From: Aliiglaciecola sp. CAU 1673
GTDB taxonomy: Bacteria; Pseudomonadota; Gammaproteobacteria; Enterobacterales; Alteromonadaceae
Length of the DNA stretch: 64,000 nt
Direction of reading: 5' to 3'
Assembly: GCF_029223185.1 (NCBI RefSeq)
Contig: NZ_JARHUG010000015.1
Span: forward strand, 1 to 64,000
In this document: piece after piece, positions 1 to 64,000 of the stretch
Numbering within the stretch: the first letter of the stretch is position 1
How the letters are laid out: every line of letters begins with the position of its first letter
Notes under the pieces: model-generated
Told to the model about the DNA's origin: nothing
What the model saw: the letters and a program-made list of their open reading frames with translations, nothing else
Databases searched by the model: none
Program-made: the position numbers and the translations under genes

Positions 1-47
1 GTCTCTAAGCATGGTGAATCCATGTTGTTCACTATGCTCATTAGATC

Positions 48-77
48 AAAGGCCTGGATCTGCGTCCAGGCCTTTTT
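48..77 (+). terminator. Intrinsic terminator of an upstream plus-strand gene
   Basis: The inverted repeat AAGGCCTGGA/TCCAGGCCTT is followed directly by a T-run, the classic intrinsic terminator pattern on the plus strand. It would end a transcript entering from before the window. A stop codon TAA at 6-8 in frame 3 could be the end of that gene, but too little is visible to say. Confidence 0.8.
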
Positions 78-88
78 CAACAGTCTGA

Positions 89-115
89 GGCGCCTTTTAG
101 GCGCCTTTTTTATTT
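89..115 (+). terminator. Second plus-strand intrinsic terminator
   Basis: GGCGCC, a TTTTA loop, GGCGCC and then TTTTTTATTTT form a short strong hairpin with a U-tract. It sits just after the first terminator and touches the 3' end of yjbQ on the other strand. The two hairpins in tandem probably insulate yjbQ from incoming transcription. Confidence 0.75.
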
Positions 116-547
116 TCGATCTGAGTATGATTCCCCCATTATGGTCGCCACCAGGGTTCTTACCCCGCCTTGATTGCGATGCTCACATAGATAGACCCCT
201 TGCCAGGTACCCAGCGCCAACTGACCATCACTGATGGGGATCATCAAACTTGCGCCCAGCAGACTGCTTTTTAGATGGGCCGGCATATCATCGCTGCCTT
301 CAAAGGTATGCTGGTAGTAGGCCGCGTTTTCCGGCACCAGAACATTGAAGTGACTTTCAAAATCCCGCCGCACCGTAGGATCGGCGTTCTCATTGATAGT
401 AAGGGATGCCGAGGTGTGCTGAATGAAGAGATTCAACATGCCTATTCGAATATTCCTCAACTCAGGCAATTGACTGATCACTTCCTCGCTGATCAGGTGA
501 AATCCTCTTGGACGGGCTTTAAGTTGGATTTTTCTTTGTTGCCACAT
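110..547 (-). CDS. yjbQ: YjbQ family protein (UPF0047)
   Basis: The 145-residue protein matches the YjbQ/UPF0047 family in length and in its conserved blocks. HTSASLTINENAD lies near residues 45-57 and GTWQGVYLCEHR near 113-124. Members are small trimeric cytoplasmic proteins with a metal-binding-like His/Asn/Glu site. E. coli YjbQ has weak thiamine phosphate synthase activity when overproduced, but its physiological role is unsettled. The gene is transcribed alone, away from the pst operon's 3' end, and two plus-strand terminators lie behind it. Family assignment is firm; function is not. Confidence 0.9.
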   Translation of the reverse strand: MWQQRKIQLKARPRGFHLISEEVISQLPELRNIRIGMLNLFIQHTSASLTINENADPTVRRDFESHFNVLVPENAAYYQHTFEGSDDMPAHLKSSLLGASLMIPISDGQLALGTWQGVYLCEHRNQGGVRTLVATIMGESYSDRK

Positions 548-909
548 AAGCGCTCTGTACGATGAGTACCGGGTTGTTGCCTTAACGCTAACATCTGTGG
601 TGTGTTCAGATAAATGAGAATAGATGTTTTCTTATTTTTCAGGGTAGATTGTTGTGACTTTTCCGAATCTAAAACCCAAGAGAGAACACATTAAATAACT
701 TTAATATCAATATATTATTAAAGAACATTTAGTTTTTATTACCTGGCAGAATGGCTCTGTAAATCGGGCTGCATAATGCCACTGGCATAACGGTCATGGT
801 TGAGGTTTGAGCTGTCCCCCATCCTTGGGGTATCGCCCAGATCGGCCGTCCGGGGCCTCCCGTAAATGGCTAGTCGAGCTGCGAGCCCTCGCTCGCCTCG
901 AGACGCCAT
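548..909. other. 362-bp intergenic region: AT-rich part and GC-rich hairpin part
   Basis: There is no credible gene. The half near yjbQ is AT-rich and holds the inverted repeat CTTTAATA (699-706)/TATTAAAG (716-723), possibly a regulator site. The half near pstB is GC-rich, with a small hairpin CCCC/GGGG near 816-830 and the long hairpin described at 862-913. The sharp composition change at about 740-810 suggests the GC-rich part has a different origin. Confidence 0.6.
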
Positions 910-913
910 TTAC
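862..913. repeat. Long imperfect hairpin overlapping the pstB stop codon
   Basis: The outer stem is GTAAATGGC (862-870) with GCCATTTAC (905-913). The inner stems are TCGAG (874-878) with CTCGA (897-901) and GCGAGC (881-886) with GCTCGC (891-896), around a 4-nt loop. The structure spans 52 bp, has no T-run on either side and includes the pstB stop codon at 910-912. It could be a terminator or mRNA 3' stabiliser, or one copy of a dispersed repeat (REP/BIME type). No second copy is apparent in this window. Confidence 0.7.
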
Positions 914-1722
914 CCAAATCGGCCGGTGATGTATTCCTCGGTTTGCTGCTCCTTGGGCCGGGTAAACAGGCGGTTGGTATCTGAGTATTCAATCAGATGG
1001 CCGTTGTGTAAAAAGGCGGTGAAGTCCGATACCCGGGCGGCTTGCTGCATATTATGGGTTACCACCAGTACAGTGTACTTCTGCTTGAGTTGAGTGATCA
1101 GCTCTTCGATGGTCAGGGTGGAAATGGGATCCAAGGCCGATGTGGGCTCATCCAGCAATAAAATTTCCGGTTGCAGGGCAATGGCACGAGCGATCACCAA
1201 ACGTTGCTGCTGACCGCTGGAAAGGGTTAGTGCCGAATCGAACAAACGGTCTTTTACTTCACGCCACAGGGCCACATCGCGAAGGGCCTGCTCAGCCGCA
1301 TTATCCAATGTGCGCCTGTCCTTTACGCCCTGTACTCTTAACCCATACACCAGGTTGTCATACACCGACATGGGAAAGGGATTAGGTTTTTGAAATACCA
1401 TGCCGACCTTGGAGCGAAGGGCCGCCACATCCTCTTTACGGTGATAGATATTACGCCCGTTCATCAGCACCTGGCCTTCGATGCGGCAACTGGGGATCAG
1501 ATCGTTGAGACGATTGAAGCAGCCCAGCAAGGTCGATTTGCCACAACCGCTGGGACCGATCACAGAGGTAATTTGGCGCCTGGGTATGCGCATCTTGATA
1601 TCGTGTAAAGCGCGCTTCTGGTCGAAATACAGGGTCAGATTGTCCACCTCAATGGCCACATCGTCGGCACTAAGATTATCCAGATCGACTTCCGGCTTAG
1701 ACAGATCAAAATACTCAAACAT
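910..1722 (-). CDS. pstB: Phosphate ABC transporter ATP-binding protein PstB
   Basis: This is the cytoplasmic ATPase of the high-affinity phosphate importer PstSCAB. Walker [10 protein letters not shown] is near residues 56-64, the Q-loop context is [15 protein letters not shown] (a PstB hallmark), Walker B is [11 protein letters not shown] and the switch is VVTHNM. The signature reads LSSGQQQR rather than the commoner LSGGQQQR, a conservative change. The length of 270 residues is typical. The start lies 16 bp after the pstA stop, so this is the last gene of pstC-pstA-pstB. phoU, which often follows, is absent; a hairpin covers the stop codon. Confidence 0.95.
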
Positions 1723-1738
1723 CCGTTACCCCGTTTCG

Positions 1739-3304
1739 CTAACGCAGCAGGTTTTGATACAACCGCCGCAGGCGGGCCCGTACCCAAATGGCGCTGATAT
1801 TCAACAGCAAGACCACCAACAATAACAACAAGCAGGAGGCAAACATCATCGACGAGCCATGGCCAATATTGTTGCTATGAAAAGCGCCATCATAAATAAG
1901 CACCCCTAAGTGCATAAACTGCCTGTCCAGATGCAGGAATGGAAATTCTCCATCAATCGGCAAGCTGGGTGCAAATTTAACCGCGCCCACCAGTAACAAC
2001 GGCGCCACTTCACCTGCGCCCCGGGCAATGGCCAGGATCACACCGGTCATAATACCCGGACTGGCCATGGGGATCACCGTGCGCCACAACGTCTCATATT
2101 TGGTAGCCCCCAGGGCATAACTGCCCTGGCGAAGGGAGTTGGGCACCCGGCGTAATCCTTCTTCGGTAGCTACTATCACTACCGGCAAGGTGAGCATGGC
2201 CATGGTCACCGATGCCCAGAAAATGCCTGGGGCACCAAAAGTCGGCGCCGGTAAATGCTCACTGAAAAATAAGGCATCGATGCTGCCGCCCACCTGGTAG
2301 ACCAAGAATCCGAGACCGAATACGCCGTATACGATAGAGGGTACCCCAGCCAGGTTATTCACCCCAACCCGGATGAAGGACGTCAGCCAGTTGTCAGGGG
2401 CGTACTCGTTGAGGTAAATCGCCGCCATCACGCCCAGCGGCGTCACCAACAGCGTCATCATCAGCACCATGACCACCGTACCAAACAGAGCAGGAAACAC
2501 TCCACCGGCACTGTTGGCCCGTTTGGGTTTTTCACTGACAAAATCCCACATGGCGCCCAAACACCAGCCCAACTCTTGCCAGAAATCGAACTGATTAGGC
2601 TGATAGTATTCCTCCACTTGCGCCAGCGGCAGCTCGTAGCGCTCTCCATTTGCAAAGCGCAATACCATGCGATAACGGGCCAACTCCTGTTGTAAAGCAC
2701 CGATATCGCTCATGGTTTTGGTAAACTCTTCCTGCAGCCGCAGCTTTGCCGGCGCATCTTCCTCTACACCCCGCAAATTCAGCTCGTTAAGACGCAGATG
2801 GATAGTGGCCAGGCGCCCACTCTCTAACGTCTGTAGTTTCAGCACTTTTTGTTCAACAAGGTGACGCACCTGCGCAATCTCGGGCTCAGCGATTTCCTCA
2901 TCGCCATTAACAATACTCTGTAACTCGGCAAAGAGTCGGTTGCCGTTACGAAGCTGAATGTCGGCAAGCGCAGGCAAAGGCTGTAAGGAGACAATGCTGC
3001 GCTCTTCGATCAAATGCTGTTGGTCACTAAACTGATACAGCGAAGCCTGATTAAATAACCAACGGCTTTGTCCCCGCACTATAGTGAAATCTTCCGACAG
3101 CAAGGTCGCAAACAAAGTGTTTTGTTGTCCGTGCTGATCGTATTTGAGTTCATAGATCTGAGAAGGCCAAAAATGGGTCATTCCTTTTATCAGCATAATG
3201 CCAACCATGCCCAGCAGGGCCAACAGCATCACAGCAACCACCGCAGCACTGGATACTACCGGTAACCCCTCGCGTAATCCCCTGAAACGGCTGGACTCAG
3301 ACAC
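1739..3304 (-). CDS. pstA: Phosphate ABC transporter permease PstA, long form
   Basis: This is an inner-membrane permease subunit of the Pst phosphate importer. At 521 residues it is much longer than E. coli PstA (about 296). The extra part is an N-terminal membrane segment (about residues 18-40) followed by a roughly 200-residue periplasmic region. That region has a Leu/Glu/Gln-rich stretch (about 135-210) that looks helical or coiled-coil. The permease domain covers about 270-515 and contains the EAA-loop motif YALGATKYETLWRTVIP. The first codons overlap the end of pstC by 8 bp, which implies translational coupling. Long PstA/PstC pairs are known in other gammaproteobacteria; what the insert does is unclear. 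Confidence 0.92.
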   Translation of the reverse strand: MSESSRFRGLREGLPVVSSAAVVAVMLLALLGMVGIMLIKGMTHFWPSQIYELKYDQHGQQNTLFATLLSEDFTIVRGQSRWLFNQASLYQFSDQQHLIEERSIVSLQPLPALADIQLRNGNRLFAELQSIVNGDEEIAEPEIAQVRHLVEQKVLKLQTLESGRLATIHLRLNELNLRGVEEDAPAKLRLQEEFTKTMSDIGALQQELARYRMVLRFANGERYELPLAQVEEYYQPNQFDFWQELGWCLGAMWDFVSEKPKRANSAGGVFPALFGTVVMVLMMTLLVTPLGVMAAIYLNEYAPDNWLTSFIRVGVNNLAGVPSIVYGVFGLGFLVYQVGGSIDALFFSEHLPAPTFGAPGIFWASVTMAMLTLPVVIVATEEGLRRVPNSLRQGSYALGATKYETLWRTVIPMASPGIMTGVILAIARGAGEVAPLLLVGAVKFAPSLPIDGEFPFLHLDRQFMHLGVLIYDGAFHSNNIGHGSSMMFASCLLLLLVVLLLNISAIWVRARLRRLYQNLLR

Positions 3305-5408
3305 TTTGATAATGCTTCCGTAAACGCCCCCGGATAAGCTCCGCTAAGGTATTGATAAAAAAGGTAAAAGCAAAGAGCAGTAAGGCCGTCAAAAAAAGCA
3401 CCCGATAATGGATACTGCTGACTTCCGATTCTGGCAATTCAATAGCGATATTGGCAGTCAACGTACGCATGCCGGCAAAGATGTCCCAGTCTGCCACTGG
3501 AGTATTGCCGGTAATCATCAACACAATCATGGTTTCGCCAAAGGCCCGTGACAATCCCAGCATAATCGAAGAGAAAATACCGGGATAAGCAGCCACCAGC
3601 ACCACACGACGTAAGGTTTGGGTGCGAGTGGCGCCAAGGGCAAAAGAGGCCTGGCTAAGGTGCGCAGGCACTTCAAAAATGGCATCTTCGGCCAGAGCAT
3701 AGATACTGGGCGCAATCGCTAATCCCAGTGCCAGCGACACCACCAACGCATTCTTGCTGCTGTAATGGGCATCATCTTCAAACGGGAATCCTTGCGGCCA
3801 CCAAAGTTCCGTCAAGACCATCCCCAGTTCTGAAGACAACCATATCAATAGCAGCAACATGGGAGCCAGTAACAACAGTTCCCAGCCGGATTTCCATTTC
3901 AGGCTCAACGCTCGTGCGATAGGCTGCTGCAACAACGCGGCCAGCACCAGAGTTGGTGGCAACAACAGCACAAACAACACAATCCCAACCAGATGATCGG
4001 CCACCAAGGGAATCAACCAGATAGCTGCAATAAAACCAATCACCACTGAAGGAATAGCTTCCAACAGTTCTATACTGGGCTTAACCCAGTTACGCACTGC
4101 CTGCGGCATAAAATAAGCGGTATAAACTGCGCCACCCACGGCCACAGGAATGGCGATACACAAGGCAAAGATAGCGGCTTTAAAACTGCCGATAAATAGG
4201 GGGACCAGACTGTACTTGGCCTGACTTAAATCCTCGGCGGCGGTGGATTGCCACACATAGTCTGCGCTCGGATATCCCTCATACCATACCGGTTTCCACA
4301 GGCTATCAAAACTGACGATAGAACTGGCGTTATCCACATTCCATTGTTGGATAAGCTTGTCATTCCAGACATACAGACGATTTTCAGTTAACCAAATATC
4401 CTGGCTGTCTATGCCGACTTTGCTGCTACGAAGGATCTCCCCGGTGGTGCCCAAAAACAGTAGCAGTTCGCCCTGTTCTCCCAGCACCACCCCTAAATCA
4501 TTGCCCTGCGCCGACTGAAGCGCCTTGAGCTGAAATTTCTGGTTGAGGTGGTAGATAGGATGATAAACAAAGTGACCGTCCTGATTTTGCACCGACCACT
4601 TTTCCACCATGCCATTTTGGTGCCCCACCAATACCGCCTTGTCCCCGGGGAAAGCCAGTATACGGCTTACGTCGTCGGCCAGGGTAAGGGAATGGCGATA
4701 CGTCTTGCCCACAAACAACAGTTCCTTACCCTGACTGAACAACGCGGTTTGCAAAGCCGGTAACAGCACGACATCACCCTGGTGGTTGATGGATTGCCTG
4801 CGGATATCCAAGGGGTTTTCACGGGATACCCAGACAAGGTTCCAGCCTTGCGCATACTTAATTGCGACCACCACCCAATCGCCGGACAAGGACACTTGCC
4901 AATCCAATGCCGGACGGGACTCTTCGGCACTTACCGCATAGAACGACGCCAGTTGTTCTTTGTAAAACTGGTCACCGTTTCTAGACAGCCTCTCTACCCG
5001 CACCAGTCCCTCCTTGGACAGTTGGAACAGATAGCGACCACCGTCAAAATACAATGTTTTGAAGCTTCCCTGACAGTCCAGCGGCAAGGTTTTTAAGGCC
5101 TGTAATGCGCTGCCTTTTTCTTCTTTTTGATACAGGGACAAACGACAGTTGTCATCGGCAAAGAGCATGGCCCGACCAAGCTGTAAGTCCTCCATCAGCA
5201 TGACGCTATTGTTATCTGGCACCGACCATTGCTTGACGAAAGACAGGGAGGGAGTAAAGAGTAAGGGCGTGGTCACATAGAGTAAGTGCCAGATCAGCAG
5301 CCCCAGTGTCACCAGCACCGTGAGGCCGCCCACCGTGATCACGCGAGAGGCAACGCGGTCCCGTCGCAAGCGGCGCTTGTGCAAGAGTCTGTCTTGTGCT
5401 GAAACCAC
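3297..5408 (-). CDS. pstC: Phosphate ABC transporter permease PstC with large periplasmic domain
   Basis: This is the first gene of pstC-pstA-pstB. It has 703 residues, against about 320 for E. coli PstC. One membrane segment (about 23-47) leads into a roughly 350-residue periplasmic region. That region has repeated strands resembling beta-propeller blades (VLVGHQNGMVEKW, LIQQWNVDNAS). The permease domain from about 405 to 700 carries the EAA-type motif FALGATRTQTLRRVVL and ends in basic residues. The start is GTG at 5408; AGGG lies a few bases upstream. I see no convincing Pho box in the 172 bp before it. pstS and phoU must lie elsewhere. Confidence 0.92.
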   Translation of the reverse strand: MVSAQDRLLHKRRLRRDRVASRVITVGGLTVLVTLGLLIWHLLYVTTPLLFTPSLSFVKQWSVPDNNSVMLMEDLQLGRAMLFADDNCRLSLYQKEEKGSALQALKTLPLDCQGSFKTLYFDGGRYLFQLSKEGLVRVERLSRNGDQFYKEQLASFYAVSAEESRPALDWQVSLSGDWVVVAIKYAQGWNLVWVSRENPLDIRRQSINHQGDVVLLPALQTALFSQGKELLFVGKTYRHSLTLADDVSRILAFPGDKAVLVGHQNGMVEKWSVQNQDGHFVYHPIYHLNQKFQLKALQSAQGNDLGVVLGEQGELLLFLGTTGEILRSSKVGIDSQDIWLTENRLYVWNDKLIQQWNVDNASSIVSFDSLWKPVWYEGYPSADYVWQSTAAEDLSQAKYSLVPLFIGSFKAAIFALCIAIPVAVGGAVYTAYFMPQAVRNWVKPSIELLEAIPSVVIGFIAAIWLIPLVADHLVGIVLFVLLLPPTLVLAALLQQPIARALSLKWKSGWELLLLAPMLLLLIWLSSELGMVLTELWWPQGFPFEDDAHYSSKNALVVSLALGLAIAPSIYALAEDAIFEVPAHLSQASFALGATRTQTLRRVVLVAAYPGIFSSIMLGLSRAFGETMIVLMITGNTPVADWDIFAGMRTLTANIAIELPESEVSSIHYRVLFLTALLLFAFTFFINTLAELIRGRLRKHYQSV

Positions 5409-5580
5409 CCAAAAGCCCTGTAATCTGTGCCGGTCGCCATTGTAAAGGCCATACCGGACAAATCCTAGTGCCCTGATTCACTTACTAAGCCGTTGAACAC
5501 AGACAATAAATTTATCGCCCCCGCAAGCCAGGTAGATTATAGTTTTTGGTAACAGTGGTGACGTTAGGCTAGGAGAATCA

Positions 5581-6087
5581 ATGAAGTCCGTGATCTTTAC
5601 CCTGCTAGGCAAAGACAAGCCCGGCATTATGGAAGCCATTTCCCGAACCGTCAGAAAACAAGATGGCAACTGGCTGGCCAGTAACTTTGCCCATATGGGC
5701 GGACACTTCACTGGCTTTGTGGAAGTACAGTTACCCGAAGACAATATCCAGCCACTGCTCAATCAGCTGGATGCCATGCCGGAGCTGAATATTCGCCTGG
5801 TACAAGGCGATACTCAGGGGGCCAGTCAGACCCACAAGGCCGCACTCGAGATAATGGGCAACGATAAACCGGGGATAGTGCAGGAACTCACTTCGGTGTT
5901 GCACAAATTCAATATCAATATTCTTAAGTTCAGTTCCAGCTGTGAGCCGGCTCCTAATTGGGGTGGTCAGTTATTTAAGGCCAGTGTGCAGATCGAGTTT
6001 CCTGATAAATTCGATTTGGACCCACTGCGTCAGGCGCTGGAGCAGATCGCCAACGATATGGTGGTGGATGTAGAATGGCAGGGCTGA
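5581..6087 (+). CDS. ACT-domain regulator, GcvR-like
   Basis: The 168-residue protein has two ACT-type domains. The first (about 3-75) opens with FTLLGKDKPGIMEAISRTV, the second (about 87-165) with LEIMGNDKPGIVQELTSVL. This layout matches the glycine cleavage system repressor family (GcvR), whose members bind a small ligand and act on a partner such as GcvA rather than on DNA directly. A good ribosome-binding site, TAGGAGA, lies just before the ATG. It diverges from pstC, with 172 bp between them. The family is likely; whether it controls glycine cleavage here is inference. Confidence 0.85.
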   Translation: MKSVIFTLLGKDKPGIMEAISRTVRKQDGNWLASNFAHMGGHFTGFVEVQLPEDNIQPLLNQLDAMPELNIRLVQGDTQGASQTHKAALEIMGNDKPGIVQELTSVLHKFNINILKFSSSCEPAPNWGGQLFKASVQIEFPDKFDLDPLRQALEQIANDMVVDVEWQG

Positions 6088-6136
6088 GCCCTCAGGGTTG
6101 AACCCGCAGGGGTTAGGCCCTAGGGTCAGCCTGCTT

Positions 6137-6158
6137 CTGTCACAAAAGCTTCATCCAG
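6137..6158 (+). promoter_or_regulatory. Putative Pho box upstream of ppk1
   Basis: CTGTCAC (6137-6143), AAAA, then GCTTCAT (6148-6154) resembles the PhoB direct-repeat operator: two CTGTCAT-like 7-mers separated by 4 AT-rich bases. An extended -10, TG-C-TAAAAT (6175-6183), follows at a plausible distance before the ppk1 start at 6216. This fits control of polyphosphate synthesis by phosphate starvation, known in several gammaproteobacteria. The second half-site matches only partly. Confidence 0.55.
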
Positions 6159-6215
6159 TATGCGGAACCTAATTTGCTAAAATCCGGCGCTAATACGCCC
6201 CTTGCTAAGTATCTC

Positions 6216-8309
6216 ATGAGCACCTATACCACGCCCTATTACCCGAAAGAATTAAGCTGGTTGGCCTTTAACCAGCGCGTATTGCAGGAAGCCGCCGACA
6301 GGCGCAATCCGATCATTGAACGCATCCGTTTTTTGGGGATCTACTCCAATAACATGGATGAGTTCTATCGGGTGCGGGTGGCAGATGTAAAACGTCAGAT
6401 CTATATCCATCTGAACGATAAAAATATCGAAGCGGCGGAACAGACCAAAGCGCTGATGGATAAGATCCAGGCCAGGGTTAGGCTGATGACCACTGAGTTT
6501 GAGCGTGTCCATGCCGATGTGGTGACTCGTTTGGCCCGCTACAATATCCATTTGATATCCAAAGACGAATTGGACAGCTACCAGACGCAATGGGCCAAAG
6601 CTTACTTCCAGAATAAGCTGTTGCGTTATATCGCCCCAATTCTGATCACCAGCAAGGTCAACCTGGTAGAGCGTTTAAATGACGCCGCAACCTATCTTTT
6701 CGTTGGCATCCACAAAGAAGGCAAAGCCACTCAATATGCTGTGCTCGAAGTCCCTACCGAGTACACCAGCCGCTTTGTGCTGATCCCGCCGGAAAAAAGC
6801 CGTAAGAAGAAGCATATTGTGCTGCTCGATGACATTATTGGCCTGTGCCTGGACAGCATTTTTAAAGGCTTTCTCGACTTCGATCGCCTGGAAGCCTATT
6901 CCTTTAAGATGACCCGGGATGCGGAATACTCCATAAACGATGAAATTGATGAAAGTTATGTGGAGAAAATGTCCGAAAGCATGAAGCAGCGCCTGATTGC
7001 CGAGCCAGTACGCTTTATTTTCGACTCGGAAATGCCGGAAGACATGCTTCGTTTCCTGCAAAAGCAGCTGCATATTTCGTCATTGGACAGTCAAATCGCT
7101 TCCGGCCCCTATCGCAACTTCAAGGACTTTATCGGCTTCCCCAATGTGGGTCGCGAATACCTGGAAAACCCAACACTCCCGGCCATCAATACCCGGGATT
7201 TTGCCGATTTTGATACGGTTTTCGATGCCATCAGTCACCAGGATATTCTGCTTTACTATCCCTATCATCGATTCCTGCACCTGACCGAGTTTGTGCGCCA
7301 GGCCGCCTTTGACCCCAGCGTTAAACATATTCGCCTGAATATTTACCGGGTCGCCAGCCGCTCGCGCATCATCAACTCGCTAATCGATGCGGTCAATAAC
7401 GGTAAGCAGGTTACCGTGGTGGTGGAACTGCGGGCCCGTTTTGACGAAGAGGCTAATATTGAATGGTCTAAGGCCATGACCGATGCTGGCATTAAGGTGA
7501 TATTGGGCATTCCGACCCTGAAGATCCACGCCAAGCTGTGTGTCATCAGCCGCGAGGAAAAAGGCCAACTGATTCACTATGCGCACTTTGGCACCGGCAA
7601 CTTCAACGAGAAAACCGCCAAGATCTATACTGACTTCAGCCTGTTCACCCGCAATCAGGATCTTGCCCAGGAAGCGGTGGATGTGTTTGATTTCATTCAA
7701 TATCCCTACCGACGCTTTAAGTTTCAGTATTTGCAGGTCTCGCCTGTTAATGCCAGAACCAAGATCCAATTGCTGATCCGCCAGGAAATTCAAAACGCCA
7801 AGGAAGGGATCAAAGCGCAGATCCTGCTGAAGATTAACAATCTGGTCGATCTGTCACTCATCGAGGATCTTTACAAAGCCAGTCAGGCGGGCGTGCGTAT
7901 CCGGGCTATCGTCCGGGGAATGTGTGCTTTGGTACCAGGGGTCAAGGGGCTTAGTGATCACATTCATGTTATCAGCATCGTCGATCGCTTTTTAGAACAC
8001 CCCCGGGTCATGGTGTTTGAAAACGGCGGCGATCAAAAAATCTTTATCTCCTCTGCCGATTGGATGACCCGCAATATGGATAATCGTGTAGAAGTAGGCT
8101 GCCCTATACTGGATCCCAAGCTTAAGAAACGGGTGATTGATATTCTCAACATTCAATTCCGCGACACCGTTAAGGCCAGGGTTATCGATCAGGAGCAAAC
8201 CAACAAATATGTACGCCGTGGTAACCGACGGAAAATTCGCTCCCAGGAAGAGATCTACGAATACTTTAAGGCGCTGGAAACTGTGCCAAGAGAGCCAGGC
8301 GCTTCATGA
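6216..8309 (+). CDS. ppk1: Polyphosphate kinase 1
   Basis: The enzyme reversibly polymerises the terminal phosphate of ATP into polyphosphate. The product is 697 residues, close to E. coli PPK (688), with N-terminal domain signature YPKELSWLAFNQRVLQEA and the two catalytic histidines in IHAKL (H438) and YAHFGTGNFNE (H457). ATG at 6216 is chosen because an in-frame TTG at 6174 would sit inside the likely -10 box and give a poorly conserved extension. The stop overlaps the ppx start by 4 bp (ATGA), so the synthesis and breakdown enzymes are translationally coupled. A possible Pho box lies upstream. Confidence 0.96.
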   Translation: MSTYTTPYYPKELSWLAFNQRVLQEAADRRNPIIERIRFLGIYSNNMDEFYRVRVADVKRQIYIHLNDKNIEAAEQTKALMDKIQARVRLMTTEFERVHADVVTRLARYNIHLISKDELDSYQTQWAKAYFQNKLLRYIAPILITSKVNLVERLNDAATYLFVGIHKEGKATQYAVLEVPTEYTSRFVLIPPEKSRKKKHIVLLDDIIGLCLDSIFKGFLDFDRLEAYSFKMTRDAEYSINDEIDESYVEKMSESMKQRLIAEPVRFIFDSEMPEDMLRFLQKQLHISSLDSQIASGPYRNFKDFIGFPNVGREYLENPTLPAINTRDFADFDTVFDAISHQDILLYYPYHRFLHLTEFVRQAAFDPSVKHIRLNIYRVASRSRIINSLIDAVNNGKQVTVVVELRARFDEEANIEWSKAMTDAGIKVILGIPTLKIHAKLCVISREEKGQLIHYAHFGTGNFNEKTAKIYTDFSLFTRNQDLAQEAVDVFDFIQYPYRRFKFQYLQVSPVNARTKIQLLIRQEIQNAKEGIKAQILLKINNLVDLSLIEDLYKASQAGVRIRAIVRGMCALVPGVKGLSDHIHVISIVDRFLEHPRVMVFENGGDQKIFISSADWMTRNMDNRVEVGCPILDPKLKKRVIDILNIQFRDTVKARVIDQEQTNKYVRRGNRRKIRSQEEIYEYFKALETVPREPGAS

Positions 8310-9835
8310 TCCAACTTGCTAAAGCCTTCTCAGAGATAGAAAGCCGCGATACCACTCATGTGGCGGCATTGGATATTGGTTCCAACAGCTTTCATTTGGT
8401 AGTAGCCAGAATTGTAGCAGGCAGCGTGCAGATATTGTTTCGGGTGAAACAACGGGTGCGTTTGGCCGATGGGTTGGACAGCGAAGGGAATCTCGCCGCA
8501 GAAGCCATTGAAAGAGGCATTGAAGCATTGCAGCAGCTTGCTGACAGCTTACGTGGCTTTAATCCCGACTCGGTGCGCATTGTCGCTACCTACACCCTGC
8601 GTAAGGCCCGAAATGCCCATGACTTTATACGTGCCGCCCGCAGAGTACTCCCCTATCCGGTAGAGATTATTGCCGGTGTCGAAGAAGCCCGGTTGATTTA
8701 CCAAGGTGTTGCACACACCACCGAAAATGCGGGTAAACGTCTGGTCATCGACATCGGTGGTGGCAGCACAGAATTTATTATTGGTACCGGCTTCAAACCC
8801 GAGTTGTTGCGCAGCTTACAGATGGGTTGTGTAAGTTTTACCCAGCGTTTCTTTGCCAGTGGCGAATTAAAGAACAAGGCCTTTAACAAGGCCATTACCG
8901 CCGCGCGTCAAGAAATGGAAATGATCGACAAAAAATACCGGCAACTGGGCTGGGATGTGTGTATAGGCACCTCCGGCACAATCAAAACCATTGCCGGCCT
9001 CGCTCAGGAAATCAATTCCAACCTCAAGCCCGGTACCTTTACCCGCAGCGAACTGCAGAAGATGATTGAGATGTGCTGCAAGGCAGAGCATATCAACAAG
9101 CTCAATATCAATGGTCTTAGCGAAGACAGGGTGCCCGTCTTCGCCGCCGGCTTGGCGATCCTCAGCGCCTGTTTCGACAGTCTGGAAATCAAAGAGATGG
9201 AGTTCTCCCAGGCCGCCCTGCGTGAAGGCGTTATCTATGAGATGGAAGAGCGCCTGCAACATCAGGATATTCGCGAACGCACCGCCGAAAGCCTGGCCAT
9301 ACGATACGATGTGGATACCGATCATGCCAAACGGGTGTTACATACCACCCTGCAAATTTACCATCAGGTGGCAGAAGACTGGGACATTAAACATGACGAA
9401 TTGCACAGTCTGTTAGGCTGGGCCGCACTGTTGCATGAGGTGGGTCTGCAAATTAACTCCCGCGGCGTGCAGCGCCATTCCGGCTATATTCTGCAAAACG
9501 CTGAACTGCCAGGCTTTAACCAGGAGCAGCAAAACCTGCTGGCCAGTCTGGTGCGTTTTCATCGCAAGAAGATCAAAAACGCGGAGTTGACGGATTTTTC
9601 CCTATATAAACAGGAGCAGATCCTGCGCCTGATCTGCATCCTGCAATTGGGCGTGATGCTGAATATTAAGCGCCAGGACAATTTTTTGCCGAAAATCAGC
9701 GCCAAGGTGAAGGGGAATACTCTGTCTTTGGAATTTGCTGATGGCTGGCTAGATGAAACACCGCTGGTCAAAGCGGATCTGGATCTGCAAGCAGATATAA
9801 TGCGAGCCTGCGGCCTGAGCCTGAAATTTCGCTAA
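8306..9835 (+). CDS. ppx: Exopolyphosphatase (Ppx/GppA family)
   Basis: The product releases phosphate from polyphosphate ends, or guanosine pentaphosphate if GppA-like. At 509 residues it matches E. coli Ppx (513). The actin-like ATPase fold shows as LDIGSNSFHLVVARI (about 23-37) and DIGGGSTEFIIG (about 149-160). A C-terminal HD-type region, with LLGWAALLHEVG near 367-378 and an HSGY segment after it, follows as in Ppx. It overlaps ppk1 by ATGA, the usual ppk-ppx pairing, which favours Ppx over GppA. Confidence 0.94.
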   Translation: MIQLAKAFSEIESRDTTHVAALDIGSNSFHLVVARIVAGSVQILFRVKQRVRLADGLDSEGNLAAEAIERGIEALQQLADSLRGFNPDSVRIVATYTLRKARNAHDFIRAARRVLPYPVEIIAGVEEARLIYQGVAHTTENAGKRLVIDIGGGSTEFIIGTGFKPELLRSLQMGCVSFTQRFFASGELKNKAFNKAITAARQEMEMIDKKYRQLGWDVCIGTSGTIKTIAGLAQEINSNLKPGTFTRSELQKMIEMCCKAEHINKLNINGLSEDRVPVFAAGLAILSACFDSLEIKEMEFSQAALREGVIYEMEERLQHQDIRERTAESLAIRYDVDTDHAKRVLHTTLQIYHQVAEDWDIKHDELHSLLGWAALLHEVGLQINSRGVQRHSGYILQNAELPGFNQEQQNLLASLVRFHRKKIKNAELTDFSLYKQEQILRLICILQLGVMLNIKRQDNFLPKISAKVKGNTLSLEFADGWLDETPLVKADLDLQADIMRACGLSLKFR

Positions 9836-10112
9836 TGGATTCATGAATTTGTCACCCATTTGGGGCAGCATAGCGGGCTGCTAACGGTCAATCTGACGCC
9901 ATTTGCCTCATTTCTGGCAAGAATTTCGTCAGAATCAAAGACAATAGTGGAAACAATAAAGGGATAGAGGCAGTATATGTATGGAATCAGGTACCGGCCT
10001 TAGCATTCATATACCACGCCACCATCGCCTTTGTTGTAGGTCTGGGGTAGCGTATTTCGGCTGACCGACAACGACAGAACCAAACTAAACGAGAAAACCA
10101 AAGGAAGCATCC

Positions 10113-10385
10113 ATGAACAAGACTGATCTGATCAATCAAATGGCCGAGCGCGCCGACATCTCCAAAGCCACTGCTGGCCGCGTTATCGATGCCATGACTG
10201 GCGCCGTTACTGAAGCCCTGTCTAAAGGCGAAGAAGTTACCATCCTGGGCTTCGGCACATTCAAAATTTCTGAGCGTGCTGCCCGCACTGGCCGCAACCC
10301 ACAAACCGGCGCCGTGATCCAAATCGCAGCCTCCAAAGTGCCTTCATTCAAAGCCGGTAAAGCTCTGAAAGACGCTTGCAACTAA
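10113..10385 (+). CDS. HU family DNA-binding protein
   Basis: The 90-residue nucleoid protein is typical of [13 protein letters not shown] at the start, the [21 protein letters not shown] arm region (about 46-66) and a C-terminal [12 protein letters not shown] bends DNA and compacts the chromosome as a homo- or heterodimer. It is closest in appearance to HU-alpha (HupA), but one sequence cannot settle hupA versus hupB. AAAGGAAG precedes the ATG. It is a single-gene unit with 277 bp of upstream DNA in which I recognise no clear promoter, ended by a strong terminator. Confidence 0.95.
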
Positions 10386-10406
10386 TCATCAGATTAATTG
10401 CATAAA

Positions 10407-10433
10407 GGGCGCCAAATGGCGCCCTTGTTGTTT
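10407..10433. terminator. Bidirectional terminator between the HU gene and the sugar dehydrogenase gene
   Basis: GGGCGCC (10407-10413), loop AAAT, GGCGCCC (10418-10424), then TTGTTGTTT. The other strand has TTTAT after the hairpin. It lies between convergent genes and probably serves both. Confidence 0.8.
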
Positions 10434-11519
10434 CTAGTGACGGGTTATCGCGAACAACCGGCCATCATCACTCAAAAGATAGATCTCACCTCTTGGCCCC
10501 ACTTCAATATCTCTGAGCCGGGTCGCCAACTCCGTAAACAGACTCTCTTGTGCAGTCACCCTGCCCTTGTCCAGCACCACCCTGCGTACTTCCTGGCTTT
10601 TTAGGGTGGTGGAAAGCAAATCCCCTGTTAACTCGGAAAACATAGCACCACGATAAACCACCAGCGCCGATGGAGCGATAGAGGGCGTCCAATCCACCAG
10701 CGGCTGCTGCATACCAGGATACTCCGTAAAAGGGCTGATTTGCGCGCCGGAATAGTCCTTACCGTAGGTGATCACCGGCCAGCCGTAATTTTTTCCAGCC
10801 TCGATGAGGTTGATCTCATCACCGCCTTTAGGGCCATGTTCATTGGCAAACAGTTGCTTGCGGACCGGATCGAAGGCCAGTCCCTGTGGATTACGATGAC
10901 CCAGGCTATAAAGGCCTGTGGCTCCACCTTCAATAGCAGGGTTGTCAGTAGGTAGACTGCCATCATCCATCAGCCTGATCATTTTCCCCAGATGATTGGA
11001 TGGCACTTGCGCCTGCTCCCGGTAGTCAAAGCCATCGCCGCTGCTCAGTACCAGGCTGTTATCCTGCAAAAACGCCAGCCGCCCGCCATAATGCACCGGC
11101 GTGGCTTTTAAAGGCTCTGCACTGAATAACACTTGTTGTTCTATCAACTTGTTGTCTTTGAGCTTGGCACGCATCAAACGCAATTGATTCCCGTTTTCCT
11201 GGCCATGGGCATAGGTTAGGTACAGCCAACCATTTTCGGCATAATCCGGATGCAGCACCACATCCATCAATCCGCCCTGGCTTTTAAAAAAGACCTCAGG
11301 TACCCCTTGAATCGGCGCGGAAATCTGCCCGTCTTCAACGATGCGTAGCTGTCCCGATTTTTCCGACACCAGAAAACGGCCCTCAGACAAGATAACCACC
11401 GCCCAGGGGAAATGGAGGCCACTAATCACTTCCCTGACTTGATAATCCGGCATGGGTGTTTGCGCCATACCTGGCAGACTCAGGCACAGTGCGCCGATCA
11501 ACCCAATCAGCCTTTTCAT
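10434..11519 (-). CDS. PQQ-dependent soluble sugar dehydrogenase (Asd/YliI type)
   Basis: The secreted periplasmic protein has 361 residues and an N-terminal signal peptide (MKRLIGLIGALCLSLPGMAQ). It shows the six-bladed propeller motifs of soluble aldose sugar dehydrogenases: HFPWAVVIL, GGLMDVVLHPDY, HYGGRLAFL, GHRNPQGLAFDP, NEHGPKGGDEINLIEAGKNYGWP. These enzymes oxidise aldoses with PQQ as cofactor. No PQQ synthesis gene is visible here, so the cofactor may be scavenged. The start at 11519 is preferred over an in-frame codon at 11543 because it gives a clean signal peptide and follows AAGGAG by 10 bp. Confidence 0.88.
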   Translation of the reverse strand: MKRLIGLIGALCLSLPGMAQTPMPDYQVREVISGLHFPWAVVILSEGRFLVSEKSGQLRIVEDGQISAPIQGVPEVFFKSQGGLMDVVLHPDYAENGWLYLTYAHGQENGNQLRLMRAKLKDNKLIEQQVLFSAEPLKATPVHYGGRLAFLQDNSLVLSSGDGFDYREQAQVPSNHLGKMIRLMDDGSLPTDNPAIEGGATGLYSLGHRNPQGLAFDPVRKQLFANEHGPKGGDEINLIEAGKNYGWPVITYGKDYSGAQISPFTEYPGMQQPLVDWTPSIAPSALVVYRGAMFSELTGDLLSTTLKSQEVRRVVLDKGRVTAQESLFTELATRLRDIEVGPRGEIYLLSDDGRLFAITRH

Positions 11520-11622
11520 CACAGATTGTCTCCTTGTCGCCATAGATCACTTCCTCAGTATGCAACGACTCTTAAAAAATTTCCGTATTTCAGTACGTTG
11601 CACTATCCACTACGGATCTACA

Positions 11623-13632
11623 TCAGACCACCCAGCCCAAAGCCTGAGCACGCTCATGAGCAAGCGCGGGGATATCCTGCTCGACAAAGTGACGGTGCAG
11701 CATCATCACACCCAATACATGGTTAAGCAGGGCATCGATCTGCACTTTGTCGGCTGCCGGTGTGCTCTCACTCTCCTGACGGGCCATCAGCGTTTGCACA
11801 AAATCGCTGTCCACCAGACCCGTTTTGGCCAGAGCAGATGGCGAGGCATACTTCTCAAATAAGCCTTTGAGTTTTTTCCACTTTTTATCGTCGGTATGGG
11901 CAGGCGGCGCCATAAAGGCAAACTTCTGACGTTCATATAACACCGTCGGCAAGAGTCCTTTCATGGCCTCTCGCAGCACGTGTTTTTCTTTACTCCCTTT
12001 GATGCGAAGCTGAGGTGGAATGGTGGCGGCAAACTCGGCTAAGTGATGATCCAGGAAGGGCGGACGAGCCTCCATGGAATTGGCCATATCGACCCTGTCT
12101 CCGCCCCAAGTCAGGATCTGTCCTTCGAGCATGGTTTTTATCCACACATACTGGGCTTTATCCAACGGGTGGCGCCCCTCTAAATAGCTATCATCCAACT
12201 TTGCAGCAATCGCAGTTCCTGGCTCATATTCCGCTAATTCATCGCGAATATCCGGGTGCAGCAATTGCCTGGCTAATTCCGAACAGCCCAACCAGGGCTG
12301 CAAACAGCTTGGGGTGAATCCGACCTTGGCATTGATGGCATCGGAGACATATTCATCTTTGGGCAGCATGGCACCTTGGAACAGCTTGTTGGAATCCGCC
12401 AGGGTGCGCTGCCACTCTGCCGCCTGAGCACTGTCCAAACCTTCCATACCATGCAGGAACATGTCTTTTCTGAAAGCCGGATAGCCGGCAAATAGCTCAT
12501 CGGAGCCCTCACCGGTTAACACGACTTTGTATTGGTTGTGGGTGACATGCTGACTCATCATCAGCTTGGCCACCGCCAGCGTGTTATAGATAGTGCGCTC
12601 GGTATGCCACAAGGTACGGGCGAAATTATCGTAAAGCAGGTCAGCATTGAGTTTTAGGATATCCTGCTCGGCACCAGTGGCCCTGGCCATTTCGGTGGCA
12701 ATGGTCGCTTCATCGTATTCGTCATGGTCGAAACCGATGGTGAAGGCGCGAATGGGAAACTGGGAAGCTGAGGAAGCCAGGCCCAAAATTGAACAGGAAT
12801 CGATACCGCCGGAAAGATAACAGCCTACCGGCACATCCGCATTGAGGCGCAGTTGCACTGCTTCCAACAGTTCTCTGCGTACCCCCTCTACGTAGTATTC
12901 ATCGTCATGACGTGGGCGCGCTTCGGGCAAGGGGAAATCCATATCCCAGTATTTATGGGTTTCTATTTTAAAGCGCCCCTGATGACGGGTGATCTTAAGC
13001 ATATGGCCAGGTTCGACCTGATGTATGCCCTTAAAGGCGGTGGTGCCCGGCACCATCACCTGAATCAGTTGATGGAACAGTCCTTTGTTATCAAACTCGG
13101 CCTGTACCTGCGGATGGGCGAGTACGGTTTTGACTTCAGATCCGAATACAATATGGTCATCGGTTTGCGTCCAGTACAAAGGCTTGATACCAAAGCGGTC
13201 TCGCACCAGGTAGAGGCTGTCCTTTGCCTCGTCATACAAGGCAAAGGCAAATTCACCGCGCAAATGGGGTAAGGTTTTTTGCATGCCTAAGCGCAGGTAA
13301 AGATGGGGCACGATTTCTGAATCGGATTTGGTCTCGAAATGCTCGCCCTGCGCAGTTAACTCGGCACGAATACGTTGGTAATCATAAAACTCGCCGTTGT
13401 GGGCGAAGATAAGCTGTCCGCCATGCATAAAAAACGGCTGCCGGCCACGGCTTTCATTCAGGTCGATAATCGATAGCCGGGCATGGCTCATGCCCATACC
13501 GACCCCGGCAGGATTGCAATACCCGTAATTATCAGGTCCCCGGTGGTGCATGATGGCGGCCATATTGACCAGGACTTGCGAGTCAATGTCATTCTGTTTA
13601 CGACTGGCAAAGATACCGGCTATTCCACACAT
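11623..13632 (-). CDS. Glutamine-hydrolysing asparagine synthase-type amidotransferase
   Basis: The 669-residue protein has an N-terminal Ntn glutaminase domain: catalytic Cys2 in MCGIAG, HHRGPD (29-34), SHARLSI (49-55), NGE (79-81) and SDSE (103-106). A synthetase domain follows with the ATP-pyrophosphatase loop SGGIDS (274-279) and LTGEGSDELFAGYP. It is about 115 residues longer than E. coli AsnB. It may make asparagine, or may amidate another carboxylate, as related enzymes do. It has a good ribosome-binding site (AGGAG). It lies 70 bp after the carbamoyltransferase-like gene on the same strand, in a cluster with a symporter and opposite a carbamoylase, which makes a special substrate plausible. 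Confidence 0.85.
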   Translation of the reverse strand: MCGIAGIFASRKQNDIDSQVLVNMAAIMHHRGPDNYGYCNPAGVGMGMSHARLSIIDLNESRGRQPFFMHGGQLIFAHNGEFYDYQRIRAELTAQGEHFETKSDSEIVPHLYLRLGMQKTLPHLRGEFAFALYDEAKDSLYLVRDRFGIKPLYWTQTDDHIVFGSEVKTVLAHPQVQAEFDNKGLFHQLIQVMVPGTTAFKGIHQVEPGHMLKITRHQGRFKIETHKYWDMDFPLPEARPRHDDEYYVEGVRRELLEAVQLRLNADVPVGCYLSGGIDSCSILGLASSASQFPIRAFTIGFDHDEYDEATIATEMARATGAEQDILKLNADLLYDNFARTLWHTERTIYNTLAVAKLMMSQHVTHNQYKVVLTGEGSDELFAGYPAFRKDMFLHGMEGLDSAQAAEWQRTLADSNKLFQGAMLPKDEYVSDAINAKVGFTPSCLQPWLGCSELARQLLHPDIRDELAEYEPGTAIAAKLDDSYLEGRHPLDKAQYVWIKTMLEGQILTWGGDRVDMANSMEARPPFLDHHLAEFAATIPPQLRIKGSKEKHVLREAMKGLLPTVLYERQKFAFMAPPAHTDDKKWKKLKGLFEKYASPSALAKTGLVDSDFVQTLMARQESESTPAADKVQIDALLNHVLGVMMLHRHFVEQDIPALAHERAQALGWVV

Positions 13633-13661
13633 AATAACTCCTATTCAGTTTAAAGCTGCGA

Positions 13662-13680
13662 CGAGGGGCCCTCGCCCCTC
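13662..13680. repeat. GC-rich palindrome between the carbamoyltransferase-like and amidotransferase genes
   Basis: CGAGGGGCCCTCG (13662-13674) is a 13-bp palindrome. An alternative pairing is GAGGGG (13663-13668) with CCCCTC (13675-13680). It sits in the 70-bp gap inside the likely operon and could fold in the mRNA as a partial terminator or processing site. There is no T-run. Confidence 0.5.
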
Positions 13681-13702
13681 ACTCATCACTCCTTACCCTA
13701 AG

Positions 13703-14776
13703 TCAAATCACATCCAACACCCGCTCTGCGCGTCTGACCAGACAGGTTAACAGCGCCATCCGCAGGAACACCGCGCCCCGGGCTTGCGAGAAATACCAGT
13801 TGTGGGATGTGTTATCCAAGCTGGTACTCAGTTCCTCGCCCCTGGCCAGGGGATGCAGGATGATGGCATCGGCCTTCAGCGGCGAATCCTGGTCCAGGCC
13901 ATATCGCTTGCCATATTGTTTAAAGGTATCGCCCTCCCAGGAAATGGCATTGATGTAGACCACATCCGCTTGCGGCAGCACTTCATAGAGGTCGTCACAG
14001 GTCCTGACGTTTAGACCTGCTTCCTCCATTTGTGCCAGTTGCCCCTCACTGAACATCTCTTCGGCATTTTTGTCGTTGATGATGGTGACCCGGCTGAAGC
14101 ACTGCGGAAACACACACAGCAGTTTGAGCAGGCTGCGCACGGTGCGCATTTTCGCCGGCAAGCCGACAATGCAGATATCCAACGGCTGTGGCGGTGTTTC
14201 TTCCACCAGGGAAGGCCGCCATTTAAATATGGTGTACAGATCGGCAAGCGCCTGGGTGGGATGTTCATCGGTGCCGTTGCCAGCATTAATAATGGGAATA
14301 CGCAGGCTGCTCATCATTTCCCGGACAGAGACTTCTTTAGAGTCACGCAGCACTACGCAATCACCGTAGTTATTGAACATTTCGGCCACATCACGCAGCG
14401 ACTCCCCTTTGGCGATACCAGTGGTGGAACGGTCAGTAATCGACATGATGTCCCCCCCCAAACGGTGCCAGGCACTCTCGAAGGACAAGCGGGTGCGGGT
14501 ACTGGGCTCATAAAAGGCCGAGATCAGGATCTGCCCATTCAAAGAAGAGCTAAAACGATCGGGGTTGGCTTCGTATTTAGCAGCCAGACGAAACAGTTGC
14601 AGCAGGGTGTTGCGGTCAAACTGATCAGCCGAGTAAATATGCTGATCGGAGAGCCTAGTCAGATGGTCGCCGTCTTCGACAATGGCCCGAAGCAATTTTT
14701 TAGGATGAGCATCACCGTGCACATCGGGGCGACTACGATCAAACTGGATCACGCGTTCAAGATTGGGATCTACCAT
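13703..14776 (-). CDS. Aspartate carbamoyltransferase-like protein with altered amino-acid site
   Basis: The 357-residue protein is in the ATCase/OTCase superfamily. The carbamoyl-phosphate site is intact: STRTR (92-96), a lysine in GIAKGES (K123, like Lys84 of E. coli PyrB), R144, HPTQ (172-175). R211 matches Arg167. The aspartate-binding pair Arg229/Gln231 (motif TRVQ) is replaced by YINAISW (about Ala277/Ser279), and the conserved HPLPR reads HPLAR (308-312). There is a roughly 40-residue N-terminal extension. The true acceptor may therefore not be aspartate, so I do not call it pyrB. The ATG overlaps the stop of a 40-residue gene and follows AAGGAT. Confidence 0.8.
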   Translation of the reverse strand: MVDPNLERVIQFDRSRPDVHGDAHPKKLLRAIVEDGDHLTRLSDQHIYSADQFDRNTLLQLFRLAAKYEANPDRFSSSLNGQILISAFYEPSTRTRLSFESAWHRLGGDIMSITDRSTTGIAKGESLRDVAEMFNNYGDCVVLRDSKEVSVREMMSSLRIPIINAGNGTDEHPTQALADLYTIFKWRPSLVEETPPQPLDICIVGLPAKMRTVRSLLKLLCVFPQCFSRVTIINDKNAEEMFSEGQLAQMEEAGLNVRTCDDLYEVLPQADVVYINAISWEGDTFKQYGKRYGLDQDSPLKADAIILHPLARGEELSTSLDNTSHNWYFSQARGAVFLRMALLTCLVRRAERVLDVI

Positions 14777-14892
14777 AAAGATTTATCCTTAAGGTCAAGG
14801 GCATAAAATAACAGCAGCACCAGCGGCGCCAGGGCAGTTCCGATAAGAGCTATCCACACCAGTAAGGCGAGTAGAGATTCACTGAGATACAT
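14770..14892 (-). CDS. Small single-span membrane protein, 40 residues
   Basis: This short ORF encodes one strongly hydrophobic segment (about residues 6-32) ending in the charged tail DLKDKSLW. It starts 14 bp inside the 3' end of the symporter gene behind a near-perfect ribosome-binding site (AAGGAGG, 7 bp from the ATG). Its stop codon overlaps the start of the carbamoyltransferase-like gene (ATGGTAG). That coupling on both sides argues strongly for translation. I recognise no family. It may be a small accessory subunit of the symporter, as small membrane proteins accompany some other SSS-family transporters. Confidence 0.75.
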   Translation of the reverse strand: MYLSESLLALLVWIALIGTALAPLVLLLFYALDLKDKSLW

Positions 14893-16309
14893 CTTTGGCC
14901 TCCTTAAACAAGCGCCAGTCGAAGCGCCCAGGCTTCAGCCATAGTCCCAGCAAGCAGACAGCAAAAGACACAAGACAAGAACTGATGGCGGCCACATAAA
15001 AGCCAATTGAAAAATACAGGATAAGACTGCACAGGGTCCCAAGTGCCATGGCCGCTGCGGCGAAACGCCCGGTTAAACCAGGGTGATAAAGCCCAAACAC
15101 GATGGGAAAAATGGTGGACGCCACAAAGGCGCCGGTGAAATTGAGTAGCGCCCCCAAAGTCGCCATCTTGGGCAAGCACAACAACCAGGTCACCACTCCC
15201 AGCCCCACCACAATCCACTTGTTGGCTTTGAGTAGTTCGTCGCTGGCGGCTTTGGGTCTGAGCAAACGCTTGTAACCGTCCTGGGTTAATAAGTCGGAAG
15301 TGGCCGCCAGTAGCGAGTCCATGCTTGATGCCAAAGCCGAAAACACCACTACAAACACAAATACCGCACCGATACTGCCCAGCAATTTGGCCGCCACCAG
15401 CGGCCCCACCATATCCGCACTCGGTGGCACAATGCCCAGACTCATCGCCGACAGAGCAATAAAGCCGGTGACAATAGGAATAGGCAGCCACAGCAGGCCG
15501 GCGGTAAAATAGGCCCGGCGTCCAATACCAGCTTTGAAGGCAAAGGCGCGCGACCACCAGACATTGGAATGAAATATCTCACCAATGCCAAAAAAGATGT
15601 TATTAAACAAAAACATAATAGCGGCGGGAAAGGCCAGATTGAGCAATTCCGGTTGCCACTCACTGACCTTGCTGTGAATTTCGGAAATACCTACCGTATC
15701 GATACAGACCCAGGCAATAATCAGCACCCCGGCCAGGATCAGCAAGGATTGCACAAAATCCGTGGCGATCACCGCTTTGAGCCCCCCCAGCAAGGTGTAG
15801 AGCACACATATCAGTAAAATGGCGCTCATGCCGGTGTGATAATCCAAATCACTTAAGGATGAGAGCAAAATGCCACCGGCCATGCCCAGGCTCACCAACC
15901 AGCCAATGGCATAACACAGAGAAATCAGCATAAACACCCACCAAGCGCTTTTGCCGTAGCGGGTGCGGATAAAATCACCGCTGGTAAAACCATGGGGCAT
16001 CAGTGCTTTAATACGCGCCGCCATGGGCGCAAACAACAACAATCCCAACGCCGCCATGCTGTAACCGACCATCCCCCACACCCCAAACTGATAAGTCAGT
16101 TGCGGCGCCACCAGGGTGGTATTGCTGGTGATCCAGGTGGCCATAGCCGTAGCGGTGGCAAAAGCCAATCCCACATTACGCCCGGCCAGGGCAAAGTCGT
16201 CGATGCTGCGGTTATTGCGTCCCAAAAACCAACCAAATGCGACCCACAAAAGCCCAAAGCCAAGCAAAATAAACATGGCTACAGAGGCGTCTAACTGTGC
16301 CTCAAGCAT
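14879..16309 (-). CDS. Sodium:solute symporter (SSS family)
   Basis: The 476-residue membrane protein has about 12-13 hydrophobic segments. Family features include FALAGRNVGLAFATATAMATW near the N-terminus, TSGDFIRTRYGKSAWW, LLGGLKAVIATDFVQ and FSALASSMDSLLAATSDLL. It would couple substrate uptake to sodium. FGIGEIFHSNVWWSRAFA recalls the urea/ureide-type Dur3 branch, but this is an impression, not a proven subgroup. It overlaps the upstream gene by 8 bp and the downstream small membrane gene by 14 bp, so the block is one operon. With a carbamoylase alongside, an N-carbamoyl or ureido compound is a reasonable substrate guess. Confidence 0.88.
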   Translation of the reverse strand: MLEAQLDASVAMFILLGFGLLWVAFGWFLGRNNRSIDDFALAGRNVGLAFATATAMATWITSNTTLVAPQLTYQFGVWGMVGYSMAALGLLLFAPMAARIKALMPHGFTSGDFIRTRYGKSAWWVFMLISLCYAIGWLVSLGMAGGILLSSLSDLDYHTGMSAILLICVLYTLLGGLKAVIATDFVQSLLILAGVLIIAWVCIDTVGISEIHSKVSEWQPELLNLAFPAAIMFLFNNIFFGIGEIFHSNVWWSRAFAFKAGIGRRAYFTAGLLWLPIPIVTGFIALSAMSLGIVPPSADMVGPLVAAKLLGSIGAVFVFVVVFSALASSMDSLLAATSDLLTQDGYKRLLRPKAASDELLKANKWIVVGLGVVTWLLCLPKMATLGALLNFTGAFVASTIFPIVFGLYHPGLTGRFAAAAMALGTLCSLILYFSIGFYVAAISSCLVSFAVCLLGLWLKPGRFDWRLFKEAKDVSQ

Positions 16310-16712
16310 GGTTTTGCTCCCGCCGTTGGAAGACCAGTAGCAAGGTCAGCAGGAATAAAAATGCCAGCAGGCCAATAAAAAACAGCGCCAGCGCCTGTTC
16401 GAGGGAATGGTGGCTTACTTCAATTTCTGCCAACAGTCTTGGCGGATCAGCGGGATCACGGGACAGAAGCCTTGCCTGGTAGTGACCATCGGCAAAGCCC
16501 GAAAGGGTAGCTTGACGTTGACCTGTGACGTCAACGCGAACCGTCTTTGCAGCATCATCGAGGGAGATGATCTGCAATGTGTCATAACGACCTTCATACT
16601 CTTCAAAGTGCAGCACGAAGTAACCTTCCTGTGACTGCACTTGCTCTGCTGCTCCCCCTTGGGCGAAGCAAAAGAGCAATAACATCAAGGCCCTACAAAG
16701 AGTACCTACCAT
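16302..16712 (-). CDS. Exported protein with C-terminal membrane anchor, unknown function
   Basis: The 136-residue protein has an N-terminal signal segment (about 5-22), a mostly beta-like soluble part (FVLHFEEYEGRYDTLQI..., about 31-95), and one membrane helix near the C-terminus (about 105-128) followed by QRREQNHA. The middle part would face the periplasm. I do not recognise a family. It is the first gene of the minus-strand operon and overlaps the symporter by 8 bp, which suggests a partner role in transport or substrate binding. The 77 bp to the divergent hydrolase gene must hold both promoters. Confidence 0.75.
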   Translation of the reverse strand: MVGTLCRALMLLLFCFAQGGAAEQVQSQEGYFVLHFEEYEGRYDTLQIISLDDAAKTVRVDVTGQRQATLSGFADGHYQARLLSRDPADPPRLLAEIEVSHHSLEQALALFFIGLLAFLFLLTLLLVFQRREQNHA

Positions 16713-16789
16713 GGCACCTCTCCTGTGAGTGGCTTATATACATGCTAACATCTGTACATCCCATAGACAAAAACGCGCGCGGAGGCCCC

Positions 16790-18028
16790 ATGCCCCAAGT
16801 ACACATCGAATTGTCCAGATTACAAAACGACCTGCTGGAACTGGCCCACATTGGCTACGACCCCATCAGTAAAGGGATCAACCGCCCCGGCTTTAGCGAG
16901 GCCGATATGCAGGCCAGGCGCTGGCTTATGGACAAGCTGGAAAAGGAGGGATTTTCGGCGGCCCTGGATAGCGCCGGCAATGTGATTGGCAGTTTATATC
17001 CGGATTGGGACGGACCTGTGGTGGCCATGGGTTCGCATATCGACTCGGTCCCCTGTGGCGGTATGTTTGATGGTACCTTGGGCGTGCTGGCTGGCCTTGA
17101 ATGCATGCGGGTGGCACGAGATCTCAAACTGGATCTGAAGTTTCCATTCGAAATCTACGCCTTTGCCGAAGAGGAAGGTCGTTTTGGCGGCATGATGGGG
17201 GTGCAAGCCATTACCGGACAACTCACCCCTGACTGGCTGGAGAAAGCCCATGATGCCAGTCACAAGCTCCTTAAAGATGAAATGGAAAAGTGCGGTCTGA
17301 ATGCCATTGATGCCCTTAATGCCCGGGTCGACCCCAAACATTTTCATGCCTTTTTGGAACTGCATATTGAACAAGGACCGGTACTTGAGCGCATCGGTAA
17401 GCCTATTGGCGTGGTAGAAGCCATCTCCGGTGTTTACAAATGGCTGGTGCGCCTGATTGGCAAGGCTAATCACGCCGGTACCGCGCCCATGGATATGCGT
17501 AGCGACGCCTTTATGGGGCTGGCCGACTTTGCCCATGAGATTCCGCGCATTATCAGCGAAGAAGGCACCGACAAAAGCCGTTTAACAGTAGGTAAGGTGG
17601 AACTCAAGCCCGGCTATGCTCACACCGTGCCGGGTGAGGCCGAATTTACCCTGGTCGGTCGGGATACCGATCCACAAATCATGCGCAACCTGGCCGACGC
17701 CTGTCGCAAGGTACTCTCTTCCATTGCCCGTAAACACAATCTGATGTTCGAATTTGAACAAATGAGTTGGCTGGAACCACAGGCCATGTCTGATCAGGTT
17801 GTCAAAGCTTTTTGTAATCAGGCCAAAAAGCTTGAACTGGAGCATGTGGTAATGCCTAGCGGTGCCGGTCACGACGCTCAGTATATGGCGCAAGTTACCC
17901 CCACCGGCATGATCTTTGTGCCAAGCGTCGGCGGGGTTAGTCATGCACCGGATGAATGGACTCATTGGCAGGACATCGAAAAAGGTGCCAATTTGCTATT
18001 GCAAACTGCATTACATTACGCCCATTAG
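16790..18028 (+). CDS. M20 family Zn hydrolase (N-carbamoyl amino acid / ureide amidohydrolase type)
   Basis: The 412-residue protein has the length and motifs of the AllC/HyuC group. Likely metal ligands are H83 in GSHIDSVPCGG, D94 in MFDG, E128/E129 in AEEEGRFGG, H192 in ELHIEQGPVLE and H385 in GGVSHAPDEW. The dimerisation-domain motif GKANHAGTAPMDMRSDA (about 224-240) is present. Family members split the C-N bond of N-carbamoyl amino acids, allantoate or beta-ureido acids. ATG at 16790 follows GGAGG closely and gives family length; upstream in-frame codons would run into the divergent gene. It faces the carbamoyltransferase-like/symporter operon, so the products may act in one pathway. Confidence 0.88.
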   Translation: MPQVHIELSRLQNDLLELAHIGYDPISKGINRPGFSEADMQARRWLMDKLEKEGFSAALDSAGNVIGSLYPDWDGPVVAMGSHIDSVPCGGMFDGTLGVLAGLECMRVARDLKLDLKFPFEIYAFAEEEGRFGGMMGVQAITGQLTPDWLEKAHDASHKLLKDEMEKCGLNAIDALNARVDPKHFHAFLELHIEQGPVLERIGKPIGVVEAISGVYKWLVRLIGKANHAGTAPMDMRSDAFMGLADFAHEIPRIISEEGTDKSRLTVGKVELKPGYAHTVPGEAEFTLVGRDTDPQIMRNLADACRKVLSSIARKHNLMFEFEQMSWLEPQAMSDQVVKAFCNQAKKLELEHVVMPSGAGHDAQYMAQVTPTGMIFVPSVGGVSHAPDEWTHWQDIEKGANLLLQTALHYAH

Positions 18029-18087
18029 CGCCCATTTTACTGAGAAAACAAAGCTTTGATTGTGTTGGTGGGGCCGACTATGCAATC

Positions 18088-18585
18088 ATGGGCGCAAATT
18101 ATAATATCCCCCAGTTTATGCAATCGAAGTACGGACTCCTGTGGCGCTTCGCGGCGGCCTTTTTTGCCAGTTTTACCCTCGCCAGCGTGGCCCATAGCCA
18201 GTTTGTGCTTACTCGTCTTACCGAAATTCAGGTGCAAATTCCCTCTGCCGACTGGCTGCGCATGACCGTAGAGGATTGGCTGGGATTATTGCCCACTTAT
18301 GGCAGCCTGGTAGCAATTGGCTTGCTTATCGCCTTTACCCTGACCGGCTTTTTACGCAAGCATTACCGTAGCCTGCCAGGTTGGCTGTATGGTGTCGCCG
18401 GTTTTACCGCATTGCTGGTGATTCAACTGAGTTTGCAACCCATTATGGATATCACCCTATTAGCTGGTGCGCGCAGTGCCATGGGCATTGCCTGTCAGGG
18501 GCTGGCCGGCTTTGTCGGTGGACTGGTGTTCTATCTGCTAAAACCCCGCGCCAGACAACATTTTCGTACTTCAGCCAGATTCTAA
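18088..18585 (+). CDS. Integral membrane protein, unknown function
   Basis: From the ATG at 18088 the protein has 165 residues. Hydrophobic segments at about 20-40, 65-85, 92-115 and 125-150 predict four membrane helices, with a basic C-terminus (KPRARQHFRTSARF). An ATG at 18118 is an equally possible start; neither has a clear ribosome-binding site. I do not recognise a family. It lies 59 bp after the M20 hydrolase gene on the same strand and ends at a strong terminator, so co-transcription is possible. Confidence 0.7.
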   Translation: MGANYNIPQFMQSKYGLLWRFAAAFFASFTLASVAHSQFVLTRLTEIQVQIPSADWLRMTVEDWLGLLPTYGSLVAIGLLIAFTLTGFLRKHYRSLPGWLYGVAGFTALLVIQLSLQPIMDITLLAGARSAMGIACQGLAGFVGGLVFYLLKPRARQHFRTSARF

Positions 18586-18600
18586 GCGTACATAAAAACA

Positions 18601-18626
18601 AAAAGCCGGCGACGCCGGCTTTTTTA
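18601..18626. terminator. Bidirectional terminator between convergent genes
   Basis: AAAAGCCGGC, a 3-nt loop GAC, GCCGGCT and a T-run, with an A-run on the other side, form a compact intrinsic terminator usable by both strands. It lies between the 18088-18585 gene and the hydrolase gene ending at 18640. Confidence 0.85.
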
Positions 18627-18639
18627 ATGGCGCATTGGG

Positions 18640-19587
18640 TTATTCGCTTGTCATCGCCAGCGTTGAGCCAAGCTCTTTGACCAGCCCAAGCACATTCCAA
18701 CTCATCAGCATACGCGCATCCAAGCCATAGTCGTAGAAGTAAGGGTAAGCGGCGAGAATGTCATCCACTACCTTGGTGAGCGCTTCGCGGGTTAATTGCC
18801 CTTTGTCATCCAAATTGCCAGGCATACTCATTGCCGCTGATACTGTTTCCCGTAGCAAACGCACCTGAGCAATATGCTGATCAACAATATTTAAACGGGC
18901 AGGATCGCCATGACCTGCATACAGGGTTTGCGCCTCAGGGAATTCCTTTTTCAGACGCTCAAAGGCCAATAGCGCCTCTGCTGAATGACCTTCGCCCACA
19001 TAGTAAAAACTGCGGTGCATGGTGGCATCGCCAGTAAACAGCCAACGCTGCGCTGGAAAATACAACACCAGTTGCGCTTCGGCCTCTCCGGCGCCGAGAT
19101 CCACTGGCAGAAACTCGATATCGCCGATATTTAGCACCTTGCCACTTTCCAGTACCTGCGGCGTTATCCAGGTAGATTCTAGATCATCACCATACATGGG
19201 CTTGTAGCTGGTCAGAAATTGATTGTGAAAAGGCTCGATGCCTTGCACCACCGACGCAATGCTATACAACGGAAATTCACCTAGCTGACGGCGCAGTTCA
19301 GAAAACCCGGCAAAGTGGTCTGAATGAGCGTGGGTGATAATCGCCGCCAGCAATGGTTTTTTCAGGCTTTTTATCTGTGCGGCCAGTAGCTTTGCGTCAG
19401 AATTAAGCATTTGACCGTCGATCAACAGCAATCCCTTTTCCGACTCAATCAGGTAAGAGTTGACCGACCAGGTCTGCTCAGAAACATGGCGATGTACTTT
19501 TAGTGCACTTTGTTTTGCAGCGGCAACACTCTGGGTACAAAGCAGGGCCAGCAAAACGGCAAAAAAGACTTTTCTAAATATCAACAT
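18640..19587 (-). CDS. Exported metallo-beta-lactamase-fold hydrolase
   Basis: The 315-residue protein has a signal peptide (cleavage near VAAA, residues 21-24), then the MBL metal motif HAHSDH (86-91), a GDA segment (FTGDATMH) and GHGD later. It is a zinc hydrolase of the broad MBL superfamily acting in the periplasm. The LLLIDGQML strand before the motif is typical of the fold. Substrate cannot be told: family members include lactamases, glyoxalase II-like enzymes and quinoprotein-relay-type proteins. It stands alone on the minus strand. Confidence 0.88.
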   Translation of the reverse strand: MLIFRKVFFAVLLALLCTQSVAAAKQSALKVHRHVSEQTWSVNSYLIESEKGLLLIDGQMLNSDAKLLAAQIKSLKKPLLAAIITHAHSDHFAGFSELRRQLGEFPLYSIASVVQGIEPFHNQFLTSYKPMYGDDLESTWITPQVLESGKVLNIGDIEFLPVDLGAGEAEAQLVLYFPAQRWLFTGDATMHRSFYYVGEGHSAEALLAFERLKKEFPEAQTLYAGHGDPARLNIVDQHIAQVRLLRETVSAAMSMPGNLDDKGQLTREALTKVVDDILAAYPYFYDYGLDARMLMSWNVLGLVKELGSTLAMTSE

Positions 19588-19775
19588 AATGACTCCTTCT
19601 CTTTTATCCCGACCATAGCGCTGGGATAGTATTTCGCAACTCTAGTGGGACTAATTCAATGTTTAGCGATGCCAATAGAGAATACTTCCATGACTCAAAA
19701 TGCCGTTACAAAGCCTGCACCATTGTCCATGGGCTAGACTAAATATCTCCACCTACTTGCACTTAAGGACGCCCC

Positions 19776-19949
19776 ATGAATAAGCTACAAATGATTGAAG
19801 CCTTCAAAGACATCGAGAAAAAATTTAAACGCAACCTGGAAGTGGCGGAAGAAGTATGGGAGCCCAGTTCGCCCTTTATGGAAGTGGCCCGTAAGCAAGC
19901 CGCCAAGGTCATGGAACAGGAAATTGCCGAGCTTATGCGCGAGATTTAA
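19776..19949 (+). CDS. Small hydrophilic helical protein, 57 residues
   Basis: The short ORF starts with ATG 7 bp after an AAGGAC ribosome-binding site. It encodes a charged, Glu/Lys-rich, probably fully helical protein (MNKLQMIEAFKDIEKKF... to AELMREI). No signal or membrane segment is present. I do not recognise a family. It lies 49 bp before the VOC-fold gene on the same strand. The good initiation site and coding-like composition make it credible. Confidence 0.6.
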   Translation: MNKLQMIEAFKDIEKKFKRNLEVAEEVWEPSSPFMEVARKQAAKVMEQEIAELMREI

Positions 19950-19998
19950 CTTTCTCAGTTCCACAGCTTACAACACAGGTTAACCCAAGGAGAAGACA

Positions 19999-20349
19999 TT
20001 GAACCAACATCATAAAATCAGTTACTTAGAATTACCTGCCAGGGATCTTCCGGGTACCAAAGCGTTTTTTAGCCAGGTGTTTGGCTGGGAATTCACCGAC
20101 TATGGCCCCGAATACACCTGTTTTACCAATGGCGGCATGCCCGGTGGTTTTTACAAAGCCGGTGTCAGCGCCTGCACCGATAAAGGCAGTGTGTTAATGG
20201 TGATGTACAGTGAGGACCTAAGCACCACCCAAACCAAGGTGGAAAAGGCGGGCGGAAAAGTGATTAAACCCATCTTCAGCTTCCCCGGTGGCCGCCGCTT
20301 CCACTTCAGCGATCCCAGTGGTAATGAATACGCTGTCTGGAGTCACTAA
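19999..20349 (+). CDS. VOC-fold (glyoxalase/bleomycin resistance-like) protein
   Basis: The 116-residue protein has the single-domain VOC pattern: ISYLELPARDLPGTKAFFSQVFGWEF at the N-terminus and FPGGRRFHFSDPSGNEYAVWS at the C-terminus. Such proteins are metal enzymes or binding proteins that dimerise. The function cannot be narrowed. The start is TTG at 19999, 7 bp after a perfect AAGGAG; no ATG alternative is available without losing the first strand. A GC-rich hairpin follows the stop. Confidence 0.88.
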   Translation: MNQHHKISYLELPARDLPGTKAFFSQVFGWEFTDYGPEYTCFTNGGMPGGFYKAGVSACTDKGSVLMVMYSEDLSTTQTKVEKAGGKVIKPIFSFPGGRRFHFSDPSGNEYAVWSH

Positions 20350-20352
20350 ACA

Positions 20353-20378
20353 TTGGGCTGGGCTTTAGCCCGGCCCAA
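20353..20378 (+). terminator. Hairpin after the VOC gene
   Basis: TTGGGCTGGGCT, 2-nt loop, AGCCCGGCCCAA form a nearly perfect 12-bp stem four bases after the stop codon. Only a weak T-rich tail (CGTTTCC) follows, so it may be a weak terminator or an mRNA end stabiliser. Confidence 0.6.
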
Positions 20379-20538
20379 CGTTTCCAATACCTCACCCAGT
20401 TCGAGAACTCTTTAAATGGCTGAAGGCAAGAAAAATCATGCTGGCCAGGCATTTAGCGCCGTGGTAAAAACCTACCAGATAGTATCAGAAGATTCTCGCC
20501 ACTAAACTGACAGGTGCGGCACCTGCTAACGTTAAAAA

Positions 20539-20955
20539 TTGAAAATAAGAAAAGCCACCCCAGAAGATCTAAAAGCCCTGCTGCCCCACGCCCAAGCCGC
20601 AGCCACTACCTTTGCAGTTGAGCAAGCGGCGTTTACCAAGGCTTATGTCCATCTGCTGGAGAGCGACGCCTCCATTATCCTGGTGGCTGAACTGGAAGAG
20701 GAAATTGTAGGCTATTGCCTGGGCCACCAGCACTTGACGTTTTTTGCTAATGGCCGCAGCAGTTGGCTGGAGGAAATCTTTGTGCAGGAAGCCTATCGCA
20801 AAACCGGCGTGGGCAGAAAACTGATGGATGCCTTTGAAGAGTGGGCCAAAAGCCATGACTACAAACTGATTGCCCTGGCCACCCGCAGGGCGGCAGCTTT
20901 CTACAAGGCCATTGGTTTTGAGGAATCGGCGGTATATTTTCGCAAGCTGTTATAA
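20539..20955 (+). CDS. GNAT family N-acetyltransferase
   Basis: The 138-residue protein has the GNAT layout: MKIRKATPEDLKALLPHA at the start, a beta4 strand ILVAELEEEIVGYCLG, the acetyl-CoA loop region VQEAYRKTGVGRKLMDAFEEWA (Q/RxxGxG/A, about 85-106) and a C-terminal AAAFYKAIGFEES. It transfers an acetyl group to an unknown amine. The start appears to be TTG at 20539 without a strong ribosome-binding site; no in-frame ATG lies nearby. It converges with the following minus-strand gene, ending 5 bp from it. Confidence 0.85.
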   Translation: MKIRKATPEDLKALLPHAQAAATTFAVEQAAFTKAYVHLLESDASIILVAELEEEIVGYCLGHQHLTFFANGRSSWLEEIFVQEAYRKTGVGRKLMDAFEEWAKSHDYKLIALATRRAAAFYKAIGFEESAVYFRKLL

Positions 20956-20960
20956 ACGCG

Positions 20961-22817
20961 CTAATGCCCCCGGACCAGATCCTGATACGCGGGCTCTGCC
21001 CGTAAGGCACTGAAATCAGACCCTTTTATTACTTCCCAGGAAGCGAACCGTTTAAACAGCGGGGTTTGGGTCGCCGCTTGCAAATGCATGATGGCGTTGC
21101 GGCGATCCTCGGCACTGTTCGTCTGTTTGGCCCTTTGCGTCAGCGTCTTGGCCAGAACAAAGTGCAACTCGGCGCGGACAGCCTCCCAGCCACCATCAAA
21201 CCAGGCCCGCTGATAACCCTCACTATGGCGAAGTTCATCCTTTAACAAGGCCGCGGCAGGATCCCAGTGTTTGGCAGCATAATGGGCCCTGGCCCACAGC
21301 AAAATCAGTTGCGATTTGTTGTAGCGCGCATTGGTATGATCCAGGGCGCTAAAGCCACTGGTATAGGAGTCGGTTCGCTCGCGCTCATCGCCAATGGCAA
21401 TATCTTCCTCCATACGGGCAATCGCCTCTGGCATTATCGCCAATAGTGCATTTAATTGGCTGGTGGCGACCGCTTCTTTGCTCTTAAAAGCCGCGTTAAA
21501 GAACGCCAAAGCCTGCTCCAGATTTTCTGGAATAATAGTGGGATCAAAATGGGCCAGGGTATCCAGATGAAAATCCCAAAGGTCGTGCTCTGGTAGCGGG
21601 TCGTCACGATAATTTCTGGCCAAGGCGCGGGCAGGCCATTGCCCGGTTGTGCGATAGAGCCCCTCATCTACGCGCTTGGCAAAGCGAGATGTGGCACCGC
21701 CCAATTCAATGCTTAAAAGCGCCTGGTAAATTTCAGCCGCTTTGCCTGGCTCTTCGGCCGCTTCCAGCATTCTTGCCCGCAGGAATTGATTGCGGGCGCT
21801 TAAACGATCGCCATAGCTGCCGCTGCCGCTCAGCCCCTCACTTAGCCAATCCAATAGTTGCAGATGCTGTTTGGCACCGATAGCAGAAAGTGCGGCCTCC
21901 AACAGGCTAAAACGCAGGTTATCGCCATATTTCTCCAGCACCCGATAACGCAAATCTTCAGAAGCCACAAAACCGGCCTCCCTGGCCTGCCACAACGCCG
22001 GGATCAGCGCCTTGATGGCCGCTTCGCGAACGGCATGGTTCCCCCTTTCAACGGCCAGGGTCAAGCGCCAGAGTTGTAATTCCCTGAGATAACTATCATC
22101 ACTTTTCCCAAGAGCCTTGCGTAGATGGTTAGCACCGTTTTCAATAGCCTCAACACTAAGACTACGTTGTTCCAATAACCAGGCCCCATAGAAGGCATTG
22201 GCAAAAACATTGTCTTTATCCAGGGACAGGGCACGCTGATATACGGCAGCGATATCCATCTGCTCGGCAATCTGGTTCAAGCGCCGGATTTGTCCCAATC
22301 TGGCAATGTGGGCCAAAGTGGTGGCTTGCTCGTGGATATCCAGCGCCGGTAACCCACGGTACAGCACTTCAACCAGTTGATTACTGAGTTTGTCTGCCTC
22401 GTGCTCCGGCAACTGGAAATCCCGCACCCAAATGCGTGCCATTTCAAATTGCTTGTTGCGAATCCCCGCTGCGCTGGGGTTTAGCGCTAAGGCCTGATCA
22501 TATAATCGCCAGGCTCTGGGATAATCTTTGGCCTCTTGCAACCAGTCAGCAGCCTGCTGTAACTCGTTGACCGCTGCGTTGCGTTCCTGCCAATCCAGAT
22601 AGAGACCGGACAATGTCCAGGCCCCTACCAGTAACGACAGCACCGTAACTGCGCCACCTATCCATTTCAGCCAGGTCGCCACACGCTTACCTAACCCCGG
22701 CGACTGCTCGCTGTGACAATAGCGGCAGATGGCCGCGGTTACCGGTATCTCGGCGCCACAAGCCACACAGTGGCGGGTGGGTTGATGCGAAGCTGTCACC
22801 AGAATTGGCTCCAACAA
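20961..22817 (-). CDS. Membrane protein with N-terminal zinc ribbon and TPR-like helical repeats
   Basis: The 618-residue protein starts with a zinc-ribbon-like CVAC...CRYC (two CxxC pairs at about 17-20 and 31-34). One membrane helix (about 50-73) and a long helical region follow. In that region, segments such as AKDYPRAWRLYDQALALNPSAAG and IAAVYQRALSLDKDNVFANAFYGAWLLEQ look like TPR units. The ribbon would be cytoplasmic and the repeats periplasmic. I recognise no named family. TPR regions bind proteins, so a scaffold or assembly role is possible. It is a single gene, divergent from ndh. Confidence 0.75.
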   Translation of the reverse strand: MLEPILVTASHQPTRHCVACGAEIPVTAAICRYCHSEQSPGLGKRVATWLKWIGGAVTVLSLLVGAWTLSGLYLDWQERNAAVNELQQAADWLQEAKDYPRAWRLYDQALALNPSAAGIRNKQFEMARIWVRDFQLPEHEADKLSNQLVEVLYRGLPALDIHEQATTLAHIARLGQIRRLNQIAEQMDIAAVYQRALSLDKDNVFANAFYGAWLLEQRSLSVEAIENGANHLRKALGKSDDSYLRELQLWRLTLAVERGNHAVREAAIKALIPALWQAREAGFVASEDLRYRVLEKYGDNLRFSLLEAALSAIGAKQHLQLLDWLSEGLSGSGSYGDRLSARNQFLRARMLEAAEEPGKAAEIYQALLSIELGGATSRFAKRVDEGLYRTTGQWPARALARNYRDDPLPEHDLWDFHLDTLAHFDPTIIPENLEQALAFFNAAFKSKEAVATSQLNALLAIMPEAIARMEEDIAIGDERERTDSYTSGFSALDHTNARYNKSQLILLWARAHYAAKHWDPAAALLKDELRHSEGYQRAWFDGGWEAVRAELHFVLAKTLTQRAKQTNSAEDRRNAIMHLQAATQTPLFKRFASWEVIKGSDFSALRAEPAYQDLVRGH

Positions 22818-23048
22818 GCTATGTAACAGCCAGTATAGAAGCCCACGCCATCCTGCGCCCGGTCAGATTTAACATTAATTTAACTAATGCGAGACTGAGA
22901 AAATATGCCCCTTATCCGCCATGGGTTTTGCCATGGATTACCCTTATGATGAATAACATTAACGCTATCGAAACGACCAATAACCAAAATCAACAAAAGG
23001 CGCTTCGAGTGACAAGGCGACGGATTTTTCAATACTGGAGTTAATCAC

Positions 23049-24338
23049 ATGAAAAAGATCCTGATCGTCGGCGGTGGTGCCGGCGGGCTAGAACTCGCCA
23101 CCCGTTTAGGCCATCGCTATGGAAAATCCGGCAAGGCCCAGGTCACTTTGGTGGATAAAAACACCAGCCATATATGGAAACCGCTTTTACATGAGGTCGC
23201 CAGCGGCTCGCTGGATACCAGCACCGATGCAGTGATTTACAGCGCCCATGGGGCTCTGCACCACTATCACTTTCAACACGGTGAGTTTATAGGCTTGGAC
23301 GAGGCCAGGCGCCAGGTATTGCTGGCGCCCATGCTGGATGATGAGGGACAGGAACTCCTGCCACAGCGGCAGTTGGCTTATGACATATTGGTGCTGGCCA
23401 TCGGCAGTCAGAGTAATGATTTTGGTACGCCGGGTGTGGCTAAACACTGCTATTTTCTCGATTCAGCCAAGCAAGCCGCGCGCTTTCACCGCGCCCTGAC
23501 CAATGCCTTTATCCGCGTCAATCAGCAACAGGATGAGCGCCAACTCAATATTGCCATTGTCGGCGGCGGCGCCACGGGGGTGGAGCTTAGCGCCGAGCTT
23601 TACCATGTGGCGGCTTTAGCAGAGCGCTACGGGATGCAAAAAATGAGCGGTAAGCGCCTGCGCATCCAGTTGGTAGAAGCCGGTCCCAGCATCTTACCCG
23701 CCCTCCCTCCACGCATAAGCAATGCCGCCCGCAAGGAACTGACCAAGCTCGGGGTGGAAGTGCTGGAGAGCACCAAAGTCAGTAGCGCCTGTGAGCAAGG
23801 ACTGATTACCCAAAGTGGCAAACTGCTGGAGGCCGATTTAATGGTGTGGGCCGCCGGCGTCAAAGTGCCGGAGTTTATCCGTGCTCTTGGGGTGTTCGAA
23901 CTTAATCGTCTCGGTCAAATTCTGGTAGAACCGAATCTGAAGGCCAAGGGCCACCAGGCTATTTATGTGTTGGGCGACTGCTGTGGCTTTTTGCAGGCAG
24001 ATGGCACTTGGGTGCCACCGAGGGCGCAATCGGCCCATCAGATGGCCAGTTTGGTGGCGCGTAATATCGATTTGGAAATCAAAGGTAAAGCGCTGAAGCC
24101 TTATCAGTACAAGGATCATGGCTCACTGGTGAACCTAAGCCGTTACAGTACCGTAGGTAGTTTAATGGGCAATCTGACTGGCGATAGTCTGTTTATTGAG
24201 GGACGTATCGCACGCATTGTGTATATCAGTTTGTACCGTATGCATCAGGTGGCGATTCACGGTTGGCTCAGGGGAATGCTGATGATCCTGGTGGAAAAAA
24301 TCAACCATGCCGTGCGGCCGAAACTCAAGTTGCATTAG
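23049..24338 (+). CDS. ndh: Type II NADH dehydrogenase
   Basis: The 429-residue flavoprotein oxidises NADH and reduces ubiquinone at the inner membrane without pumping protons. The FAD-binding GGGAGGLELATRLG is at residues 8-21. A second nucleotide site is IAIVGGGATGVELSAEL (about 170-186), and the FAD-contact segment is AIYVLGDCCGF (about 304-314). The C-terminal amphipathic region with SLYRMHQVAIHGW is characteristic of NDH-2. TGGAG precedes the ATG. It is a monocistronic unit with about 230 bp upstream. Confidence 0.92.
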   Translation: MKKILIVGGGAGGLELATRLGHRYGKSGKAQVTLVDKNTSHIWKPLLHEVASGSLDTSTDAVIYSAHGALHHYHFQHGEFIGLDEARRQVLLAPMLDDEGQELLPQRQLAYDILVLAIGSQSNDFGTPGVAKHCYFLDSAKQAARFHRALTNAFIRVNQQQDERQLNIAIVGGGATGVELSAELYHVAALAERYGMQKMSGKRLRIQLVEAGPSILPALPPRISNAARKELTKLGVEVLESTKVSSACEQGLITQSGKLLEADLMVWAAGVKVPEFIRALGVFELNRLGQILVEPNLKAKGHQAIYVLGDCCGFLQADGTWVPPRAQSAHQMASLVARNIDLEIKGKALKPYQYKDHGSLVNLSRYSTVGSLMGNLTGDSLFIEGRIARIVYISLYRMHQVAIHGWLRGMLMILVEKINHAVRPKLKLH

Positions 24339-24475
24339 CCATACAGCTTCTTTGCAGCAGGTTGGGCATTGCCAACAGGGAAGGCAATTTTACTTCCCCT
24401 CTAGCAGGTGTTAGCGTTGCCTTCTGAAACATCGTTGAGTAGTTGCATGGACGTAGATGGGTGTCAGTGGTAACT

Positions 24476-25384
24476 ATGTACAAGATCGGGTTGCAAACTA
24501 ATCTCTCAGTGGCTAAGGACAGATCATTGGGGTCTGTGCTGGCCTTGATTTTGGTGCTTGGGGTAACACTTCTTGCCCCTTCAACTACCCGGGCAGAAGA
24601 GCTGCGTCTGGGCATTTTTCAGGACCACTATGCCGAAGTACGGACTTACTTCGACACCCATGGCTGCAAACCTCTTGGTCCTGAGGACAATCAGACTAAT
24701 CAGATCCTCACCGAGTTCTTACTGCTGTGTAAGGCCCTGTCAGACGCCGACTCTCCATACCAAATCACCTTGGTGCCCTATCCTATCAACGCCAGGCTGT
24801 TGAAGGATATTTCTTTGGGAACGCTTGACGCCTCAGCCTATGCTATTTGGTCCAAGGAGCCGGCTCTTTACCCCAACACTGCGTTGAGTCCAGCGTTGCT
24901 TGAAAAAGGCGAGTTCAGCAAAGGTCTGTATACCAGGCCTGCCCTGGCCAGCAAGTTCGAATACCAATCCAAGGCCAGCTTCAGGGGATTAACTGGTGTA
25001 GCCAACCAAAACTGGCACTATGATTGGCGCCATATGCATTGTGCCGGTATCTATACTACCCATATTAATCAGTACCAGCAGATGTTTGCCTTGATTGAGC
25101 AAGGTAAAGTCGATTTGGTGCCGCTGACCTTTGGCCAGGAGACGGACCTTCAACGCCGGGTGTTTGGCATTTCACTCTATCCGCTGCCGGGCATCAAGCT
25201 GGCCTTCGATGACTCACTGCATTTTGTGTTTAGCTCGCAAACCATATCCGGAAAAGCGGCGCATCGTCTTGTAGAGAATGAATTGGTTCGAATGAAGCGA
25301 AACGGGGAAATAGACGCTGCCTACACCCAATTGGGCATCCTTAATCCCAGTACCACCCATTGGCAAGACGTGGGCTGCCAATAG
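24476..25384 (+). CDS. Periplasmic solute-binding-like protein
   Basis: The 302-residue protein from ATG 24476 has a signal peptide ending near STTRAEE. It then has a bilobal-binding-protein pattern (LRLGIFQDHYAEVRTYF, LGTLDASAYAIWSKEP, LAFDDSLHFVFSS). It resembles the amino-acid-binding SBP_bac_3 type without a transporter beside it. Such orphans often serve as sensors or stray binding proteins. An in-frame TTG 33 bp upstream (24443) is less likely. It precedes an ABC exporter operon but need not belong to it. Confidence 0.75.
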   Translation: MYKIGLQTNLSVAKDRSLGSVLALILVLGVTLLAPSTTRAEELRLGIFQDHYAEVRTYFDTHGCKPLGPEDNQTNQILTEFLLLCKALSDADSPYQITLVPYPINARLLKDISLGTLDASAYAIWSKEPALYPNTALSPALLEKGEFSKGLYTRPALASKFEYQSKASFRGLTGVANQNWHYDWRHMHCAGIYTTHINQYQQMFALIEQGKVDLVPLTFGQETDLQRRVFGISLYPLPGIKLAFDDSLHFVFSSQTISGKAAHRLVENELVRMKRNGEIDAAYTQLGILNPSTTHWQDVGCQ

Positions 25385-25515
25385 CAGTTCTGTCGCTTCT
25401 CGACGGAGATTTAAAAAAGGCTGTAACGGCTTTCGGTCTTCCATTTCCCCCATTGAGTGACTTTTGGCCTATTTCATTCAGCGCTGGCTGTGCAATCATA
25501 AGGGTATAACTTTCA

Positions 25516-26574
25516 ATGAGAGGGATAGCTCTGGTGAATGACAAAAGCGCGCTTTTGCAGCAACTGCGTATCGACCCCAATGATAAAAAGGAACAACAGG
25601 GATTAAAGGCTTGGCATCTGCTGCTAAGCATTGTGCTGACGGTTATTGTCACACTGCTGATATCCCGCTCTTTCTTTTCATCAACCGCTCAACCGGTCAA
25701 TACCACAAAACAAAATGCCTCTGCAGGACCTGCTACAGCACCTGCGACCAACGCGGCAAAAACGGAGTCTGCCAACGACGCTCCTGCCGTCAAAATACCC
25801 ACTAGCGATGCGGTGCTGAATGCCTCAGGCTATATTACGGCCAGACGCATGGCCACGGTCTCGGCCGAAATCATGGGCCTTATCACCGAAGTGAATGTGG
25901 AAGAAGGGATGAGCGTAGAAAGCGGCCAGGTATTGGCCAGGCTCGACGATGCCCTGGCTAAAGTCAGTCTGGATCTGGCAAACGCCCATGTGCAGGCGCT
26001 GCAGGCCCGACGCGAGGCCCTACAGGCCGAACTTTCTGAAGCCAGGCGCAACCTTGAACGCGTCACTAAAAATCAATATTCCAGCGAAGCCGAGCGCACC
26101 CAAGCACAAACCCAGGTGCAAAGCCTAAGTGCCGGTTTGCAAAGCGCCGTTGCCGATATCCAGGTGGCAAGCCTCGAAGCCAAAGGACAGCAGGAGCGAT
26201 TGGATGACCACACCATCCGTGCCCCCTTTGCCGGCGTAGTCACGGTGAAAAATGCCCAACCCGGTGAAATCGTCGCCCCGACTTCGGCGGGCGGCGGTTT
26301 TACCCGCACCGGGATCTGTACCATAGTGGATATGCAGTCGCTGGAAATCGAAGTGGACGTCAATGAATCCTTTATCGGTAAGGTATCGCCAGGGCAACAA
26401 GTGGAAGCGCGCCTGGATGCCTATCCGGACTGGGTAATTCCGGCGTCGGTGATTGCCATCATCCCCACCGCTGACCGGGCCAAGGCCACGGTCCAGGTAC
26501 GCATCAAATTAGAAACCAATGATCCCCGTATTTTGCCGGACATGGGCGTAAAAGTGGCTTTTCTTAAAGCCTGA
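25516..26574 (+). CDS. Membrane-fusion (HlyD/MacA-like) adaptor of an ABC exporter
   Basis: The 352-residue protein has one N-terminal membrane segment (about 35-55), a Ser/Ala/Thr-rich linker, then the biotinyl-lipoyl half motif VSAEIMGLITEVNVEEGMSVESGQVLARLDD. A coiled-coil hairpin (about 150-225) and the second half DDHTIRAPFAGVVTVKNAQPGEIV follow. It joins the exporter to an outer-membrane channel. ATG at 25516 is used; GTG at 25534 is an alternative. It leads a four-gene unit with the ATPase and two permeases, followed by a DUF2254 gene. Confidence 0.88.
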   Translation: MRGIALVNDKSALLQQLRIDPNDKKEQQGLKAWHLLLSIVLTVIVTLLISRSFFSSTAQPVNTTKQNASAGPATAPATNAAKTESANDAPAVKIPTSDAVLNASGYITARRMATVSAEIMGLITEVNVEEGMSVESGQVLARLDDALAKVSLDLANAHVQALQARREALQAELSEARRNLERVTKNQYSSEAERTQAQTQVQSLSAGLQSAVADIQVASLEAKGQQERLDDHTIRAPFAGVVTVKNAQPGEIVAPTSAGGGFTRTGICTIVDMQSLEIEVDVNESFIGKVSPGQQVEARLDAYPDWVIPASVIAIIPTADRAKATVQVRIKLETNDPRILPDMGVKVAFLKA

Positions 26575-26596
26575 ACAGAACAGAAGGGAAAACAAA

Positions 26597-27304
26597 ATGA
26601 CGCATGAAAACCTCTTTATCCTGAAAAACTTATCCAAGCGTTTCGTTAAAGGAAAGGAAACCATCAGCATCTTCGATGGCCTGGATATGACCATTCCCAA
26701 AGGCGACTTCCTGGCCATTATGGGGCCATCAGGCTCGGGCAAAACCACGCTTTTGAATTTGCTGGGTGGAGTAGACCAACCCACTGGCGGCGAAGTGATT
26801 TTTGATGGCGAACGCGTAGATAGCCTTAGCGAAAGCCAACTGACCAAGTGGCGTGCCAATAACATTGGCTTTATCTTCCAGTTCTACAATCTGATGCCGA
26901 TGCTAAACGCCGAGCGCAATGTGGAATTGCCCCTTTTACTGACTAACCTCAGCAGCAAGGAGCGCATGCAAAGGGTGCATACGGCGCTGAAATTGGTGGG
27001 CCTGGAAGACCGTGCCAAACATATGCCCAGTGAAATGTCCGGCGGTCAGCTGCAGCGGGTGGCCATTGCCCGCGCGGTGGTATCAGATCCCAAACTGCTG
27101 CTATGTGATGAGCCCACGGGCGATCTTGACCGTCAGACCGCCGATGAGATCCTGCAAATGCTGCAGCTGCTGAACCGTGATTTCGGTAAGACCATAGTCA
27201 TGGTTACCCACGACCCGGCCGCCGCGCGCTATGCCTCGCGCACTCTGCATCTGGACAAGGGTCAATTTGTAGAGAAAGAACAGCTGATGGAGAAATCCGC
27301 ATGA
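26597..27304 (+). CDS. ABC exporter ATPase, MacB/LolD-type
   Basis: The 235-residue ATPase has Walker A GPSGSGKTT (about 48-56), Q-loop FIFQFYNLMPMLNAERNVELP (MacB/LolD-like), signature MSGGQLQRVAIARA, Walker B LLLCDEPTGDLD and switch MVTHDP. It energises the two FtsX-like permeases that follow. It overlaps the first permease by ATGA. Family features point to mechanotransmission-type transport of lipids, peptides or toxins rather than import. Confidence 0.93.
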   Translation: MTHENLFILKNLSKRFVKGKETISIFDGLDMTIPKGDFLAIMGPSGSGKTTLLNLLGGVDQPTGGEVIFDGERVDSLSESQLTKWRANNIGFIFQFYNLMPMLNAERNVELPLLLTNLSSKERMQRVHTALKLVGLEDRAKHMPSEMSGGQLQRVAIARAVVSDPKLLLCDEPTGDLDRQTADEILQMLQLLNRDFGKTIVMVTHDPAAARYASRTLHLDKGQFVEKEQLMEKSA

Positions 27305-28458
27305 AAGACCTCTACCTGGTGTACAAGAACCTGACTCGCAAGAAAATGCGCCTGTTTCTCACCAGTTTGGCGATTTTTGTGGCTTTTCTGATTTTCGGTG
27401 CCGTCACTGCGCTGCAGGGCGCACTTAATTCCGGCATCGAAATGTCAGCGGATAATCGCTTGGTGGTTGTGCATAAAACCAACTTTACCAATCCCCTGCC
27501 CTACGCCTATGTCAACAAAGTGCAGAACATTGATGGCGTGCATCAGGTCACCCATGCCAACTGGTTTGGCGGCTACTATCAGGAGCCCGCCAATCAGGTG
27601 ATCACCATGGCGGTGGATCCGGATACCTACTTCGATGTGTACAGCGAGTTGGTGGTCAGCCCTGAGCAAATGGCGGCCTGGAAGGCAAATCGCGCCGGCG
27701 TGATGGTGGGTGAACGCCTGGCCAAGGTCAACAATTGGAAGGTCGGCGATCAAATCCCTATTTCTTCGAATATTTTCTCCAAGAAAGAAGGGGGACATAC
27801 CTGGGAGCTTAAGGTGGAGGGGATCTTCGGCGCCACCGATCCACAGGTGGATACCGGCTATATGGTGTTTCACTACAAGTACTTTATGGAAACCCAAAGC
27901 TGGGGCGGCGACAACGTTGGCTGGCTGGTGCTGACCACCGACGACCCGGCGATTAACGAACAGGTGGCCAAAGCCATCGACGAAACCTTTGCCAACTCCC
28001 AGGCAGAAACCGATACCAGTACCGAAAAAGCCTTTAACAAGGCGTTCATCGAGCAGATTGGCAATATCGGCCTGATTATCTTCGGTGTGGTGTTTATGGC
28101 TTTCTTTACCATCCTGGTGGTGGTGGGCAATACCATGGTGCTGGCAATCCGCGAGCGTACCGCCGAGATTGCAGTGCTTAAGACGTTGGGGTTTTCCTCA
28201 CCCCGTATCTTTCGCATGATTTTAGCCGAATCCTGTCTGCTGTCTTTTCTGGGAGGATTATTGGGGTTAGGCGCGGCCTATCTGGCCGTAGACGGTGCCT
28301 CGGAGTTTCTGGCCCGCTTCCTGCCCAATCTGGTGCTGGATGGCAGCATTGCCCTGCAAGCCTTGGGCTACATGCTGCTACTTGGCCTTGTCACCGGCAT
28401 CGTGCCGGCCATCAGCGCCTTACGTTTAAACATCATCAGTGGCTTTAGCAAGGGGTAA
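27301..28458 (+). CDS. FtsX/MacB-like ABC permease, first copy
   Basis: The 385-residue protein has an N-terminal helix (about 17-38), a large periplasmic MacB-type core domain (about 45-250) and three C-terminal helices (about 255-375). The FtsX-domain motif ERTAEIAVLKTLGFSSPRIF follows the second helix. It starts inside the ATPase stop (ATGA). It probably pairs with the next permease as a heterodimer. Confidence 0.9.
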   Translation: MKDLYLVYKNLTRKKMRLFLTSLAIFVAFLIFGAVTALQGALNSGIEMSADNRLVVVHKTNFTNPLPYAYVNKVQNIDGVHQVTHANWFGGYYQEPANQVITMAVDPDTYFDVYSELVVSPEQMAAWKANRAGVMVGERLAKVNNWKVGDQIPISSNIFSKKEGGHTWELKVEGIFGATDPQVDTGYMVFHYKYFMETQSWGGDNVGWLVLTTDDPAINEQVAKAIDETFANSQAETDTSTEKAFNKAFIEQIGNIGLIIFGVVFMAFFTILVVVGNTMVLAIRERTAEIAVLKTLGFSSPRIFRMILAESCLLSFLGGLLGLGAAYLAVDGASEFLARFLPNLVLDGSIALQALGYMLLLGLVTGIVPAISALRLNIISGFSKG

Positions 28459-28463
28459 TCAGG

Positions 28464-29648
28464 ATGAGTATTTTTTCGCAAAGCTGGGCGGTGATCGTGA
28501 TGAATATCCGCAGCCTGCCCAGACGCTTATGGATGTCGTTGGCCATGGTGTTGGCCAGTGCGGTGGTGGTGGCGGTGCTGCTGGCCTTTTTGGCCATGGC
28601 CAAGGGTTTTGAAGTAACCCTGCAAAGCGCCGGTGCCAAAGACGTGGCATTCTTTCTACGCACCGGCTCGGCAGCGGAGCTGAATAGCTCGGTAACCCGC
28701 GACCAGGTGAATCTGATTGCCGAGGCACCGGGTATTGCCAGAAGCGGCAACAGCCCCATTGTCTCGCCAGAGCTTTATGTGATTGTCGATGGCATCAAGA
28801 AAAGCAGCCTGACCGAAGCCAACATTCCGCTACGCGGCCTTGATCCTCAGGGTGTGGAACTTCGCCAGAACTTCACTCTGGTGGCTGGCCGTATGTTCGC
28901 GCCTGGCACCGATGAACTGATCGTGGGGGAAGGGATTCTGCGCGAATTCAACGGCTTCGATCTGGGTTCAGAGGTGCGCTTTGGCAAGTACAAATGGAAA
29001 GTGGTGGGCGTATTCAGCACCGGCGGCAATGTGTTTGAAAGTGAACTATGGGCCGATGCCAAGGTGATCCAAAGCCTGTACAACCGTGGTAGCACCTATC
29101 AGTCGGTGCGTGCCAAGCTCACCCCCGATGCCGATCTGGAAGCCATCAAAGCCTATCTTGAGAATGACCCGCGTATTACCCAGGAAGTACAAACCGAAGA
29201 GGCCTATTTTGCTGCACAAGGTAAATCCTTGAGCTATATGGCTATCTTTGGCCGGGTGATCAGCTCGGTGATGGCCTTTGGTGCACTGGCCGGCGCCCTG
29301 AACACCATGTATACCTCGGTGGCGGATCGGGCCAAGGAGATAGCCACCCTTCGCGCCATTGGTTTTAGTCATTTCTCTGCCTTTGTGGGGACCATGGCCG
29401 AGGCACTGGTGCTGGCGCTGATTGGCGGCATAGTTGGTGCGCTGTCTGCCTTTGCCTTGTTTGACGGCATGAATGCGTCGACTCTGGGTGGCAGCTTTAC
29501 CCAAGTAGTCTTCAGCTTTGAGATGAGCCCCGAGTTGGTACTGCAAGGGGTTTATCTGTCACTGATCATCGGTTTTGTCAGTGGCTTTTTCCCGGCCTGG
29601 CGCGCAGCTAGTGTGCCGGTGGCTGTCGCCTTTCAAGGGGGACGCTAG
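28464..29648 (+). CDS. FtsX/MacB-like ABC permease, second copy
   Basis: The 394-residue protein is built like the first permease: N-terminal helix (about 21-45), periplasmic core, then ADRAKEIATLRAIGFSHFSAFVG and three C-terminal helices. It starts 5 bp after the first permease stops. Adaptor + ATPase + two different permeases is the DevBCA/MacAB-like arrangement; the outer-membrane channel is not encoded here. The substrate is unknown. Confidence 0.9.
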   Translation: MSIFSQSWAVIVMNIRSLPRRLWMSLAMVLASAVVVAVLLAFLAMAKGFEVTLQSAGAKDVAFFLRTGSAAELNSSVTRDQVNLIAEAPGIARSGNSPIVSPELYVIVDGIKKSSLTEANIPLRGLDPQGVELRQNFTLVAGRMFAPGTDELIVGEGILREFNGFDLGSEVRFGKYKWKVVGVFSTGGNVFESELWADAKVIQSLYNRGSTYQSVRAKLTPDADLEAIKAYLENDPRITQEVQTEEAYFAAQGKSLSYMAIFGRVISSVMAFGALAGALNTMYTSVADRAKEIATLRAIGFSHFSAFVGTMAEALVLALIGGIVGALSAFALFDGMNASTLGGSFTQVVFSFEMSPELVLQGVYLSLIIGFVSGFFPAWRAASVPVAVAFQGGR

Positions 29649-29653
29649 GAGTC

Positions 29654-30937
29654 ATGCCTGCATCAAAGGCCGCTTATGCCCTGGCAGACCGTCTGCGGTT
29701 TTGGCTAAACCGTTTAGGCGAGCGATTGTGGGTGCGACCCCTTGTGGTTTGTCTGCTCTCCATCGCGGCGGTCTTCCTGGCCAAATGGCTGGAAGGCACG
29801 GCGGTCGATGACTATCTGCCGGATGTGGGACGCGCCTCCGTAGAGGCGCTGCTCTCCACCCTCTCTGCCAGCATGTTGGTGATCGCTACCTTTTGTGTGG
29901 GCTCCATGGTCTCCGCTTATGCCAGTGCGGCGTCCACCGCCACCCCACGCTCCTTTAACCTGGTCATTGCCGATGATGTCTCACAGAATGCGCTGGCCAC
30001 CTTTGTGGGTGCCTTTATTTTCAGTATCGTCGGTATTGTCACCGCCAAGAGTGAGTATTTCTCCGCAGGTGGCTACTTTATTCTGTTTTGCTTGACCCTA
30101 CTGGTTTTCGCGCTGGTGGTGTTTACCTTTATTCGTTGGGTCGACCGCATTGCCAGGCTCGGCCGCATCGGTCCCACCATCGAAAAAATTGAACAGGCTA
30201 CCCACAAGAGCTTACAAAATTACCGCCTTCGTCCCCATCTTGGCGGCTCCCCATTGGCATCGGAAGAAACCTTTCTTACACCACTTCTGGCAGACAAAGT
30301 GGGTTATGTGATGCGGGTAGATCTTGCCCTGTTGCAAAAGCAGGCAGAACGATTAGGTTGCCACATTCGCATCAATGCGATGCCGGGAGATTTGGTTATC
30401 ACTGACAAACCTTTAGCCTGGTGGGTCGGTAAACTAAAAGAGGCTGAGATTGACCAAGAGGCCTGCCGCAAAGCCTTTGTGGTAGGCAAGGCCAGAACCT
30501 TCGATGAAGATCCGTATTTTGGTTTGATGACCCTGTCACAAATTGCCATGAAAGCCCTGTCCCCCGCGGTCAATGATCCCGGCACTGCGGTGGATGTACT
30601 TAGCAGTCAATTGCGCTTGCTGGTGCAATTTACCCAACCCACCAATGAAGAAGAGACATCACCAATCCTCTTTGCGCGCGTACAAGTCCCGCCGCTCTCT
30701 TCCGACAGATTGCTGGATAATGCGTTTTCCGGCATAGCCAGAGATGGTGCCAGTAGTATTGAAGTAGTGCGCATGCTCCTGCTCTGTCTGGAGACGTTGG
30801 TACAAAGCGAGCGTGACGATATTCGCCAAAGTGCATTGATGCTCACTCACAAAGTGTTGGCCCATGCCAAGAAGAACCTGACACTGGAGGAAGAAATCCA
30901 GCAAGTTCAAAAGGATGCCGACTTTTTGGAACATTGA
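29654..30937 (+). CDS. DUF2254 family membrane protein
   Basis: The 427-residue protein has four membrane helices in its N-terminal third (about 28-48, 62-85, 108-130, 140-160). The sequence SMVSAYASAASTATPRSFNLVIAD between them is characteristic of DUF2254. A soluble cytoplasmic C-terminal part contains DPYFGLMTLSQIAMKALSPAVNDPGTAVD. The function of the family is unknown. It starts 5 bp after the second permease gene, so it is probably transcribed with the exporter, though it also occurs alone elsewhere. Confidence 0.88.
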   Translation: MPASKAAYALADRLRFWLNRLGERLWVRPLVVCLLSIAAVFLAKWLEGTAVDDYLPDVGRASVEALLSTLSASMLVIATFCVGSMVSAYASAASTATPRSFNLVIADDVSQNALATFVGAFIFSIVGIVTAKSEYFSAGGYFILFCLTLLVFALVVFTFIRWVDRIARLGRIGPTIEKIEQATHKSLQNYRLRPHLGGSPLASEETFLTPLLADKVGYVMRVDLALLQKQAERLGCHIRINAMPGDLVITDKPLAWWVGKLKEAEIDQEACRKAFVVGKARTFDEDPYFGLMTLSQIAMKALSPAVNDPGTAVDVLSSQLRLLVQFTQPTNEEETSPILFARVQVPPLSSDRLLDNAFSGIARDGASSIEVVRMLLLCLETLVQSERDDIRQSALMLTHKVLAHAKKNLTLEEEIQQVQKDADFLEH

Positions 30938-30942
30938 GGCTA

Positions 30943-30973
30943 TTGTTAAAAACTGGAATACAGGGGCTATACT
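30943..30973 (+). promoter_or_regulatory. Candidate promoter of the binding-protein gene
   Basis: TTGTTA (30943-30948) and TATACT (30968-30973) are separated by 19 bp, longer than ideal. They sit 27 bp before the GTG start of the next gene, so this gene is probably transcribed independently of the exporter operon. Confidence 0.35.
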
Positions 30974-31000
30974 GTTCAAAAAAGCGAGAGCAAAACCATC

Positions 31001-31954
31001 GTGAATGCAGTGACTCGAATTTTGTTTCGCAACCTCCCCATTCTGGTGATGTTTGCCTGCCCTGCGGCAACTGCCGATACTGATTTACTGGTCTCGTACG
31101 AGCTAGGCGGTAAAGTTTATCAGGTGCAAGGTAGTAAGACTGCCGACGGTTATCTTTTCAATGCCGACGAGCCCGGTAAAAGTCTTAAAATTATGACCCT
31201 GAACTGGCCGCCTTATATTGGTGAACATACCTGTAAACAAGGTTGGGTGCAGCAACTGACCATTGCCCTTTTGCATAGCCGCGGCTATAGCGTACTGTCA
31301 CAGTTCAGACCCTGGGCCAGATCCGTTTATGAGGTAGAAAACGGCATGGCAGACATTCTCTACCCCGAATACCTGATCGAGGCAGAGGCACCCTCTGATG
31401 TGTTTGCTAAAACCAAACGCCTTGATCACCTGGCCTTGTCCAACTCTTTCCCCGGTGGCAGTATTGCCCTGATTAAGCGGCGTGGTGAACCCGACCCCTA
31501 TCAAGGCGATTTACATAATCTTAAAGGATCATTGATTGGGGTGGTCAGGGGTTACCAGAATACCCCGGAATTCGATGCCCTGATGGACAGCGGCTATTTT
31601 CGGGTGATGGAAACCACCAACGATCAGCAACTTGCTAAGATGTTGGTGGGTAACCGGGTGGACTTGATTATCGGCGATCCCAAAGTCATTTTTACCGAGC
31701 TTAGCCAGGTGGATTTGCCCGGCCCGCAAGCCGCATCAGCCATCGCCAAACTGGAGGTGTTGGAGCCGGCATTACAATATAACCCGCTTTATTTTGCTCT
31801 GAGCCGCAAGCGGCCACAGTGGCAGCAGGTGCAAGCGGATATCAATCAAGCCCTCAACCAGTTTGAAAAAGCCGGCGAAATTCAGGCTATCATCAATCGC
31901 ACCATGGAAAGCTGCAGCCCACCTGATGACGATGAAGAAAGTAATCAACAATAG
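31001..31954 (+). CDS. Periplasmic solute-binding-like protein (SBP_bac_3 type)
   Basis: The 317-residue protein starts at GTG 31001 and has a signal peptide ending near CPAATAD. Its binding-protein-like core contains LKIMTLNWPPYIGEHTCKQGW, VENGMADILYPEYLIEAE and LVGNRVDLIIGDPKVIF. The middle NWPPY motif is typical of SBP3 proteins fused to, or acting with, signalling enzymes. No transporter genes adjoin it. It is unlike the other binding protein at 24476 except in general fold. The acidic C-terminal tail (PPDDDEESNQQ) is unusual. Confidence 0.78.
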   Translation: MNAVTRILFRNLPILVMFACPAATADTDLLVSYELGGKVYQVQGSKTADGYLFNADEPGKSLKIMTLNWPPYIGEHTCKQGWVQQLTIALLHSRGYSVLSQFRPWARSVYEVENGMADILYPEYLIEAEAPSDVFAKTKRLDHLALSNSFPGGSIALIKRRGEPDPYQGDLHNLKGSLIGVVRGYQNTPEFDALMDSGYFRVMETTNDQQLAKMLVGNRVDLIIGDPKVIFTELSQVDLPGPQAASAIAKLEVLEPALQYNPLYFALSRKRPQWQQVQADINQALNQFEKAGEIQAIINRTMESCSPPDDDEESNQQ

Positions 31955-32090
31955 TATGTAATGCAGTCGGCCCCAATTTAGATAGAGTTTTGATTTTTTC
32001 TGGCCTGTTACTTGCTGTTCCTGCTGTATTGTCGTCAATTGCATGACGTTTGCGGCAAATCATCATTCTCAAATTTAATCAATACAGGAA

Positions 32091-33392
32091 ATGACTGCTT
32101 TGCCACATCGCCATGACGCTCCATCTCATAACAGAGCACCAATTGCCCCATCCGCATCGCAATTGAAGCAAATTGTTGTACCTAAGTTTTACAAAACCTT
32201 TCAGTGTATTGGAGCGGAGTGTGAGAACCATTGTTGCCATGACTGGACAGTGACGCTGGATAAAGACACTTACCAAAAATATAAAAAGCACGGGGATATC
32301 AAAGTACGGCAGATCGCCCAAAAACACACAAGTAGCTGTGGTCAACACAGTCTGAATTACCGGCAAATTAAGATGGACAAGGATGGTAACTGTCCCTTTT
32401 TAGACACTGATCGCCTCTGTTATCTGCACAAATACCATGGAGAGGAAATATTGCCAGCTACCTGCCAAATTTATCCGAGGGAAGATCGTCTGATGGGCAC
32501 TGATTTGGTATCCAGTCTCTCTATTTCCTGTCCGGAAGCGGCAAGAAATATACTGCTAGATCCAAGCGCTATGGTGCTGGATCTAGAACCTCTGTCCGCC
32601 CGACAAGCCTTACCCAAATTCTATCTTACGGGTCAGATTGACGATATCGAAACTCTGAGACTGTTCAAAGATGCTGCCTTTGCTGGGCTGCTCGCAGAAA
32701 ACACAGAGACGGTGGAAGGACGGCTTTATAACCTTGGATTCTTATTCAGATTAACGGCGCAGCGGTTAGCCCAAAAAGAAGCACTCAGGCCTTTATTCAC
32801 TAACTTTACTCAGCTAATTCACGACGGAAAACTCAACGACTTGTTTGCTAAGACTCAGCCTGCCCAGAAGGCACAGGAATTTGTGACCCAACAGCTTCTT
32901 GGAGATGGGGGTTTTATTCGAGACAACCAGGCATTTACTCACTATCAACAACGCGCATTCAAAAAAGTCATCAGCAAGACTCAGATAACACAAGCCGCTG
33001 ATAGCAATAGCCCTGTTGCAGAGGGCAGACTGGACCTGAAAGACTTCTATAACAGCCATTGCCGGCAAGGCTTTACCTCATTAGTGGATAGTCATGGCCA
33101 TGCCTTTATTAACTTCTTTCTGCATTGGGTATACAGCACACCTTTTGACCTGACTAATGCCGACCGCCTGTTTGCCCGGTTCGCACAATTCACCCTGAAG
33201 TTTTTCTATATTCGTCTCATCTGCAGTCTTTTGGCCGATGATGAGGAGCATGGAGCACTCTTGGTCGGCGTTATTCATAGCATTTCAAGACGAGCCGATC
33301 ACGATACTCATCTTGCCAATGAGGTCTATCAGCGCTTGCAGGCCGGTGGAATGGCCCAGCATGAACATTTCCTGGGCCTGATTAAAGTTTAA
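32091..33392 (+). CDS. fliB: Flagellin lysine-N-methylase FliB
   Basis: The 433-residue protein carries the FliB cysteine pattern: C39, C44, C48/C49 (FQCIGAECENHCCHDW), C83, C101 (NCPFLD), C110 (RLCYLH) and C125 (CQIYPRE). FliB methylates lysines on flagellin and has an iron-sulfur centre fed by these cysteines. No flagellar gene is near. It is an orphan between two unrelated transcription units and ends 1 bp before the convergent ubiI stop, where AGCTAG-GGCG-CTAGCT (33392-33407) forms a small hairpin. Confidence 0.87.
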   Translation: MTALPHRHDAPSHNRAPIAPSASQLKQIVVPKFYKTFQCIGAECENHCCHDWTVTLDKDTYQKYKKHGDIKVRQIAQKHTSSCGQHSLNYRQIKMDKDGNCPFLDTDRLCYLHKYHGEEILPATCQIYPREDRLMGTDLVSSLSISCPEAARNILLDPSAMVLDLEPLSARQALPKFYLTGQIDDIETLRLFKDAAFAGLLAENTETVEGRLYNLGFLFRLTAQRLAQKEALRPLFTNFTQLIHDGKLNDLFAKTQPAQKAQEFVTQQLLGDGGFIRDNQAFTHYQQRAFKKVISKTQITQAADSNSPVAEGRLDLKDFYNSHCRQGFTSLVDSHGHAFINFFLHWVYSTPFDLTNADRLFARFAQFTLKFFYIRLICSLLADDEEHGALLVGVIHSISRRADHDTHLANEVYQRLQAGGMAQHEHFLGLIKV

Positions 33393-33393
33393 G

Positions 33394-34584
33394 CTAGGGC
33401 GCTAGCTCTTGGTGACTTCCTACTGCCAATTGAATGGCAATTTGTTTTGCTATCGGAAGTGAATCCACCGTATTCATTCCCAGGCCTCGTATAAGTTTTT
33501 TAAGAGGATGGTTACCGTCAAACAAACGCTTAAAGCTCTCCATCGCCGCAATCATCTTCACTGCTTCGGTTTTACGCCAGCGCTCATACGGGCGTAAATG
33601 TTTGGCCAGGCCAATATCCACTCCCTGCGAATGCAAGTTTAACAGTGCATCGGCCAAAGCCGCCGCATCCATCATGCCCAAATTGGCGCCCTGCCCGGCC
33701 AATGGATGGATGGTATGGGCGGCATCTCCGGCTAACACGACTCTGTCTTTTAACCACTGATTGGCATAGCGCATGGTCAGCGGATAACTGGCCCGCTCAC
33801 TTTCAAGATGGCACAGACCAAGTGTGGCGCCAAAGGCGGCGGTCAGTGCCTTGTCAAAATCGGCCTTGTCCATCTGCATCAATTGCTGTGCTTTGGCCGT
33901 ATGTTGTGACCAGACGATGGAGCAAAGATGAGGCTCAAAAAGCGGTAAAAAGGCCAATGGGCCAAAAGGTGTAAACACCTGCCTGGCCGTGTTGCCATGC
34001 ACCTCTGCGGTGCGGACGGTGGCCACGATGGCGCTATGCTCGTAGTCTTTAAAGCGGATGGGTAAACCGGTCAATTTTCTGACCATAGACTGTGCACCAT
34101 CAGTGCCTACCACCAACGCTGCACTGATGACTTTGCCGCTTTTGAGCTTTGCTGTCGCCTTTTCCGGCATTAACTGAAGGTCTGTCAGAGCATCATCAAC
34201 CAGCTCCACATTGTCTGCCGCTAACAGCTGCTCGCCAAGGGCGTTCAACACCACCTGATTTTCAATGATATGACCAAGATGCGGCAAATGGAGCTGCTGA
34301 TGATCGAAGTCGATGGCCGCAAAACTATCCTGCTCCCACACTGACATATGGGTATAAGGAGCAACACGCTGTGACACTATGCCCTTCCAGGTGCCTAACC
34401 GCTTCAGCAGATTTTCGCTGGCCTGATTAATGGCACTGACCCGCAGCTCGGGGGATTTACCTAAGGCACGCATAGGATGAGGCTCTGCCAGCACGGCCAC
34501 CTGTAGCTTACTGTCCTTCAGCGCCAGCGCCAGTGACAATCCGACCATACCGCCACCGACAATTACAACATCATAGCTTTGCAA
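33394..34584 (-). CDS. ubiI: Ubiquinone biosynthesis FAD hydroxylase UbiI (VisC)
   Basis: The 396-residue aerobic C5-hydroxylase-type flavoprotein of the ubiquinone pathway has FAD motif VVIVGGGMVGLSLALAL near the N-terminus, DG motif LVVGTDGAQSMVR, and GDAAHTIHPLAGQGANLGMMDAAALADAL. The start is TTG at 34584, set by GAAGGAG 7-8 bp upstream and by family length. A longer reading from 34632 adds a poorly conserved Arg/Trp-rich leader inside ubiH. It overlaps ubiH by 14 bp. UbiI follows UbiH in the ygfB-pepP-ubiH-ubiI order. Confidence 0.9.
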   Translation of the reverse strand: MQSYDVVIVGGGMVGLSLALALKDSKLQVAVLAEPHPMRALGKSPELRVSAINQASENLLKRLGTWKGIVSQRVAPYTHMSVWEQDSFAAIDFDHQQLHLPHLGHIIENQVVLNALGEQLLAADNVELVDDALTDLQLMPEKATAKLKSGKVISAALVVGTDGAQSMVRKLTGLPIRFKDYEHSAIVATVRTAEVHGNTARQVFTPFGPLAFLPLFEPHLCSIVWSQHTAKAQQLMQMDKADFDKALTAAFGATLGLCHLESERASYPLTMRYANQWLKDRVVLAGDAAHTIHPLAGQGANLGMMDAAALADALLNLHSQGVDIGLAKHLRPYERWRKTEAVKMIAAMESFKRLFDGNHPLKKLIRGLGMNTVDSLPIAKQIAIQLAVGSHQELAP

Positions 34585-35779
34585 CGCTTTTCTCCTTCGC
34601 GCTCTTGCCCATGGCCCGCCAGGCCAGGCCATCCGACAGCGGCCCGCAGCGTGACATCAGGGTTAATCCGAGGTTACGTCCCACTACCAAGGGCAGGAAG
34701 TCATTGGAAAAGGTTTTGACCAAGGTATCGGTCAGACCTATCACCTGCTGCTGATCACCAATACGCTGGCGATGATAACGATGCAGAAGTTGGAAGCGGC
34801 CAATATCCTCTTCCTGTGCTCCCGATTGCAACAGGTTAGCCAGCGCTTCCACATCACGAAGGCCAAGATTAAAGCCCTGACCGGCAATAGGATGCAGTGT
34901 ATGCGCCGCATTACCCAGTAGCACCGTACGGTGGTGAACGCTTTGCCCGACAGTGACCAGACGCAGCGGATAACCGGCCCGTATGCCTACCCGTACAAAG
35001 CGGCCCAGCCCATAGCCAAAGGCCTGCTGCAGGCGCTGTAAAAAAGTCACATCATCCAACTGCAAATAGGCATCCAACTCGTCAGCGTGAAGACTCCAGA
35101 CTAATCCACCATAACGCTCAGACAGCGGTAAAATGGCCAAAGGGCCGCTTGGCGTGAAGCGCTCGTGGGCAACATACTGATGGGGCCTGTCCATTTCGAC
35201 ATTGGCTACCAGCGCCGCTTGGCCATAGTCTTGGATGCGACTTTGGATACCCAGTAGTTTGGCCGTTGGCGAGTCACCACCATCGGCAATGACCAGTAGC
35301 CTGCTATGCAGGGTTTGCCCGGAGGCCAGCGTTAACACAACCTTTTCCTGCTGTTGCTCAACGCTCACAACCCTGTCCGGGCAATGCCAGGTAATGGCTT
35401 TGCCACTTAGCGCTTGATGTAAATCTTCGCCCAGTTGCTGCTGGCTGACTACCAGTCCCAGCGCATCCACATCCAAACGCTTGGCATCCAGGCTGCATTG
35501 CCCCAAGTGCCCCTTGTCGCTTACTTTAATATGGCGGATCGGTGTGTACCGGCTGCTATCCAGCGATAATCCCAACTTGGCTAAGTATTGCGCAGAGTGA
35601 TAGGCCAGGGCGATGGTGCGCCCATCGAAACTGGGGTGGTTTTGCGAGGCCTGATAGGCTTTGGCCTCAATCACAGTGATCTTAAGGCCGGCGTCGGCCA
35701 AAGCCAGTGCCAGCAGGCTGCCGATGGTACCGCCACCGACAATCACCAGGTCTTGGTTTATCGGTGCTGTGCCATCCAA
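34571..35779 (-). CDS. ubiH: Ubiquinone biosynthesis FAD hydroxylase UbiH
   Basis: The 402-residue hydroxylase acts after UbiI in the same pathway. Motifs are LVIVGGGTIGSLLALALADAG, SFDGRTIALAY (the UbiH-type DxRxIAL segment), LLVIADGGDSP and GNAAHTLHPIAGQGFNLGLRDVEAL. The start is TTG at 35779, overlapping the pepP stop by 22 bp and lying 8 bp after GAGGAG. No in-frame ATG fits. The enzyme is cytoplasmic, loosely membrane-associated with the Ubi complex. Confidence 0.92.
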   Translation of the reverse strand: MDGTAPINQDLVIVGGGTIGSLLALALADAGLKITVIEAKAYQASQNHPSFDGRTIALAYHSAQYLAKLGLSLDSSRYTPIRHIKVSDKGHLGQCSLDAKRLDVDALGLVVSQQQLGEDLHQALSGKAITWHCPDRVVSVEQQQEKVVLTLASGQTLHSRLLVIADGGDSPTAKLLGIQSRIQDYGQAALVANVEMDRPHQYVAHERFTPSGPLAILPLSERYGGLVWSLHADELDAYLQLDDVTFLQRLQQAFGYGLGRFVRVGIRAGYPLRLVTVGQSVHHRTVLLGNAAHTLHPIAGQGFNLGLRDVEALANLLQSGAQEEDIGRFQLLHRYHRQRIGDQQQVIGLTDTLVKTFSNDFLPLVVGRNLGLTLMSRCGPLSDGLAWRAMGKSAKEKSVAKL

Positions 35780-37071
35780 GTCTCTATCTCCTCAATGGTC
35801 TTCGGGGCGCCAACGGTGAGGTTTTCAAACCCGTTCGGAGTGATCAACAAATTATCTTCAATACGAATGCCGATGCCTTTGTATTTGTCATCTACCTCAG
35901 CATCACAGGCCACGTAGATCCCCGGCTCCACCGTTAACACCATACCTGGCGCAAAAGGACGGTCTTCGCCTTCTTGTTTGTAATCCCCCACATCATGCAC
36001 ATCCAGACCTAACCAGTGCCCCAAACCATGCATAAAAAATTGCCGGTAGGTTTTCTCTTCCAGATTTTGTTGAAGATGTCCACTTAACAACCCAAGTTCC
36101 AACAGACCTTCGGTGATGACCCTTGATGCCACTTCTGTGGCCTGGACCAAGGTGCTACCCGGTTTGATCTGCTCAAATGCCGCCAGCTGCGCTTTAAGCA
36201 CCAGGTTATAAAGCTCGCTTTGGGCCTCGGTGAATTTACCGGTTACCGGAAAAGTGCGGGTAATATCGGCAGCGTAACCATCCAACTCGGCACCGGCATC
36301 GATCAATACCAGGTCACCGGCTTTAAGTTCATCGCTATTTTGGGTGTAGTGCAAAATGCAGGCGTTTTCGCCGCTGCCAACTATGGTGCCATAAGCGGGG
36401 TGACGGGCACCCTGCATGGCAAATTCATGATGAAGCTCTGCTTCCAGTTGATACTCATAACGTCCCGGACCGCAGAAAGCCATGGCCCGTTTGTGTGCAT
36501 CCACCGAGATCTGTGCAGAGCGGCGCATCAGGGAAAGTTCGGCATCGGACTTAAACAGACGCATTTCATGGATAAGATGGCGCACATCAACCAGGGTGTT
36601 GGGGGCTTTGTAACCTTTTTTTGGGGCTGCTCGCAGCGCAGCCAGGGTGTTAAACACCAATTGATCAGCACTGGGATAGCTGCCCTGGGCAAAATACAGA
36701 TGGGATTTGCCGTTAAGATAGTCAAGCAACTTGTCGGCAGCGTCTTCGATTGCGTAGGCTTCGTCCATACTCAGCTGTGTCTTAGCCATATCAGGCCCTA
36801 AGCGCCTGCCCTGCCATATCTCGGCTAATTTGTCTTTTGGACGGCAGAAAAGCACGCAGCGCAGCTGCCCATTCAGCTTTTCCAGCAACAACAAAGCATC
36901 TGGCTCATTGAAACCGGTCAGATAGAGAAAGTCACTATCCTGGCGAAACGGATACTCCGTATCGCGGCTTCGTGTCGTTTCGGCTGCCGCCTGCACCACA
37001 CACAAGCTATTGTCAGCCATGGATTCTGCCAATCTCTGGCGGCGCTGTGCATATTCACTTTGACTGATCAT
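35758..37071 (-). CDS. pepP: Xaa-Pro aminopeptidase (aminopeptidase P)
   Basis: The 437-residue metallopeptidase removes N-terminal residues before proline. The N-terminal domain (about 1-170) is of AMP_N type (RRQRLAESM...). The pita-bread catalytic domain carries the ligands in VLIDAGAELDGYAADITRTFPV (two Asp), HGLGHWLGLDVHDVG (His), LTVEPGIYV (Glu) and GIGIRIEDNLLIT (Glu). Its length is that of E. coli PepP (441). It begins 8 bp after the ygfB stop and overlaps ubiH at the end. Confidence 0.95.
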   Translation of the reverse strand: MISQSEYAQRRQRLAESMADNSLCVVQAAAETTRSRDTEYPFRQDSDFLYLTGFNEPDALLLLEKLNGQLRCVLFCRPKDKLAEIWQGRRLGPDMAKTQLSMDEAYAIEDAADKLLDYLNGKSHLYFAQGSYPSADQLVFNTLAALRAAPKKGYKAPNTLVDVRHLIHEMRLFKSDAELSLMRRSAQISVDAHKRAMAFCGPGRYEYQLEAELHHEFAMQGARHPAYGTIVGSGENACILHYTQNSDELKAGDLVLIDAGAELDGYAADITRTFPVTGKFTEAQSELYNLVLKAQLAAFEQIKPGSTLVQATEVASRVITEGLLELGLLSGHLQQNLEEKTYRQFFMHGLGHWLGLDVHDVGDYKQEGEDRPFAPGMVLTVEPGIYVACDAEVDDKYKGIGIRIEDNLLITPNGFENLTVGAPKTIEEIETWMAQHR

Positions 37072-37079
37072 AGGGCGTT

Positions 37080-37712
37080 TTAATGCAAGGTTTTGGGTGG
37101 ATTAATCTGGCCATCAGCACGCTTGCCCAATTCGTTAAAGCACAACATGGAAGAAACGCGCACATATTCAAGCACCTCATACAGGGCCTGCTCAGACTCC
37201 TCGTCCTCATTCATTTCTTCTTCCATGCGACTGATCTCGGCAAAGTCTTCCAAGGCCTCACGTACATCGTCTGAACAACTACGTAAATCACTTTGAAACA
37301 GTCCAAAGCCCAGCATAAAACCTTGCACCCAGTTAAGCAGTGCCTGGCCTCTGTCGTTGATTGGCGCGGCATCATCCGGCAGACACAGGGCCAGGGAGAA
37401 ATCATTGGATTGCAATTGCTTCAGGGTACCCTGGAACAAGTCATTAAGTGACTGCTTCACGGCATCTGACAGGGGCTCGCCCTGATTGATAAAATCGGCC
37501 AGCGCACTCAGCCACTCTTTACTTTCTGGCGGCATACCGCCGGCTAACATCCCAACCATCATGCCTTGCAATTCTGCCGCGTCGCTGGCAATGGTCTGGG
37601 CCATCAATAGGGAGCAAAGATCGTCGTAAATTTTATGGATGTCGGTCAAACTGAATACTCTATCTGAAAGCGGCTGGACTGTTAGTGTACCCGCTGTGCC
37701 GGGCTTTGACAT
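37080..37712 (-). CDS. ygfB: UPF0149 family protein YgfB
   Basis: The 210-residue acidic protein has the UPF0149 features: LQGMMVGMLAGG, LCLPDDAAPINDRGQALLNWVQGFMLGFG, a very acidic patch EEEMNEDEESEQALYEVLEYVRVSSMLCFNELG, and an ending KTLH shared with E. coli YgfB. The role is not settled in the family. It is the first gene of the ygfB-pepP-ubiH-ubiI unit. ATG at 37712 is used rather than the GTG just before it; a later start would be nearer the usual length of about 190. Confidence 0.9.
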   Translation of the reverse strand: MSKPGTAGTLTVQPLSDRVFSLTDIHKIYDDLCSLLMAQTIASDAAELQGMMVGMLAGGMPPESKEWLSALADFINQGEPLSDAVKQSLNDLFQGTLKQLQSNDFSLALCLPDDAAPINDRGQALLNWVQGFMLGFGLFQSDLRSCSDDVREALEDFAEISRMEEEMNEDEESEQALYEVLEYVRVSSMLCFNELGKRADGQINPPKTLH

Positions 37713-37715
37713 CAC

Positions 37716-38064
37716 TTTGCGCGAGATTGTCTTCTTAGTATTAATAGCTATTTTGCAGATCTATCAGCCAGTTAGACCAAATTAACGGCATTTGCACCGA
37801 CTCAGATAAAAGCTTACTGGTGTTCGCCAACAGCAAAGGCTTATAATGAAAGGGCGTTGAGTTAAAAGCGCGATAAGAACCAAAACAAAAAAACGCTGTC
37901 TTGGATAATATAGACAAGACTGCTTCTCAACCGGCAAGGACGGTCAACATTGACTGGTGCAAAGACTGCTTTGCAGACCGCCTGGTCAGGCAGCAAAAAT
38001 CGAATTTAGGGCGTCACCCATGTGATTAACTCTTACGGATTACCGGCAAGCAGTTAATAACCAA
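37716..38064. other. Intergenic region between ygfB and 6S RNA, without zapA
   Basis: In most gammaproteobacteria the cell-division gene zapA lies here. All three plus-strand frames are broken by frequent stops, and no ORF of zapA size exists on either strand. An inverted repeat GTCTTG (37898-37903)/CAAGAC (37915-37920) and a TATAAT (37842-37847) without a good -35 can be seen. TTAATA (38054-38059) is a likely -10 box for the 6S RNA. Presumably the region holds the ygfB and ssrS promoters. Confidence 0.65.
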
Positions 38065-38268
38065 GGTGTCTCCCAACACAGTTACGTCTCCTGGGATGTT
38101 AGCCGGCTCAGTCATGTCCCTGGCCGATGCTATCATCAAAGGGGGTTGATTCTTCTGCTTTTGTGCAGGCTCGGCTCGTACCGAGAAGCCTACGGTAGTG
38201 ATGATACTCCCGCCCTGAACTTTCGGTTCAAGGGCGAATACTGAGCAGCGGCATCGCCGGGAGACACC
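38065..38268 (+). ncRNA. ssrS: 6S RNA
   Basis: The roughly 204-nt RNA starts GGTGTCTCCC and ends GGGAGACACC, a perfect 10-bp closing stem (38065-38074 with 38259-38268). Internal blocks match E. coli 6S RNA: GCTCGGCTCGTACCGAGAAG (compare GCUCGGUCCGUCCGAGAAGCC), a CCTGAAC...GGTTCAAGGG hairpin and GCGGCATCGCC near the 3' end. The RNA mimics an open promoter and holds sigma70 RNA polymerase in stationary phase. Position after ygfB agrees. The 3' end touches the stop codon of a minus-strand lipase-like gene; its usual partner fau lies 4.7 kb away. Confidence 0.9.
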
Positions 38269-40019
38269 TACTTTTCCATGACAGAACGCCACGTGGCGAG
38301 CAACGCCTCTTTCGTCAATGCCAAGGCGTCGCTGTTACGATAGGAGTCATGGGCAGATTGAACAATAATCTGCACCTCTGCATCTTTTAGGCTGGCGCTG
38401 AAATACTCAACCACACCATCGCTAATCGTCTCACAATCCTTCTCACTGCAATGCAGCTCTCCCTGACTACCGACGATAGAGAAAACCTTTACACCGGGTG
38501 CAAAGGGCAGTCGGCTTAATTCATCCATAAGAGGATGCCCCGGCGCCAAGACCTCGATACTATTGGGGCCGCCTTCCGCCAGATAGGGAGACATTTCGCT
38601 CCTGACATAGGCCAGCAGCCGCCTACCACTCTGCGTAAAAAGGCCAGTGAATTGCCCCGGTAAGTTGACAAATGCCGAGGCCAGACTGCCCACCGTCGAA
38701 CGAGCCAAATTGCTGCCTCTGTGCGGTGTATCCATCAGTACCAAGGTGCGCACATAGGGTCGTGGCGAAAAGATGAAGATATCCCGAATTTCCTGCATAT
38801 TGCTGACGGTTTCAGCCAGTGCTTCCGGGGATTGGGAAAAGGTGCGGTCCCACAACGCCATACCAGAATCAGTGGCAAACATCCTTGCTATCAGTCCCCC
38901 CATGCTGTGACCTACGACCACCATATTGGTAGCAGCCAGCGATTGCTTGTCATGAGATAAGGTAGCCACCAGGTGATCTGCAGCCGCCCGTATGCGCATG
39001 GCGTTGTAAAAAGGAGGCGGACCGCTGGGGTAAAAGGCATGCCAGACCTGGAATTTTTGCGACAACATGGGATCACTAAAAATCATCCAGCTGAGGTGAC
39101 TCCAGATCAGCGGATTGGAGTTAAGGCCGTGGATCATTAAAACCGGAATTTTGTTGGCATCGAAGGGTTCCAGCAAGTAGATACCAAAACGCTGATCTAC
39201 CTTGACTGCATTAAACAATCCTTGCCAAGAAATGCTGTCTAACTCAGCGTGCTCCAATAGCAACAGGTATGCAGGACCTGCACCATCAGCCAAGCTGTAA
39301 AGGTTCTCTCCCAGTGAATATTGCTTATTGTGTTTATGATCTATTGCCACAAAAGATAAGCTGATTTCCTGCTCGCTCAACTGAACGCTATCCAGCAACA
39401 AAGTTAGGCCCCTGAAGATCCCTTCCGGCGGATAGAAGCTATCAATACCGTGGTTTTGGTTTGGCCTATGGGCGATCAGCGCCTGCCCTAAGCTCTCCTG
39501 TTGCCAATCGGGTCGATAGTACTCGGGCTGAACATGCAAATCTTGCGCAAACCAAAAACGCTCGAATGCCATCCCTTGCTCATCTGTTGGCAAAGATATA
39601 GCCAGGCGCAAAATGCCAAGTTCCAGCGATGATGAAAAACGATCCCGTGAATACAATAGTCTCGCCAACTTGCCGGTAAGTTCGTTATAGCGATTCAACA
39701 GGGCGAAACGAGTTTGTGGGTCCAGTTCCGGCGCTTGCAGCAACTTCTGACTGCAATATAAATGCACGGCATCTACCAGCCTTTGATCCTCCGAGAACGC
39801 GCTAGATCGCAGGCATTGCATTAAAGATGATTTTTCGTGCAGACGTCCCGATGACAGAGCCTGCAATAACGACCGACTCGGCATGTTGAATTCAATATCG
39901 GACACTTCTGCAGCCATCGGTACTGCTGGACTAATGCTTACATAACGCGCAGAGCTGCAACCGAGCATAAAAATTATGACCACCCACTGCAGTACAAGCA
40001 AAGAAAAACGCTTCAGCAT
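38268..40019 (-). CDS. Alpha/beta-hydrolase lipoprotein, lipase-like
   Basis: The 583-residue protein has a lipoprotein signal (FMLGCSS; lipidated Cys near residue 21), a helical N-terminal region of about 280 residues and a C-terminal hydrolase domain. HGLNSNP is the oxyanion motif, GHSMGG the nucleophile elbow (Ser), MDTPHRGS follows, and SAHDSY supplies a likely catalytic His. This resembles PGAP1/LipA-type esterases anchored to a membrane. The start is ATG 40019, GGAA upstream. The stop codon abuts the 6S RNA 3' end, so read-through would be antisense to ssrS. Confidence 0.85.
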   Translation of the reverse strand: MLKRFSLLVLQWVVIIFMLGCSSARYVSISPAVPMAAEVSDIEFNMPSRSLLQALSSGRLHEKSSLMQCLRSSAFSEDQRLVDAVHLYCSQKLLQAPELDPQTRFALLNRYNELTGKLARLLYSRDRFSSSLELGILRLAISLPTDEQGMAFERFWFAQDLHVQPEYYRPDWQQESLGQALIAHRPNQNHGIDSFYPPEGIFRGLTLLLDSVQLSEQEISLSFVAIDHKHNKQYSLGENLYSLADGAGPAYLLLLEHAELDSISWQGLFNAVKVDQRFGIYLLEPFDANKIPVLMIHGLNSNPLIWSHLSWMIFSDPMLSQKFQVWHAFYPSGPPPFYNAMRIRAAADHLVATLSHDKQSLAATNMVVVGHSMGGLIARMFATDSGMALWDRTFSQSPEALAETVSNMQEIRDIFIFSPRPYVRTLVLMDTPHRGSNLARSTVGSLASAFVNLPGQFTGLFTQSGRRLLAYVRSEMSPYLAEGGPNSIEVLAPGHPLMDELSRLPFAPGVKVFSIVGSQGELHCSEKDCETISDGVVEYFSASLKDAEVQIIVQSAHDSYRNSDALALTKEALLATWRSVMEK

Positions 40020-40130
40020 CAAACAATCATTCCATTAATTAGAACCAAAACTGCAATTTAATGCGATTTTAATTCTATTATTTTGAAGCAATAATCTTCA
40101 TCGTCAAATCAACGTTATGAGGGTTACCTG

Positions 40131-40547
40131 ATGAAAAGTGAAATCTTGAAACTGGATCCACAAGGCAACTTCGCCGCTTCTGTTAATGTAGTCGCACGTT
40201 TGCTGATTGTCGGCTTATTCTTCTTGGCAGGGGTCAGCAAAATTAGCGCATACGATGCGACCGCGGGCTGGATGGAGGCGATGGGTGTCCCCGGCGCTTT
40301 GTTACCTTTAGTGATTATTGCCGAGGTCCTCGGCGCACTGTTACTGATTATTGGTTTCCAAACACGCTTCGTTGCTCTTGGCCTGGCCATCTTTACGCTG
40401 GTGTCCGCCTTTGTATTTCACCTGGACTTTAGCGACCAAACACAGTTTCTGATGTTTTATAAGAACCTGTCTATCACCGGCGGATTCCTGATCCTGATGT
40501 TACTTGGAGCGGGACGCTTCAGCCTGGATGGAAAACTGAATCAATAG
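40131..40547 (+). CDS. DoxX family membrane protein, copy 1
   Basis: The 138-residue protein has four membrane helices (about 18-38, 52-75, 78-98, 105-130) and the DoxX motifs FFLAGVSKISAY, ALLPLVIIAEVLGALLLIIGFQTR. DoxX proteins are thought to act in redox or thiol stress membrane complexes; the exact role is uncertain. It is convergent with a close paralogue. A 50-bp stretch (40431-40480) is identical to the paralogue. Confidence 0.88.
   Translation: MKSEILKLDPQGNFAASVNVVARLLIVGLFFLAGVSKISAYDATAGWMEAMGVPGALLPLVIIAEVLGALLLIIGFQTRFVALGLAIFTLVSAFVFHLDFSDQTQFLMFYKNLSITGGFLILMLLGAGRFSLDGKLNQ
40431..40480. repeat. 50-bp inverted repeat, copy 1 (inside DoxX copy 1)
   Basis: This segment, beginning AGCGACCAAACACAG and ending CTATCACCGG, is identical to the reverse complement of 40718-40767 inside the second DoxX gene. 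Flanking parts of the two genes differ at many third positions, so the identity is local. Confidence 0.85.
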
Positions 40548-40556
40548 CGAAGAATT

Positions 40557-40582
40557 CGGCCGCCCAGAGGGCGGCCCTTCGT
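40557..40582. terminator. Terminator between convergent DoxX genes
   Basis: GGCCGCCC (40557-40564), loop AGA, GGGCGGCC (40568-40575), then CTTCGTT. A strong GC stem just after DoxX copy 1; the T-tract is short. Confidence 0.65.
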
Positions 40583-40644
40583 TCCACTGGGCCTCTAGTC
40601 TCTCTGCGTCAGTCGGAGCCCATAGCGTACGTAAATGCCCTTTT

Positions 40645-41067
40645 TCAGTGACTCGCTTTAAACTGACCATCCAAACTAAAGCGCCCGCCCCCCAATAACA
40701 TCAGCGCAAGAAAGCCACCGGTGATAGACAGGTTCTTATAAAACATCAGAAACTGTGTTTGGTCGCTGAATTCAGTATGGAAAAGAAAAGCGGAGAGAAT
40801 GGTAAAGGCGGCCAACCCCAGCGCAACCAGTCGGGTTTGGTAGCCCACTATCAGCAAAATGCCGCCAAATACTTCAGCCATTATGACCAGGGGTAATAAA
40901 CTTCCGGGGACGCCATTCGCTTCCATCCAGCTAGCGGTCATCTCATAAGCGCCGATTTTGCTGGTACCAGCCAGCAGAAATAAAGTCACCAAAAAGACAC
41001 GAGTTACCAGATTCAAAGCTGCACATAACGAAGAGTCGTTTTGTAGCTTTAATAGTTCAGTTTTCAT
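40645..41067 (-). CDS. DoxX family membrane protein, copy 2
   Basis: The 140-residue paralogue of the 40131 gene has the same helices and motifs (FLLAGTSKIGAY, SLLPLVIMAEVFGGILLIVGYQTR). The two proteins share an identical FSDQTQFLMFYKNLSITGGF block. The genes face each other 97 bp apart. This copy is preceded on its 5' side by 291 bp with no recognisable gene, shared with the divergent kinase gene. Confidence 0.88.
   Translation of the reverse strand: MKTELLKLQNDSSLCAALNLVTRVFLVTLFLLAGTSKIGAYEMTASWMEANGVPGSLLPLVIMAEVFGGILLIVGYQTRLVALGLAAFTILSAFLFHTEFSDQTQFLMFYKNLSITGGFLALMLLGGGRFSLDGQFKASH
40718..40767. repeat. 50-bp inverted repeat, copy 2 (inside DoxX copy 2)
   Basis: Reverse complement of 40431-40480 with no mismatch that I can see. 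The two arms are about 240 bp apart and could pair, or recombine to invert the interval between them. Confidence 0.85.
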
Positions 41068-41358
41068 GAAACATTCCTTTAGAAGATGTGGTTTATCTGT
41101 TGTTCAGATTCTGCCTTTGGCACCAATCGCCATTCAAAGGCCTGGGTGCAACTAAGCAATGATTAAACTGAGCAGAAATGAGTATGGCTGGTTTTGCTAA
41201 AAATTAAATGACGATAGTGCTTTGCCGCCCGTCGGCTGACTTTGTCTTTTCCCGAAAGTCTGTCTTTTAGCACTTTTCTTACTTTATCCGGTAAAGCTGT
41301 TGTCACAGACCCGCACCTCTGGCTAGGATTAGAGAAAGCGTTGTAAACGAGATTAAAT

Positions 41359-42957
41359 ATGCCTGCGGCTCCGTTTCCTGCCGATGAACTGGACAGATTA
41401 CAAGCTCTTCTGGATTACGAGGTATTGGACACCGAGGCCGAGCAGTCATTTGATGATTTAACCAATCTCGCCAGCCACCTTTGTGATACCTCAATTGCGC
41501 TGGTCAGTTTGATCGATACCACCCGTCAGTGGTTTAAAGCTAAAGCCGGTTTGGAGGCCTGTGAAACGGGACGGGATATCGCCTTTTGTGCCCATGCAAT
41601 TTTACAACGGGATATATTTGAGATCCCTGATGCCAAGGCCGACCCGCGCTTTGCAGAAAACCCCCTGGTAACCGGTCCGCCGTTTATCCGCTACTATGCA
41701 GGGGCACCGTTGGTAACACCGCAGGGATATGCGATTGGTACACTTTGTGTTATCGATACTCGTCCAAAATCACTGTTGCGCTCACAAAAGGAAGGATTGC
41801 AGATCTTGGCCAGGGCTGTGGTGTCTCAGTTGGAATTGCGCAAGAGTCTGGATAGGCAAGCTAAGCTTAGCCAGTTCAAAATGGACTTTTTCTCCAATAT
41901 GAGCCACGAGTTGCGTACTCCACTCAATGCCATTTTGGCGCTCAGCCAACTGATGCAAGAGCAAATTGTTGGTGCATCCCCGAATTTAGATCAGCTTTTT
42001 CAGAATCTGAAAACCATAGAGTTCAGTGGTGAGCGGCTGCTTAACCAAATCAACAATGTGCTGGATATAAGTAAGCTGGAAGCAGGCAAAATGCGCTTGG
42101 TGGAAAGGGATTTTGATTTTCGCACTACCTTCACTCATGTCTATGACATGCTGGCGCCGCAGGCCAAAGCCAAACAACTGGATTACCGCTTACATATAGA
42201 TCATGCGCTACCGCCGTTCTTATATATGGATGAAGACAAAGCCATTCAAATCCTGACGAACCTGCTGTCCAACGCTGTCAAATTTACCCTGCCGGGCAAA
42301 CAAGTGAGCACTTACATTCAAAAGAAAGACGATTGGTTGGAGATTATGGTCAGAGACCAGGGCATTGGTATTGCCCCCGATTATCAGAAGCGCTTATTCC
42401 ATCGTTTTGAGCAAGTCGCAGAGCAAAAAGGCGGTACCGGATTAGGGTTGGCCATTTGCAAATCCTTGGCAGAGCTGATGGGCGGCGAAATCTTTGTCAC
42501 CAGTGAGCAGGGGAAAGGCTCGTTGTTTAAGGTCAGGTTGCCATTCAATGAAGGCAAATGCCCTTTGATTGATCAAAATCCGCTACTGACGCTGAAGACC
42601 GATCTAGATATTTTACTGGTGGAAGATAATGCCATTAATCAGGATGTAGCCAGGGCGGTTCTGGAGAATGAGGGGCTGACAGTGAAGATTGCCCCGGATG
42701 GGGAACAGGCCATTGCGCTGGCCGCAAAGCAACCCTGGTCTATGGTGCTGATGGACAGGCATCTACCCGATATGGACGGGATTGAAGTCAGCAGGAAGAT
42801 AAAGGCACTGTGCCCGGATTTGCCTATTGTGATGTGGTCTGCCGATCAACATGTTCAGCATCATCCCAGTACCAAAGATGCCGGCATTGCCGATTATCTG
42901 AACAAGCCGCTGGATAAAAATGCACTGATTCGGGCTTTGAACAAGTATGGAAAATGA
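41359..42957 (+). CDS. GAF-domain hybrid histidine kinase
   Basis: The 532-residue cytoplasmic protein has no membrane helix. A GAF domain (about 22-160) carries the FDDLTNLASHLCDTSIALVSLID and DIAFCAHAIL blocks. HisKA has MSHELRTP (phospho-His H183), HATPase has NLLSNAVKFT (N), VRDQGIGI (G1) and GGTGLGLAI (G2), and a receiver domain (about 416-530) has acceptor D466 and K516. It senses an unknown soluble signal and would pass phosphate on through an Hpt protein. It overlaps fau by ATGA, so the kinase gene has been joined to the fau-rpiA operon. Confidence 0.92.
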   Translation: MPAAPFPADELDRLQALLDYEVLDTEAEQSFDDLTNLASHLCDTSIALVSLIDTTRQWFKAKAGLEACETGRDIAFCAHAILQRDIFEIPDAKADPRFAENPLVTGPPFIRYYAGAPLVTPQGYAIGTLCVIDTRPKSLLRSQKEGLQILARAVVSQLELRKSLDRQAKLSQFKMDFFSNMSHELRTPLNAILALSQLMQEQIVGASPNLDQLFQNLKTIEFSGERLLNQINNVLDISKLEAGKMRLVERDFDFRTTFTHVYDMLAPQAKAKQLDYRLHIDHALPPFLYMDEDKAIQILTNLLSNAVKFTLPGKQVSTYIQKKDDWLEIMVRDQGIGIAPDYQKRLFHRFEQVAEQKGGTGLGLAICKSLAELMGGEIFVTSEQGKGSLFKVRLPFNEGKCPLIDQNPLLTLKTDLDILLVEDNAINQDVARAVLENEGLTVKIAPDGEQAIALAAKQPWSMVLMDRHLPDMDGIEVSRKIKALCPDLPIVMWSADQHVQHHPSTKDAGIADYLNKPLDKNALIRALNKYGK

Positions 42958-43607
42958 CCCCAGTCAATAGTCAAACCCTGCGCCAATCCTTTCGTCAGAA
43001 GCGCCGCAGTCTGGATCATCAGGCCCAAACACAAGCCGCTTTCGAAGCCAGCAATCTGTGCCTGACATTAGCTCAAGTCAAACAGGCAAAGCGGATTGCC
43101 TTTTATTTGGCCAATGATGGTGAACTGGATCCTGCACCGTTAATCCATCGCTGCTGGGAACTGCAAAAGGAGGTGTATCTGCCGGTGCTGCATCCCTTTA
43201 GTCAGGGCTATCTGATGTTTGTGCGCTATACCGCGGATACCCCCATGGCGGCTAACCGCTTCGGTATTGCTGAACCGCAAATCGAAACACAGAGCATTTG
43301 TCCGCTGGCAGAATTGGAGCTTATTTTTACCCCTTTGGTGGCCTTCGACGCTAAGGGTAATCGTATGGGCATGGGAGGCGGCTTTTATGATCGCACGCTG
43401 GCCCCGATTTATCGCGATAAACTTAAGACCCAGGTAATTGGCTTGGCTCATGACTGCCAACTGGCAGTCGATTTGCCGGTGCAACCCTGGGATATTCCGC
43501 TGCATGGGGTGGTGACCCCATCCAGATTTTACTCCTTCTGCGCGGCGACTTCGGGTACGCTATCGCCGTCAGAACACAATCGATGTAATAGCCATGAATC
43601 AAAATGA
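42954..43607 (+). CDS. fau: 5-formyltetrahydrofolate cyclo-ligase
   Basis: The 217-residue enzyme (also ygfA) converts 5-formyl-THF to 5,10-methenyl-THF with ATP. Key motifs are [11 protein letters not shown] near the N-terminus, [17 protein letters not shown], and the C-terminal [15 protein letters not shown]. It is about 20-35 residues longer than E. coli Fau because of a tail after HGVVTPSRF that overlaps rpiA by 14 bp. In relatives fau directly follows 6S RNA; here it follows a histidine kinase. Confidence 0.92.
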
Positions 43608-44247
43608 AATGAAGAAAGCGGCGGCCTTGGCTGCCCTAAAATATGTGCAGGATGACGCTATTGTCGGCGTCGGTACCGGCTCCACAGTGGGCTACTTTAT
43701 TGAGGGTCTGGCAGACCTTAAACACAAAATTCAGGGCGCCGTGTCCAGCTCAGATGACTCTACGGCCAAACTCAAAGCCGCAGGGATCGAAGTATTCGAT
43801 CTGAATAGCGTTGACGACTTGGACATCTATGTGGATGGTGCCGATGAAATCACCAGCCACAAAGCCATGATCAAGGGCGGTGGCGCAGCACTCACCCGGG
43901 AAAAGATTGTGGCGGCGGTGGCTAAGCAATTTATCTGCATAATTGATAAAAGTAAGCAAGTTGGCGTATTGGGAGCCTTTCCTTTGCCAGTGGAAGTGAT
44001 CCCCATGGCGCGCTCTTATGTGGCCCGTGAGTTGGTCAAACTGGGAGGCGATCCGGTATGGCGACAGGGTGTGGTCACCGACAACGGCAACCATATTCTG
44101 GATGTTCATAACCTGGAAATTCTCAAACCCATGGAGTTAGAAAACCGCATTAACCAGATCGTGGGCGTGGTCACTAACGGCTTGTTTGCCAATCGTGGCG
44201 CCGATGTGGTGCTGGTAGGCACCAGCGAAGGCGTTGTCACCCTCTGA
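43594..44247 (+). CDS. rpiA: Ribose-5-phosphate isomerase A
   Basis: The 217-residue enzyme interconverts ribose 5-phosphate and ribulose 5-phosphate in the pentose phosphate pathway. Conserved motifs are [16 protein letters not shown], the VDGADEI catalytic-Asp block, and [16 protein letters not shown] (Lys and Glu). Length matches E. coli RpiA (219). The ATG is inside the fau tail. A strong terminator follows. Confidence 0.96.
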
Positions 44248-44262
44248 TTTAAATGCAAAGTG

Positions 44263-44298
44263 GGCGTCCTCAATCATTAGGACGCCGCTTGCTTTTTA
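44263..44298 (+). terminator. Terminator after rpiA
   Basis: GGCGTCCT (44263-44270), loop CAATCATT, AGGACGCC (44279-44286), then GCTTGCTTTTTA. Ends the kinase-fau-rpiA unit, so serA has its own promoter. Confidence 0.8.
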
Positions 44299-44398
44299 AG
44301 CTTTCCTACTAAGATCCCCTTTAATCGGCTTGGCGCTTCTGGTAATTTAGCCATCCAGACGGCCTTTAAGTTTATTCCCAACTCTCCAGGAACACGCC

Positions 44399-45628
44399 AT
44401 GAGCAAAGTATCACTGCCCAAAGACAAAATTCGTATCTTATTGCTAGAAGGCGTACATCAGAGTGCATTGGCCACGCTAAAAGCGAATGGCTACACCAAT
44501 ATTGAGTATCTGAAAACCTCCCTCGGTGAAGAGGAACTGGTGCAGAAAATCCAGGATTTCCACTTCGTTGGTATTCGTTCCCGCACTCAATTGACCGAGA
44601 CAGTCTTTGAGGCGGCGCAGAAACTGGTGGCAGTCGGCTGCTTTTGTATTGGCACCAACCAGGTAGATACCGAGGCGGCAGAACGCCGGGGCATTCCGGT
44701 ATTTAACGCCCCCTTCTCCAACACCCGCTCGGTGGCGGAATTGGTCTTGGGCGAAATTTTGCTGCTTTTACGTGGTATTCCTTTGAAAAATGCTCAGGCT
44801 CATCGTGGAATTTGGGATAAGAGCGCCAATGGCTCCTTTGAAGCCAGGGGTAAAACCCTGGGCATTATCGGTTACGGCCATATCGGCACACAGTTGAGTA
44901 TCATGGCAGAGCATGTCGGTATGCGTGTGCAATTCTACGATATTGAGAACAAGCTGGCTCTGGGTAATGCCCAGCAGGTGCATAGCCTCAACCAATTGCT
45001 GAAAAGCTCCGATGTGGTCACCTTGCATGTGCCGGAAACGCCACAAACCAAGGATATGATCGGTCCGGCCGAATTGGATGCCATGAAGCCAGGTGCCATC
45101 CTGATTAACGCATCCCGCGGCACAGTGGTGGACATTGAGGCCTTAGCCGACGCTTTGCGCGAAAACAAAGTGGGCGGTGCGGCAATTGACGTTTTCCCGG
45201 TTGAACCAAAATCCAACGACGAAGAATTCGTGTCACCGCTTAGGGAATTCGACAACGTTATCCTCACCCCTCATGTAGGCGGAAGCACCCAGGAAGCCCA
45301 GGAAAATATTGGTGTTGAAGTGGCAGGTAAACTGGCTAAATACAGCGATAACGGATCCACCTTATCGGCGGTCAACTTCCCCGAAGTATCTCTGCCAGAA
45401 CACCGGGGACGTTCCAGACTGTTGCACATTCACCGTAACATCCCCGGCGTACTGACCAAAATCAACCAGGCTTTTGCCGAGAAAGGCATCAACATTGCCG
45501 CTCAGTACCTGCAAACCACCCCTAACATTGGTTATGTAGTGATCGATGTTGATTCTGATCATGCCGATGAGGCATTCCAGCACCTTGCCAGCATCGAAGG
45601 CACCATTAAGACCCGCATTTTGCATTAA
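44399..45628 (+). CDS. serA: D-3-phosphoglycerate dehydrogenase
   Basis: The 409-residue protein matches E. coli SerA (410). It performs the first step of serine synthesis. The NAD-binding motif is GYGHIGTQLSIMAEHVGM (about 159-176). Catalytic residues lie in INASRGTVVDIEALADAL, FPVEPK and LTPHVGGSTQEAQENI. A C-terminal ACT domain (about 335-409) binds serine for feedback inhibition. Adjacent to rpiA as usual in this group. Confidence 0.96.
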   Translation: MSKVSLPKDKIRILLLEGVHQSALATLKANGYTNIEYLKTSLGEEELVQKIQDFHFVGIRSRTQLTETVFEAAQKLVAVGCFCIGTNQVDTEAAERRGIPVFNAPFSNTRSVAELVLGEILLLLRGIPLKNAQAHRGIWDKSANGSFEARGKTLGIIGYGHIGTQLSIMAEHVGMRVQFYDIENKLALGNAQQVHSLNQLLKSSDVVTLHVPETPQTKDMIGPAELDAMKPGAILINASRGTVVDIEALADALRENKVGGAAIDVFPVEPKSNDEEFVSPLREFDNVILTPHVGGSTQEAQENIGVEVAGKLAKYSDNGSTLSAVNFPEVSLPEHRGRSRLLHIHRNIPGVLTKINQAFAEKGINIAAQYLQTTPNIGYVVIDVDSDHADEAFQHLASIEGTIKTRILH

Positions 45629-45633
45629 TCGGG

Positions 45634-45662
45634 AAGGGGCGGAATAGCATGCCGCCCCTTTA
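45634..45662 (+). terminator. Terminator after serA
   Basis: AAGGGGCGG (45634-45642), loop, CCGCCCCTT (45652-45660) and TTA. The inverted repeat sits 6 bp after the serA stop. Confidence 0.7.
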
Positions 45663-45716
45663 CCTCTCCGATGATAGGGGTATAGTTATGCCATACCTTT
45701 TGCCATCGGAATATCA

Positions 45717-46358
45717 ATGACTTATCGCTGGTCCTTGGGCTGGATCCTACTTTTTGCTTGTAGCGGAATGGCAGCCGAGCTGGAAGTCGAAGTCAAGGCA
45801 CCGGATAGCCGCCCACTGGCACATGCCGTGGTCTATCTGCTATCTGATGCACCTCTGCCCCCGGTAAAACCTGGTACCGTGGCGGAGATGGACCAAATCA
45901 AAAAGCAATTTAAGCCCCATATTCTGGTGGTGCAAAAAGACACCCAAATTGTTTTCCCCAATTCAGACTCCATCAAGCACCATGTGTATTCCTTTTCACC
46001 GGCAAAAACCTTTGAGTTGCAGTTGTATAAGGAGAAGCAGCCCGCATTGCCTTTCGATACACCGGGCCAGGTAGAATTGGGCTGCAATGTGCATGACTGG
46101 ATGTTGGGCTATATCTATGTGGTAGACACTCCATATTTTGCCCAAACCGATGCCAGTGGTGTTGCCAGAATTGAAGCTCCAGCTGGCAACTACCGGCTTT
46201 ATCTGCGCCACCCCAGAATACAGGACGCGCCAGAAGCCCTGGAGACTCCTTTGCAACTCGGCGAGAAGACCAGACATCGCTTTGTATTGCAACAACCCTT
46301 GCTACCCTCTCTTCAATCTTTTGAAGAGGATACGGACGAATTTTCCGGTTATGAGTAA
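45717..46358 (+). CDS. Secreted cupredoxin-like protein
   Basis: The 213-residue protein has a signal peptide (to about residue 20) and a plastocyanin-like domain. Candidate type 1 copper ligands are H88 or H89 (KHHVYSF), C123, H126 and M129 (GCNVHDWM). Proteins of this form are often annotated as methylamine utilisation protein, without a demonstrated link. A C-terminal tail past residue 140 looks like an Ig-like strand domain. It overlaps the following GGDEF/EAL gene by 8 bp, so a periplasmic copper or redox input to that enzyme is possible. Confidence 0.82.
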   Translation: MTYRWSLGWILLFACSGMAAELEVEVKAPDSRPLAHAVVYLLSDAPLPPVKPGTVAEMDQIKKQFKPHILVVQKDTQIVFPNSDSIKHHVYSFSPAKTFELQLYKEKQPALPFDTPGQVELGCNVHDWMLGYIYVVDTPYFAQTDASGVARIEAPAGNYRLYLRHPRIQDAPEALETPLQLGEKTRHRFVLQQPLLPSLQSFEEDTDEFSGYE

Positions 46359-48702
46359 TGTTTTGCCAGTGAAACTCAATAGTCTGAGAAGCCGCATGCT
46401 GCTGGTCTTCCTGCTGATGCTGGCACTGATCATGGTGGCGACATTGGTGACGGTACAAACCGCAACCTATGGTCACTCCACAGGCCAGGTTAGAAGTCAC
46501 GCCCTGACCTCAGCCCGAGTCGTGCAAGACAAAATTCAGAACCGCGCCACTCAGTTGAGTACAGCGCTCAGTACTTTTTCACAAGATTTCAGCACCAAGG
46601 GGTTGATCAGAACAGGCAAAGACGATCCTGCCTCACTTCGTTCCGCCTTGGGTAACCATCAAAAACGCATGGAAGCAGACTTGAGTTGGGTGTTGGACCA
46701 AGATGGAAGGTTGCTCAGCAGTACCGCAGAGACCGAGGCAAAGCATCTGGAAGTATCGGCAGAACGTTATCTGACTGGCGGCATCCACTGGCTTAAGCTC
46801 GATAACCACTACTACCTGGTGCAAGCCGCACCAGTAAAGTTTGTGGAAAGCTCACCAAGGGCTAATGCCTGGCTATTTGGCGCGATTGATGCTGCGAAGT
46901 TAATCGAACAGCAGTTAGTCGAGTTAACAGACATGCAAGTCAGTTTGATGGCCGATGGCGCCGTGGTCGTGGGTAGCACCTTACCCATGGTACAGGCAGA
47001 AACACTGCTCAGCCAGGTCAATCAGGTGCTTCACTCCCCGGGCAGCCTGAAGTTGGATGACATGGAACTGCTGTTTTTCACCTTCCCCATAGGTCAGGCT
47101 GATGCTCTGAGTTTGCAGTTGGTGCTGGTCACCCCTGCCGATAAAGCCTATTTATCCTACAACAGTCTTTTAGGGCAATTAGCCCTTATCCTGGCCCTGG
47201 CGGCAGCCCTGGCACTGATCGCCGCCATTGTCGTATCCAATGGCATTACGAGGCCGCTGACCTCGTTAGTGTCCGTGACTAACAAAATCAGTAAAGGCCA
47301 GTATATCGATGAGGTGCCGCAATCCAGTACCGCAGAAATTGCTTCCTTGTCAGGGGCTATTAGTGAAATGCAGCAGGGCATTCGCCAACGTGAGTTGGAA
47401 ATACAGCAACTGGCTTATTTCGATGCCCTGACTGGTCTGCCCAACCGCAACCAATTCAACGAGCAGTTGCGCGAACTTATTGCTGCCCAAAAAGCGGTTA
47501 CACTGCTGGTGATGGACCTCGACCGATTCAAAGATATCAACGATACTCTGGGTCATGGCATTGGCGACCAATTGCTCAAGTTGGTCGCGAACCGCTTGGC
47601 AACGCTGGCAGTACCCAATCTGTTTATGGCCAGGCTTGGCGGAGATGAATTCGGTTTACTCTGTTTTGACGATAAACAGGTGGACGCCGACACTTTCGCC
47701 AAAAAAGTGCGGGCCATTTTTGAACAGCCCTTTGCCATCAATAAAATTGTGTTGGAGTTAGACGCCAGTATCGGTTTGGCGGTGTGCCCTGAGCACAGCA
47801 GTGATCCGGATAATCTGGTACAACTGGCTGATATCGCCATGTACAGCTGCAAAGGTCACCATCACAGTTATGCCATCTATGCACCGGCACTGAACAAGTA
47901 TTCGGTACAGCGCCTGAGCCTGATGACAGAGCTGAAATCGGCTTTGGCTTCCGACCAACTGCAACTGTACTACCAACCCAAGCTGGATCTTAAGAAGAGT
48001 AAGGTGGTTGGGGTGGAATGTCTGGTGCGCTGGATCCACCCGGTCCATGGTTTTATTGCGCCCGACCAGTTTATTCCTTTGGCAGAACAAACCGGTGCCA
48101 TCCGTCATCTGACCAATTGGGCACTGAGAAAAGCATTACAGCAGCAACAAGCCTGGCGTAATCTTGGTTTTGAATTGCAAGTAGCGGTCAATATCTCCGC
48201 CCTTGATCTGGTGGACATGAAATTGCCTGAGCACTTAGCCGCTTTGTTAGATGAGTACCAGGCTAATCCCTCCAGCCTGATCCTGGAAGTGACTGAAAGC
48301 GCGCTAATGATGGATGCAGAGGCCGCCATGCGGGCGCTGCAGCGTATTCACGATATGGGATTGGTACTCTCTATTGACGATTTTGGTACCGGCTATTCCT
48401 CTATGGGTCAACTCAAGCAGATGCCGGTACATGAATTGAAAATAGATAAAGCCTTTGTCCTGGATTTGGCCAACAACAAAGACGATCAGGTGATGGTCAA
48501 AACACTGGTGTCACTTGCCCAACACCTGGAACTGAGCACAGTGGCCGAAGGCGTGGAGGACGAACAAGCCCTGTCTATGCTAAGGGAGGTCGGTTGCGAC
48601 AAAGCGCAAGGCTTTTATTTAAGCAAACCACTACCGGCGGCACAGTTTGAGAGCTGGCTGAGGAGCTATCAGCCTCCCCTGGCAACAGAGTTGAATGCGT
48701 GA
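46351..48702 (+). CDS. Membrane GGDEF/EAL c-di-GMP enzyme with HAMP
   Basis: The 783-residue protein has helices at about 16-38 and 270-292. A periplasmic sensing region lies between them, then a HAMP segment (RPLTSLVSVTNKISKG), a GGDEF domain with an intact RLGGDEF motif at about residue 430, and an EAL domain from about 540. The EAL signature reads ECL; the glutamate is kept, as are EVTESALM, DDFGTGYSSM and KIDKAF. Both activities may be present. ATG at 46351 overlaps the cupredoxin gene; the stop overlaps the next gene by GTGA. Confidence 0.9.
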   Translation: MSNVLPVKLNSLRSRMLLVFLLMLALIMVATLVTVQTATYGHSTGQVRSHALTSARVVQDKIQNRATQLSTALSTFSQDFSTKGLIRTGKDDPASLRSALGNHQKRMEADLSWVLDQDGRLLSSTAETEAKHLEVSAERYLTGGIHWLKLDNHYYLVQAAPVKFVESSPRANAWLFGAIDAAKLIEQQLVELTDMQVSLMADGAVVVGSTLPMVQAETLLSQVNQVLHSPGSLKLDDMELLFFTFPIGQADALSLQLVLVTPADKAYLSYNSLLGQLALILALAAALALIAAIVVSNGITRPLTSLVSVTNKISKGQYIDEVPQSSTAEIASLSGAISEMQQGIRQRELEIQQLAYFDALTGLPNRNQFNEQLRELIAAQKAVTLLVMDLDRFKDINDTLGHGIGDQLLKLVANRLATLAVPNLFMARLGGDEFGLLCFDDKQVDADTFAKKVRAIFEQPFAINKIVLELDASIGLAVCPEHSSDPDNLVQLADIAMYSCKGHHHSYAIYAPALNKYSVQRLSLMTELKSALASDQLQLYYQPKLDLKKSKVVGVECLVRWIHPVHGFIAPDQFIPLAEQTGAIRHLTNWALRKALQQQQAWRNLGFELQVAVNISALDLVDMKLPEHLAALLDEYQANPSSLILEVTESALMMDAEAAMRALQRIHDMGLVLSIDDFGTGYSSMGQLKQMPVHELKIDKAFVLDLANNKDDQVMVKTLVSLAQHLELSTVAEGVEDEQALSMLREVGCDKAQGFYLSKPLPAAQFESWLRSYQPPLATELNA

Positions 48703-49901
48703 AGCCCCTGTTTACTGCCGCTTTACTGATTTGCCTGCCAGTTCAGGCAGCACAACTCTCAGGTGTGGTACAGACCGCATTGGTGTCCGCTGACGACAGC
48801 CACAGTTGGCAAAATGACGGTACCGGACTGCTCCGCCATGACGATAATGGTATTGCGCTTGAACAGTCACTGATACGCCTGGAACAGACTTTAAACACAG
48901 ATTTTTCATTGGATATAGTGGCCAATTACCATGCCGATGGTGAACAACACCTGGGCTTAACCCAGGCCTTGCTGCAATACAAACCCTTGTCTGCAGGCAC
49001 AGTTAAATTCAAGGCTAGGGCCGGCTTCTTTTATCCACAAATGTCGCTCGAAAATCTAGATACAGGCTGGTTATCCCCCTATCACTACACGCAAAGCGCA
49101 ATTAACAGCTGGTTGGGAGAGGAATTGCGTATCGCTGGGCTGGAAATGAGTTTGTATAGTCCTGGACGGCAGCGCCGCAGTCCCTGGTCATGGGAGCTGT
49201 ATGTCGGCGCTTTTCGTGGTAATGACCCTCTCGGCACTCTCATCAGCTGGCGTGGCCTCGCGCTGCATGATCGGCAAAGTCTGCACAACGACAGGGTTGA
49301 ATTTGCCCCTTACCCTTCTGTAGTTGACCCATCGCGCATCAATCACCCTGACTGGGTAGAGCCCTTTCATGAAATTGACGGCAAAACAGGAGGCTATGCC
49401 GGCCTGCACCTGTCCTATTTTCAGCGCTTCGAACTTCGTTATTATTTTTATGATAACCGCGCTAATCCCCTGGCAGTCAACGCGCAGCGTCTGTATGCGT
49501 GGCATACCCGCTTTCACTCACTGGCTACGTCTTATCAGCTAACGGCAGAGACAAAGTTCATTGCTCAATGGATGCAAGGAGATACAGAAATGGGGCCGCG
49601 CGGGGTTGAAGCAGACTTCGACGCCTGGTATCTGCTGCTCACCCATCACATTGCACAGCACAGACTTAGCCTGCGTCTGGATCGCTTTATGGTCAGAGAA
49701 GACGATATCTGGCCCTGGGATTATAACGACAGTGATGGTCGTGCACTGACCCTGTCCTGGCGCTATGACCTATCATCCCAATGGCAACTGGGGCTAGAGC
49801 AACATTTCAACCAAAGTACTGTTGTTAATCGCGCGACGGTCGGCGAAAATATGGATACCGAACAGAATCAGACCCTCGCCATCGTGCAGTTTCGTTGGTA
49901 A
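48699..49901 (+). CDS. Outer-membrane beta-barrel protein
   Basis: The 400-residue protein has a signal peptide (to about QAAQ, residue 19). Alternating amphipathic strands end in the terminal motif AIVQFRW, aromatic-terminated like other barrels. It contains an Asn/Asp-rich loop region and no known enzyme motif. It starts with GTG at 48699 (GTGA overlap with the GGDEF/EAL gene). A porin-like role, or an outer-membrane partner of the cupredoxin/c-di-GMP unit, is inferred from context. Confidence 0.78.
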   Translation: MKPLFTAALLICLPVQAAQLSGVVQTALVSADDSHSWQNDGTGLLRHDDNGIALEQSLIRLEQTLNTDFSLDIVANYHADGEQHLGLTQALLQYKPLSAGTVKFKARAGFFYPQMSLENLDTGWLSPYHYTQSAINSWLGEELRIAGLEMSLYSPGRQRRSPWSWELYVGAFRGNDPLGTLISWRGLALHDRQSLHNDRVEFAPYPSVVDPSRINHPDWVEPFHEIDGKTGGYAGLHLSYFQRFELRYYFYDNRANPLAVNAQRLYAWHTRFHSLATSYQLTAETKFIAQWMQGDTEMGPRGVEADFDAWYLLLTHHIAQHRLSLRLDRFMVREDDIWPWDYNDSDGRALTLSWRYDLSSQWQLGLEQHFNQSTVVNRATVGENMDTEQNQTLAIVQFRW

Positions 49902-50821
49902 ACATATTGCGTCTCACTCAACTGACTTTCTTCCTCCTTGTAGTAGCTCACTTGGCGACCTTGAGTGTTGCGGCCAAAGCCGATGTTGATATTCATGCGC
50001 TTTGTTTAACCTCACCCAAACGCTGTCTTGAACAAGTGCCTGCGCAATTAGCAAAGGAGAAGGAGGGCAGTCGTAGTTGGTATCGCTTGAAGATCTATGA
50101 ACTGGATTCATTGCTGCATTTGTTACAGCTGGACAGGTTAAAAGAAGCCCTTCAGTCTGTGGCGCAAAGAACAGACCAGCCTGATGCATTCCGAATCCGC
50201 CTGTACACTCACCAGGCAAAACTGCTGACCTTAGAAGGTAAGCAGGAAGAAGCTGCAGACTATCTAAGCAAAGCCATCGTGTTACTGGATCAGGGTCACC
50301 AGCTATTTCCTGCACCGCTGCTGCAGGTGCATATTGCCAACTTACAGCTCTATCAGGGCCAGTATGCAGAAGCACTACAAAGACTGCTGGCAGCAGAGGA
50401 TAAGTTCAGCAAAGGTGGCTCTGCGCTATTTAACTTGGAGCTCTATACCAATCTTGGCCATGCCGCCTCTTACATTGAAGATTATAAAGGCCAACTGAAA
50501 TATCGCCAGCAGGCGCTCAGGTGGGCAACTCTCTTAGAGAATCAACACCAATTGGGCATTGGCCTCTACAATCTGGCCAGGGCACATCAAGCGCTGGTGC
50601 AATATCAGCCGGCCCTGGACTACTTTGAAGAAGCCTACCAGGCGTCTTTGGGAGCCGGGGACAAAGCCACTGCTCATCAAGCCTTGCTAAGGCTTGCCCA
50701 AGTCAGTTTGGACAATGGTCAATACAGCCAGGCCAAGCATTTTTTCTCTAGGCTGGAGAGCGAGTATTTACCTCCTCCTATGCACAAACTCGAACAGCAA
50801 TTAAACGATTTGCTGAACTAG
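49895..50821 (+). CDS. Exported TPR-like protein, copy 1
   Basis: The 308-residue protein starts at TTG 49895, overlapping the barrel stop. It has a signal peptide (about 1-27), the Cys pair ALCLTSPKRCLEQ near 36-44, and helical repeats such as LYTNLGHAASYIEDYKGQLKYRQQAL and GLYNLARAHQALVQYQPALDYFEEAYQ that resemble TPR units. The start has no ribosome-binding site, so it depends on coupling to the barrel gene. Function is unknown; TPR proteins usually bind partner proteins. Confidence 0.78.
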   Translation: MVNILRLTQLTFFLLVVAHLATLSVAAKADVDIHALCLTSPKRCLEQVPAQLAKEKEGSRSWYRLKIYELDSLLHLLQLDRLKEALQSVAQRTDQPDAFRIRLYTHQAKLLTLEGKQEEAADYLSKAIVLLDQGHQLFPAPLLQVHIANLQLYQGQYAEALQRLLAAEDKFSKGGSALFNLELYTNLGHAASYIEDYKGQLKYRQQALRWATLLENQHQLGIGLYNLARAHQALVQYQPALDYFEEAYQASLGAGDKATAHQALLRLAQVSLDNGQYSQAKHFFSRLESEYLPPPMHKLEQQLNDLLN

Positions 50822-50870
50822 TTCTTCTCGACCTACAGCCACTCTCTTAGTAACAGGGCCGCTACAAGCA

Positions 50871-50899
50871 GTGACTTGCACTGCGAAAATTGGTATAAA
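50871..50899 (+). promoter_or_regulatory. Candidate promoter of the second TPR gene
   Basis: GTGACT (50871-50876), a 17-bp spacer and TATAAA (50894-50899). The -35 matches TTGACA at four of six positions. It lies just before the copied barrel-gene tail and would let the duplicate be expressed on its own. Confidence 0.45.
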
Positions 50900-50901
50900 T
50901 T

Positions 50902-50940
50902 CTGCATTGGTCCCCCGCATTAGTGCAATTTCGTTGGTAA
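50902..50940 (+). pseudogene. Remnant of the barrel gene's 3' end
   Basis: The codons here read LHWSPALVQFRW then stop, matching the barrel gene end ...LAIVQFRW-stop; VQFRW and the stop are exact. The copy carries the overlapping TTG start and GTA second codon of the TPR gene, so the duplication included the junction of the two genes. Everything upstream has been lost or has diverged. Confidence 0.8.
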
Positions 50941-51923
50941 GTATCTTGCGCCGCGTTTCATTCTGTTTTGCTGTCTATTCAACCCTTGCATTGTCCATCT
51001 GTAGCCTGCCCTCAATGGCCTCGGAAGAAGCGCCCGTTGATATTCATAGCCTTTGTCAAAGTTCTCCCGTTGCTTGTATAGAGCACCTCCCTGAAGAGCT
51101 TGCAAAACAAAAAGAAGGTAGCCGTAGCTGGTATGCGCTGAAAATATACCAGTTCGATGCTTTGCACATTCTGGAGCGCAGCGATGAACTAAAAGCAGCA
51201 ATATCGCCGTTTCTGGCCATGCCAAACTTACCTGTTATGTTCAGTGCACATCTTTATACCCACTATGCGAAATTGCTAAGCGTGGAGGGCGATAAGAAAA
51301 TGACAGATAAGTACCTGAATAAGGCAATTAACCTGTTGGATGAAAACCACAAGCACTTTTTGTCGCCTATGTTGCAAGTGCAAATTGCTAACCTTGAGCT
51401 TTATCAGGCCCGCTATAGGCAAGCTTTTGACAGACTGCAGGCTGTCGAGGTCGACCATGGTGAGGGCGGAACAGCCCTGTTCCAATATGAGCTATATAAT
51501 AACTTAGGTCATGCGGCATCTTTCCTTAAGGATGTTGATGGGCACCTCAAGTACCGTCTGAAAGCCATGGAATGGGTAACGTTGTTACAAAATCAGCAAA
51601 AGCTAAGCGAGGGCGTTTACAACCTGGCGCGGGCTTATCAAGGCTTAGAACAACATGAGAATGCATTAACTTACTTTTCTGAAGCCTATCAGTTAGCTAC
51701 ACAAGCAGGTGATGAGGTTAGTGCGCAGATGGCCTTGCTAAGGCTGGCAGAGGTTAGTCTGGCCTGTGGTCAAAAGGAAAGAGGAAAAGCCTACTTACAA
51801 CAACTGGATGAAAGCAAATTGCCGGAAACCGCCCGGGATTTATGGACTGAACTCAGTGGGTTGTTGGGCGCAACAGGCAAGCGAAAAGATGAAGAAGGCC
51901 GCATTATTGCGGCCGTGAACTAA
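50934..51923 (+). CDS. Exported TPR-like protein, copy 2
   Basis: The 329-residue paralogue starts at TTG 50934 by analogy with copy 1 (LVSILR versus LVNILR frames). It has a signal peptide ending near SMASEE. The shared motifs are VDIHSLCQSSPVACIEHLPEELAKQKEGSRSWYALKIY, LYNNLGHAASFLKDVDGHLKYR and GVYNLARAYQGLEQ. Its C-terminus is extended by about 20 charged residues. A hairpin GGCCGC/GCGGCC lies in the last codons, and its stop is 3 bp from the convergent DUF481 gene. Confidence 0.8.
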   Translation: MVSILRRVSFCFAVYSTLALSICSLPSMASEEAPVDIHSLCQSSPVACIEHLPEELAKQKEGSRSWYALKIYQFDALHILERSDELKAAISPFLAMPNLPVMFSAHLYTHYAKLLSVEGDKKMTDKYLNKAINLLDENHKHFLSPMLQVQIANLELYQARYRQAFDRLQAVEVDHGEGGTALFQYELYNNLGHAASFLKDVDGHLKYRLKAMEWVTLLQNQQKLSEGVYNLARAYQGLEQHENALTYFSEAYQLATQAGDEVSAQMALLRLAEVSLACGQKERGKAYLQQLDESKLPETARDLWTELSGLLGATGKRKDEEGRIIAAVN

Positions 51924-51926
51924 ACC

Positions 51927-52721
51927 TCAGAAGAAGGTATAAACCAGGGTCACCGCAGTCTGGGTATCCAGGTTTTCTTTATCAGCATCCACATCGCTAT
52001 TGTGATTCAGCAATAAAGACAACTTCATCGCCAGCGAACCATTGATCTTCGCTGATACCGAGGTTTCTGACTTAGACTTGGTGTTGTGGCTACCCACTTC
52101 CGTACTGATTGCTTGTCGGAAATTGGCGTTGTCAGAAATTCGCCATTTAAAGTCCAAGGCACCACGAACGATAGCGCCGTTCAGACTTTCGCCATCATCC
52201 TTTTCCACAAAGGAGTAACCCGGACCGATGCTGTAACTGAAACTGGTGGCTTCGTCATTCCACAGCTGCTGCGCCCAACCGGCGGCGACAGTGGACTGGT
52301 AATCAAAACCACTGAATCTGTCATCTTCATATGAGGCGAAGGCAAACAAGCGGTGATCGGGGTTGGTTAACTTGTAGTTACCCTGGCCAGAAAGAAACAC
52401 TTTCTGGGCTGACGTTTTTGACTCCTTGCCATCATCTGTCTCCACTTCATCCTTCTTAACCAGAGCCTCGACCACATAGTCATTGCTCCATCTTGATAAT
52501 TCCTGATGGGCATTGACAGCCCCCTTTACGGAAGACGTCTCGGTGTTACCTGTGGTGACGATAAGCCCGAATTCCCCATCCATACTGAAGGGCTTTTCGG
52601 CTTCGCCATCTGGCGGCATGTAGTCAGGAGAAAATAGCGCATCTAAAGCGTCGGCATTAGCATGGGCCACCAGGGGCGTGGCAAGAAGCAGAGCTAGCGC
52701 CAAAGAAGTTTTATTTATCAT
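51927..52721 (-). CDS. DUF481 outer-membrane protein
   Basis: The 264-residue protein has a signal peptide (to AHANADA, about residue 24) and DUF481 features. These are strands such as FGLIVTTGNTETSSVKGAVNAHQEL, KVFLSGQGNYKLTNPDHRLFAFASYEDDRFSGFDYQ, and a C-terminal barrel-type ending VTLVYTFF. The family (YdiY type) is salt-induced in some bacteria. It forms a small barrel in the outer membrane. It is a single gene with a palindrome upstream. Confidence 0.9.
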   Translation of the reverse strand: MINKTSLALALLLATPLVAHANADALDALFSPDYMPPDGEAEKPFSMDGEFGLIVTTGNTETSSVKGAVNAHQELSRWSNDYVVEALVKKDEVETDDGKESKTSAQKVFLSGQGNYKLTNPDHRLFAFASYEDDRFSGFDYQSTVAAGWAQQLWNDEATSFSYSIGPGYSFVEKDDGESLNGAIVRGALDFKWRISDNANFRQAISTEVGSHNTKSKSETSVSAKINGSLAMKLSLLLNHNSDVDADKENLDTQTAVTLVYTFF

Positions 52722-52756
52722 ATAGTTATCTCTTTTTTTCTGCTAGTTAGGGTCGA

Positions 52757-52773
52757 TTGTAACTAAATTACAA
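52757..52773. promoter_or_regulatory. Palindrome upstream of the DUF481 gene
   Basis: TTGTAA (52757-52762), CTAAA, TTACAA (52768-52773): a symmetric 17-bp site 36 bp before the start codon. It could be an operator; no known regulator consensus is recognised. Confidence 0.35.
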
Positions 52774-52926
52774 AGCGATTGGCAGGAATTTTTCCTCCCC
52801 CCCTATTGTTGTTATCCAATAAATATGTAACTAGCGCAAGTACATTTTTAAAGGGCTGCAGGGAATTTTCTGATTAGAAGAGATAGGGCTGAAATGGTTC
52901 CGGCAGAGTTTATGAATAGCAGGAAA

Positions 52927-52960
52927 ATAAAAAGCCCGGAGAGAAAACCCGGGCTTTTTT
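52927..52960 (-). terminator. Terminator after fba
   Basis: AAAAAGCCCGG and CCGGGCTTTTTT flank a short A-rich loop. Stem plus A- and T-tracts terminate the fba transcript on the minus strand and would stop either direction. Confidence 0.85.
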
Positions 52961-52981
52961 GATGACAAAATTACAGAATGC

Positions 52982-53881
52982 TTAGGTGCGGGAAGCCTGG
53001 AAAATGCCCTCGATAGCCTTATCCAACATGGCATTGAACTCGTCGTCAGACTGCTTGGCCGACAAGCCCTCGGTCAGTGCACGGGAGAAGCTGGCGATCA
53101 TGCCATTATTATGGGACAGCTTAGTGTTGGCATCATCACGGCTGTAGCCGCCTGACAGTGCAACCACCTTGACCACATTAGGATGCTCGATGCAATCGCG
53201 GTAAAAATTATCCACATCAGGCAGGGTCAGTTTCAGCATCACCTTCTGGCTGGCATCCAGCTTATCCAGCTGCGCCAATAGCGCCTGCTTCAGCAATGCC
53301 TCTGCTTCGGCCTTGTTGGGACAATGAATATCCACTTCCGGCTCAATGATAGGCACCAGGCCAGCGGCCAGAATCTGTTTGCCCACTTCGAATTGCTGGG
53401 CTACCACCGCTTCAATGCCTTTGGCATTGGCCTGCTTGATCACAGAGCGCATCTTGGTGCCGAATACGCCTTGACTGTTGGCTTTGGCCAACAACGCATC
53501 CAAGCCTGGCATCGGCTTCATCAGCTGTACGCCGTCGGCTTCATCCATCAGGCCCTTATCCACTTTCAGGAAAGGCACTACTTGCTTGTTTTCCCACAGA
53601 TAACGGCTAGAAGGCTTACCTTCAATGTCGCGATCCAAGGTGTTTTCAAACAGGATAGCACCCAGGATGCGCTGGCCATTAAAGGCTGGGCTGGTGCAAA
53701 TGCGGGTACGCATCTGATGCACCAGGCTGTACATCTCTTCCTCGTTTGACCAGGCAGATTCTTCTACACCATACAGGCCCAAGGCCTTGGGGGTACTACC
53801 ACCGCTTTGATCCAGGGCGGCAATAAACCCATCCTGGGTCATCACCTTTTTCAGCATCTCAGATTTGGCTTCGGCTGCCAT
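52982..53881 (-). CDS. Fructose-bisphosphate aldolase, class I
   Basis: The 299-residue enzyme belongs to the bacterial class I (COG3588-type) aldolases: [20 protein letters not shown] at the start, [36 protein letters not shown] (Schiff-base Lys region) and [16 protein letters not shown]. It splits fructose 1,6-bisphosphate without a metal ion. Many relatives instead carry the class II enzyme at this position next to pgk, so use of class I here is worth noting. The start is ATG 53881, with AAAGGAG 8 bp upstream. Confidence 0.93.
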
Positions 53882-53976
53882 GGGCAACGCTCCTTTTATT
53901 GTTGATGGCCCCAAAAAAGGACCGGGTACAGAGTTAAAGATGAGGACTTTTCGCCCTTCTTATTGATACAAAACAG

Positions 53977-55155
53977 TTAAGCCCTGGCGCGTTTTTCCAG
54001 CATGGCTACGGCCGGCAGCACCTTGCCCTCAAGAAATTCCAGGAAAGCACCGCCACCGGTAGAAATATAGGAAATCTGTTCACCGACGCCGTATTTGTCT
54101 ACCGCTGCCAGGGTGTCACCGCCACCGGCGATGGAGAAGGCTTTGCTCTTGGCGATGGCCTCGGCCAGCGCCTTGGTGCCATCGGCAAATTGGTCGAATT
54201 CAAAGACGCCAACGGGGCCGTTCCAGACGATGGTACCGGCTTTTTCGATAAGTTCCGCCAGTTGCTGAGCAGTTTTTGGACCGATATCGAAAATCATGTC
54301 CTGCTCACCTACCGCATCCACGGTTTTAAGAGTCGCCTGGGCGGACTCGGAAAACTCCTGGCCAACGACCACATCTACAGGCACCGGAATATCACCACCA
54401 CGGGCTTGTGCCTGGGCCAGCAGGCGCTTGGCTTCGGGAATTAAATCTTCTTCATACAAAGACTTACCCACCTTATTGCCTGTCGCGGCGATAAAGGTAT
54501 TGGCGATACCGCCACCCACAATCAACTGGTCCACCTTGCTGGACAGAGATTCCAACACGGTCAGTTTAGTGGAAACCTTAGAGCCGCCGACAATAGCCAC
54601 CAGCGGTCTGGCCGGATGTTCCAGGGCCTTACCCAGGGCATCCAGTTCATCGGCCAGCAGTGGGCCTGCGCAGGCAACAGGCGCGTAAAGACCGGCGCCA
54701 TGGGTGGAAGCCTGGGCGCGGTGTGCGGTGCCAAAGGCATCCATTACATAAATGTCGCACAGGGCAGCATAGCGTTTGGACAGAGTTTCGTCGTCTTTGC
54801 CTTCGCCTGGGTTAAAGCGGACATTTTCTAAGACCACCAGTTCACCGGCTTCAACATCCAGGCCATTCAGATAGTCTTTAGCCAGGCGTACCGGACAATC
54901 CAATGCTGCTTTCAGATACTCCACCACTGGCGCCATTGAGTATTCTTCTTCGTACTGACCTTCTGTGGGACGGCCCAAGTGTGACATCACCATCACCTTG
55001 GCGCCGGCGGCCAGCGCCATCTTCAGAGTCGGCAGGGAGGCAATAATTCGGGCGTCAGAGGTAACCTTGCCGTTTTTAACCGGCACATTAAGATCCTGGC
55101 GGATTAAGACCCGCTTACCACGCAGGTCCAACTCAGACATTTTCAATACACGCAT
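53977..55155 (-). CDS. pgk: Phosphoglycerate kinase
   Basis: The 392-residue glycolytic enzyme makes ATP from 1,3-bisphosphoglycerate. Motifs are [69 protein letters not shown] and [16 protein letters not shown] at 55155 follows AAGGA by about 8 bp and fits the usual length (387-398); a longer in-frame reading into epd is not protein-like. It lies 13 bp after epd and 95 bp before fba. Confidence 0.97.
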
Positions 55156-55168
55156 GCTTTTTCCTTTT

Positions 55169-56188
55169 CTATTGAGTCTTATTGGGTTGCGCCATGGCCA
55201 TGGCGGTATCCAGCATTCGGTTGGCAAAGCCCCATTCGTTGTCACACCAGACCAGTGTCTTGACCAGACGTTTATGACTGACCCGCGTTTGCGTACCATC
55301 GACAATGGCAGAATGGGGGTCGTGATTAAAATCGCAGGATACCAGCGGCTCCTCAGTATAGCCGAGAATGCCCGACAACCGTCCTTCACGAGCGGCCATC
55401 AACGCCTGGTTAACCTTGTCGATGGTGACATCGTTTTGCAGCGTCACACTCAGGTCCATGGCAGTCACATTGATGGTGGGCACACGTACGGCGATCGCTT
55501 CGAAACGTCCGGCAAACTTGGGCAGAATACGTTCAATGCCACGGGCTAATTTGGTGTCCACCGGAATAATCGACTGACTGGCGGCGCGGGTACGGCGCAA
55601 ATCCTCATGATAAGCATCGATTACCTGCTGATCATGCATGGACGAGTGAATAGTAGTGATAGTGCCGCTATCCACACCAAAGGCTAAATCCAAGGCCTGG
55701 ATCACCGGCACAATGCAATTGGTGGTGCAAGATCCGTTGGAGACGATGCGGTCTTCGCCCTTAAGCAAATGATCGTTAATGCCATAGATGACCGTGGCGT
55801 CCATATCGGCGGTGCAAGGCTGGGCAAACAACACTTTTTGGGCGCCTTGCGCCAAATGCAATTCGCCGGCCGCTCTGTCGCCATAAACGCCGGTGCATTC
55901 CAGTACGATATCCACTTCCAGTTCACCCCAGGGCAGGCCCTCAATACCGGACTGCTGCAGGAGTTGTACATTGTCACCGGCAACGGTCAGAAGCCTATCC
56001 TCAAGGGTCACCGCGAAGGGGAAACGGCCATGAGAGGTATCGTACTTAAGTAGATGAGCGATGCCTTGAGGCGCGGCCAGTTCATTGATGGCCACTACCT
56101 GAATGTGACGGTTGCGCCCGGTTTCATACAACGCCCGCATCACATTGCGGCCGATACGACCAAAGCCGTTAATGGCAATTCTTAACAT
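55169..56188 (-). CDS. epd: Erythrose-4-phosphate dehydrogenase
   Basis: The 339-residue protein has exactly the length of E. coli Epd. The NAD motif [18 protein letters not shown] opens the protein. The catalytic cysteine is in SNGSCTTNC. The [24 protein letters not shown] segment marks Epd rather than GAPDH. It oxidises erythrose 4-phosphate for pyridoxal phosphate synthesis. The start at ATG 56188 removes a poorly conserved leader. Between tkt and epd is a terminator, so epd-pgk-fba may have its own promoter. Confidence 0.95.
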
Positions 56189-56204
56189 CAGTTCCCAATC
56201 TGCA

Positions 56205-56231
56205 TAGAAAAAAAGGCGCACAAGGCGCCTT
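56205..56231 (-). terminator. Terminator between tkt and epd
   Basis: On the minus strand: AAGGCGC (from 56231), loop, GCGCCTT (to 56213), then a T-run from the A-rich block 56208-56212. It lies 16 bp after the tkt stop and overlaps the epd leader. It would reduce read-through from tkt. Confidence 0.75.
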
Positions 56232-56246
56232 ATTGTATCTGGGGGA

Positions 56247-58247
56247 TTACCGGCCGAGCAAGGCCAGCGCGGTTTTACTCACATTTTCTGCTGTAAAGCC
56301 AAAATGCTTCATCAACGCGCCACCTGGGGCCGATTCACCGAAGCTGGTCATGCCTATCACGGCGCCATCCAGGCCTACGTACTTATTCCAATAATCCGCA
56401 TGGGCCGCTTCTACCGCAACTCGCTTAGTCACAGCACGTGGCAAAACAGCTTCTTTATATGCCACATCCTGGGCATCAAACACATTGGTGCTTGGCATAG
56501 AGACCACACGCACTTTAACGCCCTGCTCTGCTAGTTGTGCGGCACCTTGCATGGTGATATCCACTTCAGAGCCTGTGGCAATCAGAATCAATTCTGGCTG
56601 GCCGTCACAGTCTTTAAGTACATAACCGCCTTTGGCAACATCGGCCAGTTGCTGGTCAGTGCGCTTCTGCGCGTTCAGGTTCTGACGGCTAAAGACCAAA
56701 GCAGTGGGGCCGTCTTTATACTCGATAGCCGCTTTCCAGGCCACGGCCGATTCGGCCGCATCACAAGGACGCCAGGTGTGCATCTTGGGCGTCATGCGCA
56801 AATTGGCGATTTGTTCCACCGGCTGGTGGGTAGGACCATCTTCCCCCTGACCGATACTGTCATGGGTGTAGACAAAAATATTGGGGATGCCCATCAGGGC
56901 CGACATACGTACCGCGTTACGGGCGTATTCCATAAACATCAGGAAGGTAGCACCATAAGGACGGAAGCCGCCATGCAGGCCAATACCGTTCATAATCGCG
57001 CTCATGCCAAATTCGCGTACACCGTAGTAGATGTAGTTACCGCTGGCATCCCGATTTTCCAGGCCCTTGGAGCCAGACCACAGGGTCAGGTTAGAGCCGG
57101 CCAAATCCGCCGAACCACCCAACAATTCAGGCAATATGGCCGCAAAGGCTTCGATGCTGTTTTGTGAGGCCTTACGGCTGGCAATATTCTCAGCCTTGTC
57201 CTGGCACTGCCGGATAAAGGCCTGGGCTTTGGCGTCAAAATCAGCAGGCAAATCACCGGCAAGGCGACGTTTCAGTTCAGCTGCAAGTTCTGGGTGGGCC
57301 TTGGCATAGGCGTCAAACTTGGCGTTCCAGGCCGTTTCCCTTTCTGCACCCTTGGCTTTGGCATCCCAGCCAGCATAGATATCAGCAGGGATCTCAAAAG
57401 GCGCATAGGGCCATTTGAGGAATTCGCGGGCTGCGGCAATTTCATCATCGCCTAAGGGCGCGCCATGGCAATCATGGCTACCGGCTTTATTGGGTGAGCC
57501 AAAGCCGATAATGGTCTTGGTACAAATCAGGGTGGGCTTGCGGGTTTCTGCGCGCGCCGCCTCGATGGACGCTTTGACTTGCTCTGGATCGTGGCCATCT
57601 ACCGCTTCAATCACATGCCAGCCGTAGGCACGGAAACGAGCCGGTGTATCATCGGTAAACCAGCCTTCCACATGACCATCGATGGAGATGCCATTGTCAT
57701 CCCAAAAGGCAATCAGCTTGCCAAGACCCAGGGTACCCGCCAGTGAGCAGGTTTCATGGGATACCCCTTCCATCAGGCAGCCGTCACCAAGGAAGCAGTA
57801 GGTGTAGTGATCGATGATCTCGTGGCCGTCACGGTTGAATTGCGCCGCCAAGGCCTTTTCGGCAATGGCCATCCCTACAGCGTTGCTGATGCCCTGCCCC
57901 AGAGGACCGGTGGTCGTTTCTACGCCAGGGGTATAACCGTATTCGGGGTGACCCGGGGTTTTGGAATGCAGTTGGCGAAAATTCTTCAACTCTTCCATGG
58001 GCAGATCATAGCCGCTTAGGTGCAACAGCGAATAAATCAGCATCGAGCCATGTCCGTTGGAGAGGACAAAGCGGTCGCGGTTTTCCCAATGAGGATTGGC
58101 AGGATTATGTTGCAGATAGTCCGTCCACAGTACCTGGGCAATATCGGCCATTCCCATAGGGGCACCTGGGTGACCGGATTTGGCCTTTTGGACAGCATCC
58201 ATACTCAGAGCACGGATGGCATTGGCAAGTTCGCGACGTGACGGCAT
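56247..58247 (-). CDS. tkt: Transketolase
   Basis: The 666-residue thiamine-diphosphate enzyme moves two-carbon units in the pentose phosphate pathway. It matches E. coli TktA (663) in length. Motifs include [44 protein letters not shown] (ThDP/Mg site), [10 protein letters not shown] and [19 protein letters not shown]. It is oriented away from metK and shares the 262-bp region between them. Confidence 0.97.
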
Positions 58248-58390
58248 TGAAATCTCCTGCGGCGATCCTTTTGGTTCGCTTTTATGTACTAGGCTCGAAA
58301 GGGTGCCTATTTTTACTCAGGGACGGGCTAAACTCAACGAACAAAGGGCGGTTGGCGGCATATTGTTTACCGATGACGCCCAGTAGCGCA

Positions 58391-58414
58391 GGATGTTTAG
58401 ACGTCTAGACGTAA
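58391..58414. promoter_or_regulatory. MetJ operator array upstream of metK
   Basis: AGACGTCT (58399-58406) and AGACGTAA (58407-58414) are tandem 8-bp met boxes. A weaker unit GGATGTTT (58391-58398) precedes them, five of eight positions matching. MetJ with S-adenosylmethionine represses metK in many gammaproteobacteria, so repression of metK is expected. Confidence 0.8.
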
Positions 58415-58417
58415 AAA

Positions 58418-58453
58418 CTGGCATTTCTTCTCAGACAGGTTAAAATGCCTGTC
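58418..58453 (+). promoter_or_regulatory. Likely metK promoter with palindrome over the -10
   Basis: CTGGCA (58418-58423) and TAAAAT (58441-58446) are 17 bp apart, just after the met boxes. GACAGG (58434-58439) and CCTGTC (58448-58453) form an inverted repeat around the -10, possibly a second operator or a chance palindrome. Confidence 0.5.
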
Positions 58454-58509
58454 ATCTGGGCCGATAATTTCTGAGACGCCCAAACCCGTTTGTTTTATAT
58501 GGAGAATTC

Positions 58510-59661
58510 ATGGCTAAACATCTGTTTACCTCCGAGTCAGTATCCGAAGGCCATCCCGATAAGATTGCCGACCAGATTTCCGATGCCGTATTGGATGCCA
58601 TTCTGAAGCAGGATCCCAAGGCCCGGGTGGCATGCGAAACCTATGTGAAGACCGGCATGGTTTTAGTAGGCGGTGAAGTTACCACCTCTGCCTGGGTGGA
58701 TATTGAAGATCTTACCCGCAAGACCGTACGTGAAATTGGCTATGTGCATTCCGATATGGGTTTTGATGCCGACTCTTGCGCTGTGCTAAACGCGATTGGC
58801 AAGCAAAGCCCGGATATCAATCAAGGGGTAGACAGAACCCGTCCCGAAGATCAGGGTGCCGGTGACCAAGGTCTGATGTTCGGTTATGCCACCAATGAAA
58901 CCGATGTGCTGATGCCTGCGCCTATCACCTATGCCCATCTGTTGGTTCGTCGTCAGGCTGAAGTGCGTAAGAACGGAACCTTGGAGTGGTTGCGTCCCGA
59001 TGCCAAGAGCCAAATCACCTTCGTCTATGAAGACGGCAAGCCGGTGGGCGTAGATGCCGTTGTGCTTTCTACCCAGCATTGCGACTCCATCACCACCAAG
59101 GCGCTGCAGGAAGCGGTGATGGATGAAATCATCAAGCCGGTGATCCCGGCTCACTGGTTAACCAAAGAGACAAAGTTCTTTATCAACCCCACTGGTCGCT
59201 TTGTGATCGGTGGCCCCATGGGCGACTGTGGCCTGACCGGCCGTAAGATTATCGTTGATACCTATGGCGGTATGGCCAGGCACGGCGGCGGCGCTTTCTC
59301 TGGCAAAGATCCCTCCAAAGTAGACCGCTCTGCCGCTTACGCGGGCCGTTATGTCGCAAAAAATATCGTTGCTGCAGGCCTGGCCGATAAGTGCGAAATT
59401 CAGGTGTCCTATGCCATCGGTGTGGCTGAGCCGACCTCTATCAGCATCGAAACCTTTGGCACCGGCAAGCTCGACGAAGACCGCCTGATTGCTCTGGTGC
59501 GCGAGCATTTTGACCTGCGTCCTTATGGACTGATTAAAATGTTGGATCTGGAAAGGCCTATCTATCAGGCCACCGCCGCTTATGGCCACTTCGGTCGTCA
59601 TGAATTCCCGTGGGAGTCCACTGACAAGGCTGATGCACTGCGTCAATCCGCAGGCCTCTAA
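58510..59661 (+). CDS. metK: S-adenosylmethionine synthetase
   Basis: The 383-residue enzyme makes S-adenosylmethionine from methionine and ATP. Length and motifs match E. coli MetK (384): [62 protein letters not shown] and [24 protein letters not shown] lies before the ATG. MetJ boxes upstream show feedback by the product. Confidence 0.98.
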
Positions 59662-59674
59662 GCTCTCCGACGCA

Positions 59675-59707
59675 AGAAAAAATCCCGGCTCTCGCCGGGA
59701 TTTTCTT
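59675..59707. terminator. Bidirectional terminator after metK
   Basis: AAAAATCCCGGC, loop TCTC, GCCGGGATTTT lies between the convergent metK and HDOD genes. A strong stem with A- and T-runs on both sides. Confidence 0.85.
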
Positions 59708-60548
59708 AATGGGCAAAAGCCTTATAGGTCGAATTCACTCTATCCTGCACAGCCTTGTCACTCCACCAGGAAATCCCCTCAATCAGCTCTCTTTCCTTGT
59801 AATATTCAAGCCAATCCCTGGGCTTTTCGGCAATATCGATACCATCCTGTAAAAGGGCTGAGAGGGTCATGAAATCCGCATAATCCACCGCATCGCGCTC
59901 CTTAAACTGACGCCATTCGGTCACCGCCTCGACAATATCATTGGGAAATTCCCAGGCTTTAAGCACCAGTTCAGCCACCTTGCTGCTAAAGGACATTAGC
60001 GCATACTCCAGAAAACTTTGGCCGGCAAACACATTGGGATGACGCTCAGCTTCCATAAAGATCGGCAAATGACCAATATTACTCAGCAGTGAGGCCAAGG
60101 TCAGACTATCCAGACACAAACGTCCGGGGCGGTGATGATGCACATATTCCTGAAACAGTACCGCCGCACCCGCCATTACCCGGCAGCTTTCCTGCCAGGA
60201 TTTTTGCATTTGCGTACGGATAAGCTGGTGCTTGGAGTTGAACAATTGCTCCATGGCGATAGCCACAGAAATATTTTTAATCTGTTTCAGGCCGATGCGG
60301 GTAACCGCCTGTTGTAAGCTTTCTACTTTAATCGAACGCCCCAGATAACCGCTATTGGCCACCTTCACAATCCGTGCGGTCATGGCTGCATCATGGCTGA
60401 TGACGTCGGACAGTTTGGCCAGGTTAATCTCAGGATCTTCGGCGGCCTTAGTCACTCTGAGAGCAATGGCCGGTAAGGAGGGTAATATCAGGGTATCGTG
60501 CTTAATTTTGTCTTGAAGTAAGGTAAACAGCGCATTTTCGGTGGACAT
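59706..60548 (-). CDS. HDOD domain protein
   Basis: The 280-residue soluble protein has an HDOD domain: LPSLPAIALRVTKAAEDPEINLAKLSDVISHDAAMTARIVKVANSGYLG at about 23-71. The later helices (LTLASLLSNIGHLP, LVLKAWEFPNDIVEAVTEW) sit where HD-domain proteins have metal ligands, but the HD pair is not intact. HDOD proteins act as signalling scaffolds, often linked to c-di-GMP or stress. ATG at 60548 starts at MSTENALF; an upstream in-frame codon at 60569 is less likely. Confidence 0.85.
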   Translation of the reverse strand: MSTENALFTLLQDKIKHDTLILPSLPAIALRVTKAAEDPEINLAKLSDVISHDAAMTARIVKVANSGYLGRSIKVESLQQAVTRIGLKQIKNISVAIAMEQLFNSKHQLIRTQMQKSWQESCRVMAGAAVLFQEYVHHHRPGRLCLDSLTLASLLSNIGHLPIFMEAERHPNVFAGQSFLEYALMSFSSKVAELVLKAWEFPNDIVEAVTEWRQFKERDAVDYADFMTLSALLQDGIDIAEKPRDWLEYYKERELIEGISWWSDKAVQDRVNSTYKAFAH

Positions 60549-60778
60549 AAAATACAACCTGCATATCAATTCTGGATAAAAAGGCTAGTGTTTGATGGCG
60601 ATGGCGTGAACATTCACCACGCTTACTTCAAATATAGCCAGGGTTCGCCAAATGCCCAGAACTAAAATAGATTTTTTTAAAGCTAAGTAACTGATATCTA
60701 GGGCTGTTCCCATATCCGGATTGGTTTTTTCAAAAATAGCACGCAAAATAAGAACAGCCTCTTCAACAAGGAATCAGG

Positions 60779-61576
60779 ATGACATTTAAACCCTTAATAA
60801 CCGCCGTCTGCATCGCGTTGATGGTCAGTTCATGTGCCAAGTCCCCATTAGGGCGTTCGCAGCTAAAGCTTTATCCCTCCAATCAAATGGATGCCATGGG
60901 GATCCAGGCTTTCGACAGCATGAAGTCAGAGCAGAAGGTCTCACAGACCAAAGTGACTAACAGCTTTGTCAGTTGCGTGGCGGACTATATTACCCGTCAG
61001 GTGCCCAAGTCAGTATTTGCCGGCGAATGGGAAGTGGTGGTTTTTGAAGATGATCAGGTCAACGCCTTCGCCTTGCCTGGTGGCAAAATCGGGGTGTATA
61101 CAGGACTGCTGAAAGTCACCGAGAATCAGCATCAACTGGCGGCTGTTATGGGCCATGAAGTGGGCCATGTAATTGCCGAGCATGGTAATGAACGCATGTC
61201 TAACAGCACCCTGATTGGGGTGGGTATGGAAGTGACCAACCAACTACTGAATGCAAATCAGATCGCCAACAACAATATGATTATGGCCGCCATTGGCTTG
61301 GGTGTGCAGGTAGGTGTGCAACTGCCTTTTAGCCGCACCCATGAAACCGAAGCTGACATTATTGGCCTACAACTGATGGCGCAGGCAGGCTTCGACCCTC
61401 GTCAGTCAGTCAACCTCTGGCAGAATATGGATAAAGCCAGTGGCGGCCAGCGCCAGTTGGAATTCCTCTCCACCCACCCGGCGCCCGCTACCCGCATCGA
61501 GGACTTACAGAATAATATGGATGGGGCGATGAATATTTTTACCGCCAGTGCAGAAAAGCCTAACTGCCGCAAATAA
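60779..61576 (+). CDS. M48 family metalloprotease lipoprotein (LoiP/YggG-like)
   Basis: The 265-residue protein has a lipoprotein signal (lipid-bearing C19 in MVSSCAKS) and the zinc motif HEVGH (126-130). The third-ligand region is SRTHETEADIIGLQLMAQAG. It is a periplasmic membrane-anchored protease. In E. coli its relative LoiP is beside tktA; here it is 2.5 kb from tkt, on the other side of metK and the HDOD gene. The start follows CAAGGAATCAGG. Confidence 0.9.
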   Translation: MTFKPLITAVCIALMVSSCAKSPLGRSQLKLYPSNQMDAMGIQAFDSMKSEQKVSQTKVTNSFVSCVADYITRQVPKSVFAGEWEVVVFEDDQVNAFALPGGKIGVYTGLLKVTENQHQLAAVMGHEVGHVIAEHGNERMSNSTLIGVGMEVTNQLLNANQIANNNMIMAAIGLGVQVGVQLPFSRTHETEADIIGLQLMAQAGFDPRQSVNLWQNMDKASGGQRQLEFLSTHPAPATRIEDLQNNMDGAMNIFTASAEKPNCRK

Positions 61577-61588
61577 GCCGCTCGTTTG

Positions 61589-61616
61589 TCAAACAGTGAC
61601 TTTTGTCACTGTTTGA
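61589..61616. promoter_or_regulatory. Perfect 28-bp palindrome before the DUF418 gene
   Basis: TCAAACAGTGAC (61589-61600), TTTT, GTCACTGTTTGA (61605-61616): a 12-bp perfect stem. There is no T-run after it. It could be the terminator of the M48 gene or an operator for the gene starting at 61666. Confidence 0.5.
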
Positions 61617-61665
61617 CTCTGCCTCCCCCTTATAGACTAAGACCAAGTCTACGAAGGGAATAACT

Positions 61666-62886
61666 ATGCAAGCCAGCTTAAACCAACGCTTAATATCACT
61701 TGATGTGCTGCGGGGCATCGCCTTGCTTGGCATTTTGCTGATGAATATTCAAAGCTTTGCCATGCCGGGAGCCGCGTATATCAATCCAACAGCCTACGGT
61801 GATCTTACCGGCATCAACCTCTGGGTATGGTCATTAAGTCATATCTTTGCCGACCAGAAATTTATGGCTCTGTTTTCCATGCTTTTTGGCGTCGGGGTAT
61901 TGGTTTTTACCGACAATGCCAAGCAAAAATCGACCTCAGTTGCGACCCTACATTACCGACGCATGGGTTGGTTACTGCTGTTTGGTCTGATCCATGGTTA
62001 CCTTATCTGGTATGGCGATATCCTCTTTTGCTACGCCTTGTGTGGCATGCTGCTGTATTGGGTTAGAAACTGCCGGGTGCGCACCTTGTTGCTGCTGGCG
62101 TTTGTCGCCGCCATCATTGGCAGCGCCTTGAACCTGCTGACGGGTTTCGCCATTGCCCAATTACCGCCGGAAGCGCTGGTTGAGATGAACAAAAGCTGGC
62201 TGCCCAGTGCCGCACAGTTGCAGCAAGAGTTGGATGCCTATCGGGGTAGCTATCTTGAAGCGTTAGCCTTTCGTGCGGAAGAAACTCTGTTTATGCAGAC
62301 CTACGTCATGCTAACGATGTTTATCTGGCGCGCATTGGCCATGATGCTGCTGGGAATGGCGTTGTACCGTCTTGGATTTTTCTCTCTTCGGTTGTCAGTG
62401 AGAAGGTATGTAGTTATCGCTACAACGACGCTGCTTATGGGATTAGCGCTGGTACTTTTCGGACTGAGTCAACACTTTCAGCAAGACTTTGCATTGCAAT
62501 ACAGCATGTTCACCGGCACGCAATTTAATTATTGGGGTTGTTTCCTGATGGCTACTGGCTATGCAGCACTGATAATGGCGTGGGTGAAAGCCGGTGGCCT
62601 TTGCTGGTTTCAGTCTCGCCTGGCTGCGGTGGGCAAAACCGCCTTTAGTAATTACATCCTACAAAGCCTGCTTTGCACTGGGCTATTTTATGGATTGGGT
62701 CTGTTCGGTCATCTTTCCCGCTACGAGCAATTGCTGGTGGTCCAGGCGATATGGCTGTTGCAACTGGTCTTGGCCCCAATCTGGCTGAAACACTTCCAGT
62801 ATGGTCCTTTAGAGTGGTTGTGGCGGGGACTGACATATTGGCGAAAACCGGTATGGACAAAGGCGCAAACAGAAAGGGCGGCATAG
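61666..62886 (+). CDS. DUF418 family membrane protein (YeiB type)
   Basis: The 406-residue protein has about 9-10 membrane helices. Typical DUF418 features are SLDVLRGIALLGILLMNIQSFAMPGA at the N-terminus, FADQKFMALFSMLFGVGV, and the C-terminal LAAVGKTAFSNYILQSLLCTGLFYGLGL and GPLEWLWRGLTYWR. It is a family of unknown function, related to acyltransferase-like membrane proteins. The stop codon lies in the loop of a hairpin (62875-62893). Confidence 0.9.
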   Translation: MQASLNQRLISLDVLRGIALLGILLMNIQSFAMPGAAYINPTAYGDLTGINLWVWSLSHIFADQKFMALFSMLFGVGVLVFTDNAKQKSTSVATLHYRRMGWLLLFGLIHGYLIWYGDILFCYALCGMLLYWVRNCRVRTLLLLAFVAAIIGSALNLLTGFAIAQLPPEALVEMNKSWLPSAAQLQQELDAYRGSYLEALAFRAEETLFMQTYVMLTMFIWRALAMMLLGMALYRLGFFSLRLSVRRYVVIATTTLLMGLALVLFGLSQHFQQDFALQYSMFTGTQFNYWGCFLMATGYAALIMAWVKAGGLCWFQSRLAAVGKTAFSNYILQSLLCTGLFYGLGLFGHLSRYEQLLVVQAIWLLQLVLAPIWLKHFQYGPLEWLWRGLTYWRKPVWTKAQTERAA

Positions 62887-62893
62887 CCGCCCT
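62875..62893. terminator. Hairpin containing the DUF418 stop codon
   Basis: AGGGCGGC (62875-62882), ATA, GCCGCCCT (62886-62893). The TAG stop lies in the loop and stem start. A T-rich run on the minus side (TTTCTGTTTG) suggests it terminates mscS; on the plus strand only GCAAAAACC follows. Confidence 0.6.
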
Positions 62894-62907
62894 GCAAAAA
62901 CCTGGGA

Positions 62908-63729
62908 TTACTCCCCTTCTTTGTGCACATGCACATCCATTTGTGGGAAGGGGATTTCGATACCCTCGGCATCAAAACGCAGCTTAACCTTCTCGGTAAA
63001 GTCCCATTTCACCGCCCAGAAATCGGGCGACTTCACCCACGGACGAACAACAAAATTAACGCTGCTGTCAGCCAGCTCAGACACTGCCACCACAGGAGCA
63101 GGTTCAGTCAAAATACGCTCATCTTCTTTGGTCAGCGCCTCGAGAATTTGTTTGGCTTTTAACAAGTCACTGCCATAGCTGATTCCCACCACCATATCTA
63201 CACGGCGCGTCTCCATGGCAGAGTAGTTTGTGATATTGCTCCCGTAAATGGCACCATTGGGGACGATAGTCATCTTGTTGTCAGGCGTCATAATGGTACT
63301 GGTGAAAATACCGATACTTTTCACCGAACCGGCGGTGCCTGCGGCCTCCACATAGTCACCGGTCTTAAAAGGCCTGAACATCAGCAGCATCACCCCGGCG
63401 GCAAAGTTGGACAGAGAATCCTTCATGGATAAACCGATGGCCAGACCAGCTGCACCGAGTAAGGCAACCAAAGAAGTGGTATCGACGCCCAACTGATCCA
63501 ACGATGCCACTATCACAAACAGCATTAACACGGCGTTCAGGATGGATTTTGCAAAATCCACCAGCATATTGTCGTAATTGGCGCGTTCCATCAGCTTGCC
63601 GAAAAGTGCCATCAGCGCTTTGACGACCCACCGACCAATCACAAAGACCAATATGGCCATGGCGATATTGATCCCCCAGGGGATAAGGTAAGTTTCAATC
63701 AAGGCGGTCATCTGCTCGGTATCCAACAT
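62908..63729 (-). CDS. mscS: Small-conductance mechanosensitive channel MscS
   Basis: The 273-residue channel opens under membrane tension to release solutes. Three N-terminal helices (about 15-40, 55-80, 85-115) include the pore-lining TM3 ALLGAAGLAIGLSMKDSLSNFAAGVMLL. A beta domain follows with FKTGDYVEAAGTAGSVKSIGIFTSTI and VVPNG-type strands. Length is near E. coli MscS (286). ATG 63729 is chosen because GGGAG precedes it closely; another ATG 12 bp upstream is possible. In E. coli mscS adjoins fbaA-pgk-epd; here it is several genes away. Confidence 0.93.
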   Translation of the reverse strand: MLDTEQMTALIETYLIPWGINIAMAILVFVIGRWVVKALMALFGKLMERANYDNMLVDFAKSILNAVLMLFVIVASLDQLGVDTTSLVALLGAAGLAIGLSMKDSLSNFAAGVMLLMFRPFKTGDYVEAAGTAGSVKSIGIFTSTIMTPDNKMTIVPNGAIYGSNITNYSAMETRRVDMVVGISYGSDLLKAKQILEALTKEDERILTEPAPVVAVSELADSSVNFVVRPWVKSPDFWAVKWDFTEKVKLRFDAEGIEIPFPQMDVHVHKEGE

Positions 63730-63741
63730 AGTGTCTCCCAT

Positions 63742-64000
63742 TATTGTTATCTTTTGGCTGCAATAGCATAGAAAAGCACGTTACCCACAGCCAGTACTAT
63801 TTCAGTTTGGCTTACAATTAGGCAATCAGACGCGCTTGGCTTGGAAAGGGTTTTCCCTGGTGCTAACGTTGGTAAAAGGGAGATGCCGCCGACACAGGGC
63901 ATAGGGCGTTGGCTGTAAGAGGCAATTGGCCGCAGAACAACAGTGAACATTGAGTCACGCCAAGCACAACGGAAAAATCTTTGAAAATATTGTCCTTGAA
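63742..64000. other. 259-bp end of the window upstream of mscS
   Basis: No ORF longer than a few dozen codons looks real here. The region holds the mscS promoter and probably the 3' or 5' end of the next gene, which is cut off. I see no terminator hairpin. Confidence 0.4.

Follow-up and report, generated by a model that had tools for sequence, protein, structure and literature searches.

The question raised by this locus is which substrate is used by an enzyme that resembles aspartate carbamoyltransferase (ATCase) and lacks two of the residues that hold aspartate. Its gene lies in the window, which is the whole stretch of 64,000 nucleotides from Aliiglaciecola sp. CAU 1673 that was analysed, and it stands among the following neighbours:

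11623..13632, (-) strand: AsnB-like glutamine-hydrolysing amidotransferase of 669 aa, starting Met-Cys-Gly; proposed to be an N-carbamoylglutamine 1-amidotransferase
13703..14776, (-) strand: ATCase-like carbamoyltransferase without Arg229 and Gln231; a putative L-glutamine N-alpha-carbamoyltransferase
14879..16309, (-) strand: SSS-family Na+/solute symporter; proposed to recapture the product
16302..16712, (-) strand: small membrane-anchored protein with no Pfam family; has counterparts in the cluster at other loci
16790..18028, (+) strand: amidohydrolase of the M20 hydantoinase/carbamoylase family, in divergent orientation; proposed to serve turnover as an N-carbamoyl-amino-acid hydrolase

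The carbamoyltransferase gene is separated by 70 bases from that of the amidotransferase and by 102 bases from that of the symporter. The M20 protein resembles the hydantoinase/carbamoylase-family amidases, whose general cut-off it passes (TIGR01879, 342 bits for a cut-off of 204; NF006771, 504 for 399), but it falls below the cut-off for the ErtE N-carbamyl-L-glutamate amidohydrolase (349 of 520 bits). No isochorismatase-type amidase was seen in the cluster of the window. The small membrane protein at 16302-16712 is possibly a partner of the symporter. At 18640-19587 there is a gene for a hydrolase of the metallo-beta-lactamase fold, whose similarity to subclass B1 is weak (58 bits in models with a cut-off of 200).

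Fold and active site of the carbamoyltransferase

The carbamoyltransferase has 357 residues, starts with ATG and contains the Pfam domains PF02729 (139 bits) and PF00185 (50 bits). Its best family matches are ATCase models (199-201 bits), and it falls short of the cut-off in each of the curated ATCase models listed, with 199.4 bits in TIGR00670 (cut-off 237) and 201.2 bits in NF002032 (cut-off 263). The earlier note had proposed a comparison with the ATCase, OTCase and YgeW families, and the protein lies below the curated cut-offs of them all. It is rejected as an OTCase (TIGR00658, 93.4 bits vs 281), as YgeW (TIGR03316, 35.1 bits vs 500, with the YgeW models together giving 35-36 bits for cut-offs of 453-500) and, on score, as a putrescine carbamoyltransferase (68 of 500 bits). 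YgeW and the putrescine and N-acetylornithine carbamoyltransferases belong to the same superfamily and likewise use another second substrate, but their scores of 35 of 500, 68 of 500 and 37 of 288 bits set them apart.

The AlphaFold model of the protein has a mean pLDDT of 85 and can be superimposed on the PALA-bound E. coli ATCase (1d09) with a Z score of 36.8 and an rmsd of 1.9 Å over 300 residues. ATCases fill the displayed rows of structure matches, the highest Z score being 37.5, and the modelled fold is that of ATCase. As the alignment with E. coli PyrB begins at residue 43, the protein is extended at its N-terminus by about 40 residues, in agreement with the earlier description. The extension is conserved among the relatives, its Pro25 and Glu34 being present in 105 of 107 alignment rows.

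The active site is described here in the numbering of E. coli PyrB, with the reference sequence read from MG1655. In ATCase, Arg167 holds the alpha-carboxylate of aspartate, and Arg229 and Gln231 serve its beta-carboxylate. Residues Ser52, Thr53, Arg54, Thr55, Lys84, Arg105, His134, Gln137 and Arg167 are all kept in the window protein. The changes are Thr228 to Asn, Arg229 to Ala, Gln231 to Ser, Lys232 to Trp and Pro268 to Ala, the last of which turns HPLPR into HPLAR. The intact carbamoyl-phosphate site, the Ala and Ser in place of Arg229 and Gln231, and the HPLAR sequence had all been read correctly from the sequence before this alignment was made.

The same pattern extends through the family. 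An alignment of 106 orthologous loci and the window (107 rows) contains 101 distinct sequences after removal of duplicates. Among these, Arg54, Lys84, Arg105, His134 and Arg167 are kept in 101/101 and Gln137 in 100/101, the single exception having Lys. Arg229 and Gln231 are retained in none of the 101 sequences, so the substitution is a family trait and not a chance event. Position 229 is Ala in 69, Ser in 27, Thr in four and Lys in one, and position 231 is Ala in 83, Ser in 16, Val in one and Leu in one. Asn228, Trp232 and Ala268 are fixed in 101/101, forming a new Asn-x-Ile-x-Trp motif next to HPLAR. The orthologues with Thr at position 229 (L096, L100, L112, L113) and the one with Lys (L124) are possibly substrate variants. 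In a Candidatus Tenderia MAG, the carbamoyltransferase stretch at 7001-8044 of locus L092 contains one stop codon, which represents either a pseudogene or an assembly error.

A supply of the missing Arg and Gln from another loop would have contradicted the earlier reading. No replacement was recognised in the alignment, but Arg333 of the window protein, newly conserved in the family (105/107 rows), is a possible candidate. The carbamoyltransferase thus shares with PyrB the fold, the carbamoyl-phosphate site and residues Lys84, Arg105, His134, Gln137 and Arg167, but differs from it in the replacement of Thr228, Arg229, Gln231, Lys232 and Pro268 in 101/101 sequences, in its conserved N-terminal extension and in its genomic partners. 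Such a pocket is what would be expected for an alpha-amino acid substrate with a neutral side chain; by sequence, asparagine or another neutral amino acid may fit it equally well.

The scores and the residues together reject the protein as an ordinary pyrB product. The standard pyrB that the earlier note expected elsewhere in the genome is found on contig C35; it encodes 338 aa with the TRIQEERF and HPLPR motifs, and an OTCase-type gene (argF) lies on contig C36. Fourteen genomes were examined for carbamoyltransferase genes. Thirteen of them carry the gene of the cluster, 12 having three carbamoyltransferase genes and G304 four; the sole non-carrier, G052, showed none. There are no pyrimidine genes in the conserved cluster. 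A different amine substrate, as proposed earlier, is supported by the loss of two ligands with Arg167 kept, the presence of a normal pyrB and a cluster free of pyrimidine genes.

The amidotransferase and the conserved cluster

The amidotransferase passes the general asparagine synthase model TIGR01536 (434 bits, cut-off 267), and its N-terminus, MCGIAG, contains the N-terminal Cys. It falls below the specific cut-offs of NF006949 (267.5 vs 499 bits), TIGR03104 (298 vs 570) and TIGR03108 (393 vs 817), and by score it is placed neither with asparagine synthase B nor with the amidotransferases of the NAGGN (N-acetylglutaminylglutamine amide) or XrtA type. The AsnB proteins of the clusters are 58-100% identical to that of the window, and other paralogues are at most 35% identical. 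In a tree of AsnB proteins, 21 cluster rows lie together on the same side of a branch whose support is 100/100; non-cluster row L150 joins the cluster rows, and there are long branches among the non-cluster rows. The E. coli row of this tree is a C-terminal fragment, and its place is taken by rows L182 and L164, which are canonical and full-length.

A canonical asnB is encoded separately in the window genome, on contig C18 (947 bits, cut-off 499). As the cluster proteins also form a clade of their own, plain asparagine synthesis by the window protein is judged unlikely. In genome G031 the copy in the cluster is the only match to the Asn_synthase family, so that there the cluster AsnB might also serve asparagine synthesis. 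The genome of E. marismortui encodes separate amidotransferases of the NAGGN type (a true TIGR03104 member, 985 bits) and of the XrtA type. The AsnB paralogues L159, L161, L149 and L166 (590-594 aa) form one clade, in which L159, from E. marismortui, is the NAGGN amidotransferase by model score. In G164 and G077, the paralogues of 590-594 aa are encoded some 3-6 kb away from another gene for a carbamoyltransferase.

The carbamoyltransferase and the AsnB-like amidotransferase are the core of a conserved cluster. Gene order was counted within the fetched stretch (7 kb flanks, several loci ending at contig edges) for the best 80 of 575 relatives. All of these named loci are carriers, so absences among them are uninformative, and the list leans towards the lineage of E. 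marismortui because the first sequence of the scan came from that genus. The set A2 takes in 33 of the 80 loci and the window. Besides the core pair (CT and AsnB), the clusters may contain a Na+/solute symporter (SSS), an M20 hydrolase, an isochorismatase-type amidase (iso, PF00857), a small membrane protein, a MarR regulator and, at a few loci, an MscS channel. Among the best 80 of 575, the order is M20-iso-SSS-CT-AsnB in 33, SSS-CT-AsnB in 20, M20-iso-CT-AsnB in nine, SSS-CT-M20-iso-AsnB in eight and M20(opposite strand)-SSS-CT-AsnB in four; six further orders occur singly. Counted gene by gene, the same 80 loci contain AsnB in 77, SSS in 69, M20 in 57 and the isochorismatase-type amidase in 52. 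The three without AsnB are L071 and L129, which stop at a contig edge, and L065 of Thiorhodospira sibirica, whose genome has both core genes with AsnB located elsewhere (63-64% identical to that of the window).

Of the 20 loci that have only SSS-CT-AsnB, six are cut by contig ends and 14, from Idiomarina, Aliidiomarina and Pseudidiomarina, are complete over 7 kb on either side. The frequent occurrence of the core pair without hydrolases in the linked stretch of these 14 loci argues for synthesis, and loci with the core pair and the symporter alone suggest that synthesis is the function of the core.

The two core enzymes also occur together across genomes. A sample of 369 genomes of the class contains 22 with the carbamoyltransferase (E<=1e-80) and 23 with the AsnB-like protein (E<=1e-150), and 22/22 carriers of the former have both (Fisher p 1.6e-34, relatedness being ignored). 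The 23rd genome with AsnB, G368, is 78% complete and has the end of a carbamoyltransferase gene, cut at a contig edge, beside AsnB. Ectoine synthase, which exceeds its curated cut-off in 52 of the 369 genomes, is not associated with the system (2/22 carriers vs 50/347 others, Fisher p 0.75, again ignoring relatedness).

The neighbouring genes were grouped by single linkage in the 102 of 108 loci that were kept as non-duplicates. One group of small membrane proteins is present in 68 of these loci; in the window clade the small protein has 136 aa, lies outside this group and matches L054 and L055 by tblastn. A MarR-type regulator is encoded within the fetched stretch of 40/102 loci. Eleven loci were searched for MscS. 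A complete gene is found 3' of AsnB in L038, where it starts 10 bases behind, and in L062, L093 and L186; in L039 it is 1.6 kb away, in L060 and L061 the match covers 60-63 residues, and none was found beside the clusters of L063, L064, L066 (E. marismortui) and L067.

Eight Ectothiorhodospira records (L060-L064, L066, L067 and L093) and T. sibirica head the named carriers among the best 80 of 575, and Thioalkalivibrio, Thiohalobacter, Leptospiraceae MAGs, Kangiella, relatives of Idiomarina and others follow lower down. Plasmids gave no match at E<=1e-60. When 398 genomes of the phylum were sampled with an Ectothiorhodospira query, two had a match at E<=1e-80. One is the window genome; the other, G580, matches with 49% identity, reads Ala-Ile-Ala-Phe where the site is altered and has the same partner genes. 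The locus of G580 (L185, positions 5948-10576) is from outside the class and encodes a carbamoyltransferase and an AsnB that are 45% and 49% identical to those of the window, with a symporter and an M20 hydrolase as partners; Phe replaces the invariant Trp, and the locus is an outlying branch of the system.

Carbamoyl-glutamine amide as the probable product

The compound to which these observations point is carbamoyl-glutamine amide (CGA), described in 1991 from one purple bacterium (reference in PMC1224877). The paper that cites this work names E. marismortui as the source of CGA and states that the modifications mask the charges of the alpha-amino and alpha-carboxyl groups (PMC1224877). In another report, CGA is said to have been found in one organism only (PMC3857566). 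The genome record FOUO is listed as E. marismortui DSM 4180T in PMC8877833. Locus L066 belongs to this record and has the order M20-iso-CT-AsnB, with the core pair present. We take DSM 4180 to be the strain used in the 1991 work. Its genome (G378) has three carbamoyltransferase genes in total, that of the cluster and two others. The carbamoyltransferase of the cluster is carried by 10/10 genomes of Ectothiorhodospira, one of them only partly matched, and by 41/47 genomes of the family of E. marismortui, including 38/38 of those with a completeness of 90% or more and a contamination of no more than 5%.

CGA is glutamine to which a carbamoyl group and an alpha-amide have been added, so that its formation calls for a carbamoyltransferase and an amidotransferase, one of each. 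We assign a probability of roughly 0.7 to the explanation that the carbamoyltransferase carbamoylates L-glutamine, that the amidotransferase amidates the alpha-carboxyl group to give CGA, and that the accessory genes recapture and degrade this product. The earlier note named no substrate and made no mention of the cluster; glutamine is proposed here because of the association with CGA and the retention of Arg167. Judged from its genes, the cluster probably makes, imports and breaks down CGA, a salt-protecting molecule.

The process can be pictured as follows. In the first step, carbamoyl phosphate and L-glutamine would form N-carbamoyl-L-glutamine by reaction at the alpha-amine. The kept Arg167 would hold the alpha-carboxylate of glutamine, and the Asn-x-Ile-x-Trp/HPLA pocket would take the neutral amide side chain where the beta-carboxylate of aspartate would otherwise sit. 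In the second step, the AsnB-like enzyme would activate the alpha-carboxyl group with ATP and amidate it with glutamine-derived ammonia, yielding CGA, in which both charges of glutamine would be masked. In the synthesis of NAGGN, amidation by an AsnB-type relative is the last step. This and the retention of Arg167 suggest that carbamoylation precedes amidation. The NAGGN amidotransferase (TIGR03104) is a close parallel, being of AsnB type and making a product that is likewise an N-capped, amidated glutamine osmolyte (PMC1224877); the window protein differs from it in score (298 of 570 bits) and belongs to a separate clade. The Na+ symporter would recapture leaked solute and, where present, the isochorismatase-type amidase and the M20 hydrolase would return CGA to glutamine. 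EctR and CosR are known osmolyte regulators of the MarR type. The MarR regulator, and the MscS channel in a few relatives, would fit an osmotic control of the system.

Physiological reports bear on this proposal in several ways. PMC7824335 describes T. sibirica as having no annotated osmotic-stress genes and counts CGA among its candidate solutes. In a Raman study of E. marismortui extracts CGA gave no signal, although the spectral library used did not contain it (PMC3857566). In T. versutus at 3 M Na+, genes for nitrate import, nitrite reductase and glutamine synthetase are reported to rise and betaine genes to stay unchanged (PMC9062515). This induction of nitrogen assimilation fits a nitrogen-rich solute and is no proof of one; the words carbamoyltransferase and asparagine synthase have 0 occurrences in the text of that study of the T. 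versutus D301 salt transcriptome (PMC9062515).

Several points speak against CGA as the product. Besides the Raman result, the absence of these genes from the T. versutus text and the missing association with ectoine synthase, the cluster is present in many bacteria with no reported CGA, E. marismortui being the only carrier that we found reported as a CGA maker, and in 8/8 Ectothiorhodospira clusters the carbamoyltransferase adjoins AsnB and is accompanied by the M20 hydrolase and the amidase, with no symporter; nor was MscS found beside the cluster of E. marismortui. The gene is retained in nearly the whole family, whose main solute is reported to be betaine, and this could also indicate a role other than osmoprotection.

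Competing explanations and implications

The alternative that survives best, while itself unlikely, is that the same two-enzyme logic leads to another product, either a carbamoylated and amidated amino acid (derived, for example, from asparagine) or an N-carbamoyl amino acid, serving as a neutral solute or a nitrogen store. The pocket indicates only a held alpha-carboxylate and probably a neutral side chain, and the rise of nitrogen uptake and glutamine synthetase in T. versutus would suit any nitrogen-rich product (PMC9062515). However, CGA needs exactly such a pair of reactions, and the species from which it was described has the pair, with three carbamoyltransferase genes in all.

We consider it improbable that the cluster breaks down ureides or hydantoins, with the carbamoyltransferase running in reverse to convert an N-carbamoyl compound into carbamoyl phosphate. 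A reverse, carbamoyl-phosphate-yielding direction has been discussed for YgeW-type enzymes, and the M20 carbamoylase-family and isochorismatase-type hydrolases, at 57 and 52 of the best 80 of 575 loci, would fit degradation. However, the protein reaches 35-36 bits in the YgeW models, whose cut-offs are 453-500, and 14 full-flank loci among the same 80 have no linked hydrolase. Carbamoylation or phosphorolysis had both been offered earlier for this enzyme; of the two, phosphorolysis is less likely, given that the enzyme's constant partner, the amidotransferase, uses ATP.

It is very doubtful that the pair is a divergent ordinary ATCase of pyrimidine synthesis beside an ordinary asparagine synthetase. 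The top family matches and the fold are indeed those of ATCase, and the cluster AsnB is the sole family member found in G031, but the carbamoyltransferase lies below every listed ATCase cut-off, retains Arg229 and Gln231 in 0/101 sequences and coexists with a normal pyrB in the window genome and with at least three carbamoyltransferase genes in all in 13/13 carriers examined, and the window genome has its canonical asnB (947 bits for 499). Least probable of all is that the amidotransferase makes the glutathione amide of purple sulfur bacteria and is unrelated to the carbamoyltransferase: PMC8877833 considers glutathione amide likely in most Chromatiaceae and Ectothiorhodospiraceae, but it also describes E. 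mobilis DSM 237 and E. marismortui, both carriers of the cluster, as lacking the glutathione reductase used as a proxy, and the two genes co-occur strictly, also in relatives of Idiomarina and Kangiella.

CGA remains the preferred product. No paper linking genes to CGA was found in the open-access texts that were searched. So far as we have searched, the carbamoyltransferase pocket and its pairing with the amidotransferase are new; the superfamily of each enzyme was already known. If the proposal is correct, genes would be assigned to an osmolyte that is known and has had none, and the presence of the carbamoyltransferase gene in all 38 genomes of high completeness from the E. marismortui family, where family models score it merely as ATCase-like, would be explained. 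It is rather probable that CGA is a widespread salt protectant, occurring from Ectothiorhodospira and Thioalkalivibrio to Kangiella, relatives of Idiomarina and some Leptospiraceae, with import, breakdown and release genes of its own. A nitrogen-rich osmolyte that surveys of betaine and ectoine would miss would then be predicted in many bacteria.
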